From contig CACFAY010000010.1 of NCBI GenBank assembly GCA_902564345.1, positions 1 through 39,697 of the forward strand: a stretch of 39,697 bases of DNA. The letters are read 5' to 3'. This document shows positions 1 to 39,697 of the stretch, piece by piece; the stretch's first letter is position 1; every line of letters begins with the position of its first letter. The notes under the pieces are model-generated. The model saw nothing but the letters and a program-made list of their open reading frames with translations, did no database searches and had not been told where the DNA came from. The stretch comes from an uncultured SAR324 cluster bacterium. GTDB taxonomy: Bacteria > SAR324 > NAC60-12. The translations under genes were made by a program, and so were the position numbers.

Positions 1-267
1 CACAGCAAAAAAGCTGTTGTAATAATTCATGTAATCGCTGCTGAGTTGCTCCCATGAGGGTAGTGCAAGTATAAGATGGGTTTTATAACTACTTACTTCG
101 GCAGCAGTAACCTGAGAATTTCTTGAGGATGATCTTTGATTGAAATTCATCTTCAGGACAACAGACCTTGTGTCCTGCATTTCTAGTTCTAAATCACCGC
201 AGCTGTAGATCAGGAAAAATGGAATGAACCCGAATATCAGCCAAAATAAATTGCGACTGAATAACAT
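1..267 (-). CDS. Lipoprotein, partial (C-terminus beyond window edge)
   Basis: An open frame begins with ATG at 267 and runs off the left edge with 89 codons visible. The N-terminus starts MLFSRNLFWL and is a hydrophobic signal peptide ending in IYSC at residue 23, followed by GDLELE. This is a lipobox-like cleavage site, although Tyr at -2 is not ideal. The mature part seen is polar and matches no family I recognise. The start lies 8 bp after the stop of the FecR-domain gene, with GAGG just upstream of the ATG, so it is probably the last visible gene of that operon. A role at the inner or outer membrane is inferred from the lipobox only. Confidence 0.6.
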   Translation of the reverse strand, partial: MLFSRNLFWLIFGFIPFFLIYSCGDLELEMQDTRSVVLKMNFNQRSSSRNSQVTAAEVSSYKTHLILALPSWEQLSSDYMNYYNSFFAV

Positions 268-275
268 GATGACCC

Positions 276-2192
276 TCAATCGTAGTTAATTTCAAGAATT
301 ATACTCCGTGTAGATTCAATTTCTTCAATTGCATCATCAATCTCTGCTAGGATATCTTCCGCTTCTTCAAGAATATCGTCATAATCAAAATTGCTAAAGT
401 CTCCATAGTCATCACCACCGAAGTCTCCATAGTCATCACCACCGAAGTCTCCACCGTCGAAGTCAGTTCCACCAACATTGATATCATCACCACCGAATTC
501 CGGTTTGTTATCTCCGAATCCAGGGTCATTGCCATCAAATCCTGGTTCACCTCCACCGAATCCAGGATCATTCCCTCCGAATCCTGGTTCACCCTCATTG
601 AAACCTGTTTCACTTCCCTGTTCAAAAGAACCTCCGGGGTTCCCGCCTTCGTCACTTGGCTGACCTAAGTTATTTTCAGGTCTTTCTCCTTCGTCACCTG
701 GCTGCCCAAAAGTGCCTCCAGTCATTTCACCTTGTCCGTCTCCTTGATTGAAATCATCCTGTCCGCCTAAACCTTCATCGAATCCGAAACTGCCCTCACC
801 TTCAAAGCCTTCATCGAATCCGAAACCACCATCGTTTTCGAAAGCACTTGCAAAGCCGCCATCAAAATCTTGACCACCAAAGTCTGCCTCAAAGTTACCT
901 TCGAAGCTTTCACCAGTAAAGCTGCCTCCAAAGTTACCCCCAAAGTCATCACCACCGAAGCTGCCTCCAAAGTCATCATCACCACCGAAGCTAGTTTCGA
1001 AGTTCCCTGGCCCTGCAAAGTCTCCACCTCCGGGACCGAATTCACCGGTTCCTCCAAATTCGCCTTGTCCTGCAAATTCTTCACCTCCGGGCTTAATGTC
1101 AGTTAATGGCATACCTTCTTCATTAGCTGGACGAAAAAATTGATCTGGGCCACCACCTTCCTGTCCACCAGGTCCCGTCATCATTCCACCTTCTTCACCT
1201 TCAGGTCCCATCATCATACCGCCATCTTCCTGATCTCCTTCTCCTGGTATTCCAGGACTACCCGGACCTTTACCATCACCGGGTCCTTCTTCGCCTTCCT
1301 GTGGCCCCTGTCCTTCTTCTGTTTCTCCTGGAGGTCTTTCTTCATCCCCGGGTTCACCTTCAGCGCCTTTTTCTCCAGCTTTAGGTTCTCCCTCCTTTTT
1401 CTCCCCAGTCTCTTCTTTTTTCTCTTCGTTTTTATTCTCTTCTTCCTGTTGTTTTTCTTCGTCCTCTTTCTTCTTCTTTTCTGCATTCTCCTTGCGTACT
1501 TCTTCTGGGTCTACAGCTTGCCCAAACGTGACGCTTCTAAACGCGCCAGGTGAATCTCCCTTAACAATCTGCTGACGTACTTCAGGTGAAACTTCAACGG
1601 GTGCAGTTGGAGTTGAGTCTTGAGGAACTGTCGAAGCCTGGTTGGCAGGAACTTCGATTTCAATGTCAGGCATAGACACTGGTGCTACAGAGACTGACCC
1701 GGAGATAGTTAGGAGACTCGTCTGGGTATTTGATGCACCAATCACAAAATCGGTACCTCTCACCCCAATTAACGCTGTTACGGTACGTATCTGAAACCGT
1801 TTTTTCTTAGATTTCTTCTTTAGTTTTCCTTTGATCTTAAACTGCGCTTTCCCGGTCAGTAGAGAGACACTGCTGGTTTCCCTGGTTATTTTTCCCATTC
1901 TAAAAAAGGAACGAGAAGAAAGTTCGATTAGCTCAGGCTTGCCCCTGACCTTGATTTTGACTGAAGAGTCTTTACCGGTCTGTACACGGTCACTGGACTC
2001 TAGGACGAGTTTAGTGCCGGGCTTGCGTAGCAGCAGTGTACGTTTAGGGCCAATCACCTTAGCTGAACCTTTTTCAAGGATTAGCAGTCCTTGTTTAGCC
2101 TGCAGGGGAATAGCGAAAAGTACTGACAGGAACAATGCCAAAAGCAGTAGGATTCTATACTTGATAGGTATGATTATGAAATTTATTTTCAT
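276..2192 (-). CDS. FecR-domain secreted protein with Gly/Asp/Phe-rich tail
   Basis: ATG at 2192 is preferred over a TTG five codons earlier. The first 35 residues form a signal peptide ending LQAKQG. Residues about 35-170 resemble a FecR domain: a short beta-rich segment with GSAKVIG, LLTGKAQFKIKG, then TALIGVRGTDFVIG, the usual conserved strand. Residues about 230-270 are a highly charged Lys/Glu segment. From about 270 to 600 the chain is low-complexity Gly/Phe/Asp/Glu with units such as FGGDDFGG and EGSFGFDEG, and it ends in an acidic helix (DDILEEAEDILAEIDDAIEE). FecR domains are known as periplasmic or extracytoplasmic modules in sigma signalling and in stand-alone surface proteins. No anti-sigma region or membrane helix follows here, so a surface or periplasmic structural role is inferred. 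It sits 42 bp after a beta-barrel gene. Confidence 0.7.
   Translation of the reverse strand: MKINFIIIPIKYRILLLLALFLSVLFAIPLQAKQGLLILEKGSAKVIGPKRTLLLRKPGTKLVLESSDRVQTGKDSSVKIKVRGKPELIELSSRSFFRMGKITRETSSVSLLTGKAQFKIKGKLKKKSKKKRFQIRTVTALIGVRGTDFVIGASNTQTSLLTISGSVSVAPVSMPDIEIEVPANQASTVPQDSTPTAPVEVSPEVRQQIVKGDSPGAFRSVTFGQAVDPEEVRKENAEKKKKEDEEKQQEEENKNEEKKEETGEKKEGEPKAGEKGAEGEPGDEERPPGETEEGQGPQEGEEGPGDGKGPGSPGIPGEGDQEDGGMMMGPEGEEGGMMTGPGGQEGGGPDQFFRPANEEGMPLTDIKPGGEEFAGQGEFGGTGEFGPGGGDFAGPGNFETSFGGDDDFGGSFGGDDFGGNFGGSFTGESFEGNFEADFGGQDFDGGFASAFENDGGFGFDEGFEGEGSFGFDEGLGGQDDFNQGDGQGEMTGGTFGQPGDEGERPENNLGQPSDEGGNPGGSFEQGSETGFNEGEPGFGGNDPGFGGGEPGFDGNDPGFGDNKPEFGGDDINVGGTDFDGGDFGGDDYGDFGGDDYGDFSNFDYDDILEEAEDILAEIDDAIEEIESTRSIILEINYD
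397..444 (+). repeat. Perfect 24-bp tandem duplication inside the FecR-domain gene
   Basis: Two identical 24-bp units lie head to tail (397-420 and 421-444) and encode the repeated peptide block GDFGGDDY near the C-terminus of the FecR-domain protein. Less perfect Gly-Phe-Asp repeats fill 450-1100. Being a multiple of three, copy-number change would keep frame and alter tail length. Confidence 0.85.
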
Positions 2193-2234
2193 CTCAGAAT
2201 TTTTCAAAAATTATATCAAGTTCTACTTTAGTGT

Positions 2235-3458
2235 TTAATAAATTATAATTGCCTGTAACTGAGTAGTGTTTACTGTATAAGTTTTTCCAGCAAGATTTGA
2301 GCTCTGCCTTTCGTTTTTCTGAGTGAGTCCAAAGATGCACCACTGTGCAGCTGGATAATTCAGGCTTAGAGACCATGCACCATTTCGTGTCTTCGTCTTT
2401 CCGTCCAGCGAAGGATCTGCAACTTTGTCCTCAGTCTGAGAAAAATCATACTGGAGCCCTAGTGAAACGGGCGAAATTGAGTAGTCCAGCTTAAGCTTAC
2501 TTGTAATGGCTTTTGTGTCGTCATATTGACCATTTAAATCTGTATCTACATATGATGCATCAAAAGTCGTTTTCAACCCAAAAAAAGGAGTCACATATCC
2601 GATAAGTAGCGAAGTTGAATAACCACTGTCATTATTAGCTCCCTCTACTAGCTTTTTCTTTCTGTCAATCTGCCAGTTCCACGTTGTTTCCTTATCCAGT
2701 TCTTTCTTGGCTTTAATAGTATAGATGTTGTCCCTTGTGGCTCGTTTATATTTATCAGAGAGGCTGTCTCTTGGAATAGTTGATTCTGGGATATCTCGTG
2801 TTCCTGCTTCATTAGTCCCAACAGAAATAGTTAGGTTTCCTACCCAGCTTGAACTCTCTTCCCACTCAATACTTACCTGTTTAAACAATACTTCCTTGGG
2901 TTCAAACTGTCCATCATGATGTTGGTCTCCCATAAGAACTCCACGCAGATAAATACTGGAGTCGTCCATCACATCAAAACGGTAAGAAGGCACAAATAAA
3001 ATACTTGAAGAAAAAGCTTTAGATTTTGTAGCGTTGTCTTCGGCCTTCTCAATATTGTCACTAATCGTGCTTCCAATAATGCTGATTAGTTGAAAACTGT
3101 CTCCGAGCTTTGCCTTTCTGAGTAATTCCGGAGTTTCATATATCAGCCTAAGCGTTTTCTTAGCTTCTCCGTTCAGGGTTTTGACATATACTTCAAAGTT
3201 ATTAACGCCGAAGTTAAGCGTGTATGGAAATTTCAGCCAAATAAGACTCGCGTCCTTTGGAAATTTTTGTGATTTACCTCTTACAGTAACTTCCTTGATT
3301 GGACTGTAGGTACTGATCTGAATTTTGAGGACACCTATCTTCTCTTCTACTTTCTCTGGTGATAGACTAAATATCAGTATCTCAGCATCATCCTCTGCAT
3401 AAACAGCGAAAAGCGGGGTTAGCATGCACAAAATAATAATGAGCAGAACGGCTCTCAT
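2235..3458 (-). CDS. Outer-membrane beta-barrel protein
   Basis: The reading frame stays open upstream into pgi, but the start is placed at ATG 3458 because the protein then begins with a clean signal peptide (MRAVLLIIILCMLTPLFAVYA, cleavage before EDD). Mature residues about 25-120 look like an Ig/immunoglobulin-like periplasmic strand domain (ITTY-type pattern SPIKEVTVRG, YTLNFGVNNFEVYVKT). Residues about 150-407 alternate polar and hydrophobic residues in repeated strands (SSWVGNLTISVGTN, GYSTSLLIGYVTPFFGLKTTF, SLGLQYDFSQ) and the chain ends in a final strand QAIIIY with a terminal aromatic, the known signature for BAM-inserted barrels. An ATG 17 codons upstream (3509) has a GGAG close by and is an alternative start. 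It precedes the FecR-domain gene by 42 bp, so the two may act together at the cell surface. Confidence 0.6.
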   Translation of the reverse strand: MRAVLLIIILCMLTPLFAVYAEDDAEILIFSLSPEKVEEKIGVLKIQISTYSPIKEVTVRGKSQKFPKDASLIWLKFPYTLNFGVNNFEVYVKTLNGEAKKTLRLIYETPELLRKAKLGDSFQLISIIGSTISDNIEKAEDNATKSKAFSSSILFVPSYRFDVMDDSSIYLRGVLMGDQHHDGQFEPKEVLFKQVSIEWEESSSWVGNLTISVGTNEAGTRDIPESTIPRDSLSDKYKRATRDNIYTIKAKKELDKETTWNWQIDRKKKLVEGANNDSGYSTSLLIGYVTPFFGLKTTFDASYVDTDLNGQYDDTKAITSKLKLDYSISPVSLGLQYDFSQTEDKVADPSLDGKTKTRNGAWSLSLNYPAAQWCIFGLTQKNERQSSNLAGKTYTVNTTQLQAIIIY

Positions 3459-3777
3459 GGTTGCGCATGTTTTTTTGTAGTTTGCCCTTTGAGCAGCTTG
3501 AAAGTAAGACATTTCTCCTTCAGGCCAGAACTTTCTAGCCTTTACTGCACATGATGTCAAATAAGAAAGCGTTTCTGAAGCAATACATTTCACCTGCAAA
3601 TTAATGTATTTTGTTCGAAATGTCAATTCAGACAAGCAGTTGATTAAAGAGAATGCAGGCAAGGGAAACAATAATTGCATTGGTTTTGGAGAGAACATCT
3701 TAACTCTTAATGATAAGGCAACCGCATTCGTTAATAAGAAATTGCAGATCGGGTTCCACTGTTGCCATATTAGCCTG
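3459..3777. other. 319-bp gap between pgi and the beta-barrel gene
   Basis: This gap lies upstream of the beta-barrel operon and downstream of pgi. I see no RNA gene or strong terminator. A GGAG three bases from an ATG at 3509 is the only translation-type signal. It most likely holds the operon's promoter. Confidence 0.4.
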
Positions 3778-5364
3778 CTAATTGTATGCCTGAAAGAAGG
3801 AAGCAAACTGCACTTTTTCAGGAAATTTGAGAACTCTTTGGTTTGCGGCGAGGTGTTGCAGAAGCTTGTAAACTGTTTCTGTGTTTTCGCTTTCGTTAAT
3901 TGCATCAGAAATTGTAACAGCATCAAATTTTTGCCTTGGGTTTGTCTTTAGATAGTTTAGTATTTTAATTGAGATTTTTATTATATCGGCTGCTGCTAGT
4001 TTTCCTGCTTCCACTCCCGGTTGGTGGTAAGCGTTTATCCCAATTAAATTTGCATACAGACCTATAGCGCGTTCAAAAAGTGCAATTAGGGCCCCCAGAG
4101 TTTGTGGATTTATTTCTTCCAGAGTTATGGTTAGTGATGCTCGTCCTTTTTGAAAAAGAGCATCTCGAGTTCCAAGCAGAAAACCCTGTAGAAAATCTCC
4201 AGAAGTAACGCTTGGTTCAACCTCAATGCTGAGATATTCTCTGTCCTTGAGGACTTCGATGAATACCACAAAAAAATTGTCGGGACCATCTCTCAACTGC
4301 TGTCCAATGGAATGTTGGTCAGTTGAGCCCTTGCTTCCATAAACTGTTAATCCGTGGTTTACAATTTTACCTTTTAGATTTTTTTCCTTACCCACTGATT
4401 CCATGACCAGTTGCTGAAGATAAGAACTTAAATGACAAAGCCTGTCCTTGTATGGCAGCATTACCATTGCTTTTTGTCCCTTGCCTCCGCCGGCATGATG
4501 CAACATCCAAGCCAGTAAAGCAGCAGGATTTTCTTTAATTTTTGTACTGCGAGTCAACTCATCCATTATCTTTGCACCACCCAAAAGATTATTGATATTT
4601 TGACCAAGTAAAGCTGCTGGAAGCAATCCCACTACAGAAAGAATTGAAGTCCTTCCACCAATCCAGTCCCACATTGGAAAGCATCTTATCCATTTCTCTT
4701 TTGAGGCAATCTTAGCAAGCTGACTGGTCTCTCCAGTGACTGCAACCGCATGTCTGGCAAAATCAAGTCCAGCTCTGTTGAAGTATTCTCTTACCTCAAT
4801 CATGGCGTTAAGTGTTTCTAAAGTGTTGCCTGATTTTGAAATAATTATTATCAGTGTCTCTGATAATCCTTTTCCGATTGAGGAAATAGTTCTGTCTATT
4901 CCATCGGGGTCAGTATTGTCTATAAAATAAAATTTCATATGTTCTTCATGTGAGCCAAGAGAACTTTGAATTAATTGAGGGCCTAATGATGATCCACCAA
5001 TTCCAAGAGAAAGCACATAACGGAATTTTGTAGAATTTTTAGGTTTTATTTTTTTCTGATGTACTTCTAATGCAAATTGTTGAATTTTTTCTAGGGTACT
5101 AATTATTTGTTTTTGAATACTTTCATTGGGAGCTAAGTCAGGATTACGCAGCCAGTAATGACCAACCATTTGATTTTCATCAGGATTTGAAATTGCTCCT
5201 TTTTCTAATTCCTGCATTTTCTCCAAGGCAATGTTGAATTTTTCCCGCAGTGTATCAGAAAGATTGTCGGGAGCATTCATTCGAGATGTATCAATAGACA
5301 TTCCTAGTTCAGGAATATGCAGGCAATGCTGCTGAAAGTAATTCCAGGATTGGGTCTTGAGCAT
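3778..5364 (-). CDS. pgi: Glucose-6-phosphate isomerase
   Basis: A 528-residue protein that interconverts glucose-6-phosphate and fructose-6-phosphate in the cytoplasm. Visible family marks: LSLGIGGSSLGPQ (sugar-phosphate binding, about residues 119-131), the SIS-type IIISKSGNTLET, a DWIGGRTSILSVVG signature in which the usual Phe/Tyr after GGR is Thr, GPDNFFVVFIEV, and GINAYHQPGVEAGK with the catalytic His/Lys region. The length is near the shorter cyanobacterial-type enzymes rather than the 550-residue E. coli form. It starts 18 bp after the glycosyltransferase stop, so cotranscription is likely. Confidence 0.96.
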   Translation of the reverse strand: MLKTQSWNYFQQHCLHIPELGMSIDTSRMNAPDNLSDTLREKFNIALEKMQELEKGAISNPDENQMVGHYWLRNPDLAPNESIQKQIISTLEKIQQFALEVHQKKIKPKNSTKFRYVLSLGIGGSSLGPQLIQSSLGSHEEHMKFYFIDNTDPDGIDRTISSIGKGLSETLIIIISKSGNTLETLNAMIEVREYFNRAGLDFARHAVAVTGETSQLAKIASKEKWIRCFPMWDWIGGRTSILSVVGLLPAALLGQNINNLLGGAKIMDELTRSTKIKENPAALLAWMLHHAGGGKGQKAMVMLPYKDRLCHLSSYLQQLVMESVGKEKNLKGKIVNHGLTVYGSKGSTDQHSIGQQLRDGPDNFFVVFIEVLKDREYLSIEVEPSVTSGDFLQGFLLGTRDALFQKGRASLTITLEEINPQTLGALIALFERAIGLYANLIGINAYHQPGVEAGKLAAADIIKISIKILNYLKTNPRQKFDAVTISDAINESENTETVYKLLQHLAANQRVLKFPEKVQFASFFQAYN

Positions 5365-5382
5365 GTGTCGTCTTTAATTAAA

Positions 5383-6441
5383 TTATGTTTTCAATTCTTT
5401 TAATCTTTGATTACATAATACTTCTGTAATTTCTAATTCAGTTAGCTTTTGTAGACATCCACCGTAATGACATTTTTTTAACTGACAAGTCTCAGGTTCA
5501 TTAATTTTTGGTGACACTACCCATTCTTGCTGATTATATGGCCCCCAGCGAACAGAAGTATGCGGTTTTGCTGGACAGAAAAACCCTAGCAGTGGTGTCC
5601 CGGCAGCATTTGCGAGATGTAAAGGTCCGGTGCTACTTGAAATCAGTAAGGAAGAATTACGAATCACAGAAAATAATTCTGCCAGCGAAAAACGACCTGT
5701 TACTTTTTTAACTCGCTCTTTTGGGAAGCTATTTGCAAGTTCACTTACCAGTTTTTCCTCTTCTGAAATGCCAGTCAGTAAAACGGTCCAGTTGGTATTT
5801 TTTAGAAGCAGTTGAATTATAAGTATGTATTGTGAAGCATTTAAGTTTGGTGCAGAGTCACCGCTTCCGGCATGAACAATCGCGTAGTCATTAAAATTCA
5901 GTTCCTTGCTGAATTCTTTCCACCATGTTTCGGGAGTCCATTTTTTAAACTTGTATTCAGGTTTACTAGTCTGATTATGCAGCAGCGAATCAAGGAGTGA
6001 TAGATTATATTCGGACTCATGTTTCTCACAGTTCTTTCGATGCTCAAAGATAAGTTTATTCATTAGGAATGAATACCAACGAAACCCTGTACCAATACGG
6101 ACGGGAATTTTTGCCAACCACAAAGCTAAAGCTAATTCGGGTCTGGGGTAAAAAAGCAGAACTACGTCAAAATTAAGATTTTCCAGCTGATTACTTAGTC
6201 TAAAAAGTCCCTTCCATCCACTGTGAATACCTTCAGGCTCATAAGTCAGCAAAAGATCGATTCCTTCATACTTCTCAATCAGGGGTACTGTATAGTCTTG
6301 TGCAAGATATGAGATAAATGCGTTGGGATAATTTTCCCGTAATGCGGTTACTGCAGGCAGAGTAAGAATAGTGTCACCTACCCGGTCTGTACGGACAAGC
6401 AGAAAACGTTTAGGGATTTTGGCGGAGGAATTTTTGGGCAT
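5383..6441 (-). CDS. Glycosyltransferase family 9 (heptosyltransferase-like)
   Basis: A 352-residue protein of the ADP-heptose:LPS heptosyltransferase type, which transfers heptose or a related sugar to the LPS core on the cytoplasmic face of the inner membrane. It shows the N-terminal RTDRVGDTILTLPAVTALRENYP, the mid-chain HAGSGDSAPNL and the C-terminal sugar-nucleotide motif SSSTGPLHLANAAGTPLLGFFCP. A Cys-rich end (CQLKKCHYGGC) is seen in many members. I cannot tell WaaC, WaaF or WaaQ subtype from sequence alone. It lies between sdhB (30 bp) and pgi (18 bp), suggesting an operon that mixes respiration and sugar metabolism. Confidence 0.87.
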   Translation of the reverse strand: MPKNSSAKIPKRFLLVRTDRVGDTILTLPAVTALRENYPNAFISYLAQDYTVPLIEKYEGIDLLLTYEPEGIHSGWKGLFRLSNQLENLNFDVVLLFYPRPELALALWLAKIPVRIGTGFRWYSFLMNKLIFEHRKNCEKHESEYNLSLLDSLLHNQTSKPEYKFKKWTPETWWKEFSKELNFNDYAIVHAGSGDSAPNLNASQYILIIQLLLKNTNWTVLLTGISEEEKLVSELANSFPKERVKKVTGRFSLAELFSVIRNSSLLISSSTGPLHLANAAGTPLLGFFCPAKPHTSVRWGPYNQQEWVVSPKINEPETCQLKKCHYGGCLQKLTELEITEVLCNQRLKELKT

Positions 6442-6471
6442 GTAGGCATTATTTGGCTTACTTAAATTGCT

Positions 6472-7218
6472 CTATGCCTTAAATATGTTTCGCCATAATT
6501 TGCCGGAAACCTGACGACCAATTTCTGCAATAGATTCAGTGAGAGGAATGGATTTTGGGCAAACCTCAACACAGTTTTGTGCGTTTCCACAGTCAGATAT
6601 GCCACCTTCCTGCATTAGAGTATCAAGGCGCTGCTCAGTAATGTCATTGCCTTTTTGATGAATGTTAAAAAGGCGTGCCTGGTTGATTGCTGCTGCACCA
6701 AGAAAGTTATTATCTTTTGTATATTGGGGGCATGCTTCTACGCAGCATCCACATGTCATACATTCAGATAGTTTGTAGGCGACTTCCTGTACGCTTTGTG
6801 ATTGACTGTCACCCGGACCAAGGTCATGATAGCCATCTGCGGAGACCCATGCTTGTACTTTCTTAAGTGCATCAAACATTCTTGAACGATCAACGATTAA
6901 ATCTCTTATAACCGGAAATTTACTCATTGGCTCCAATATTATTGGTTTTTCCAATTTATCAATTAATGCACTGCAAGCCTGGTGAACTTTTCCATTTATA
7001 ACCATCGTACAAGACCCGCAAACTTCTTCTAAACAGTTGCTTTGCCAGACAACTGGAGCTACCTTTTCCCCTTTTGAGTTTACAGGATTGGTCTGGATGT
7101 CCATCAAACATGAAATTACATTGGAATTAGGAATATACTGAATGACGAAATTTTCCCAGTATGGACTCGATTCAGCATTATTCTGACGTTTAATTTTGAA
7201 AGTTAAAGTATCTAACAT
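6472..7218 (-). CDS. sdhB: Succinate dehydrogenase/fumarate reductase iron-sulfur subunit
   Basis: A 248-residue subunit that passes electrons from the flavoprotein to the membrane haem/quinone site. A [2Fe-2S] ferredoxin domain occupies about residues 1-105 (SNCLEEVCGSCTMVINGKVHQAC). The C-terminal domain carries CMTCGCCVEACPQY for the [4Fe-4S] cluster and CGNAQNCVEVCPKSIPLTESI for the [3Fe-4S] and remaining cysteines. CMTCGCC instead of CILCACC is as in Bacillus-type enzymes. It is the last gene of sdhCAB, 5 bp after sdhA. Confidence 0.96.
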   Translation of the reverse strand: MLDTLTFKIKRQNNAESSPYWENFVIQYIPNSNVISCLMDIQTNPVNSKGEKVAPVVWQSNCLEEVCGSCTMVINGKVHQACSALIDKLEKPIILEPMSKFPVIRDLIVDRSRMFDALKKVQAWVSADGYHDLGPGDSQSQSVQEVAYKLSECMTCGCCVEACPQYTKDNNFLGAAAINQARLFNIHQKGNDITEQRLDTLMQEGGISDCGNAQNCVEVCPKSIPLTESIAEIGRQVSGKLWRNIFKA

Positions 7219-7223
7219 ATTTT

Positions 7224-9176
7224 TTAGTTATATTTTCGTGGGCGTGGAGAAATGAGTGATGTGTCTACATCCTCAAAAGAAATTTCAGGACCACCTTCTA
7301 AACCTGTAGTTCCGTTTTTATATTCTGCTATGGTTGTTTTTAGCCACTTTTCATTATTTGCTGCATATCGTTTCATATATGCTAAATGCTGCTTATCAAA
7401 AGCACTTTCATTTAAACCACCGTTAGCTTTCTGTTTTTCAAATTCGACATATGTATCTGGCTGGAAATCATCTGGCTGCTCCAGATCAAACTCGGGTTTG
7501 TAGTGTGATCCACGAAATTCATCTCTCATCAGCGCTCCTTTAGTGATTACCTTTGAAAGATGAATCATGTTCCAGAGCTGATTGATAAAACTTGGTACTG
7601 GATTTGACCAGTCGCTTGTGTCCAGACAGGCTATATTTTTCCAGCGGGATTCAAACTCATTGATTTTATCCAGCGTTGTTTCGAGTTTATTATTTTGGCG
7701 CACAATCAAAACATTGGTAATCATCTGTTCAGCAAGTTCCCTATGAAGGGAATAAGGATTCTCACTTCCATTCATTTTTTTAATATTTGAAAATTTCTCC
7801 TGCCATTGCCTACAGGTATCATCAAAAGTTTTTTGAGGAATATCTTCCGCAGTTTCAGGAAGATTATTAACATAATTGATAACTCCCGGACTCATCATCA
7901 GCCCCGTATATATGCAGCTCAAAAGGGAGTTCGCTCCAAGTCTATTACCACCATGATATTGATAGTCTGCTTCTCCTGCGGCATAAAGACCTTTTATGTT
8001 AGTCATTTGGTTGCTTGGTGACTGGTAATCAATCAAGCCATCTACAGTTGGTGTATAGTCGGTCCAAATTCCTCCCATCGAATAATGAACTGCAGGGAAA
8101 ATTTCCATTGGTTCGTTGCGAGGATCCACACCAGTGAATTTTTCATATGTCTCAAGAATTCCTCCAAGTCTACGATCTAGAAATTCCTGAGTATGATGAG
8201 TCAAGTCGAGATAAACTTTCATTTCACCCTTAACTCCGAGGCCCTCATTTACGCAAATATCATATATTTCTCTTGCACCTACATCTCGTGGAACAAGATT
8301 CCCATAAAGAGGGTAGCGTTCCTCAAGAAAGTAAAATCGCTCTTTATCTGGAATATCTTTTGCCTTTCTAGAATCTCCTGCCTTCCTTGGTACCCAGACT
8401 CGACCTCCTTCACCACGCGCAGATTCACTCATTAAACGTAGTTTATCTCGACCCGGAATTGCAGAGGGATGGATTTGAATAAACTCGCCGTTGCCGTATT
8501 TAGCACCTTGGAGATAAGCAGAAGTGACAGCAGTACCAGTGCAGACCGTGGAATTAGTTGAACGACCATAAACTAGTCCGGGTCCACCTGTGGCCAATAT
8601 AACGGCGTCACCTTTTACCGTTATTATTTCTCCGGTACGGAGACTGTTTATGACTGCACCAACACATCGGCCTTCATTATTCAATACAGCACCAAGGTAT
8701 TCATGTAACTCCATTTTTTCAACTAGACCCTGCACCTCATAGTGACGAACCTGTTCATCTAAGGCATACAATAACTGCTGTCCTGTAGTTGCTCCTGCGA
8801 AAGCTGTACGGTGATAGAGTGTTCCTCCAAATCTACGAAAATCAAGATTTCCTTCAGGAGTACGGTTAAAATTCACTCCAAGACGATCCATAAGGTTGAT
8901 GATGTATGGTGCTTGGTGACACATGTCCTTGCATAGTGGTTGATTTGCCAAAAAGTCTCCACCTTTGACAGTATCATAAAAATGGATTTCAGGTGAGTCG
9001 CCTTCACCTTTGATATTGACAGCTCCATTTATCCCCCCTTGGGCACAAACTGAGTGTGACCGTTTAACAGGCAAAAATGAAATAAGCAATACAGACATTC
9101 CAAGTTCAGCAACTTTCATGGTCGCTGCAAGACCGGCTAATCCTCCGCCAACTACAATAACTCGTTGTTTACTCAT
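7224..9176 (-). CDS. sdhA: Succinate dehydrogenase/fumarate reductase flavoprotein subunit
   Basis: A 650-residue catalytic subunit oxidising succinate to fumarate. It shows the dinucleotide fold VVGGGLAGLAATMKVAELG at the N-terminus, RSHSVCAQGGINGA in which the His is the expected covalent FAD attachment residue, LATGGPGLVYGRSTNS, and HYSMGGIWTDYTPTVDGL near the substrate/FAD site. AAGEADYQYHGGNRLGANSLLSCIYTG completes the FAD domain. The length is larger than the 590-residue E. coli type and fits the Bacillus/delta-proteobacterial class. It lies 14 bp downstream of sdhC. Confidence 0.96.
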   Translation of the reverse strand: MSKQRVIVVGGGLAGLAATMKVAELGMSVLLISFLPVKRSHSVCAQGGINGAVNIKGEGDSPEIHFYDTVKGGDFLANQPLCKDMCHQAPYIINLMDRLGVNFNRTPEGNLDFRRFGGTLYHRTAFAGATTGQQLLYALDEQVRHYEVQGLVEKMELHEYLGAVLNNEGRCVGAVINSLRTGEIITVKGDAVILATGGPGLVYGRSTNSTVCTGTAVTSAYLQGAKYGNGEFIQIHPSAIPGRDKLRLMSESARGEGGRVWVPRKAGDSRKAKDIPDKERFYFLEERYPLYGNLVPRDVGAREIYDICVNEGLGVKGEMKVYLDLTHHTQEFLDRRLGGILETYEKFTGVDPRNEPMEIFPAVHYSMGGIWTDYTPTVDGLIDYQSPSNQMTNIKGLYAAGEADYQYHGGNRLGANSLLSCIYTGLMMSPGVINYVNNLPETAEDIPQKTFDDTCRQWQEKFSNIKKMNGSENPYSLHRELAEQMITNVLIVRQNNKLETTLDKINEFESRWKNIACLDTSDWSNPVPSFINQLWNMIHLSKVITKGALMRDEFRGSHYKPEFDLEQPDDFQPDTYVEFEKQKANGGLNESAFDKQHLAYMKRYAANNEKWLKTTIAEYKNGTTGLEGGPEISFEDVDTSLISPRPRKYN

Positions 9177-9190
9177 CGATATTTTTCTTA

Positions 9191-9808
9191 TTACCAGATT
9201 GCTGAAAGTGCGTAAAAAGTGCTTACAATTAAAAAAATAAATACTAAATAACTAAAAATGCGTACCCTTTTCTGAGAAGTTGGTGTTAGTGCAATACCCC
9301 AAGTCATGCAAAATGTATTGAGGCCATTAGAGAAATGAAACACTGCACCGATTACACCCAATACATAAACAGTCTTAGTTATCATTCCAGTTTCAGGGTC
9401 CGTAAATCCACTTGAAAGGTGCTCAAAATGTGTTCCCCACGTACCTTCAATCCAGGGGCCAAGCTTGGCATTCCATATATGTGCAATTATGAAAAGCAGT
9501 ACTCCTATTCCACTTAAGCGCTGAAGCCAGTATAGAAGATGGGAGAAATATGTGTATGAAGGTTGTATTTTATTATCAAAAACCAGAATAACTCCCATAA
9601 TAGAATGCAATAAAAGAGGGATATAAACGACAATTATCAATGCCCACGTTGCAAGGGGACTGTCATAGAAACTATTGACCTCATTATTATATATTTCTGC
9701 ACCGGAATGAAGATATAGCTGCATATATAGATGGTATACAAGAAAAAGCCCAATAGGAACTATCCCTGCTAAACTACTTATTCTGCGTAAAATAAAATGC
9801 GAGTCCAT
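9191..9808 (-). CDS. sdhC: Succinate dehydrogenase cytochrome b558 subunit
   Basis: A 205-residue membrane anchor with five predicted helices. Four histidines lie in helices at residues 26 (FLVYHLYMQ), 68 (PLLLHSIMG), 110 (FIIAHIWN) and 158 (AVFHFSNGLN), close to the four axial haem ligands of the Bacillus diheme cytochrome b558, so two b haems are inferred. Enzymes of this class (menaquinone-type, no SdhD) keep a single anchor, and none is missing here. It is the first gene of sdhCAB and follows a TGn-extended -10 promoter. Confidence 0.93.
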   Translation of the reverse strand: MDSHFILRRISSLAGIVPIGLFLVYHLYMQLYLHSGAEIYNNEVNSFYDSPLATWALIIVVYIPLLLHSIMGVILVFDNKIQPSYTYFSHLLYWLQRLSGIGVLLFIIAHIWNAKLGPWIEGTWGTHFEHLSSGFTDPETGMITKTVYVLGVIGAVFHFSNGLNTFCMTWGIALTPTSQKRVRIFSYLVFIFLIVSTFYALSAIW

Positions 9809-9862
9809 ATACTACGGATCTAATTATTTTAAAACCTATTCCTTAAACCTAAGGTAAACCCT

Positions 9863-9897
9863 AGTATAGCATGAAGGCGAGTCAACTATAAAGTTGA
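9863..9897 (-). promoter_or_regulatory. sdhC extended -10 promoter and adjacent palindrome
   Basis: Read on the minus strand, ATGCTATACT gives an extended -10 (TGC before TATACT, complement at 9863-9868). No good -35 lies at the right spacing, as is common for extended -10 promoters. Just upstream lies a palindrome, TCAACT-TTAT-AGTTGA (9882-9897), overlapping the -35 zone and possibly an operator. The spacing to the sdhC ATG is about 55 bp. Confidence 0.5.
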
Positions 9898-9958
9898 TAT
9901 TTATATGATCTTGGGGGGTAACGCTAATTTTATTTATTCTGCAATCATAAATGATTTT

Positions 9959-10228
9959 TCAACTGGAAGTTTTTTTAGCTAGGGACAGTGCTAAGCGAGA
10001 TTTATATCGTGCTCCGGTACGTTTATGCAGGACACCTTTAGTAACAGCTTTATCTATATTTTTTTGCAAATTGGTATATTCATCTCGTGCTTTCTCTAGA
10101 CTGTCACTTTCTTGAAGAAGTCGAAATTTTTTAATATTTGTTCTAAGATCTGCCCGCATCGAGCGATTATGTAATGTACGTTTTGCCGTCTGTCGAACTC
10201 TTTTAAGAGCTGATTTATGGTTAGCCAT
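9959..10228 (-). CDS. rpsT: 30S ribosomal protein S20
   Basis: An 89-residue Lys/Arg-rich all-helical protein starting MANHKSALKRVRQTAKRTLHNRSMRADL, the usual S20 N-terminus, and ending LALSLAKKTSS. S20 binds 16S rRNA early in 30S assembly. The ATG follows AAAAAAAGGAAAAATCT, a good ribosome binding site. It stands alone between sdhC and rnhB, as S20 usually does. Confidence 0.95.
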   Translation of the reverse strand: MANHKSALKRVRQTAKRTLHNRSMRADLRTNIKKFRLLQESDSLEKARDEYTNLQKNIDKAVTKGVLHKRTGARYKSRLALSLAKKTSS

Positions 10229-10611
10229 AGATTTTTCCTTTTTTTAAAATAGGTTATACAAAAAAAATTTGATTCTTAGTTCTTGCAGTCTAATGCAATG
10301 CAATTCCCTCAAGATTGGGAAGCAATTGGTTGAGTTTTTTTGTCTGTGATAAATTCCTTGTGATTTCTTAGTTTCTTAATTTTTTTGTTCCTAACAAAGA
10401 AAGACAAAGTTTGATTTTACTAAAATCTTTTTTAATTAACAGGATAAATCTCTTACACGCTTGGAGCAACAATATTAATTTCTATAATTATTTATTTGTA
10501 ATAAATTCAAAAATACTTAATTACAAATATTAAAAAACCCACACTCAATTTATTCTCTTTTTTTAACTAGGCATTGCGATTACTTAGTCATAGCATACTC
10601 TTCTGTAAAGG
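10229..10611. other. 383-bp gap between rnhB and rpsT with an AT-rich hairpin
   Basis: No gene is seen. A perfect 10-bp inverted repeat TATTTGTAAT/ATTACAAATA (10493-10502 and 10520-10529, 17-base loop) lies about 85 bp after the rnhB stop, and GATTTTACTAAAATC followed by six T lies near 10415 on the plus strand. Either could end or attenuate transcription. The rpsT promoter should be in the right half. Confidence 0.4.
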
Positions 10612-11226
10612 TTAAAGCCTGAATGAACGCCTATGTATTGGAGACAGTCCGTGTTCGGCAATTGCTTCCCTGTGTTTCCTTGTGGGATAGCCTTTGTGTC
10701 TTTCAAAGCCCCATTTAGGATACATTGCACCAAACTCAACCATCTTTCTATCTCGAGTCACTTTCGCTAAAATCGATGCCGCAGCAATACTTTTGGAAAG
10801 ACAATCACCTTTTACTACTGTCTGACCAAATATGTTAGTGTCCGGATAGTGATTCCCGTCAACAAGGAGATAATCTGGTTCAGGACAGATTAAAGCAGAG
10901 CAACGCTTCATCCCAAGCAAAGTTGCCTGCAGAATATTTAATCGGTCTATATCCTGTGGAGAAATAGAGATTATCTTGAATGCTGAAGACTTTTCACAAA
11001 TCAGATCGTAAAGTTCTTGTCTTTTTTTATATGTAAGCTGTTTTGAATCATTTAGCTCAACCTTCATATTCCAATTGTTCCCTAAAATAACCGCAGCAAC
11101 AACTACTGGCCCTGCTAGAGGACCTCTTCCTGCCTCATCGATACCAGCAATCTTGCTGAATCCACGACTATAAGCCGCATTTTCAAATTCAAGTGTCGGT
11201 CTTAATTTCTTCTGCTGGACGCGCAT
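10612..11226 (-). CDS. rnhB: Ribonuclease HII
   Basis: A 204-residue enzyme cleaving RNA in RNA-DNA hybrids, including single misincorporated ribonucleotides. Motifs: IAGIDEAGRGPLAGPVV (catalytic Asp-Glu), DYLLVDGNH, KGDCLSKSIAAASILAKVTRDR and HKGYPTRKH. ATG at 11226 is chosen over a longer frame because AAGGA lies 8 bases upstream. This start overlaps the end of rplS by 38 bp, which suggests translational coupling. The order rplS-rnhB behind trmD is classic. Confidence 0.94.
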   Translation of the reverse strand: MRVQQKKLRPTLEFENAAYSRGFSKIAGIDEAGRGPLAGPVVVAAVILGNNWNMKVELNDSKQLTYKKRQELYDLICEKSSAFKIISISPQDIDRLNILQATLLGMKRCSALICPEPDYLLVDGNHYPDTNIFGQTVVKGDCLSKSIAAASILAKVTRDRKMVEFGAMYPKWGFERHKGYPTRKHREAIAEHGLSPIHRRSFRL

Positions 11227-11575
11227 TAATACGTTCCTTGATTCGAGCTGCTTTCCCTTTACGTTCACGCAAATAGTAAAGTTTAGATTGACGTACCCTA
11301 CCTATTTTGATTACATCAATACTTTCAATTCTAGGAGAATGAAGTGGAAAAATACGTTCTACTCCATATCCCTGTGTTACTTTACGGACGGTAAAAGTGG
11401 CCTTGTTGTTACGGGCACCTCCGTGTTTGCCGATTATAACTCCCTCAAAAGCCTGAATGCGTTCTTTGTTTCCTTCCGTAATACGGTAATTAACACGAAC
11501 GTTCGAACCTACTCGTAAGTTGGGTAATTCGTTGCGCAATTGAGATTGCTCTGTTAGTTCCATTGCAGTAGACAT
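11189..11575 (-). CDS. rplS: 50S ribosomal protein L19
   Basis: A 128-residue protein at the 30S-50S interface. It has the L19 core VRVNYRITEGNKERIQAFEGVIIGKHGGARNNKATFTVRKVTQGYGVERIFPLHSPRIESI and KLYYLRERKGKAARIKER. The C-terminal tail overlaps the rnhB start. It is part of ffh-rpsP-rimM-trmD-rplS-rnhB. Confidence 0.96.
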   Translation of the reverse strand: MSTAMELTEQSQLRNELPNLRVGSNVRVNYRITEGNKERIQAFEGVIIGKHGGARNNKATFTVRKVTQGYGVERIFPLHSPRIESIDVIKIGRVRQSKLYYLRERKGKAARIKERINARPAEEIKTDT

Positions 11576-11697
11576 TGTTTATTTCCGATGAAAAAGTTTA
11601 TTGTTAAATCTGATAAAATAATTTCAGAATTATTTGTTATTTACTTAATAATACTCCTATCTAGTTTGAGAAAACTTTATTAAATTGACAGAATTCT

Positions 11698-12384
11698 TCA
11701 AATTAAATCAGGACGTCTTTTTTTTGTACGTGTCTTAGCTTGCTCTTGGCGCCATTGGGCAATTTTTTCATGATTACCAGACAACAAATCTTCCGGAACA
11801 TTCATGTTAGCAAAACTTGCTGGACGTGTATATTGTGGATACTCCAACAGAGATTGAGAAAATGATTCCTGTTCAGTTGATCTATGATTGCCTAGAAATC
11901 CAGGTAGAAGTCGGCTGACAGATTCAATTATAGCCATAGAAATAACTTCACCACCCATACAAACAAAATCACCACCCGATATTTCCTCATCCACCAGACT
12001 TCTTATTCTTTCATCAAAACCTTCATAACGTCCGCAAACCAATGTCAGAACTGAATTTTTTTGACTCAGTTCCTTTGCCTTTTTTTGAGTAAAGGTCTTA
12101 CCTTGGGGTGAAATTAATATTGTATGTGTTTCACGCCCCTGATTTAGGTGAAAATTTTTTTGTTCCTTAAGCGTTAAATAAACAGGCTCAATTCGCAGAA
12201 CCATTCCAGGCCCACCGCCATATGGTGAATCATCGACTTGAAGGTGCTTCCCAAGCCCGTTTTTGCGAAAATTTACAAGACTGACATCCAAAAGTCCCTT
12301 TGCAATTGCAAGCCTAATCAAACTTTCTTCAAGGAAAGAATAAAAAATTTCGGGGAATAATGTCAGAACCTCGAAGCGCAACAT
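11698..12384 (-). CDS. trmD: tRNA (guanine-N1)-methyltransferase
   Basis: A 228-residue SPOUT enzyme methylating G37 of tRNAs to prevent frameshifting. It shows MLRFEVLTLFPEIF, DDSPYGGGPGMVLRIEP, the trefoil-knot AdoMet loop LVCGRYEGFDERI, then EISGGDFVCMGGEVISM in place of the common EISIGDYVLTGGEL, and LLEYPQYTRP. It is 8 bp downstream of rimM and 122 bp before rplS. Confidence 0.95.
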   Translation of the reverse strand: MLRFEVLTLFPEIFYSFLEESLIRLAIAKGLLDVSLVNFRKNGLGKHLQVDDSPYGGGPGMVLRIEPVYLTLKEQKNFHLNQGRETHTILISPQGKTFTQKKAKELSQKNSVLTLVCGRYEGFDERIRSLVDEEISGGDFVCMGGEVISMAIIESVSRLLPGFLGNHRSTEQESFSQSLLEYPQYTRPASFANMNVPEDLLSGNHEKIAQWRQEQAKTRTKKRRPDLI

Positions 12385-12392
12385 GTCTCTCT

Positions 12393-12923
12393 TCAGCTGG
12401 TATCAATTAATCCCGGTAAAGGGTCGATGATCATTCTTTGTGTTGCAACATTTAGTTCAAGCACTACATGTGTAACATCTGGGACCAAAAAAGCCGAACT
12501 TCCATTACTTACTTCATAGACGTTGTTTGCACCAGTTTCCATGACATCGGTTATTTTTCCTAAAATTTTGCCTTTTTGATCTTCTACTCGACAGCCTATA
12601 ATCTTATGTAAAAATATCTCATTGTTCTCGAGAGGTTTCAATTGATTGTCAGGCAAAAGTAATCTAGAGCCCTTAATAACTTCGGCCTCGTTGCGGGAAT
12701 TAATTTCATCAAAAAGAATAATCCAACAATTTTTTGACTGGTAAATGTGTATTATATCTAAGGGACTTAAAATTTCATCTTTCTCAATAAAAAATGTCTT
12801 CTTTTCAAGATAATATTCTGGCGCATTGGTAACATACCTTGCCTTGATTGCCCCTTTTATACCATGAGCTCCAACAATGGTGGCAATCCACGTATGCTCA
12901 TCATAATCATTATAATTAGTCAT
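12393..12923 (-). CDS. rimM: 16S rRNA processing protein RimM
   Basis: A 176-residue 30S maturation factor. The N-terminal RimM barrel has WIATIVGAHGIKGAIKARYVT and the C-terminal PRC barrel has IIGCRVEDQKGKILGKITDVMETGANNVYEV and FLVPDVTHVVLELN. It lies between rpsP and trmD, the conserved position. Confidence 0.93.
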   Translation of the reverse strand: MTNYNDYDEHTWIATIVGAHGIKGAIKARYVTNAPEYYLEKKTFFIEKDEILSPLDIIHIYQSKNCWIILFDEINSRNEAEVIKGSRLLLPDNQLKPLENNEIFLHKIIGCRVEDQKGKILGKITDVMETGANNVYEVSNGSSAFLVPDVTHVVLELNVATQRMIIDPLPGLIDTS

Positions 12924-12965
12924 TTCGGCCTTTATCGATAAATACGATAAACTCCGCTAAGCTTT

Positions 12966-13208
12966 TTATATCTTGATATTAGCCAGCTTCATTAATTTAC
13001 CAACCCGGTCACTGGGTTGAGCTCCAACAGAAAGCCAGTGCTTTAGGCGCTCTGCATCAATCTCAAAACGATTCTCCTTGACCATAGGATTATAAAATCC
13101 AATGCGCTCAAGATATCGGCCGTCGCGTTTACAGCGCTGGTCTGCAACTATAATTCGGTAGTAGGGTTTCTTTTTTGCGCCACCTCTGGCGAGACGAATT
13201 CTTACCAT
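12966..13208 (-). CDS. rpsP: 30S ribosomal protein S16
   Basis: An 80-residue protein with the S16 start MVRIRLARGGAKKKPYYRIIVADQ and LERIGFYNPM, needed in 30S assembly. The length is typical. It lies 83 bp after ffh and 42 bp before rimM. Confidence 0.96.
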   Translation of the reverse strand: MVRIRLARGGAKKKPYYRIIVADQRCKRDGRYLERIGFYNPMVKENRFEIDAERLKHWLSVGAQPSDRVGKLMKLANIKI

Positions 13209-13291
13209 GTTAAATATTGCTAATATTTCTGTTTAAGTTTTGTACAAGCTAAAGGTAAAATTTGTTGAAAAAATGAAATAATTGTCAACAT

Positions 13292-14632
13292 CTAGCTAGG
13301 AATCATGTCCTGCATCATACGCATAGCCTTGCCAGGGCTAGAAACCTTTGACAGTTTCTGCATCATTTTTCGCATTTGGGCAAATTGCTTAAGCAGGCGA
13401 TTTATTTCACTAACAGTTGTACCACTTCCTTTGGCTACTCTTAACCTTCGTGAACCATTCATAAGCTTATGATTTATCCTTTCCTTAATTGTCATCGAAG
13501 AAATGATGGCATCGATCTTAACTAGTTTTTGGTCATCAATGTTGGCATCGTGCATTGCCGAATTGTTCATTCCTGGCAACATGCCTAAAACATCCTTCAT
13601 GGAGCCAATTTTTCGCATCGAACGCAACTGTTCTCTGAAATCTTCAAGTGTAAATTCGTTGCTCCTTAACTTTTTCTGCATCTGTAGGGCTTCACGTTCG
13701 CTGAAAGAATCTTCTACTTTTTCTATCAGGGAGAGCATATCGCCCATTCCCAAAATTCTCGAAGCAATTCGCTCTGGGTGAAATGCTTCAAGATTTTCCA
13801 GCTTCTCTCCAACAGCAAGAAACTTTATCGGTTTTTGGGTGATTGCTCTAATTGACAGGGCAGCTCCACCGCGAGCATCTCCATCCATTTTGGTCAAAAT
13901 CACTCCGGATATGTCTAGGCTTTCATTAAAGCCATTTGCCACATTGACGGCCTCCTGTCCTGTCATTGCGTCTGCGACAAATATAATTTCATGAGGCAGT
14001 ATGGATAATTTAATTCTTCTTAATTCATCCATTAATCCCTCATCCAAATGCAAACGACCCGCAGTATCAATAAAAACTATTTCAGCTTCTTGTTGCTTTG
14101 CCTCGTTCAAGCCAAGTTTAACTATATCCAAGGGTTTCTGATTATTGCGAGACTGGTAACAGGAAATATCTAAAGTGTCTGCCAAAACTTGAAGTTGTTC
14201 AATTGCCGCAGGCCGGTAAATATCTGCAGGAATTAAATATGGTCTTTTGCCTTCTGATTGGAAATGCTTGGCCAACTTCCCCACAGAAGAGGTTTTTCCT
14301 GATCCCTGCAGGCCAACCATCATTACTATCAAAGGGGTATCTTGCGTTTCAGCAAAACCTGAATTTGCGCCCCCCAACATTTCTGTTAACTCTTCATTAA
14401 CAATTTTGATAAATTGCTGTCCTGGAGTAAGGCTGGATTGTACTTCCTGACCAATAGCTCTTTCTTTAACAGAGCGCAGAAAAGCCTTGACCACCCTAAA
14501 ATTTACGTCTGCCTCAAGCAGCGCCATTTTGACGCGATCTAGAGTTTGGTTTAGGTTCTCTTCGGTTAGGCGTCCTTGTCCTCGAACTTTGCGTAGGGTG
14601 TTAGATAATTTTGTAGAAAGCGTTTCAAACAT
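13292..14632 (-). CDS. ffh: Signal recognition particle protein
   Basis: A 446-residue SRP GTPase that binds signal peptides and SRP RNA and delivers ribosomes to FtsY. ATG at 14632 (MFETLSTKLSNTLRKV) is preferred over a GTG nine codons earlier because it matches the family N-terminus. NG domain: MVGLQGSGKTSSVGKLA (P-loop), DTAGRLHLDEGLM, TKMDGDARGGAALS. The Met-rich M domain runs from about 320 to the end (GMLPGMNNSAMHD, FAQMRKMMQKLSK, MRMMQDMIPS). It heads the ffh-rpsP-rimM-trmD-rplS-rnhB operon. Confidence 0.95.
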   Translation of the reverse strand: MFETLSTKLSNTLRKVRGQGRLTEENLNQTLDRVKMALLEADVNFRVVKAFLRSVKERAIGQEVQSSLTPGQQFIKIVNEELTEMLGGANSGFAETQDTPLIVMMVGLQGSGKTSSVGKLAKHFQSEGKRPYLIPADIYRPAAIEQLQVLADTLDISCYQSRNNQKPLDIVKLGLNEAKQQEAEIVFIDTAGRLHLDEGLMDELRRIKLSILPHEIIFVADAMTGQEAVNVANGFNESLDISGVILTKMDGDARGGAALSIRAITQKPIKFLAVGEKLENLEAFHPERIASRILGMGDMLSLIEKVEDSFSEREALQMQKKLRSNEFTLEDFREQLRSMRKIGSMKDVLGMLPGMNNSAMHDANIDDQKLVKIDAIISSMTIKERINHKLMNGSRRLRVAKGSGTTVSEINRLLKQFAQMRKMMQKLSKVSSPGKAMRMMQDMIPS

Positions 14633-14662
14633 AAAAGTTAATTGCAGATAGATCAACACACC

Positions 14663-14692
14663 ATTAAATCAAATAATTAGCGTAGTTGTCAA
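14663..14692 (-). promoter_or_regulatory. Sigma70-type promoter for the ffh operon
   Basis: On the minus strand a perfect -35 TTGACA (14687-14692) is followed after 18 bases by TTTAAT (14663-14668, one mismatch to TATAAT). It lies about 30 bp upstream of the ffh ATG, so the leader would be short. Confidence 0.6.
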
Positions 14693-14859
14693 ATTATTTT
14701 CTACACAAATTAATTTAGGAAAAAATAGACATTTTTTGAATATTTTGGAATGTTAAATAAGGAAATATTTTTTTGGTTAAACATTTTTTAGAATTTTAAG
14801 ATTAACTCTATCACGTTTTGATTTAATTTCCTTTAAGGAAGTCTTTTGAATGGAAGGTA

Positions 14860-15201
14860 TTATTTCCAGAAATCAGTGCGAATTTTCTTTTTCTTATGGC
14901 GGGGTAGTTTAAAAAGTGGCTCAGGTTTGTAGGGAACATTTTCCTTAGTTTTTTTTATAGTTTTGTGACGAAGTGATGTTGGCTGATATTCTATTTCCAA
15001 AAATGTGGGACCAGTTCCTTTATTTCGTGTTTCAGTCATTGATAAGTTGTAGCGAGGAACGACAGTTTGAAACTGTGTTGTAAATACAGCTGTTGTAGGT
15101 GTGACCTTATCTTTTTTCCCGTCTACATAAGTAGGATAAAAATTTGTGGTTGCCTCCAATCTTTTCCATTTGGCTTTGCGGCGTATGTTTTCATTACTCA
15201 T
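14860..15201 (-). CDS. Small basic protein of unknown function
   Basis: A 113-residue protein beginning MSNENIRRKAKWKRLEATTNFYP and ending RHKKKKIRTDFWK. It is strongly basic at both ends, has no signal peptide or helix for the membrane, and has a central Thr/Pro-rich strand (PTTAVFTTQFQTVVPRYNL). I do not recognise it. The basic ends would fit nucleic-acid or ribosome contact, but that is a guess. It is divergent from ispH and upstream of ffh. Confidence 0.55.
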   Translation of the reverse strand: MSNENIRRKAKWKRLEATTNFYPTYVDGKKDKVTPTTAVFTTQFQTVVPRYNLSMTETRNKGTGPTFLEIEYQPTSLRHKTIKKTKENVPYKPEPLFKLPRHKKKKIRTDFWK

Positions 15202-15319
15202 TGCTTGGAGTTTACTTTGAAGTTTTTGTCACTTTTGAGCAGACAGATTGAAATGTTTTTCATTCCTTTATAGAATTATTAGAGCAAAATGCAAACCATA
15301 TAATCTGTACTTACTGAAA

Positions 15320-16276
15320 ATGGATCTAAAAAAACCATCTGAGACTATTGAACTTGTACTTGCGAGTCCTCGTGGATTCTGTGCTGGTGTGGACCGCGCC
15401 ATAACAATTGTTGAAAAAGCATTGCAAAAATATGGTTCTCCAATTTATGTCCAGCATGAGATAGTGCACAATAAACATGTAGTGCAACGTCTTCGAGAGA
15501 GAGGTGCGATTTTTGTAGAAAATATTAACGAAATTCCTTTGGGTTCACGCGCAATTTACTCTGCTCATGGGGTGTCTCCTGTGGTTCGTAAAATAGCTGA
15601 AAAAAGGAAATTAAAGGTTTTGGATGCAACCTGTCCGCTTGTAACAAAAGTGCATGGAGAAGCGCAGCGTTATGCCCAGAAAGATTTCACAATAATTCTT
15701 ATTGGTCACCATAAACATGTTGAGGTTCAAGGCACTGTAGGTGAGGCTCCAGAGAGAATTATTGTAGTGGGGAATCTAGGTGAGGTTCAAAAATTGGTGG
15801 TTCAGGATGAAAATAAGGTAGGTTATATAACTCAAACAACTTTGTCCCTTGATGATACTGCAGAAATTATTAGTGCACTGAAAAAGCGATTCCCAAAAAT
15901 CCAGAGTCCTGCAAAAAACGATATTTGCTATGCCACACAAAATCGTCAGAATGCGGTCAAGGCATTAAGTAAAGAAGTGGACCTAGTCATTGTTGTTGGA
16001 GCACCAAACAGTTCAAACTCAGTGCGCCTATTAGAAGTTGCAAAGTCAACTGGAGTGAAAGCACGCAGAATAGAATCAGAGCAAGAATTAAATCCCAACT
16101 GGTTTAAAGGAATAAAGAGGATTGGTGTAACAGCTGGAGCATCTGCTCCTGAAGATATTCTGCAAGGAGTTGTTTCTGGACTAAAGAAAATATTTTCTTC
16201 AAGTCAGGTAAGGGACCTTAAAATAGTTCAGGAGAATGTTACTTTTGCTCTGCCTGCAGTTTTAAGAAGTGATTAA
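15320..16276 (+). CDS. ispH: 4-hydroxy-3-methylbut-2-enyl diphosphate reductase
   Basis: A 318-residue [4Fe-4S] enzyme, the last step of the MEP pathway to IPP and DMAPP. Cluster cysteines are in SPRGFCAGVDRA, LDATCPLVTKVH and NDICYATQNRQ. EIVHNKHVV, IGHHKHVEVQGTVGEAP and GAPNSSNSVRL supply the known substrate-binding His, Glu, Ser and Asn. ATG at 15320 gives the usual length; an upstream TTG-type extension has no support. It is the only long plus-strand gene in the first 26 kb. Its 3' end overlaps the ITPase gene by 38 bp. Confidence 0.95.
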   Translation: MDLKKPSETIELVLASPRGFCAGVDRAITIVEKALQKYGSPIYVQHEIVHNKHVVQRLRERGAIFVENINEIPLGSRAIYSAHGVSPVVRKIAEKRKLKVLDATCPLVTKVHGEAQRYAQKDFTIILIGHHKHVEVQGTVGEAPERIIVVGNLGEVQKLVVQDENKVGYITQTTLSLDDTAEIISALKKRFPKIQSPAKNDICYATQNRQNAVKALSKEVDLVIVVGAPNSSNSVRLLEVAKSTGVKARRIESEQELNPNWFKGIKRIGVTAGASAPEDILQGVVSGLKKIFSSSQVRDLKIVQENVTFALPAVLRSD

Positions 16277-16793
16277 ATTTTTGTACAGCCACTCCACGTG
16301 GTGAAATTTCATTTTTTTCATGTGAGGACATTTCACCAAATGTTTTTTGGCATCCTTCAGGAAGGAAAATTGAATCCCATCCAAAATTCTGGGAACCTCT
16401 TGGATTAACTATAAAGCCTTTAACTTTTCCTTCAAACATTTGCATGCTTTTCCCGTCTTGAGTGAAACCCAAACAACAGGTAGCACTGGCAGAGTTATTG
16501 TTGAATTCATCTAATGCCCTAACCATTCCTGATAAGCCTAGATTCTTAAGAAAAAATTTAACCAGTGGCCCAGGGAGTTTATTCCAAGCCACAAAATAAA
16601 GGGAGGTGTCTTCTACTATGACTGGTGACTTAACAAGTTCGTATGCTTGTTGGAGTTTAAACTTTACCAAATCTTGGAGATCAGTGGTTTGTATTTCTTT
16701 TAAATCAAACTCAATTTGAGACAAATGGCACTCTAAAAGCTGAGATAATTCTCGGAATTTGTTGGAGTTGGAAGTAACGAAATGAAGATTCAA
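16239..16793 (-). CDS. rdgB: Non-canonical purine NTP pyrophosphatase (ITPase/HAM1 family)
   Basis: A 184-residue enzyme that hydrolyses dITP/ITP/XTP to monophosphates, cleansing the nucleotide pool. Motifs: FVTSNSNKFRE at the start, VIVEDTSLYF, NKLPGPLVKFFLKNLG, MFEGKVKGFIV, FGWDSIFLPEG, TFGEMSSHEKNEISPRG. The PGPLVKFF pattern and short length are closer to the archaeal/eukaryotic ITPA branch than to E. coli RdgB (an observation from pattern, not an alignment). It overlaps the end of ispH tail to tail. Confidence 0.88.
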   Translation of the reverse strand: MNLHFVTSNSNKFRELSQLLECHLSQIEFDLKEIQTTDLQDLVKFKLQQAYELVKSPVIVEDTSLYFVAWNKLPGPLVKFFLKNLGLSGMVRALDEFNNNSASATCCLGFTQDGKSMQMFEGKVKGFIVNPRGSQNFGWDSIFLPEGCQKTFGEMSSHEKNEISPRGVAVQKFNHFLKLQAEQK

Positions 16794-16936
16794 AAGTTTG
16801 ATTAGTCTTTTTGAATATTTTTGTGTATTTAAAACTTTAAAGAAGGTACTAAAATCACATATTTTTTTGTGAAAGGGAATAAATTAAAGTTAGTTTTTTG
16901 TAAGTTTATAACGATATAAACAAAATATTTATCCAC

Positions 16937-18754
16937 TTATAAACAAGCATTAAGAGGTGAAAGGTTTGAGTTTTTGATTGTTTTTGCGTTTGCCAATGCC
17001 CGGGGTAAGACACTCCAAACATAATATTCAACTGTGCGCAACTTATTCCAATAAAATTGTGCCTCTTTATTATCTGCAAGTAATTCTTCCTGTGAAACAG
17101 TTTGGGCACTTATCGTGTTCCATTTAATTTGAGCTGTTTCTGCTTGTTTTAGCAGATAAAAACAACATAGTACATCACCCATAAGATCCAGCATATTAGC
17201 AGCATAAAGTACATATCCGTCCTTGCCTTTTGTTTCTCCTATTTTACTCATGCAGTCAATGCTTTCGTTCATCAATTTTCGGTAGTTATTCCATTCGGAA
17301 ACCCAGGCAGTTAGCTCTCCCTCAGTTGAACGGTTATCAAACCAACATAATTCTTTTTCTAAAACTTTGAGTAACTGACCCTTTTTGCTATTAAATTTTC
17401 TTCCAACCAGATCGAGAGCCTGTATTCCATTAGTGCCTTCGTAAATAGAACCAATTTTCTGATCACGTATATTTTGCTCAAGAGGAAAATGCTTTGTAAA
17501 ACCTACTCCTCCTAGTACCTGTAAGCCTGTTCGTGCTACCTCAAAACCTTGGTCTGTTCCAAATGATTTGCAGATAGGAATATGTAAATCAAGCAAATCT
17601 TGGTATTTCTCACGACTTTCCTCAGGTCCATGATTTGCCATATCTATGTACCATGCTGTTGTGTACATAATAGCTCTGAGTCCTTCTGTAACAGCCTTCA
17701 TATGCATTAGCATTCTGCGTACATCTGGGAACTCGATGATCGAGGCTTTCTTTTCTGGATCAATTAATGATGGTCCTTGTGTACGCTCATTAGCGTACGC
17801 CCATGCGTTTTGCACAGCAGCACTTGCTCCTGCAAGTCCTTGCAGTCCGACAAGCAATCGGGCTTCATTCATAAGTCTAAACATTTGCTCCATGCCCATA
17901 TTTTCTGCTTCTAACAAATAACCATGACAATCGTTATTATCACCAAACGAGAGTACACACGTTGGGGAACCGTTAATTCCCATTTTGTGCTCAATACTGA
18001 CTAAGTTTATGTCATTTTGTGCCCCGTCTGGTCGTTTTTTGGGGACAATGAAAAGACTTATTCCTTTTGTGCCTTTATGTGAATTTGGTGTACGAGCCAG
18101 CAATAGGTGAACAATGTTTTCTGCCATATCGTGGTCTCCGTTAGTTATAAACTGCTTGGTACCTTTAATTAAATAATGGCCATCATCCTGTTTTGTAGCG
18201 CTTGTGATAACATCACCTACAGCAGTACCTGCATGAGGTTCGGTGAGACACATTGTACCAGCCCACTTACCGCTAAACATATTTTGACAAAAATCATCTT
18301 TTTGAACATCAGATCCAAATGTGTAGATTAGGTTTGCCGCACCAGTTGTAAGAGATGCTCCAATGGTAAATCCCTGATTAGCTGCAAGCTGAGTTTCTTT
18401 ACCGATAACAGCAATTACTTCAGGAATTCCCTGACCACCAAACTCAGGAGGTAAGCTCATGCTCAACCAACCTCCTTCTCCTAACTGTTTCCAAGCATCA
18501 GAAAAACCGTCTGGTGTTACCACAGCTCCATTTTCAATTCTGCAGCCTTGCCTATCACCATTCACATTGAGAGGAGCAAGTACTTGTTCAGCAAACGTAC
18601 TTGCTTCATTTATTATCATAGTAAACATTTCTTCGTCAAACTCAGTAAAATTTGGTAATTCGCATAATTTACCTGCTTTTAAAGTCTCATTAACAACGAA
18701 GTTAAGTTCTTTTCTGTCTACTTGATATTCAGTACTGCTCATTTTCTTAAACAT
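16937..18754 (-). CDS. Acyl-CoA dehydrogenase, large DmdC-like type
   Basis: A 605-residue flavoprotein. A second ATG four codons in (18742) matches the family N-terminus equally well. The order is N-terminal helical extension, LSMSLPPEFGGQGIPEV, MCLTEPHAGTAVGDV (FAD/substrate loop), a C-terminal helical domain with IYEGTNGIQALDLVGRK containing the expected catalytic Glu, and an extra C-terminal segment of about 130 residues. The length and motifs resemble the 600-residue group that includes 3-methylmercaptopropionyl-CoA dehydrogenase DmdC, but many relatives have other acyl-CoA substrates. It follows fabF by 58 bp as the last gene of the rpsB-fab run, an odd place for a catabolic enzyme. Confidence 0.85.
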   Translation of the reverse strand: MFKKMSSTEYQVDRKELNFVVNETLKAGKLCELPNFTEFDEEMFTMIINEASTFAEQVLAPLNVNGDRQGCRIENGAVVTPDGFSDAWKQLGEGGWLSMSLPPEFGGQGIPEVIAVIGKETQLAANQGFTIGASLTTGAANLIYTFGSDVQKDDFCQNMFSGKWAGTMCLTEPHAGTAVGDVITSATKQDDGHYLIKGTKQFITNGDHDMAENIVHLLLARTPNSHKGTKGISLFIVPKKRPDGAQNDINLVSIEHKMGINGSPTCVLSFGDNNDCHGYLLEAENMGMEQMFRLMNEARLLVGLQGLAGASAAVQNAWAYANERTQGPSLIDPEKKASIIEFPDVRRMLMHMKAVTEGLRAIMYTTAWYIDMANHGPEESREKYQDLLDLHIPICKSFGTDQGFEVARTGLQVLGGVGFTKHFPLEQNIRDQKIGSIYEGTNGIQALDLVGRKFNSKKGQLLKVLEKELCWFDNRSTEGELTAWVSEWNNYRKLMNESIDCMSKIGETKGKDGYVLYAANMLDLMGDVLCCFYLLKQAETAQIKWNTISAQTVSQEELLADNKEAQFYWNKLRTVEYYVWSVLPRALANAKTIKNSNLSPLNACL

Positions 18755-18812
18755 TTAAAAGATTTTGATGTTGTATAAATCGGTTCTAGATAGAGTATAA
18801 AAAATTTGAATA

Positions 18813-20045
18813 TTAAATTTTCTGGAAAATTATTGAGGCATTTGTACCACCAAACCCAAAAGCATTTGACATAGCAGCATGCAATTCTCTGTTTTTACCA
18901 TTATTTGGAGTTACATCTAAATCACATTCAGAGTCTAGATTTTCGATATTCATTGTGGGAGGTACATAATTGTGATGTAAAGCCTTAATACAAAAAATTG
19001 CTTCAATTGCAGCAGCTGCTCCCAGAAGATGCCCAGTCATAGATTTTGTTGAGCTTATCGAGAGCTTGCTAGCTGCTTTTTTTCCAAGCGCCATTTTTAT
19101 TGCTTTTAGTTCATTTAGATCTCCTGCAGGGGTTGAGGTCCCATGGGAGTTGATATAGTTTATTTCTTCAGGATTCAATTTTGAGTCTTTAAGAGTCATT
19201 TTCATGGCTCTTGCGGGACCTTCTGTGGAAGGAGCTGTTATGTGATGTGCATCAGAGCTGAATCCATAACCAGTTATTTCACAATAAATTCTTGCACCTC
19301 GGGCTTTTGCAAATTCTAAATCCTCTAAAATCATCATTCCAGAACCTTCTCCCATAATGAATCCGTCTCGGTCCCTGTCGTAAGGGCGACTTGCAGTTTG
19401 AGGATTTTCGTTTCGTGTACTCAAAGCGTGCATCGCTGCGAAGCCAGCTATTCCCAATGGTGTAACACTTGATTCAGCACCTCCTGCAATTACAGCTTTT
19501 GCATCCCCTCGTTCAATCGTGCGAACTGCGGTACCAATTGCATGATTAGAAGATGTGCATGCAGATACTGAACATGCTGTGTAGCTTTTTGCTCGAAATA
19601 AAAGTGAAACATAACCTGGAGCAAGGTTGCTTAATGTCATCGGTATGAAAAAGGGGCTCACACGTTTAGGTCCGTAATCATCAATAATTCTTGAGTATCG
19701 CTCAATACAACCCAATCCCCCTATGCCTACGCCCATAGAGACTCCAACATCTTCTTCGAGATCTTCGGTAATCTCAAAATTTGCGTCAAGTAAAGCTTCC
19801 TGAGTGGCCTTAATGGAGTACTGAATAAAAAGATCCATTTTTTTTGCTTCTTTTTGAGGGACTATGTCAGGTAATTCGAAATCTTTTATTTCACCTGCAA
19901 TCTGACAACGTAGTGCTTTAGGATCAAAATGAGATATCCTATCAATACCAGACTTTCCTTTAGAACAGGCCTCCCAAGTTGTAGGGACATTATTTCCAAG
20001 TGGAGTTACGCAGCCAAGCCCTGTAACAACAACACGATTTCCCAT
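18813..20045 (-). CDS. fabF: 3-oxoacyl-ACP synthase II
   Basis: A 410-residue condensing enzyme for fatty-acid elongation. The Cys-His-His triad is visible: the active-site Cys in CSVSACTSSNHAIG, His in NSHGTSTPAGD and His in STKSMTGHLLGAAAAIEAI. The N-terminus VVVTGLGCVTPLG and the C-terminus NAFGFGGTNAS are typical. It is 81 bp after acpP. No fabH or fabD is nearby. Confidence 0.95.
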   Translation of the reverse strand: MGNRVVVTGLGCVTPLGNNVPTTWEACSKGKSGIDRISHFDPKALRCQIAGEIKDFELPDIVPQKEAKKMDLFIQYSIKATQEALLDANFEITEDLEEDVGVSMGVGIGGLGCIERYSRIIDDYGPKRVSPFFIPMTLSNLAPGYVSLLFRAKSYTACSVSACTSSNHAIGTAVRTIERGDAKAVIAGGAESSVTPLGIAGFAAMHALSTRNENPQTASRPYDRDRDGFIMGEGSGMMILEDLEFAKARGARIYCEITGYGFSSDAHHITAPSTEGPARAMKMTLKDSKLNPEEINYINSHGTSTPAGDLNELKAIKMALGKKAASKLSISSTKSMTGHLLGAAAAIEAIFCIKALHHNYVPPTMNIENLDSECDLDVTPNNGKNRELHAAMSNAFGFGGTNASIIFQKI

Positions 20046-20126
20046 GTTTTCTTAAAATTATAAATGTTCAGCAATAATAATTCCCATTATATTTTTAATC
20101 GATAAATTACTTAGTTATGAAAAATA

Positions 20127-20363
20127 TTAGTTTTTGGCTTCAACTATAAAATCAACTGCAGATTGGACTGTGCTAATTTTTTCTGCGGCATCGTCTGGTA
20201 TATCAATCTCGAACGCTTCTTCCAGAGCCATCACCAACTCGACAGTATCAAGAGAATCAGCATCTAAATCTTCAATAAAGTGAGAATTCATTTGTATTTC
20301 AGACTCATCTTTACCTAACTGCTCACTGATGATTTTTATAACTTTTGATTTTATATCTTCCAT
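20127..20363 (-). CDS. acpP: Acyl carrier protein
   Basis: A 78-residue acidic protein with the phosphopantetheine serine in [17 protein letters not shown]. It carries growing acyl chains between Fab enzymes. The position fabG-acpP-fabF is standard. The ribosome binding site is not strong. Confidence 0.96.
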
Positions 20364-20464
20364 CTTTATTTTTTATTATAGGGTTAAATTAAACATAAAC
20401 GAGCCACATTTAATTGTCATTTATTGATGTAAATGTCAATTATTTTGGTTTTCGTTATTTAAGT

Positions 20465-21199
20465 TCAGTACATACCGCCATTTACATGAAGAACAGTTCC
20501 TGTAATATAAGAAGCCTCATCAGAGGCAAGAAAGGCAACAGCATTTGCAACATCCTCTGCCTCGCCCATTCGACCCAGAGGAATTTGACTTAAAATTGCT
20601 TGCTGTTGGTTTTCGTTAAGAGCTTGAGTCATACTAGTGTTGATAAATCCAGGAGCAACAGCATTTACTGTAATACCTCGCGTTCCAACCTCCCGAGATA
20701 ATGATTTGGTAAATCCAATAAGTCCAGATTTAGTAGAACTATAGTTAACTTGACCAGGATTTCCAGAAAACCCAACCACAGAAGAGATGTTTACGATTCT
20801 CCCTGAGTGCTGTTTAACCATTGTTCGAATTACAGCTTTAGTAACATGAAATACCCCATTGAGGTTTACGTCAATGACTTGCAACCATTGTTCCGGCTTC
20901 ATGCGCATAAAAAGGTTATCCTGCGTTATACCTGCATTATTTACTAAAATGTGAATGCTTCCAGTCTCATCGATGATTTTTTTAACTACAGAGTCAACTT
21001 CATCAACGTCTGTCACGTCCAATTGATAAGAAAGGCATTTCGTACCATTTTGCTCAATTTCTCTAAGCACATTATTACTAATAGGATTCATATCAACAAT
21101 GGCAAGATCTGAGCCTAATTTTGCCAATTTTGCAGCGATGGTTTTACCTATACCCCTTCCTGCTCCAGTGATCAATGCTGTTTGTCCTTTTAAGTTCAT
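20465..21199 (-). CDS. fabG: 3-oxoacyl-ACP reductase
   Basis: A 244-residue short-chain dehydrogenase reducing 3-ketoacyl-ACP with NADPH. It has TGAGRGIGKTIA (cofactor), VNNAGITQDNLFMRM, the catalytic Ser in NISSVVG and Tyr/Lys in VNYSSTKSG, and the C-terminal ASYITGTVLHVNGGMY. The order with acpP and fabF supports FabG over other SDRs. Confidence 0.94.
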   Translation of the reverse strand: MNLKGQTALITGAGRGIGKTIAAKLAKLGSDLAIVDMNPISNNVLREIEQNGTKCLSYQLDVTDVDEVDSVVKKIIDETGSIHILVNNAGITQDNLFMRMKPEQWLQVIDVNLNGVFHVTKAVIRTMVKQHSGRIVNISSVVGFSGNPGQVNYSSTKSGLIGFTKSLSREVGTRGITVNAVAPGFINTSMTQALNENQQQAILSQIPLGRMGEAEDVANAVAFLASDEASYITGTVLHVNGGMY

Positions 21200-21295
21200 A
21201 TATTAACTAAAAAATTCCTGTCAAATTATCAAAATTGATTTACGTTTTCATTAAAATTATAATCAAAAATAAATTGAAATAATTTCAAAAATGAT

Positions 21296-22552
21296 TCATC
21301 TTACTTTAAAATATATGATCATAGTGAGAACAAACAACCAGATAGATTTTAGGTGCATATGCCAAATAACGCGGCTATTTACTTCCTGTGGTGTCAAAAG
21401 TTTATTTTCTTCTGGAACTGGATTAAAACCTAATTTGTTAAGCAAAATAACCCAAACAGAAACAACGTCCTGCTCTTTATCTGAGTAAGTCCATAGACGT
21501 TGAAGGTGATGATGATATGGAGAACGTAAAAAAAAGCGATATTTTTCAGCTTTTTTTCGGCCTTTACGCCACAAAATATACCTAAAGAAGGTGCGCTGGA
21601 TGATAGAGGAGAGAACAGAAAATACAAAGACACCGCCTACGATTGGTAAAAAGAGCTCTGCTTTTACAAAAATAAACATAGCAGAAACCATACTTCCTAA
21701 TGCAAGTGCGCCTAAATCACCCATATAAATTAATGCTGGGGGGGAATTGTATTTAAGAAAAGCAACTCCAGCACTTATTACTAACGCAGATAATACGGCC
21801 AACTCCTTTATATCATGGGAAAGGCTGGGAATTTTAAGTTTTGCAGAAAAATCTGTGTCTCCACCTATATATGCAACAATTCCAACAAACATTGCACAAG
21901 TCATCAAGGGAACTGTTGCAAGTGAATCCATACCGTCTGTCAAGTTAACGGCATTTGCACCTCCTACAATTATTATAGTCATCAACGGAATAAATAAATA
22001 CTTTGGAAGATAAGGATATGCTGTTTTAAGGGGCACGAGGGGCACTACAAGATGACCGTCGATATCTACATATAAATATAAACCAGTTACGATTAATAAA
22101 GAAACAGTAAATTGTGCAGCCAATCTCCATTTCCCACTGATGCCATCTGCTTTTTCACTATATGTTTTTCTCTGTTCCCGACCTGACTCAACTCGTCTTT
22201 TGCTTATAACTTTTGCGACATCGTCTACAGCGCCAATAATACCGAATGAAAGCATTATTAGCATGAGGGCCACAACATATTGGTTAAGATTGCACCATAG
22301 TATAGCACCAAGAAAAATCCCAAGAATCAAGACCCCGCCACCCATTATGGGCGGTGCTCCAGTATATGGCTTTAAATCATAAGGGGTTGTAATAAAATCT
22401 GAGGTAATTCCTTTCTTGCGGAATATACGAATGACATATGGCATCAGCCACACAATCAGGAAATATGCTGTTAGAAATGCCATTCCTCCACGAAAAACAA
22501 CAGATTTAAAAACTTGGTATTGCCAAATTGAGTGCAAAAGTGCAGCCAGCAT
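21296..22552 (-). CDS. mraY: Phospho-N-acetylmuramoyl-pentapeptide-transferase
   Basis: A 418-residue polytopic enzyme that makes lipid I from UDP-MurNAc-pentapeptide and undecaprenyl phosphate. Family marks: TPYDLKPYTGAPPIMGG, IIGAVDD, ANAVNLTDGMDSLA (catalytic Asp region), PPALIYMGDLGALALG and SPYHHHLQ. It is about 55 residues longer than the E. coli protein, with an added charged loop after GAVDD and a longer tail. GDLGALALG and SPYHHHLQ vary from the common GDTGSLALG and APIHHHFE, but the key Asp and His residues remain. It lies 7 bp after frr, where uppS-cdsA usually follow. Confidence 0.92.
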   Translation of the reverse strand: MLAALLHSIWQYQVFKSVVFRGGMAFLTAYFLIVWLMPYVIRIFRKKGITSDFITTPYDLKPYTGAPPIMGGGVLILGIFLGAILWCNLNQYVVALMLIMLSFGIIGAVDDVAKVISKRRVESGREQRKTYSEKADGISGKWRLAAQFTVSLLIVTGLYLYVDIDGHLVVPLVPLKTAYPYLPKYLFIPLMTIIIVGGANAVNLTDGMDSLATVPLMTCAMFVGIVAYIGGDTDFSAKLKIPSLSHDIKELAVLSALVISAGVAFLKYNSPPALIYMGDLGALALGSMVSAMFIFVKAELFLPIVGGVFVFSVLSSIIQRTFFRYILWRKGRKKAEKYRFFLRSPYHHHLQRLWTYSDKEQDVVSVWVILLNKLGFNPVPEENKLLTPQEVNSRVIWHMHLKSIWLFVLTMIIYFKVR

Positions 22553-22559
22553 TTGTTTC

Positions 22560-23129
22560 CTACAATGTCATAAGTTCTTTTTCTTTTGCAGCAATTAAAT
22601 CATCTACGATGCCTGTATGTTGATCAGTAATCTTCTGAACTTGCTCCTGAGCGGTTTTTTCCTCATCTTGGGAAATGTGTTTATCTTTTTCCAATTGCTT
22701 AAGCTGATCATTCCCGTCTCGTCTGGCATTTCGAATTGCTATTTTTGAATCTTCTCCGATTTTCTTAATTTGCTTCACATAATCTTTTCGCCTTTCTTCT
22801 GTAAAAGGAGGAGTAATTGCACGTATGATATTTCCATCATTAGAAATACTGAAACCCAGATTTGCTGCCTGTAAGCTACGCTCTATTTCCTTGATCATTT
22901 TTTTTTCCCATGGACTTATAGCTAAAAGTTGAGGTTCTGGAGTTGATATATTTGCTACTTGATTTATGGGTGTTGGGTTATCATAGTAACTAACCTTAAC
23001 ATTATCCAACATTGAAGGTGAAACTCGTCCCGCGTGTATAGTGCTAAGTTCACGTTTGAGACTTTCAATTGAGCTTTCCATCATTAAGGAAATCAATTCC
23101 TCGACTTCCTGAGTTTTTTCCAGTGCCAT
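22560..23129 (-). CDS. frr: Ribosome recycling factor
   Basis: A 189-residue factor that, with EF-G, splits post-termination ribosomes. It shows STIHAGRVSPSMLDNVKVSYYD, PTPINQVANISTPEPQLL and ITPPFTEERRKDYVKQIKK, typical of the two-domain L-shaped protein. It lies 4 bp after pyrH. Confidence 0.96.
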   Translation of the reverse strand: MALEKTQEVEELISLMMESSIESLKRELSTIHAGRVSPSMLDNVKVSYYDNPTPINQVANISTPEPQLLAISPWEKKMIKEIERSLQAANLGFSISNDGNIIRAITPPFTEERRKDYVKQIKKIGEDSKIAIRNARRDGNDQLKQLEKDKHISQDEEKTAQEQVQKITDQHTGIVDDLIAAKEKELMTL

Positions 23130-23133
23130 TTTC

Positions 23134-23844
23134 TTAATTAATCAATGTTCCAACTTTATCACCACAAACTACCTTTAGAATCGTATCTTTTTCCCTGTAA
23201 TCTACAACAATAATGGGCAGTTTGTTATCTCTGCAAAAGGCAATTGCGGTTGCATCCATTACCTTAAGATTTTTATTTAGAACTTCATCATAATTTAATT
23301 TAGCGTATCGAACAGCATCAGGGTTAGTTAAAGGATCTTTATCGTAAACACCATTTGTTTTTGTTGCCTTAATCACTATTTCTGCACCAACCTCTGTAGC
23401 ACGAAGAACAGCAGCAGTGTCAGTGGTAAAGAATGGATTCCCAGTACCAGCTGCAAAAATAACAACACGTTTTTTTTCAAGGTGTCGATCCGCCCTGCGC
23501 TTAATATAAGGTTCAGCAATTGCGTTAAGTTCAATTGCTGACAAGACTCGGGTTAAAATACCCCTCTGCTCGAGCATTTCTTGAAGGCAGATACTATTTA
23601 TAACTGTGGCCAGCATACCCATGTGGTCTCCTGCTACTCTACCAATATTACCATCCGTTGAATTTGAACCACGAAAGATATTACCACCACCAATTACTAT
23701 CCCAACTTCTACATTGAGATTATGTACAGCGATTACATTTTCTGCAAGTGATCTGACTGTTTCATAATCAAATCCCAAGCCCTTTTCTCCCCCAAGAGTT
23801 TCACCACTCAATTTTAACAGGATACGTTTGTATTTTGGGGTCAT
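23134..23844 (-). CDS. pyrH: Uridylate kinase
   Basis: A 236-residue UMP kinase of the amino-acid kinase fold. It has ILLKLSGETLGG, VIGGGNIFRG, GDHMGMLATVINS, GTGNPFFTTDTAAVLRA and TKTNGVYDKDP. It makes UDP for RNA and cell-wall precursors. It lies between tsf (9 bp) and frr (4 bp), the conserved order. Confidence 0.96.
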   Translation of the reverse strand: MTPKYKRILLKLSGETLGGEKGLGFDYETVRSLAENVIAVHNLNVEVGIVIGGGNIFRGSNSTDGNIGRVAGDHMGMLATVINSICLQEMLEQRGILTRVLSAIELNAIAEPYIKRRADRHLEKKRVVIFAAGTGNPFFTTDTAAVLRATEVGAEIVIKATKTNGVYDKDPLTNPDAVRYAKLNYDEVLNKNLKVMDATAIAFCRDNKLPIIVVDYREKDTILKVVCGDKVGTLIN

Positions 23845-23853
23845 GCAAAAAAT

Positions 23854-24708
23854 TTAGAACTGGTATTTTTCAAATGTTTCAAAATTTATTTTTACTCCTA
23901 GTTCTTTTGCCGTTTGTTCTAAAATTTGACTAACTGAAAATTGGGGGTCTTTAACAAATGGCTGGCTTTCTACACATATTTCCTTGAGGTATTTTTTTAG
24001 TCGTCCCTCTATCATTTTTTCAATGATATCATCAGGCTTCCCGGATTCCTTAGCCTGGGCCATAAAGACTTCTTTTTCTTTTTCAAGCACTTCGTTAGAA
24101 ACTTGATCGGGTTTTACTGCTTCAGCCTGAAATGCAGCAATATGCATCGCTATATCTTTAGCAAGAGATTTTAATTGATCTCCATAACACGGTTGGTCTG
24201 TTTCCAATGGAACAGCAACTCCTATTTTGCCATTGCTGTGAATATAGCCTCCGATTAAGCCATTATTAATTTTAAATTTTTTACAGTTAAGAATTTGCAT
24301 ATTCTCACCAAGCTCAGCAATTGTGTCAGTTAGCAAAACCTCTACATTCCCATCATCATCTATTAAATTCTGTTGGAGAAGATCATTTTCTCCATTCACT
24401 AAAACTTGCTCTGCAAGTTTTTTGACTAACCCCTGAAACTTTTCATTTCTTGCAACAAAATCAGTTTCACATGTAACCTGTACAAGTCCTGCAGTTTTGC
24501 CATCTTTGCTTGATGAAAATCCTACTGCACCTTCACGAGTTTCTCGGGAAGATTTTTTTAAAGCTTTTGCCTGTCCTTTTTTACGCAAGAAGTCTTTTGC
24601 TTCTTCCATATTTCCATTTGTTTCAACAAGGGCTTTTTTGCAATCCATCATCGCAACCCCTGTAACTTCTCTTAATTCCTTTACTGCTGAAGCTGTGATT
24701 GTTTTCAT
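23854..24708 (-). CDS. tsf: Elongation factor Ts
   Basis: A 284-residue guanine-nucleotide exchange factor for EF-Tu. The N-terminal UBA-like part contains REVTGVAMMDCKKALVE and GNMEEAKDFLRKKG; the core has TDFVARNEKF and HIAAFQAEAVKPDQV. It follows rpsB by 75 bp. Confidence 0.96.
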   Translation of the reverse strand: MKTITASAVKELREVTGVAMMDCKKALVETNGNMEEAKDFLRKKGQAKALKKSSRETREGAVGFSSSKDGKTAGLVQVTCETDFVARNEKFQGLVKKLAEQVLVNGENDLLQQNLIDDDGNVEVLLTDTIAELGENMQILNCKKFKINNGLIGGYIHSNGKIGVAVPLETDQPCYGDQLKSLAKDIAMHIAAFQAEAVKPDQVSNEVLEKEKEVFMAQAKESGKPDDIIEKMIEGRLKKYLKEICVESQPFVKDPQFSVSQILEQTAKELGVKINFETFEKYQF

Positions 24709-24783
24709 CCGATTTTGTCTTTAATTGTGTTTAAATTTTGTTTCAATGAGAGTCCTCGATGCGAAAACTTCGGGGAGTAAAGA

Positions 24784-26022
24784 CTATTTTTCAGTTTCCG
24801 TCTTTTCCCCTTTCTTTTCATCGGTTAGATTTAATGGATCTATTTTTCTTTCTTTTTTTTCAGCAGATTTTTTTGTCTGTGTTTTTGATGCTAATTTAGT
24901 AGATTTTGTTTCTAGTGTTTTGGTGGGATCTTTTATTTTATTCTTAATTACAGGTGTTTCAACAGGAAGTTTTTTTGAGTCAGCAGATGCTTTATTTTTT
25001 GTAGATTTGTTAGAATCTGTTTCATCTTTTGCCTTCTTAGTTACATTATTTTTAGTATCTGTCTTCTTGTTAACCTTCTTGGAATTTCCCACATCTTTAG
25101 TGCTAATTACTTCCTCTTTAGTATTAGCTAGTAAATTAGCATTAGTATCGTTTTCTTTCTTTTTATTACCATTTGATTTAGTCTTAGTTTTTTTAATGGA
25201 AGACTCAATTTTTGGTAGAGCGTTGTTAGATTGATCTTCAATTTCAATTTGTTTACGTTCAGAATCCTTTTCTTTTAGTTTGGATTTATTCAAACTCGGT
25301 TTTTCTTCAGCAGGTGTGACAATCCTACGCTGCTTATATTCAGCTAAACCCTCAATTACTGCTGTGGAAATAACATTTGCATATAAAGCAACAGCCCGAG
25401 GAGAATCATCATTCCCGGGAATCAAATAATCAATACCGGTGGGATCACAGTTTGTGTCAGCAATTCCAATTACAGGGATTCTCAACTTTAGCGCTTCCTT
25501 CAACGCAAGCTGCTCCTTATGACAGTCTGTGATAAAAAGAATAGAGGGAACACTTTTCATATCACGTACACCACCAAGAGATCTTTCCAATTTCATGCGC
25601 TTGCGTTCCATCATCAGGGCTTCTTTTTTGATTACCCCTTCATAGTTTCCATCTTCGCCAGCAATCTCTTCAAATGTTTTCATGCGTGCAATTGACTTTT
25701 TGACTGTACCAAAGTTTGTTAAAAGTCCACCAAGCCAGCGAAAGTTTATGTAAGGACTTTCACAACGTTCGGCTTCTTCTTTAACAATTCGCTGAATTTG
25801 GGTCTTTGTGCCAACAAATAAAGGCACTTTCCCTTCTGAAGCAGATACTTTCACATACTCATATGCTTCCCTGAGTTTCGACAAGGTCTGTCGCAGATCA
25901 ATAACGTGGACTCCATTTTTAGTACCATAAATGTAAGGGGCCATTTTTGGATGCCAGCGTTTTGTCTGATGTCCAAAATGTACCCCAGCCTCCAGAAATG
26001 TTTTTAATGATATGACAGCCAT
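24784..26022 (-). CDS. rpsB: 30S ribosomal protein S2 with long Lys-rich C-terminal tail
   Basis: A 412-residue S2. The first about 240 residues are ordinary (FLEAGVHFGHQTKRWHPKM, YIYGTKNGVHVIDL, FINFRWLGGLLTN-type region, FITDCHKEQLAL, GIADTNCDPTGIDYLIPGNDD). From about 245 to the end is a low-complexity tail rich in Lys, Thr, Ser, Asn and Glu (for example KKTKTKSNGNKKKEND), with no recognisable fold. Most bacterial S2 proteins are about 230-270 residues. The tail stays in frame to a stop just before tsf, so it is not a fusion with a known domain. ATG follows CAAGGAGATTTT, a strong ribosome binding site. Confidence 0.95.
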   Translation of the reverse strand: MAVISLKTFLEAGVHFGHQTKRWHPKMAPYIYGTKNGVHVIDLRQTLSKLREAYEYVKVSASEGKVPLFVGTKTQIQRIVKEEAERCESPYINFRWLGGLLTNFGTVKKSIARMKTFEEIAGEDGNYEGVIKKEALMMERKRMKLERSLGGVRDMKSVPSILFITDCHKEQLALKEALKLRIPVIGIADTNCDPTGIDYLIPGNDDSPRAVALYANVISTAVIEGLAEYKQRRIVTPAEEKPSLNKSKLKEKDSERKQIEIEDQSNNALPKIESSIKKTKTKSNGNKKKENDTNANLLANTKEEVISTKDVGNSKKVNKKTDTKNNVTKKAKDETDSNKSTKNKASADSKKLPVETPVIKNKIKDPTKTLETKSTKLASKTQTKKSAEKKERKIDPLNLTDEKKGEKTETEK

Positions 26023-26096
26023 AAAATCTCCTTGAAATGGCTTGGTTATTTGTCCGTGGGATGATTACGAACTTAAAGTTAGTTAGGTGAAAAATA

Positions 26097-26149
26097 AAGA
26101 AACCATGATGTTATCAACACCCCATGATAATCAAGGTTCATGGTTTCTT
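26097..26149 (-). promoter_or_regulatory. Structured leader hairpin of rpsB
   Basis: A perfect 12-bp inverted repeat (AAGAAACCATGA at 26097-26108, TCATGGTTTCTT at 26138-26149) encloses a second hairpin TTATCA/TGATAA (26111-26116 and 26125-26130). In the rpsB transcript the outer stem would end in GGTTTCTTTATTTTT, a T-rich stretch like an attenuator. It lies 75 bp upstream of the rpsB ATG, between the proposed promoter and the gene. S2 and its leader control rpsB-tsf in other bacteria, so autoregulation or attenuation is a fair inference. Confidence 0.55.
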
Positions 26150-26173
26150 GGGGAGATAAATATTAAACCGTTC

Positions 26174-26203
26174 ATTATGGGCTAAAGTTTTGAAAGTTTA
26201 CAA
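26174..26203 (-). promoter_or_regulatory. Promoter candidate for rpsB-tsf operon
   Basis: On the minus strand TTGTAA (26198-26203) and CATAAT (26174-26179) are separated by 18 bases. The start point would be about 26167, giving a leader of about 145 bases containing the nested hairpin. Confidence 0.45.
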
Positions 26204-26670
26204 GTTGTTTTTGAAAATTAGAGCCAAGATTAAATGATAATTTTTATTTTTGAACAATCAAAACCAATTGATAAACTTGCATATCTCTTTTAAAAAGATA
26301 ATGTGACTGATTCTAAACTTAATTAGTGTTCAATTGTTAATAAAAAATTTTTCTATAAGTATTTTATGTAGAGCACTCTAAAGAATTTTTTCAAGAAATG
26401 TCTGATTTTTTTCAGTATATTTTAGTTGGATTAAGTCAGCCTACCAAAATTTGATTCTACAAAAGGCCACATATATGCCCATGTTGATATTATTCAATTT
26501 TCTTATTCTAATATAAACATATAAAAGGTTTCAAAAAATGAAATTTCTATAATTTACTATTTTCATTAATAGTATTTTTTTTTAAATATTTGTGTTAATA
26601 ATTTATTTCATATTTTATAGTTGCCAGCATTTAAACATAAATATAATTTATTTTCGATATAAAGGTTAGG
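26204..26670. other. Divergent intergenic region, rpsB / DUF1611 gene
   Basis: About 470 bp of very AT-rich DNA between the rpsB promoter and a plus-strand gene. I see no open frame with coding character and no RNA fold worth naming. AAAGGTTAGG just before 26671 acts as the ribosome binding site of the DUF1611 gene. Confidence 0.4.
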
Positions 26671-27789
26671 TTGAAAGACTCTGCAATTATTCTCACGAGT
26701 GGGATGTTCAATTCAAGAAACGCTAAAACTGCATTTGGCCTAGTCAGACATTCTGAAAAATATAGGATAATTGCAGTTATAGATCAAAATTTTTCTGGAC
26801 AAGATGCTGGGGAGATAGTTACAGGAAAAAAACTAAATATTCCAATTCATTCTTCAATTAAGGTTTTTCTAAGAGAGCAAAATTCAAAACTAAATATATC
26901 AGCTGAAAAATTTGCTCGAGGCTTATATGCAATTATAGGGGTTGCTACTCAAGGTGGTGTAATACCGAATGAGCTTCGACAAGAAATACTTGATGCACTG
27001 TCTCTAGGTATGCATATTGTAAATGGTTTGCATCACTATTTGAGTGATGATAAGGAATTAATTCAAGCTGCTGAGAAATTCCAAGCTAAATTAATTGATA
27101 TAAGAAAACCCAAGCAGGCAAAAGAACATGCATTCTGGACTGGAGAAATAAGGAGTGTTCGAGCTCCGAGAATTGCAATGTTTGGGAATGACTGTGCAAT
27201 AGGCAAAAGGACCTCCTGTCTCTGGCTGAGAAATGCATGCAGAGAATCTGGAATTCGTACTGAAATGATTTACACAGGACAGACAGGAAAATTGCAGGGT
27301 GGACAATATGGTTTTATTCTTGACTCAACGCTCAATGATTTTGTCAGTGGAGAACTCGAATCAGCAATAATTAGTTGTGACCAACGGGAAAATCCTGATT
27401 TAATTTTGTTGGAAGGGCAGTCTTCTCTGCGAAATCCATCTGGTCCTTGTGGTTCTGAGTATCTTTGTAGTGCAATGGCAAAGGGAGTGATAATTCAATA
27501 TAATCCAAAACAGAAGTATTATCTGGCTGACGATGAAAGAAAACTTTGGCCCATTCCTCCAATTGAAGAAGAACTTGAATTAATTCGTCTTTATGGGTCA
27601 AAAACTTTGGCGGTTACTTTAAATAGTCAAAATTTAACAAAAAATGAATTATATTCTGAACAAATAAGCTTGGAAAATCGATTAGGAGTACCAATTATAT
27701 GTCCTAAGGAAGATGGCATGGAGGAACTTGTACCGGTTGTAAAAAAGTTTATTACAGAACAGAAATTTAATCAAAAAGTAGTAAAATAA
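26671..27789 (+). CDS. DUF1611 family P-loop protein
   Basis: A 372-residue protein, starting at TTG with AAGGTTAGG directly upstream; the strand SAIILTSGMFN fits the family N-terminus, so the later ATG (26704) would clip it. The N-terminal domain (to about 135) has AVIDQNFSGQDAGEIV, IGVATQGGVIP and IVNGLHHYLSDD. The C-terminal nucleotide-binding domain has MFGNDCAIGKRTSCLWL (P-loop-like), YTGQTGKLQGGQYGFILDS and LLEGQSSLRNP. Family members are linked to amino-acid amide or D-amino-acid handling (DgcN) and others are uncharacterised. No partner such as a racemase lies beside it, so substrate is unknown. Confidence 0.75.
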   Translation: MKDSAIILTSGMFNSRNAKTAFGLVRHSEKYRIIAVIDQNFSGQDAGEIVTGKKLNIPIHSSIKVFLREQNSKLNISAEKFARGLYAIIGVATQGGVIPNELRQEILDALSLGMHIVNGLHHYLSDDKELIQAAEKFQAKLIDIRKPKQAKEHAFWTGEIRSVRAPRIAMFGNDCAIGKRTSCLWLRNACRESGIRTEMIYTGQTGKLQGGQYGFILDSTLNDFVSGELESAIISCDQRENPDLILLEGQSSLRNPSGPCGSEYLCSAMAKGVIIQYNPKQKYYLADDERKLWPIPPIEEELELIRLYGSKTLAVTLNSQNLTKNELYSEQISLENRLGVPIICPKEDGMEELVPVVKKFITEQKFNQKVVK

Positions 27790-27854
27790 ATTGAAAATAT
27801 ATTTTTGAATCAATTTGAACCCGTATGATGGATTTGGACCTTCCTGAGAAGCTT

Positions 27855-28373
27855 TTATTTTTCAGTCAATCGTGGAAGCAATTCAGCAAAGTTGCATGGA
27901 CTATTGCGAATGTCAAGTTGTGTTGCTAAAATTCTATCCCATCCAGTACGGCATGCACCTGAAGAGCCAGGAAGACAAAAAATATAAGTTCCATTTGCGA
28001 CACCTGCAGTGACCCTGGATTGAATGGTTGATGTGGCAATCTCTTCATAAGATACCGAACGAAACAATTCTCCAAATCCTTCAATTTCTTTATCAAACAA
28101 GGCAGATGCAGCTTCAGGTGTACCATCTCGACCTGTTAATCCTGTACCGCCTGAAGTAACTATAATCTCAACTTCAGAGTCTGCTATCCATCGGGAAAGA
28201 ACGTAACGTATCTGGTAGATATCATCAGGAACAATACATTTTTCAGCAAGTAAATGTCCAGCTTTTGTGAGACGCTCAACAAGTATCTTTCCTGAAGTGT
28301 CTGTTGAAGACGTTCGAGTGTCAGAGACTATCAATACTGATATACGAAGTGGAAGAAATTTAATTTTTTTCAT
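27855..28373 (-). CDS. moaB: Molybdenum cofactor biosynthesis protein MoaB/Mog
   Basis: A 172-residue molybdopterin-adenylyltransferase-type protein. It has VLIVSDTRTSSTDTSG, IIVTSGGTGLTGRDGTPEA and FCLPGSSGACRTGWDRI, the MPT-binding fold. In many bacteria MoaB or Mog adenylates molybdopterin before Mo insertion. Other moa/moe genes are not in the window. It faces the DUF1611 gene tail to tail. Confidence 0.88.
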   Translation of the reverse strand: MKKIKFLPLRISVLIVSDTRTSSTDTSGKILVERLTKAGHLLAEKCIVPDDIYQIRYVLSRWIADSEVEIIVTSGGTGLTGRDGTPEAASALFDKEIEGFGELFRSVSYEEIATSTIQSRVTAGVANGTYIFCLPGSSGACRTGWDRILATQLDIRNSPCNFAELLPRLTEK

Positions 28374-28655
28374 TGTTTAAGCTTCTGTTTCAAAATAATA
28401 CATTATTAAACTCAGATTTTAGATTATGTTGTAATTAAATATAATAATTTTCTTTTTTTTAATATTAATTGTCAATTTTACTTGAAGCACTGATGTTTTT
28501 TCATTGAATCTAGAATGTGATCGACAACAATTTAGATCCAACCAATATGAATAAATTTAGTTTTTGTAAAATCCTTGAAAATACGAGCTAGTACCTACAA
28601 TATAAATTTAGGTAAATAAAGTAAATAAGATCATCTTTAAACAAAGGTTTTGCTT

Positions 28656-29291
28656 ATGATACCTTCAAAAATAAATACTCTGTTCAGTAAATTAAGTAAT
28701 ACTATTACCAAACCTCAAACGGAGCTTTTATACCGCAATCCATTTGAATTATTAGTATCAGTTATTTTGAGTGCGCAGGCTACAGATGTTTCAGTTAACA
28801 AAGTCACACCAGAATTGTTTTTAAAATATCCAACTCCGGAAAAAATGCACTCAGCTGGGGTAGAAAAAATTTTTTCATATATTAAAAGCATAGGACTGGC
28901 ACCAACGAAATCAAAAAATATTGCAAAAACTTGTAGCCAGTTGGTTAGTTACCATCATAGTAAGGTGCCCAGAAGCAGACATGAGTTGGAGCAATTACCT
29001 GGAGTTGGGCGTAAAACAGCAAACGTTATTTTAAACACAGCATTTGGTGAACCAGTTATTGCAGTTGATACACATGTTTTTAGAATTTCAAACCGTACAG
29101 GACTAGCAAAAGGAGATACAGTGCTGAAAGTGGAGGAAAAACTTATGAAGGTTGTTCCTTCAAAATGGAAAATGAATGCTCATCACTTATTAATCCTGCA
29201 CGGACGTTATGTTTGCAGGTCTCGTAGCCCTGACTGTGTGAATTGTGTTATTGCAAATGAATGTGAATATCAATACAAATCAACGATATAA
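28656..29291 (+). CDS. nth: Endonuclease III
   Basis: A 211-residue base-excision glycosylase/AP lyase for oxidised pyrimidines. ATG at 28656 is chosen because AAAGG sits 8 bases upstream; a TTG two codons earlier is too close to it. It has the helix-hairpin-helix LPGVGRKTANVIL with the catalytic Lys, VDTHVFR with the catalytic Asp, and the [4Fe-4S] loop CRSRSPDCVNCVIANEC (C-x6-C-x2-C-x5-C). Confidence 0.95.
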   Translation: MIPSKINTLFSKLSNTITKPQTELLYRNPFELLVSVILSAQATDVSVNKVTPELFLKYPTPEKMHSAGVEKIFSYIKSIGLAPTKSKNIAKTCSQLVSYHHSKVPRSRHELEQLPGVGRKTANVILNTAFGEPVIAVDTHVFRISNRTGLAKGDTVLKVEEKLMKVVPSKWKMNAHHLLILHGRYVCRSRSPDCVNCVIANECEYQYKSTI

Positions 29292-29335
29292 AATATTTTT
29301 TAAAAGTTAAATTGAAAACAGTTATTTTAATAATT

Positions 29336-29364
29336 TTGAATTTTGCTGATTTTCAGACTATACT
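29336..29364 (+). promoter_or_regulatory. Sigma70-type promoter in the nth-thiN gap
   Basis: TTGAAT (29336-29341), 17 bases, TATACT (29359-29364): one mismatch in the -10 and two in the -35, with ideal spacing. No plus-strand protein gene follows; the next 150 bases can fold, and the next gene is on the other strand. Confidence 0.55.
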
Positions 29365-29370
29365 CTAGCA

Positions 29371-29517
29371 CTTTTATTTTGGCACTTTTTTTCGACTATA
29401 AGGGAATTGATAGGGAGGCTGTAATACTTCCAGCCGCTAGGACCCGATTGTGCTTGCCTCTATAATTACTTTGGGACACAAAGTGGTACCTGAATTTGCA
29501 ACTACAACTATTCTCTT
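29371..29517 (+). ncRNA. Candidate structured non-coding RNA
   Basis: A protein-free stretch directly after a good promoter. The ends can pair: AAGGGAAT (29400-29407) with ATTCTCTT (29510-29517, one G-U), the latter followed by AAAC. Inside, ATAG..AGGC (29410-29419) can pair with GCCTCTAT (29456-29463), or alternatively GGCTG/CAGCC (29417-29421, 29431-29435) forms a hairpin, and ACTTTG-GGACA-CAAAGT (29468-29484) is a third. A long closing stem with side hairpins is the general shape of 6S-like RNAs, but I find no diagnostic sequence of 6S, SRP, RNase P or tmRNA. Could be a small regulatory RNA or chance folding. Confidence 0.35.
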
Positions 29518-29583
29518 TTAAACACTTATGGTATTTTTACGTTTACAGTTATACTGACTTTTATTTAAGCTAGATATTCAGTT

Positions 29584-30258
29584 CTATAACGCTTCGTGTT
29601 GTACCAGAAGCAAAAGCTTACCTTTTTTTATATTGACAGAAACATGATTTGATACAACAAGATTTGAAACCCCGGATGGTGTTTTACCTGGAATCAAATT
29701 TTGATTATTCAATTCATATTTAAGCCCTTTTGTAACGATTCCTTCAGCAGCTCCAAATATGGGGAGTATCGAAAGAATTGTCCCAGGTTTAATTTTTTCT
29801 TTCCAGTTTCGATTAATAAACTCCATCCGTTCTATTTGAGTCCAGGATATTAGCCGTGCATATTCAGAATATTTGAAAAGGATTTCCAGTCCTGAGAGAA
29901 ATTGGTCCTGACGACCACCATCAGCTGAAAGAAGATGAATTACTTTAAAACCGAGTTCCAAACAATGTCTAACAGCTTTGTCGGCATCATTAGTGTCTTG
30001 CTCAGGGATATGTAAAAACTTAGAATTAGGCATTTTTTCGCGAGTCTTTGAAGCAAGTGAATCGAAATCACCAATCACGGCATCTGGCATGTATTTATTT
30101 TTTGCCAGTATATTTGCGCCCCCATCCGCTGCTACATGATATGTTGTTTTTTCCCATAATTGGTAAAGTAAATCTTTTGGAGGAGGATTGCCATTACAAA
30201 CAATCAAAGCATTCTTCAGAAATTTATCTTGCTTTTGAATTCCATCAACATTTGACAT
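29584..30258 (-). CDS. thiN: Thiamine pyrophosphokinase
   Basis: A 224-residue enzyme that makes thiamine diphosphate from thiamine and ATP. ATG at 30258 is chosen over a TTG three codons upstream. It has HVAADGGANIL, AVIGDFDSL, DTNDADKAV, LSADGGRQDQFLSGLEIL, and a C-terminal SGVSNLVV in the thiamine-binding part. No TPP riboswitch is seen upstream. It is the last core-type gene before the accessory region. Confidence 0.9.
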   Translation of the reverse strand: MSNVDGIQKQDKFLKNALIVCNGNPPPKDLLYQLWEKTTYHVAADGGANILAKNKYMPDAVIGDFDSLASKTREKMPNSKFLHIPEQDTNDADKAVRHCLELGFKVIHLLSADGGRQDQFLSGLEILFKYSEYARLISWTQIERMEFINRNWKEKIKPGTILSILPIFGAAEGIVTKGLKYELNNQNLIPGKTPSGVSNLVVSNHVSVNIKKGKLLLLVQHEAL

Positions 30259-30267
30259 GGGGATCAA

Positions 30268-30687
30268 TTATTTAATTTTTTTACTATAACCCTTGAGTTT
30301 AAAAATGATCTTTATATTGGGGGCGAGTGAGGATTTTTTTAAGCATTATAGAAACTTAAAGTAATTTCGTAATTTTGAAAAGGATAGGACAAATAATTTT
30401 TAAATTATCTGAATGTCAGTTTGCATCGGGAAACATTTATATTTTACTTAAGCTAAGTTTTAACTTTTTTCAAAAACTAGATTCAGCTTCATTTACCAGA
30501 CAAACGAATGTAGAAGTGCAAAAATATAGAATTTATTTGAGATGAATAATCACCAACCAAATAATTTGAGGCTGTTCACTAGTTCTAAAACGGTTTTTAT
30601 CGCACATATATCTTTTATAATAATAGAAGTGCTATTTCTTTTATAAGAATCAATGAGGAGAACTTCTGCTATTTATTCTTTTAAAAA
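30268..30687. other. Gene-free stretch at start of accessory region
   Basis: About 420 bp of AT-rich DNA between thiN and the Ser-rich lipoprotein's terminator. I see no coding frame, RNA fold or repeat in it. Base composition and gene content change from here rightward. Confidence 0.4.
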
Positions 30688-30709
30688 TTAATCAAATAAG
30701 ATTGATTAA
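30688..30709 (-). terminator. AT-only stem-loop after the Ser-rich lipoprotein gene
   Basis: TTAATCAA/TTGATTAA (8-bp stem, 6-base loop) followed on the minus strand by five T lies 36 bp after the lipoprotein stop. The stem is weak, being nearly all A-T. Confidence 0.4.
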
Positions 30710-30868
30710 AAAAAATCTAAAAACTCCCCATTAATTCTTTTGACTTATTCTATGAATGTCATTGAGCTGCTGGCACTGGACCAATCAGAGGGATACCCAG
30801 AAGTAGATTCCTCCCAAATCACAGTTTGGCCGTAACTCGAAGTGTTGTCAGTATACGCAAGTCCGTAA
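30703..30868 (+). repeat. 165-bp direct repeat, copy 1 (3' end of lipoprotein gene)
   Basis: This 166-bp segment, spanning the last 41 codons of the lipoprotein gene plus about 40 bp downstream, recurs at 34972-35136 in the same orientation with about 90 percent identity judged by eye. Both begin GATTAAAAAAA and end CAAGTCCGTAA. Confidence 0.9.
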
Positions 30869-31524
30869 TATGTAACTGGTGAAGATACCGCACAACTATA
30901 TGAAGTGCCAACTACAGGATCGGTGCCTGATAGAAAGGTTTTTAACCATGTAGCACCGGCATCTGTCGAAGCCTTAACCCCAATACAAGAATACTCATAG
31001 CTTACCTTTGTAGCGGTCGATGAGTATGTACTACTTGAACCGCTTACAGATGTTGACAGTCCAGACACATTATCTCCAACAGTTAAACCTGTGAAACCAG
31101 CTGTAAAAGAAGCTACTTCAGTTGAACATGAAGTATCAGAGTAAAATTTAATGATTTGTGCATATGAAGAACTTGAAGTTATAGGATAATTAATAATAAC
31201 CCCTAATGCATCGGTAGGTTGTCCAATAGAAGCTGCAAAAGAAGAAATCAGAGTAGAATTATCGATACAGTCTGTTGAATTATCTACACCATATCCTCCT
31301 TGAATACCGAACAAGTGAAAAGTACTCATGGTACCTGAAATACTCATATTGTCTATTCCAGTAATAGTTCCTGAAGCAGTTGAGCTACAGGAAGTTACTT
31401 CAGTTAGTGCTGAAGACCCAGCGCAACCTGATGTTGAAGTTGAAGAAGAATCATCGGACGAGCAGGCCCCAAAAAATGAAATAATTCCTATAATCAGAGT
31501 TAAAAAAATAAGTGCTTTATTCAT
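30745..31524 (-). CDS. Ser/Thr-rich lipoprotein of unknown function
   Basis: A 259-residue protein. The signal peptide (MNKALIFLTLIIGIISFFGAC) ends at Cys21 in FFGAC, then SSDDSSSTSTSG is a flexible linker. The rest is Ser/Thr/Gly-rich with paired cysteines (CAGS, TSCS, STDCID, TSCSTE, SYEYSCIG, SYSCAV) and no family I recognise. GAGGAC precedes the ATG. Its 3' end is duplicated at 34972-35136. The composition resembles the Asp-box lipoproteins further right, though the folds seem different. Confidence 0.65.
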   Translation of the reverse strand: MNKALIFLTLIIGIISFFGACSSDDSSSTSTSGCAGSSALTEVTSCSSTASGTITGIDNMSISGTMSTFHLFGIQGGYGVDNSTDCIDNSTLISSFAASIGQPTDALGVIINYPITSSSSYAQIIKFYSDTSCSTEVASFTAGFTGLTVGDNVSGLSTSVSGSSSTYSSTATKVSYEYSCIGVKASTDAGATWLKTFLSGTDPVVGTSYSCAVSSPVTYYGLAYTDNTSSYGQTVIWEESTSGYPSDWSSASSSMTFIE

Positions 31525-31819
31525 ATGTCCTCATTAAGATTAATTTTTTTTCGATTGAACAATTTTTTGGTTTGACAGGAAAAAATTTCTGACTCTATCA
31601 GTAAAAATAATAAGGGGCAGTCCATACTTACTAATGTTGTACCCCTTACTCACACTATATCTAATTGTAATCACTTGATAAAAAGTCGTTCTACCCCCGA
31701 AGGTTAGACTTCGTATCTCAGGGAAAAGTGTGATTAATGTGAGGTAAATCTGCAAGTAAAAAATGAGATTTCATTCGCATTATTAGCAATTTAGGTTAAA
31801 TATCCAAACATCCAAAAGA

Positions 31820-31900
31820 TTACAGAATGTAATAAAACATAATAAAATCCATTACAACCAAAAATCCAATTACAATTATAATAGTTTTTCTATTTCTCAT
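31820..31900 (-). CDS. 26-residue single-helix membrane microprotein (copy 1)
   Basis: MRNRKTIIIVIG... then a hydrophobic stretch to YYIL: a basic N-terminus and one transmembrane helix. It matches the copy at 39015-39095 end to end with no gap. Ten of 26 codons differ: four silently (Thr6, Ile7, Ile8, Ile9) and six conservatively (R/K twice, V/I, D/E, F/L, M/L). That pattern indicates selection on the peptide. ATG lies one base after the stop of the 45-residue frame, suggesting translational coupling. Function unknown; small helical peptides may be toxins or regulators. Confidence 0.6.
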   Translation of the reverse strand: MRNRKTIIIVIGFLVVMDFIMFYYIL

Positions 31901-31901
31901 T

Positions 31902-32039
31902 TTAAAAACCAACGAAATACCAATAAATAATCAAACCGCCAAAAATCACTCCTTTAACGAATGCTATATAAGCAGAAATAAATGGATTTGTTCTTATAAA
32001 ATTTTTTCTCCATTTCCAAAACGATTTAATTGTTTCCAT
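31902..32039 (-). CDS. 45-residue small membrane protein
   Basis: It begins METIKSFWKWRKNFIRTNPF, a Trp/Lys/Arg-rich amphipathic start, followed by one hydrophobic segment (AYIAFVKGVIFGGLIIYWYF) and ends VGF. ATG 32039 is preceded by an A-rich tract (AAGAAAAAA) but no clear Shine-Dalgarno. It occupies the cargo slot between the integrase stub and the 26-residue microprotein; in the right element that slot holds a 101-residue basic protein instead. Not recognised. Confidence 0.45.
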   Translation of the reverse strand: METIKSFWKWRKNFIRTNPFISAYIAFVKGVIFGGLIIYWYFVGF

Positions 32040-32194
32040 TTTTTTCTTATAACTTTGGTCACAAAATTAAAACAAATACATTTTAAGGAAATTCTAAATT
32101 CTTTGAGCTGTCCAAAATGTTCAATCAAGTTTGTTGTTATTATCCTTGTGTAATAATAAGTGTTACCAGAATTTGGGAAAGTTATCAAACTCAT
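31994..32194 (-). pseudogene. Tyrosine integrase N-terminal stub (left)
   Basis: The first 39 residues, MSLITFPNSGNTYYYTR..., then LIEHFGQLKEFRISLKC, match the short arm-binding N-terminal domain of tyrosine recombinases (YYxRRxxPxDL..G..E.R.SLK pattern). After residue 39 the frame diverges and stops. The core-binding and catalytic domains (R..K..HxxR..Y) are absent. Compare 38498-38656. Confidence 0.6.
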
Positions 32195-32395
32195 AAAAAG
32201 ATTAAATTTCTATCACAAAAATCACTATTTGTTGGATATTTGGATATCATAGACACGAAATCTCAGCAACAAACTGTTATTAAAAGTGTGATTAAAATGA
32301 ACCTTTAGGACTCTAAGGGTGGAGACGAACCAATCTATAACTATTTTATTATAATGATTACAGTTAGTTAAGAGGAAAGGTAGTGGAGACGAGGG

Positions 32396-32612
32396 GAGGT
32401 TGAACCCCTCACTCATATCTCCCACCTTACATAGCAGACAACCTACTGGAATTATTGGATAAAAATTGAATCTTACCGGCAGGTGAAACTTCGTGTTACT
32501 TAATATAAACAGTAAATAGTTGACAAATAATTAACATTTTTATAGTTTATTTTTTCGTAAAAAATTTATTTTGAACTTTTTTTCTAAAAGATTAATCAGT
32601 ACTAAATGTTTT
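32396..32612. other. Gene-free stretch inside the inverted pair
   Basis: Just right of the left att-like site. The hairpin GAGGGGTTCAACCTCCCCTC (32390-32410, complement) resembles a T-arm with one extra loop base. No coding frame is seen beyond it up to the leader of the first Asp-box gene. Confidence 0.4.
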
Positions 32613-32742
32613 ATATTATTACTTATATAGAAACTGTTAGGAAGTTTAACATTTAGTTTTTGTTCTTATGTTGGATTGAATAGCTTTAATTTGAGACTTA
32701 TTATTCCTACTTCTTCAAAATTTTCTATATAAGTAATAATAT
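32613..32742 (+). promoter_or_regulatory. Inverted-repeat leader of first Asp-box lipoprotein gene
   Basis: A perfect 21-bp inverted repeat: the left arm at 32613-32633 (ends TTATATAGAAA) and the right arm at 32722-32742 (starts TTTCTATATAA) enclose 88 bp, and the right arm runs into the ATG at 32741. The enclosed stretch is related to that of the next paralog. It may be an RNA structure hiding the start codon or an invertible promoter segment. Confidence 0.6.
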
Positions 32743-33393
32743 GAAAAGTTTCTTGTCTTGGTTTGTCCTAATAGTCAGTATTGCATTAATTGTTTCATCA
32801 TGTGCTGACGATAGTTCTTCAAGTTCTTCTCCAAGTACTTCATCTTCTGAAGATTCCTCTGACAGTACTTCTGAAGATTCATCTGATAGTTCTTCCTCCT
32901 CCTCCTCAACGGGTTCAGGAGTATTCGTGGCAGTAGGTGCTTTAGGAAACATCGTGAGATCAACAGACAATGGATCATCTTTTTATAATGTAACTTATCC
33001 AACAGGAAATTTACTCTATGAAGTCGCATACGGAAACAATACATTTGTGGCAGTAGTAATTCAGGAAACATAGTTAGATCTAAGGACAATGGTTCATCTT
33101 TTGATAATGTGACCTCTCCTACTGGAACTTCTTTCATTGGAGTAGGATTCGGAAACAATACATTTGTGGCAGTAGGTGATTCAGGAAACATAGTTAGATC
33201 TACGGATAATGGATCCACGTGGGATAATGCAACTTCTCGAACAGGAAATTATTTCAGAGGATTAGGATTCGGAAACAATACATTTGTGGCAAGTGGTGAA
33301 TCAGGAAACATCGTGATATCAACTGATAATGGAACAACTTGGGATAATGTGACTTCTCCAACTGGAAATGTTTTCTGGGGTGTCGGATTCTAA
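32741..33393 (+). pseudogene. Asp-box repeat lipoprotein, frameshifted
   Basis: The signal peptide ends VSSC with Cys21, followed by an Asp/Ser linker, then four 40-residue (120-bp) repeats of type FVAVGxSGNIVRSTDNGSTWDN. S-x-D-x-G-x-T-W is the Asp-box of BNR/sialidase-like beta-propellers. One base is missing in repeat 2 near 33056 (GCAGTAGTAATTCAGG against GCAGTAGGTGATTCAGG in repeat 3), so the first frame stops at 33073 and the second resumes to 33393. Four blades are too few for a normal propeller. It may be a true pseudogene, a sequencing error or a slippage switch. Confidence 0.75.
32926..33390 (+). repeat. Four tandem 120-bp units
   Basis: Units start near 32926, 33046, 33165 and 33285. 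Each encodes one Asp-box blade, and neighbours are highly similar (for example ACATTTGTGGCAGTAG, GGATTCGGAAACAAT), so copy number could change by recombination. The last unit ends where the shared GGAAACAAT would begin, replaced by a stop. Confidence 0.85.
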
Positions 33394-33796
33394 TAATAAT
33401 CATTAACCTAAAAGAAATTTGAATTAGATCAAAGAATTATCCATTCGAAACAAAAACTAAAACGGGCAGTCACATGTTCAGTTTCAAATAATGATTCAAG
33501 TAATAGTGTGGCTGTATTTGTATACCAACAATAAAATATTTCTTACTTGAAAAGAATTGTATGAAAAATCTGAGAGCCTTTTATATATAGCGTTAACAGA
33601 TCTTACCCACCTTCAATTTCTTTTCAGTATTGCAAATATCTTATAAATGGCGATCAAAAATATTGCAATCATGAGAATCATTATGTAATTTTTACTTTGA
33701 ATGATGAAACTATAACTATAATTTGAGTTTATTTTATGGTAATGAAAGCAAAATTTAGAGATGGATAAAAAAGTTTTTTCAGGATTACTATTTGTT
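33394..33796. other. Gap between Asp-box paralogs
   Basis: About 400 bp. A 48-codon open stretch without a start codon ends near 33728 (includes YCKYLINGDQKYCNHENHY). It has a coding look but no family I know, and may be another gene fragment. Nothing else seen. Confidence 0.35.
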
Positions 33797-33905
33797 TTAG
33801 AAACTGTTGGGAAGATTAGTATTTAGTTGTTGTACGTTTATTTGTTGGATAGAAAAGTCTTAATTTGCGACTTTTTAGTTATTACTTCCTCATCATTTTC
33901 TAAAA
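33795..33905 (+). promoter_or_regulatory. Inverted-repeat leader of second Asp-box lipoprotein gene
   Basis: TTTTAGAAA (33795-33803) and TTTCTAAAA (33897-33905) bracket a segment related to 32634-32721. Compared with copy 1, the arm changed TATATAG to TTTTAG on the left and CTATATA to CTAAAA on the right, so pairing was kept. The ATG follows at 33913. Confidence 0.55.
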
Positions 33906-33912
33906 TAATAAT

Positions 33913-34968
33913 ATGAAACGAATATCCTATTGGCTCTTGCTGTTATTTAGTATTATATTAGTGCTCTCCTCATGCTCAGAAATTGAGGAAGATGCAACTG
34001 ATAACTCCACCACTACCACTACCACTACTTCTCACGATTCTACAGATAATTCCAGCAGCAGTACTGATAATTCCTCCGGATTATTTATTGCGGTTGGAGC
34101 CTCAGGTACATTACTAACTTCATCAGATGGGACAACATGGACTTCGCAAACTACCGTAACATCAAACAACCTAAGATCAGTCGCCTATGACGGAAGTAGT
34201 ACATTAGTGGCAGTGGGTTATTCTGGTACAATTATAACTTCTTCTGACGGAACAACATGGACTTCTAGGACTTCTGGAACTACCAATGATATTAATAATG
34301 TTTCATATGATTCTTCATCTGGAACCTTCGCTGCCGTAGGTGACAATGGAACTCTTCTAACCTCATCGGATGGGTCAACTTGGACTGATAAAACTTCTGG
34401 TTGTGGAATGATAGAAAATATTTGGGATATTGATTTATCTAATTCTAGTATCGGAGTAGCAGTAGGAGATAATGGTTCTATTTACACATCTGCAGACAAT
34501 GGAGACTCCTGCACAACCAGGACTTCAGGAAAAACAGTAGAATTCAATGAACTATACTATGGTAATAGTACTTTTGTAGCGCTTGGTGACAATGGTACCA
34601 TATTATCATCAACAGATGGAATAACTTGGACTGCTCGAACCTCTGGTACTACAGATAGTCTATATTCAGGTACCTACGGAAACAGTAATTATGTAGCAGT
34701 TGGTGCGTGGGGAAATCTTCTAACAGCTTCTGATGCAACTTCCACTTGGACTTCTAACAGAACCTACACACAAGATGCAACCTCTACAACCAGTGTTAAT
34801 ACTCATTTATACGGAATTGCATATGGTAATAGTATATGGGTAATGGTTGGACAAAATGGTAACATTTATAATACAAGTGATGGAACTATTTCAACTTCAA
34901 TGGTCGTTACTTCAAGGACTTCTGGAACAACAGAAAATTTAAGGAGAGTGTTCTACATAGATTTATAA
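33913..34968 (+). CDS. Asp-box (BNR-like) beta-propeller lipoprotein
   Basis: A 351-residue protein with a signal peptide ending LSSC at Cys21, a Thr/Ser/Asp linker containing a Thr run (codons ACC/ACT repeated), then seven Asp-box-like units: SSDGTTWTSQ, SSDGTTWTSR, SSDGSTWTDK, SADNGDSCTTR, STDGITWTAR, ASDATSTWTS, TSDGTISTS. Seven blades of about 40 residues would close a propeller, similar in form to Ycf48/HCF136-like and sialidase-fold proteins. No catalytic residues for glycosidase activity can be picked. A cell-surface binding role is inferred from the lipobox. It is paralogous to the frameshifted gene upstream. Confidence 0.75.
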   Translation: MKRISYWLLLLFSIILVLSSCSEIEEDATDNSTTTTTTTSHDSTDNSSSSTDNSSGLFIAVGASGTLLTSSDGTTWTSQTTVTSNNLRSVAYDGSSTLVAVGYSGTIITSSDGTTWTSRTSGTTNDINNVSYDSSSGTFAAVGDNGTLLTSSDGSTWTDKTSGCGMIENIWDIDLSNSSIGVAVGDNGSIYTSADNGDSCTTRTSGKTVEFNELYYGNSTFVALGDNGTILSSTDGITWTARTSGTTDSLYSGTYGNSNYVAVGAWGNLLTASDATSTWTSNRTYTQDATSTTSVNTHLYGIAYGNSIWVMVGQNGNIYNTSDGTISTSMVVTSRTSGTTENLRRVFYIDL

Positions 34969-34971
34969 TTC

Positions 34972-35136
34972 TGATTAAAAAAATCTAAAAACTCCCCATT
35001 AATTTTTTTGATTTATTCTAGGAATGTCATTTAACTGTTGGTACTGGACCAATCAGAGGGATACCCAGAGGTAGATTCCTCCCAAATCACAGTTTCGCCG
35101 TAACCCGAAGTGTTGTCAGTATACACAAGTCCGTAA
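34972..35136 (-). pseudogene. 165-bp fragment: duplicated 3' end of Ser-rich lipoprotein gene
   Basis: Second copy of 30703-30868, same orientation. On the minus strand it encodes a piece ending WEESTSGYPSDWSS and then stops early (TAA in place of the normal seven last codons). It has no start. After its end comes AGACTTCTGGAACAACA, a scrap also found in the Asp-box gene at 34917-34932, so the junction is mosaic. Confidence 0.85.
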
Positions 35137-35434
35137 AAAGACTTCTGGAACAACACTCCCTTTATATGGGTTAATCCATACAGAATAATTCTAATAAAAA
35201 CCAACCCTATATCATCCCCTGTAAGTAACTCCCACTTAATTCTTAACAGTCAGACAATCAACACAAAAATTATTCACGATTGGACATCCGTCTATTCGTG
35301 TGCGGATTTCTTGCTCTATAAGGATTCTCTTAAATCTTCTGGAATTTGAATTCTTAGAAACTTCATTTTTGGTGATTATAATCCATATTGACGGGAAATA
35401 TAGGATTACTTACTCCGGCAAATGTATATTATAA
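35137..35434. other. Mosaic non-coding stretch
   Basis: About 300 bp. It holds the Asp-box scrap at its left end and a 55-codon open stretch on the minus strand without a start codon (includes GCPIVNNFCVDC). Neither is assignable. Confidence 0.35.
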
Positions 35435-35872
35435 CTAGGATGATTTGGAATGCGATTGTGCGATTCTAATCAATCGTTTCAAAACTGAAGTTGCTACATG
35501 AGATAATTGAATATTTTTTATTTTTTCCAAATTATGAAAATCATTACCAACGATAATTAGACCTAACATGCCCATGTTTCTATGCGGAGTACAACCGTAT
35601 AAATAAACTCCAGGAACTTTAAAAATGACTGAGTGAAACTTGTCTATTTCCGATTTTGTTGGGAGAGAGTTTATTTTGGGACCTGCAAGAAACTCCACAT
35701 TATGGCCCTCGTTTTTCGGCAACCATTCTATAGTGTCTCCAATATCGATATGCGCAACTTCAATGCTATATGAGTCATCTTCTGTAAACTTAATTTTAAT
35801 AGTTTCTGCTGGAGAAACTTTTGAAATTATTAAAAATATAACAATAGAAAATAATGTTGGTAAGATGCGCAT
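35435..35872 (-). CDS. Pseudoazurin-like cupredoxin
   Basis: A 145-residue protein with a signal peptide (MRILPTLFSIVIFLIISKVSPA) and a blue-copper fold. The ligands are visible: His in EGHNVEF, then Cys, His and Met in YLYGCTPHRNMGMLG, the pseudoazurin pattern. IKIKFTEDDSYSIEVAHIDIGDTIEWLP forms the first strands, and a C-terminal helical pair (QLSHVATSVLKRLIRIAQ) is as in pseudoazurins. Such proteins carry electrons in the periplasm, often to nitrite or nitrous-oxide reductase, but no reductase is in the window, so the partner is unknown. It is surrounded by gene fragments. Confidence 0.85.
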   Translation of the reverse strand: MRILPTLFSIVIFLIISKVSPAETIKIKFTEDDSYSIEVAHIDIGDTIEWLPKNEGHNVEFLAGPKINSLPTKSEIDKFHSVIFKVPGVYLYGCTPHRNMGMLGLIIVGNDFHNLEKIKNIQLSHVATSVLKRLIRIAQSHSKSS

Positions 35873-35930
35873 GTTTTAGGACTATGAAGTTAGAAGTTAA
35901 CCCTTAAAAATAATTGATTTACCGTCTGAA

Positions 35931-36050
35931 TTAGAAGTGCCAACCAAATTTATATCCTATTCCTCCTGTTGCAGATCCTACATTTGCTGTAGTCTCGTCA
36001 GATGTTTTGATAGCTTTTGATCTTAGCAATATATAAGAAATACTTCTCAT
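35931..36050 (-). pseudogene. Outer-membrane protein C-terminal fragment
   Basis: A short frame (39 residues) whose end, ATGGIGYKFGWHF, looks like the last strand of a beta-barrel with terminal Phe. No signal peptide or body of the protein is present; an in-frame ATG at 36050 is probably internal. Taken as the 3' remnant of a lost gene. Confidence 0.45.
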
Positions 36051-36594
36051 ATATATACATAAACCATCTCAAATCATGCTGTTAAACTTCAGATACACGA
36101 TGATAGATCAGTCGCGTTGTATATAGGCCAATTCTAAAAGAATACTATAAATCATTTAAACATTTGATTGAACAAACCTGTCCAAGTAAAGGAAAAGTTA
36201 ATCAAAAATTACCTAAAACATCCAGTTATTTGCTGCCTATTTCAAGGGATGATGTAAAAGATGAAGATCAAACCTTATTATTTAGATTATGTTTGAACCT
36301 GACTCAAACACTTTTTTGTGATAAGGTCTATTGAAACTTTAAAGTTTTATATCTCGTTTCAGTATGTCGCAGGTAGAAAAAATTAATTTTTTACAGAAAT
36401 ATTATTATGTTTAGTAAGAAAAAAATAGGGTTACTTATAATATCAATTATAATGAATTTAATAAAAAATATAATATTATCTCAAATAAAATTAGCGCAAT
36501 TTATTTTAGATACCCTAATTAGATTTGGATATGCTCATGCATCAAACATTATGCTTGGACATTTCAGTGCGTATCTAGCAAATTATACAAATAA
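36051..36594. other. Fragment-rich stretch before the phnE remnant
   Basis: A startless open frame near 36125-36333 on the plus strand (contains LIEQTCPSKGKVNQK) and a 73-codon frame at 36407-36628 that overlaps the phnE remnant in another frame. I cannot assign either. It likely contains degraded sequence of an older gene. Confidence 0.35.
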
Positions 36595-37188
36595 TATGTC
36601 GTTGAAACAATACAAATGGCTTATCTAGCTACATTATTCGGACTTCTTATGACATTACCTCTTGGCTGGTTTGGATCCTACAACCTTACACCATCCAGAC
36701 GTTTCATTTTTCCAATTGCCCGACTTATAACCATGGGTTTTCGTGCTGTACATGAGATGATCTGGGCAATAATTTTTGTGTCCATTCTTGGCTTCGGTAT
36801 GTTACCAGGTGTAATCGCACTGACATTTTTTTGCACTGGTTTTGCGAGCAAACTTTTGGCTGAAGAAATAGAAGTTATAGATATGGGTCAAGTTGAAGCC
36901 ATTCGATCCACTGGAGCAAACCTTTTTCAAGTTATGGTTTATGGTGTATTCCCTCAGATTCGAGTAGCATTTACAGGAATTGCGATATATACCTGGGATG
37001 TTGCATTCCGTGCAGCAACAGTAGTGGGTTTCTTTGGTGCTGGGGGGATGGGATGGTACTTAAAACGGAATGTCCTTCAAATTGAAACAGAAAGAGTTGC
37101 TGCTATATTATTTTCAATAATAATTTTAGTACTAATTTCGGAAATTATTTCTGCAATGACGAGGAGCCGTGTGATGAAAATGAAATAA
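36595..37188 (+). pseudogene. phnE: Phosphonate ABC transporter permease PhnE, 5'-truncated
   Basis: The frame is open from just after a TAA at 36592-36594 and carries the C-terminal two thirds of a PhnE-type permease: VVETIQMAYLATLFGLLMTL, RAVHEMIWAIIFVSILGFGMLPGV, IDMGQVEAIRSTGA (EAA loop contacting the ATPase), FTGIAIYTWDVAFRAATVVGFFGAGGMGWYL. The usual first transmembrane part and start are missing. The ATG at 36616 would give 190 residues, but a permease without its first helix is unlikely to work. No phnC or phnD is near. Confidence 0.8.
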
Positions 37189-37260
37189 GCAATAACTATT
37201 AATTAGCATAGAAAATAATCTCTAAGATAGTATTTAATTAAATAGGATTTAATATAACTG

Positions 37261-37374
37261 ACTAAAAAACCTGTAGTTTTAGTTTGTATCGATGAAGGCA
37301 ACCCAGAATATATAAATAAAGTTTTTGAGGATTGCATTATTCCAAACATCAAAGCTTTCAAAAAAGGTTCTTAA
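37261..37374 (+). pseudogene. phnA: Phosphonoacetate hydrolase N-terminal fragment
   Basis: TKKPVVLVCIDEGNPEYINK and then IIPNIKAFKKGS, ending at TAA. This resembles the first 35-40 residues of phosphonoacetate hydrolase and related alkaline-phosphatase-superfamily enzymes, including the metal-ligand Asp in VLVCID. The codon where ATG would stand is CTG. It lies 72 bp after the phnE remnant, consistent with one former phosphonate-use operon. Confidence 0.6.
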
Positions 37375-37396
37375 AGTATTCTCAAAAAAATAATTT

Positions 37397-38266
37397 GTGT
37401 CCTTACCCGTTCTTTTCCTAGTAATATTTTCAGCTTTATTGCATCCAGTTAGAGTATTTCTCATAAAGGGCGACAATACCCCAGAGGGATTAACTCTTTC
37501 AGTAGTTATTATTTTTGGATTCATGTCATTTTTTCAAATTATTTTAATGGGTATTAACCCTTGGAAAGTATTTGAAATATGGCCTCTGATTGTAATTTCA
37601 AGCGTGGGATTATTGCTTCATTTTTGGTGCATTGTAAAATCTTTGCGTGTTGGAGATTTCTCAGTTAATTATCCTATCATTCGTTCTTCACCTATGTTTG
37701 TAGTTATAGCTGGTTATATATTCTTAAATCATCATTATTCATTAGAAATTTTGTTGGGGATAGCAATTGTAATTATTAGCGCATTCATGATTCAGTATAC
37801 GCCAGGAGGAAAGTATTTTAGCAAACCTTCTTCTATATTACTTGCTATTTTAGCAATGTGTTTTCATGGAATTATAACTTTGGCAGATGCAGAAGCAATG
37901 AAATACGTAGAGCCAGCGGCATTTTTATTTATTCAATATCTCTTTGTCACTCCAGCTATGGCAATAATTTTTATTTTGACGCGACCTTCAGGTAAAAATA
38001 TTTACGAATATTTATTCTTAGGATGGCAAAAAAAACCATTACGATTCTTTTTAGCAGGGTTTACTGCTTATATTTCTTATTTATTGATACTTTATTCCTT
38101 TAGGATGGGGGCAAATGTTGCTGCAGTGAGTTCTATTAGGCAGATATCCATCCCATTCTCAGTTCTAATAGGAGGGTTTTATTTAATGGAAAAACAAATG
38201 AATTACCGTTTATTCTGGTCTATTCTTTTAACATTAGGCGTAATTATAATTATATTATCGTCTTAA
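37397..38266 (+). CDS. EamA/DMT-type transporter
   Basis: A 289-residue protein with about ten predicted helices in two repeats. The start is GTG at 37397 (MSLPVLFLVIFSALLHPVRV), right after an in-frame stop, with no good ribosome binding site. GDFSVNYPIIRSSPMFVVIAG ends the first half and GANVAAVSSIRQISIPFSVLIGG the second, a pattern of EamA proteins. Substrate unknown; exporters of amino acids or metabolites are common. It appears intact among remnants. Confidence 0.8.
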   Translation: MSLPVLFLVIFSALLHPVRVFLIKGDNTPEGLTLSVVIIFGFMSFFQIILMGINPWKVFEIWPLIVISSVGLLLHFWCIVKSLRVGDFSVNYPIIRSSPMFVVIAGYIFLNHHYSLEILLGIAIVIISAFMIQYTPGGKYFSKPSSILLAILAMCFHGIITLADAEAMKYVEPAAFLFIQYLFVTPAMAIIFILTRPSGKNIYEYLFLGWQKKPLRFFLAGFTAYISYLLILYSFRMGANVAAVSSIRQISIPFSVLIGGFYLMEKQMNYRLFWSILLTLGVIIIILSS

Positions 38267-38308
38267 TCTAATAACTAAATTGGTAAATATTATATTAAGT
38301 TGCTCAAT

Positions 38309-38323
38309 CCCTCGTCTCCACCA
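38309..38323 (+). other. att-like site, left end of right element
   Basis: CCCTCGTCTCCACCA; reads as T-stem 3' strand, acceptor CGTCTCC, discriminator A and CCA. Direct repeat of 39301-39315, and one mismatch to the complement of 32381-32395. Confidence 0.65.
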
Positions 38324-38497
38324 CTTTACCTTGTAACTACCTGTAATCATTCAAATAAAATAGTTGTGGGTGGGTGTGTCTCCACCCTTCCCTGTCTGAA
38401 GGTTCATTTTAATCACACTTTGTTGGTGAGATTTCGTGACTAGGATATCCAAATATCCAACAAATAGTGATTTTTGTGATGGAAATTGAATCCAATT

Positions 38498-38656
38498 ATG
38501 AGTTTGTTAATCGTACCCAAATCTGGTAATGCTTACTACTTCAGAAGAAAGATACCAACAGACTTGATTGAAAATTTTGGAGGAGTAAAAGAGTTTAGAA
38601 TTTCCCTCAAGTGTGCGATCAAATCACGTTCAATTAGAACCAGTAAAATATTTTAA
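38498..38656 (+). pseudogene. Tyrosine integrase N-terminal stub (right)
   Basis: A 52-residue frame that begins MSLLIVPKSGNAYYFRRKIP and continues DLIENFGGVKEFRISLKCAI to a TAA. It matches the left stub and the N-terminal arm-binding domain of integrases. It ends where the core-binding domain should begin. As both copies keep this part, it may persist as a DNA-binding protein rather than by chance. Confidence 0.65.
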
Positions 38657-38688
38657 AATGGATTCTTTCAGATAATTATCTACAGCTT

Positions 38689-38994
38689 ATGAAAAATAAA
38701 TCTGAACAACAACTGGAGGAGTTAAGAGCAAGAAGTAGAGAAAGATACCGAAACATGACTCCGCAACAAAGGCAGAAAAAAAATGAATATGGAAAAAGAT
38801 ATCGTCAAAAGAAGAAATTAAATAAAGAAGTTACAGAATTACTTCAATCAGTTGATAATGGTGGAACACCTTCTGTTATTACCAATAATTTGAGGAGAAT
38901 ATCTAATTTTTTAGATGTAGAAATATCCAAATCTGACAAACCAATAGATGTTATAAACAATATTAGATTGGAAAAAGGGAAAAGAGATGCATAA
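38689..38994 (+). CDS. Basic 101-residue protein, element cargo
   Basis: MKNKSEQQLEELRARSRERY, then NMTPQQRQKKNEYGKRYRQKKK, a highly basic helical segment (about residues 12-45), then a more ordinary half (SVITNNLRRISNFLDVEISK). No signal peptide. A DNA- or RNA-binding role is suggested by the Arg/Lys helix. I do not recognise the family. It occupies the slot that holds a 45-residue membrane frame in the left element. Confidence 0.55.
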   Translation: MKNKSEQQLEELRARSRERYRNMTPQQRQKKNEYGKRYRQKKKLNKEVTELLQSVDNGGTPSVITNNLRRISNFLDVEISKSDKPIDVINNIRLEKGKRDA

Positions 38995-39014
38995 GTTTTA
39001 CAGCTCCTTGGAAA

Positions 39015-39095
39015 ATGAAGAATAAAAAAACAATCATCATCGTAATTGGATTTTTGGTTATAATGGAATTAATTCTGTTTTATTACATTCTGTAA
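39015..39095 (+). CDS. 26-residue single-helix membrane microprotein (copy 2)
   Basis: MKNKKTIIIVIG..., then hydrophobic residues to YYIL. Same length as the copy at 31820-31900, with four silent and six conservative codon differences and no stop or gap. GGAAA sits directly before the ATG, closer than is ideal. It follows the 101-residue gene by 20 bp. Confidence 0.6.
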   Translation: MKNKKTIIIVIGFLVIMELILFYYIL

Positions 39096-39300
39096 TCTCT
39101 TGGATATTTGGATATTTGACCTAACCTGCTAATAATACGCAGGAAATTACTTTTTATACTTGCACATTTACCTCACATTAATCACACTTTTCCCTGAGAT
39201 ACGAAGTCTGACCTTCATGGACAGAACGACTTTTTATCAAATGATTACAGTTAGATATAGTGCGAGTAAGGGGTGCGACATGAGTAAGGGTGTTCGTCCC

Positions 39301-39315
39301 CCCTCGTCTCCACCA
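39301..39315 (+). other. att-like site, right end of right element
   Basis: Second perfect copy of CCCTCGTCTCCACCA, preceded by GTTCGTCCC. Together with 38309-38323 it forms the element's direct repeats. Confidence 0.65.
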
Positions 39316-39433
39316 TTCCCTATTATCATCTATAATATACTGATATAAATTGATTAATTTTAGTGTTACAATGTCCCAATGTCTCAAATGTAAAGGTTTA
39401 GAAGTAGTTATCTTTTCAATTTGAAATCAACTT

Positions 39434-39625
39434 TTGAATTCAAAATATCATTCAATAATTCTCCTCATAATTGCAACATCTGGGATTAGTTTTGGAGGAT
39501 TAATAATAAGAAATTTAGACTCATCAGATGCTTGGCAAGTTACTTTTTACCTTGGCTCAGGTTTTGTAATAACTTTTATATTTATTCTAATTTATAGATA
39601 TAAAAAAATTTTATTAAATCAATAA
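39434..39625 (+). pseudogene. EamA/DMT transporter N-terminal fragment
   Basis: A 63-residue frame from TTG: two hydrophobic helices with SGISFGGLIIRNLDSSDAWQ and VTFYLGSGFVITFIF, the typical first two helices of a DMT permease, then a stop after RYKKILLNQ. Beyond the stop, other frames continue with a similar look (GIFLMLKEFSLGP) past a TGA. It is therefore a broken gene unless the window edge hides a correction. Not the same subfamily as 37397-38266. Confidence 0.55.
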
Positions 39626-39697
39626 TCAATAATTCTTATTATGGATTGATATGAGGAATATTTCTAATGCTAAAAGAATTTTCCTTAGGACCTATTT

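Follow-up and report, generated by a model that had tools for sequence, protein, structure and literature searches.

The window analysed here, 39,697 nt of a contig of an uncultured SAR324 cluster bacterium (host genome 1.86 Mb, 51% complete, 136 contigs), contains two paralogous lipoprotein genes on the plus strand, the strand of all window features given below. The copy 1 gene, with BNR/YCF48-type repeats, was located at 32741..33395 from reading frames and ORFs and is frameshifted by 1 nt near 33052. Its first repeat lacks one nucleotide (33045-33060), which leaves a repeat spacing of 119 instead of 120 and breaks the frame; the break may indicate a pseudogene or a sequencing error. The copy 2 gene (33913..34968) encodes a protein of 351 aa with YCF48/BNR-like repeats (Pfam PF14870, E 6e-10), and its lipobox was identified by pattern.

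Upstream of the copy 1 gene, arms at 32613..32633 and 32722..32742 form a perfect 21-bp inverted repeat (ATATTATTACTTATATAGAAA) around an 88-nt spacer. The 3' arm ends inside the start codon and covers the A and T of the ATG (32741), and the repeat extends imperfectly to 35 nt at 86%. The next-longest perfect repeat elsewhere in the window, with arms within 300 nt, was 13 bp, while the longest in simulated windows (n=20) did not exceed 14 bp and the longest in simulations with the local AT-rich composition (n=20) did not exceed 18 bp. The copy 1 repeat is far beyond chance. In copy 2, an outer stem is formed by TTTTAGAAA (33795..33803), which pairs with TTTCTAAAA (33897..33905). The leaders of copies 1 and 2 align end to end; their arms are therefore homologous and differ at matching places. 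An earlier note on this DNA had described both the perfect repeat reaching the ATG and its counterpart at the same places in copy 2, and the two descriptions were confirmed.

The two leaders belong to an element of about 140 nt found 5' of several different surface-lipoprotein genes of SAR324. A covariance model of the leader (R2), whose training set holds copies 1 and 2, matched these training members at 32605..32748 (copy 1; 108.9 bits, E 1.4e-17) and 33781..33920 (copy 2; 124.8 bits, E 1.4e-20). R2 matched seven copies, six of them training members, with top scores of 133 and 129 bits outside the window, and an eighth leader, matching in the core only, lies just 5' of a lipoprotein gene. 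The homology of the leaders is established by these computations. The host genome has four copies, three of them at lipoprotein starts; the third lies on contig C5, before a paralogous lipoprotein gene. A degenerate fourth copy, on the same contig (L063:634-777) and 3 kb from the intact one, has no lipoprotein gene behind it. Beyond the host, full copies were found in three other genomes of the same SAR324 genus, and some of the downstream genes are unrelated. The NIOZ-UU44 leader, which is closest to copy 1, precedes a BNR-type lipoprotein gene, the FRAM18_bin343 leader an Ig-like lipoprotein gene whose frame is broken downstream, and the AG-439-L22 leader a lipoprotein gene with no Pfam match. 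A further relative (G010) retains the loop core only (TTTAGTTTTTG...ATTGAATAGTTTGAATTT); a lipoprotein gene follows it directly, and the ribosome site there is an ordinary GGAG. The lipoprotein ATG stands at or just after the end of the leader in six full copies and one core-only copy.

The distribution of the element is narrow. Full copies are present in 4 of the 31 family genomes, and the leader-bearing related contigs carry the name SAR324 cluster bacteria. When 84,980 species genomes and the viral contigs were scanned by pattern and the model was then applied, only SAR324 loci were returned. A sequence-only core model added just the eighth copy, which had been used to build it, and its other matches had chance scores. 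Rfam gave no match at the gathering threshold for the window and six related loci and nothing of note by E-value, and nothing relevant was found in the literature searched on SAR324 lipoproteins or leader RNAs. If the leader is an RNA element, it would be the first sign, in the sources searched, of a shared RNA element controlling surface lipoproteins in this uncultured, widespread marine lineage. A mobile, MITE-like repeat, for which many scattered copies with no relation to genes would be expected, was rejected, since the genome has four copies and three of them are at lipoprotein starts; an integron attC site was rejected by reading, the conserved ends having no paired core sites. Weak matches in genome G012 were a fossil of the copy-1-type signal-peptide stretch, with neither leader nor open frame, between unrelated genes (L064:945-1030), and an unrelated long, near-perfect hairpin of the kind typical of small repeat elements (TTGTCATTCCAGCGAAAGCTGGAATCC...GGATTCCAGCTTTCGCTGGAATGACAA; L065:1620-1690). 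Another type of lipoprotein leader, roughly ACTGYAGTATTTYACTTTNGGYATNGARNAAAAGATGAAAAAG, precedes signal peptides in two genomes of the genus (L049:1954 and L100:3601, both minus strand).

RNAalifold gave one consensus structure for the leader, comprising a closing stem P1 (TTTCATATT with AATATGAAA, the start codon, and TTAG opposite CTAA), the inner stem P2, where TGTTnGGAAG pairs with CTTCYTCAACA, and a hairpin P3, with conserved loop sequences TTTAGTTnTTGT and TTTGAATTTG. In copy 1, the P2 strands of the consensus fold are AGGAAGT (32639..32645) and ACTTCTT (32709..32715), with G-U/A-U/G-C exchanges among homologues. Against whole-column shuffles, the six copies had an alifold z score of -6.9, and the set lacking copy 1 had -6.4; against local-block shuffles, the scores were -7.4 to -7.8 and -6.2 to -7.0, respectively. 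None of 200-300 shuffles was as good as the real leader alignment. The realigned leader scored z -7.0. As controls, 20 alignments built from repetitive coding stretches of the same genes scored 0 to +2 (plus strand) and -1.1 to +1.9 (minus strand). The coding strand folded at -29.9 kcal/mol (z -6.95) and the opposite strand at -9.9 kcal/mol (z -3.83). The folding of the leader RNA proposed in the earlier note as a check thus yielded a coding-strand consensus fold with z about -7, or about -6.5 without copy 1.

The pairing pattern also points to RNA. Paired columns contained 32 G-U cells and no A-C cells, whereas slid controls contained 10-18 A-C cells each; this count is supportive rather than decisive, because the structure was chosen with G-U pairs allowed. 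In alignment A3 (seven rows, fitted to the structure), the covariation counts are strong: six pairs change on both sides, a number reached by 2 of 500 shuffles (2-3 of 500 over the counts made). In alignment A2 (six rows, unfitted) there were two such pairs, which 54 of 500 shuffles also reached (31-54 of 500 over the counts made), and the covariation is suggestive. The earlier expectation of covariation in further homologues holds to the extent that the inner stems stay paired through G-C/G-U/A-U exchange; P2 showed no significant coevolution in the arm-swap test, and the outer arms showed none once copy 1 was left out. Single-sequence folding was unremarkable in three copies (z -0.5, 0.0 and -1.0), and the most divergent copy did not form the consensus helices. 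From this sample of seven to eight sequences, of one genus and from draft genomes, the element is a real RNA fold with good confidence, and the leader is most likely a structured 5' UTR.

The perfect match in copy 1 probably has a separate origin. The canonical 5' arm, TTTCATATTGTTTTAG, is present in three other copies, including the closest relative of copy 1, NIOZ-UU44 (83% in the core; gene start 90% alike), yet this relative has the AAGTAATAATATGAAAAG 3' arm (nearly) as in copy 1. The copy 1 5' arm reads TTTTATATTATTACTTATATAG, with 12 nt in place of the canonical GTTTTA and hence a 6-nt insertion, and these 12 nt are the exact reverse complement of its own 3' arm. The differences are clustered in one arm, and the reverse complement of the opposite arm accounts for every one of them, as expected of a template switch. 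A single event of this kind would account for the insertion and the substitutions together, and comparison with the relatives suggests that the 5' arm was probably rewritten from the 3' arm in this way. In the arm-swap test, the advantage of cognate outer arms had p=0.17 with six copies and p=0.85 without copy 1; the advantage was due to copy 1 alone. The earlier claim of compensating changes therefore stands as a description, but for the outer arms a history of successive selected changes is not supported. Copies 1 and 2, when compared, do not show stepwise compensation, although the fold itself is backed by the wider set.

Template-switch mutations have been documented as makers of perfect RNA stems (PMC8794818). 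As in those cases, a block of changes in one arm together with an insertion perfected the stem in what would be one step, with the inner segment unchanged; the documented cases are short rRNA or microRNA hairpins, whereas this stem joins arms separated by 88 nt in the leader of a bacterial mRNA. The locus would be a clean bacterial mRNA-leader example of how one template switch can mimic compensatory evolution, and it urges caution with covariation arguments drawn from two sequences. The same evidence, along with the frameshift in the copy 1 gene, favours an account of the whole locus by common descent plus one template switch, in which duplication or recombination carried the genes along together with their 5' regions and the copy 1 palindrome has no selected function. 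As an account of the whole, this is fairly unlikely. It suits copy 1 well and leaves the element unexplained, since removing copy 1 does not abolish the consensus fold and conservation is higher in the leader than in its flanks and the unrelated downstream genes.

The earlier note had also raised the possibility that the repeat is a site of DNA inversion. Repeats of suitable length do flank an intergenic segment upstream of a surface-protein gene, as in invertible phase-variation switches, for which inverted repeats of 10-20 nt with mismatches allowed have been reported (PMC5903667). In contrast to such switches, the inner segment had the same orientation in all eight related leaders, and the arms have not been kept as a common recombination site. 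Among the window ORFs scanned by Pfam, none was recognised as a site-specific recombinase, though one could sit elsewhere, as recombinases can act from other parts of the genome (PMC5903667). Promoter-like matches inside the segment were at chance level only, and the G-U bias at paired columns also speaks against inversion. From these comparisons inversion is unlikely, and an invertible segment is by a wide measure the least credible account of the locus.

In several copies, candidate promoters of the form TTGACA, 17 nt, TAnnnT were seen by eye some 50-80 nt 5' of the stem, so that the whole hairpin would be in the mRNA. In copy 1, a possible sigma-70-type promoter lies at 32520..32548 (TTGACA, 17 nt, TAGTTT, with a weak -10), and the corresponding place in two relatives reads TTGACA-17-TATCAT and TTGACA-17-TAGTAT; for copy 2, TATAAT at 33716..33721 is a possible -10, likewise by eye. 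A promoter scan gave these candidates no support and did not report the copy 1 TTGACA site; the number of sites it returned was that expected by chance. A promoter inside the leader was rejected, as neither the scan nor inspection by eye gave a conserved -35/-10 pair. No terminator-like site was found at the leader, which makes translational control likelier than transcriptional control.

In the consensus fold, the AUG lies in or beside the closing stem. At 5-15 C it was computed to be almost wholly paired in four of six copies (copies 1, 2, C5 and NIOZ-UU44) and partly occluded in the remaining two. The mean probability of an unpaired AUG was 0.09-0.10 in the leaders and 0.28-0.29 in 15 other lipoprotein genes (0.09 and 0.28, respectively, at 5 C), with the control genes overlapping the leaders in opening energy. 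Copy 1 stayed closed from 5 to 37 C, with about 18 kcal/mol needed to open it at 37 C, and copies 2 and C5 opened partially at 37 C only. The leader was rejected as an RNA thermometer, since opening was not found within the growth range, which is assumed to be roughly 2-15 C for the lineage. The G010 relative, with the loop core only and a GGAG site, shows that start-codon masking is not universal.

These results are best explained, at slightly better than even confidence, by a structured leader that controls the translation of certain surface-lipoprotein genes by masking the AUG. The conserved leader of about 140 nt would be transcribed with these genes in one SAR324 genus; its 5' strand would pair with the sequence that runs up to and across the start codon (P1), followed by P2 and P3, and the closed form would hide the AUG. 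The opening agent may be a ligand or a protein, or else a ribosome that reads a short upstream ORF. In copy 1, the template switch would have made the closing stem perfect and very stable, and the gene would probably be locked off. The predicted pairing suggests that the leader probably masks the start codon, and translational gating by it is about an even prospect; the transcription start, the translational control and the trigger are what we infer. The suggestion in the earlier note that a hairpin at the start codon could block translation is thus upheld for the anatomy, the conserved coding-strand fold and the pairing of the AUG in four of six copies, while the regulatory role is presumptive.

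Like translational riboswitches and RNA thermometers, the leader has a conserved fold 5' of a gene, and its closing stem takes in the start codon. It differs from them in its narrow distribution, with no Rfam match or known ligand, and in that its target genes share a lipoprotein signal rather than a pathway. A 5' stem that acts in mRNA stability or protein binding (an RNase shield, or an Hfq/CsrA-type site) and does not gate the start codon would fit the loop sequences, whose conservation is among the highest in the leader and which persist in the relative lacking the outer stem. Such a role is improbable, as in most copies the closing stem extends to the AUG, and the GGA motifs vary among copies.

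Opening by a ribosome would be a special case of AUG masking. In ermC-type translational attenuators, the strand masking the downstream start carries a short open frame, and the leader has a similar arrangement. A possible upstream ORF in copy 1 (32606..32656; peptide MFYIITYIETVRKFNI, then a stop) covers the 5' strand of the hairpin, and another is possible in copy 2 (33761..33826; MDKKVFSGLLFVLETVGKISI, then a stop); both are weak candidates, the former with no third-position bias. Ribosomes reading or stalling on such a frame would open the hairpin and free the lipoprotein start. Consistent with this, a frame of 14-21 codons is open in all seven full copies, in most cases beginning at an ATG in the 5' arm and ending at a conserved TTTAG, with the stop 80-88 nt before the lipoprotein ATG. 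The copy 1 insertion keeps the frame, and the relative without the outer stem is, by eye, also without the ORF. Against it, variable sites at codon positions 1, 2 and 3 numbered 10, 6 and 5, so that the peptide is under no visible constraint at the protein level. The start is TTG in one copy and a different ATG in another, and one copy has a moved stop; the ribosome-site spacing is poor, and an open frame so short is not rare by chance. The leader also differs from ermC-type attenuators in that its putative peptide is not conserved and no inducer is known. An ermC-like attenuator is accordingly quite doubtful on these counts; uORF-coupled riboswitches provide a comparison system (PMC11260477).

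The surroundings of the leader are mosaic. NIOZ-UU44 and FRAM18_bin343 have about 300 nt upstream (mostly 83-97%) and the leader in common, and their genes differ, whereas copy 1 and NIOZ-UU44 have the gene start and the leader in common but not the upstream region. The leader is conserved where the flanks and the downstream genes are not, and from these alignments it behaves as a module joined to different promoters and genes. A broader proposal is that it may be a portable switch module of a new structured-leader class, exchanged among unrelated SAR324 surface-lipoprotein genes, gating their translation, possibly opened by ribosomes, and lockable by one template switch; taken in all its parts, this is speculative and rather unlikely. 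Intergenic repeats CTAATTCTTCACAAGTCAGACA / CCTCCAAGTAACCCCCACT recur several times at another locus (L081:1190-1260, 1860-1940 and 3070-3180). The same repeat also precedes the NIOZ-UU44 leader (L055), and a related motif lies 3' of the window gene near 35210-35270.

Follow-up and report, generated by a model that had tools for sequence, protein, structure and literature searches.

The window, the whole 39,697-nt stretch analysed here, is the entire contig C10 of a 1.86-Mb, approximately 52%-complete genome from an uncultured SAR324 cluster bacterium. It carries two copies of a 26-aa open reading frame (ORF), copy 1 at 39015..39095 on the plus strand (MKNKKTIIIVIGFLVIMELILFYYIL, followed by a stop codon) and copy 2 at 31820..31900 on the minus strand (MRNRKTIIIVIGFLVVMDFIMFYYIL, likewise). 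Realignment bore out the sequence-only reading that the two differ at 10 codons, without gaps and only by silent or conservative changes: 11 of the 81 bases are unlike, giving four silent codons (T6, I7, I8 and I9) and six conservative replacements (K2R, K4R, I16V, E18D, L19F and L21M). The description of the product as a basic N-terminus plus one helix was likewise supported.

The ORFs that precede the two copies are different. Copy 1 follows a Lys/Arg-rich ORF of 101 aa (38689..38994, plus strand) after a gap of 20 nt, and a family search with this ORF gave no confident match. In its place, copy 2 has a 45-aa single-transmembrane (TM) ORF (METIKSFWKW...YFVGF; 31902..32039, minus strand), with the ATG of copy 2 lying 1 nt past its stop. 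The same 45-aa ORF, identical at 126/138 nt, precedes a third copy of the peptide in another genome (G009), there too with a 1-nt gap. A homologue in G005 is 51% identical and has no peptide beside it, which rules out a fixed 26+45-aa operon and indicates that the 45-aa ORF and the peptide are separate modules. The claim that flanking cargo had been replaced around the two copies is therefore correct upstream but not downstream, where 206 nt with no evident gene are 85.4% identical between the window copies (176/206), compared with 86.4% for the ORF itself (Fisher p=1, over 200 nt). A 5' module of approximately 320 nt is also 81-82% identical. Together, the downstream and 5' similarities show the pair to be two copies of one island type, and a comparison of these two alone gives the peptide no special standing.

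At both sites in the window, the peptide ORF comes last in a segment of approximately 0.8-1.0 kb that has the 3' end of tRNA-Ala(GGC) as its boundary; the intact gene for this tRNA is on contig C28 of the same genome. The island with copy 1 has a duplicated att core at both ends, the integrase-side core at 38308..38323 (plus strand; the tRNA-Ala 3' end, CCCTCGTCTCCACCA) and the distal core at 39300..39315 (plus strand), from which tRNA-like similarity extends leftward to about 39266. The island with copy 2 has one good core, on the integrase side (32381..32396, minus strand), and a degraded distal core near 31600-31615. Both segments retain a truncated integrase N-terminus: 38498..38656 (plus strand) encodes 52 codons before a stop, with 39/52 residues identical to the intact integrase on C28, and 32078..32194 (minus strand) encodes approximately 39 codons before it diverges. 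No tRNA genes are present in the window, and the segments are thus displaced, integrase-less remnants and not resident islands. Although the att core resembled a tmRNA, the tmRNA was ruled out as their integration site because the real tmRNA (C21) ends differently and the tRNA-Ala(GGC) on C28 fits the att core. Separately, a decayed integrase-like N-terminus lies just past the tmRNA gene on C21 (L023 1975-2200), and the tmRNA may also have been an integration site in this genome.

Both islands contain three internal repeat pairs, arm1 inverted, arm2 direct and arm3 inverted, that look like recombinase arm sites. In the copy 1 island, arm1 (GGATATTTGGATAT) is at 38445..38458 (minus strand) and 39102..39115 (plus strand), arm2 (TTAATCACACTTTK) at 38409..38422 and 39178..39191 (both plus strand), and arm3 (TGATTACAGNTAG) at 38337..38349 (minus strand) and 39242..39254 (plus strand). 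The copy 2 island has arm1 at 32234..32247 (plus strand) and 31800..31813 (minus strand), arm2 at 32282..32295 and 31724..31737 (both minus strand), and arm3 at 32355..32367 (plus strand) and 31661..31673 (minus strand). The second arm1 repeat of each island begins 6 nt past the peptide stop. Copy 2 is also flanked by a 160-nt direct repeat, 93% identical, at 30709-30868 and 34977-35136, 4.3 kb apart. The approximately 5.9 kb between the two inverted remnants (32397-38307) encodes a BNR-repeat protein, an azurin-like copper protein, an ABC permease and an EamA transporter and has the look of accessory DNA, given that none of 51 other SAR324-class genomes contains a close homologue of the EamA gene, which adjoins copy 1. 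The two inverted remnants could have inverted or mobilised this stretch.

The window pair by itself would fit a purely DNA-level reading, namely that the DNA is kept as an island recombination end (attR side) and the reading frame is a by-product. Within the pair, the ORF is no more alike than the non-coding flank, the ORF ends just before an arm-like repeat, and copy 1 contains a 2-mismatch arm-like match of its own (39048-39061), although no such internal match occurs in copy 2 at up to two mismatches. Codon-level selection, which the sequence-only reading had claimed from these two copies, could not be upheld from them. The pair gives Sd 5, Nd 6 and a dN/dS of 0.28, but when 11 random changes were placed on the ORF in a neutral simulation, six or fewer amino acid changes resulted in 15-29% of trials (P=0.15-0.29), and 53-71% of trials were free of stops. 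Since this result is not significant, the codon argument from the window pair alone is suggestive at best.

Further copies alter this assessment. Homologues were searched for with a consensus query, then with a relative and then with a profile. The close third copy in G009 has 81% and 96% amino acid identity to the two query forms, and eight further distinct intact members fall into three clades, all from the same SAR324 genus. These more distant members come from G001, G005, G010, G014 and G016 and have the forms MRNRRTIIIIGFILVVMYAF[ST]HIEDFL[IF]LFG, MRNR[RK]TIIIIGSILVIMYLLSHLQ[DE]FL and MRTFIIIGVILFLMFLFSNFQDFL. The family totals 12 intact genomic copies, representing 11 distinct proteins. 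Seven within-clade comparisons give Sd 29 and Nd 28 on 128 and 463 sites, respectively, for an omega of 0.27; 24 amino acid changes were observed against a neutral expectation of 38-41, and 0/5000 neutral simulations were as low. Across homologues, differences at codon positions 1/2/3 number 18/7/32 (p=3e-4). Collecting homologues by protein similarity enriches for copies in which residues are conserved and so pulls dN/dS down, for which reason omega is weighed together with the flank comparison and with gene position. Between copy 2 and G009, the ORF is identical at 78/81 nt (96.3%) and the non-coding flank at 160/200 (80%; p=4e-4). The window clade is tied to the other clades by weak scores: E is 0.007-0.16 in genomes, profile scores of 15-19 bits place it just behind the true members among 2305 background micro-ORFs, and 1-7 of 3000 shuffles matched for composition reach such scores. 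Three decayed copies with a missing start or an internal stop were found (G000:C5, G014:C88 and G014:C127), and these show that the gene can be dispensed with at some sites. They agree in part with the outcome that the sequence-only reading had named as refuting it, although the dN/dS of the intact copies is well below 1.

With the homologues added, the peptide ORF proves to be a true protein-coding gene subject to purifying selection, and the search of related genomes proposed in the sequence-only reading thereby upheld the idea of a functional peptide belonging to an element family. The codon pattern mostly refutes the by-product reading. Third-position bias and low omega extend across clades, the ORF is better conserved than its flank between copy 2 and G009, and relatives lie directly behind intact integrases and are not confined to an island end; an incidental reading frame is accordingly very improbable. 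The window copies, lying in degraded integrase-less islands, may themselves be relics.

The setting of the gene is clearer in intact islands. The island integrase is a tyrosine recombinase of approximately 615 aa with DUF6538 and Phage_integrase domains (the full enzyme on C28 has approximately 620 aa). Its family is matched in 20 of 52 SAR324-class genomes, and in several loci it adjoins tRNA-Ala(GGC), SeC, Ser or Leu. The peptide of G001:C2 has its ATG overlapping the integrase stop (ATGA), and its own stop is directly succeeded by the ATG of a 103-aa ORF termed "YRRS", which has no known relative. The peptide lies 8 nt past the integrase in G014:C88 and 2 nt past the companion YRRS ORF (approximately 105 aa in the family) in G005:C4. 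Different basic TM peptides are found in equivalent positions: MKKRILILVIIITPTVCLVGF... has an ATGA overlap with the integrase in G001:C131, and MKWKLFLIIILILEGIYFLTEFLFS starts 1 nt past YRRS in G005:C4. At the G005:C4 locus with MKWKLFLIIILILEGIYFLTEFLFS (L137 1806-2108, minus strand), only the last 36-54 or so integrase residues are left, with the start of a MORN-type secreted protein fused in front of them. The companion ORF still overlaps this integrase end by ATGA and is still trailed by the TM peptide; the island end seems to be swapped as one block. These islands also contain several further recurrent families of basic, Ile-rich single-TM micro-ORFs (MSSKQTLIIIAV..., MDKRKLIIISILLF... 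and MKIKNVKILIIVMG...), with members on the minus strand at L124 5506-5649, L033 6702-6845, L125 5151-5384 and L082 7693-7806.

AT-rich DNA yields hydrophobic micro-ORFs by chance. The frequency of such ORFs behind the recombination genes was compared with that behind the other ORFs of at least 90 aa in the fetched loci, counting as coupled a TM micro-ORF with a 15-residue hydropathy above 2.3 and at least two K/R in the first 10 residues. A start at -4 to +12 nt of the stop was found for 5 of 29 integrase or companion ORFs and for 0 of 272 others (p=6e-6), in a set where some loci had been chosen for containing the peptide and peptide matches without such neighbours were fetched likewise. The empty background speaks against chance hydrophobic micro-ORFs. 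Starts so near the stop of integrase or YRRS make coupled translation probable, and this would allow peptide output to be timed and scaled with the recombination genes.

Tight coupling to the integrase and companion ORF is also what would be expected of a regulator or anchor, a peptide that tethers either protein to the membrane or modulates its activity. Against this proposal, the C28 integrase has no such peptide directly behind it, and the window remnants retain the peptide with the integrase gone. We know of no precedent for a membrane anchor of a recombinase, and this role is improbable.

The C28 locus (L061 1-5100 and L029 1-3100) contains islands in tandem at tRNA-Ala(GGC). The first, of 1.7 kb, encodes an SRA-HNH endonuclease (possibly for modification-dependent restriction), and the second encodes the intact integrase, a weak match to a Rep_1/HUH-like replication protein and a serine recombinase. 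Small single-TM proteins act in superinfection exclusion in some phages and elements, and the peptide could similarly act at the membrane to keep related islands or phages from entering or becoming established. From island to island, the slot behind the integrase or companion gene is occupied by divergent TM peptides, as a need for specificity would predict, but the tandem islands at one tRNA mean that exclusion is not complete, and no homologue was found among phages or in PHROGs. A role in exclusion is unlikely, if less so than anchoring.

Searches of databases returned little for the peptide or the companion protein. The peptide matched no profile in Pfam, NCBIfam or PHROGs and had no credible match in phage records. 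IMG/VR yielded nothing for two peptide DNA patterns or for integrase and companion-protein queries, and a viral origin was set aside on the strength of these empty queries and the lack of a credible phage match to the peptide. The companion protein had no credible match among plasmids and no Pfam relative; its sole matches among solved structures were weak ones to designed helical bundles, and its single-sequence AlphaFold model (pLDDT 49) was too poor for use. Rfam gave no match over 30000-39697, and a search of the literature turned up no account of these SAR324 islands.

The peptide could also be a type I toxin-like addiction peptide, the overproduction of which would depolarise the membrane and the mRNA of which would be silenced by an antisense RNA, making loss of the island harmful to the cell. 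In size, single helix, basic start and occurrence as several copies on mobile DNA, it recalls DinQ and TisB (PMC3567139, PMC8309996), the sequence has the short hydrophobic single-TM form of such toxins, and type I toxins may sit in polycistronic mRNAs, as is the case for yonT (PMC5848175). It would nevertheless be unusual for a tightly repressed toxin to be coupled so directly to an integrase or companion gene, and the decayed copies show that the gene can be lost. A scan of 39000-39320, which takes in the ORF and the DNA just past it, found no promoter-like site on the minus strand, though the test is weak in this unstudied phylum, sigma factors included. Addiction is a possible but minority reading.

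The evidence favours, at a probability of roughly 0.7, a more general reading in which the peptide is a translated inner-membrane accessory peptide of SAR324 tRNA-integrating islands. Islands of one SAR324 genus insert at tRNA 3' ends by means of the approximately 615-aa tyrosine recombinase, and ribosomes that have just finished the upstream integrase or YRRS gene would probably translate the microprotein. The product, of 26-31 aa, is predicted to span the inner membrane once with its Arg/Lys N-terminus inside, an Ile-rich helix and a short C-terminus outside, an N-in/C-out insertion suggested by the positive-inside rule. Its target would most likely be the host membrane or some membrane partner; it might, for instance, hold back a competing element or slow growth during island activity. 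The window remnants have lost most of the integrase while keeping both recombination ends and the microprotein. Toxin, exclusion and anchor functions are sub-cases of this accessory-peptide reading, and the confidence placed in each is not exclusive of that placed in the general one. The generic accessory peptide ranks first, followed by toxin-like and exclusion functions, with the recombinase anchor and the purely DNA-level reading last. More speculatively, and rather doubtfully at present, the position behind the recombinase or companion gene may be a dedicated, coupled slot filled by interchangeable single-helix membrane microproteins that link island activity to the host membrane through exclusion, growth control or recombinase tethering. 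If so, the integrase operons of other elements would be a place to seek hidden membrane peptides.

The 26-residue single-helix membrane peptide skipped by annotation represents a real gene family, located at the ends of SAR324 islands that integrate at tRNA genes. Codon-level and positional evidence here support a protein family below ordinary annotation length on the mobile DNA of an uncultured marine lineage, and its tie to a recombinase operon makes its function testable. By form, the closest known peptides are DinQ (PMC3567139) and the type I toxins covered by a review of how toxins act on membranes (PMC8309996). Like the DinQ/TisB/Ibs-type toxins of E. coli, which are 20-30 aa long with one hydrophobic helix and a charged N-terminus, it is of a kind often left unannotated. 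Unlike them, it matches no Pfam or NCBIfam profile, shows no sign of an antisense RNA (by the weak promoter scan) and is apparently coupled to integrase-operon genes, in contrast to the monocistronic repression of the toxins. The small size, single membrane pass and location beside mobility genes are shared with accessory membrane proteins of phages and mobile elements such as exclusion peptides and pinholins, but the SAR324 peptide has no PHROGs, Pfam or IMG/VR match and no lysis genes were seen nearby. The islands themselves resemble other tRNA-integrating islands (those with ICE/GI integrases and the tycheposons of marine bacteria) in having an integrase by a tRNA 3' end, a duplicated att core, repeats at both ends and variable cargo. 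They differ in that their integrase, with DUF6538 and Phage_integrase domains, has a companion ORF and TM microproteins behind it, and in that the window holds only remnants of approximately 1 kb away from a tRNA.
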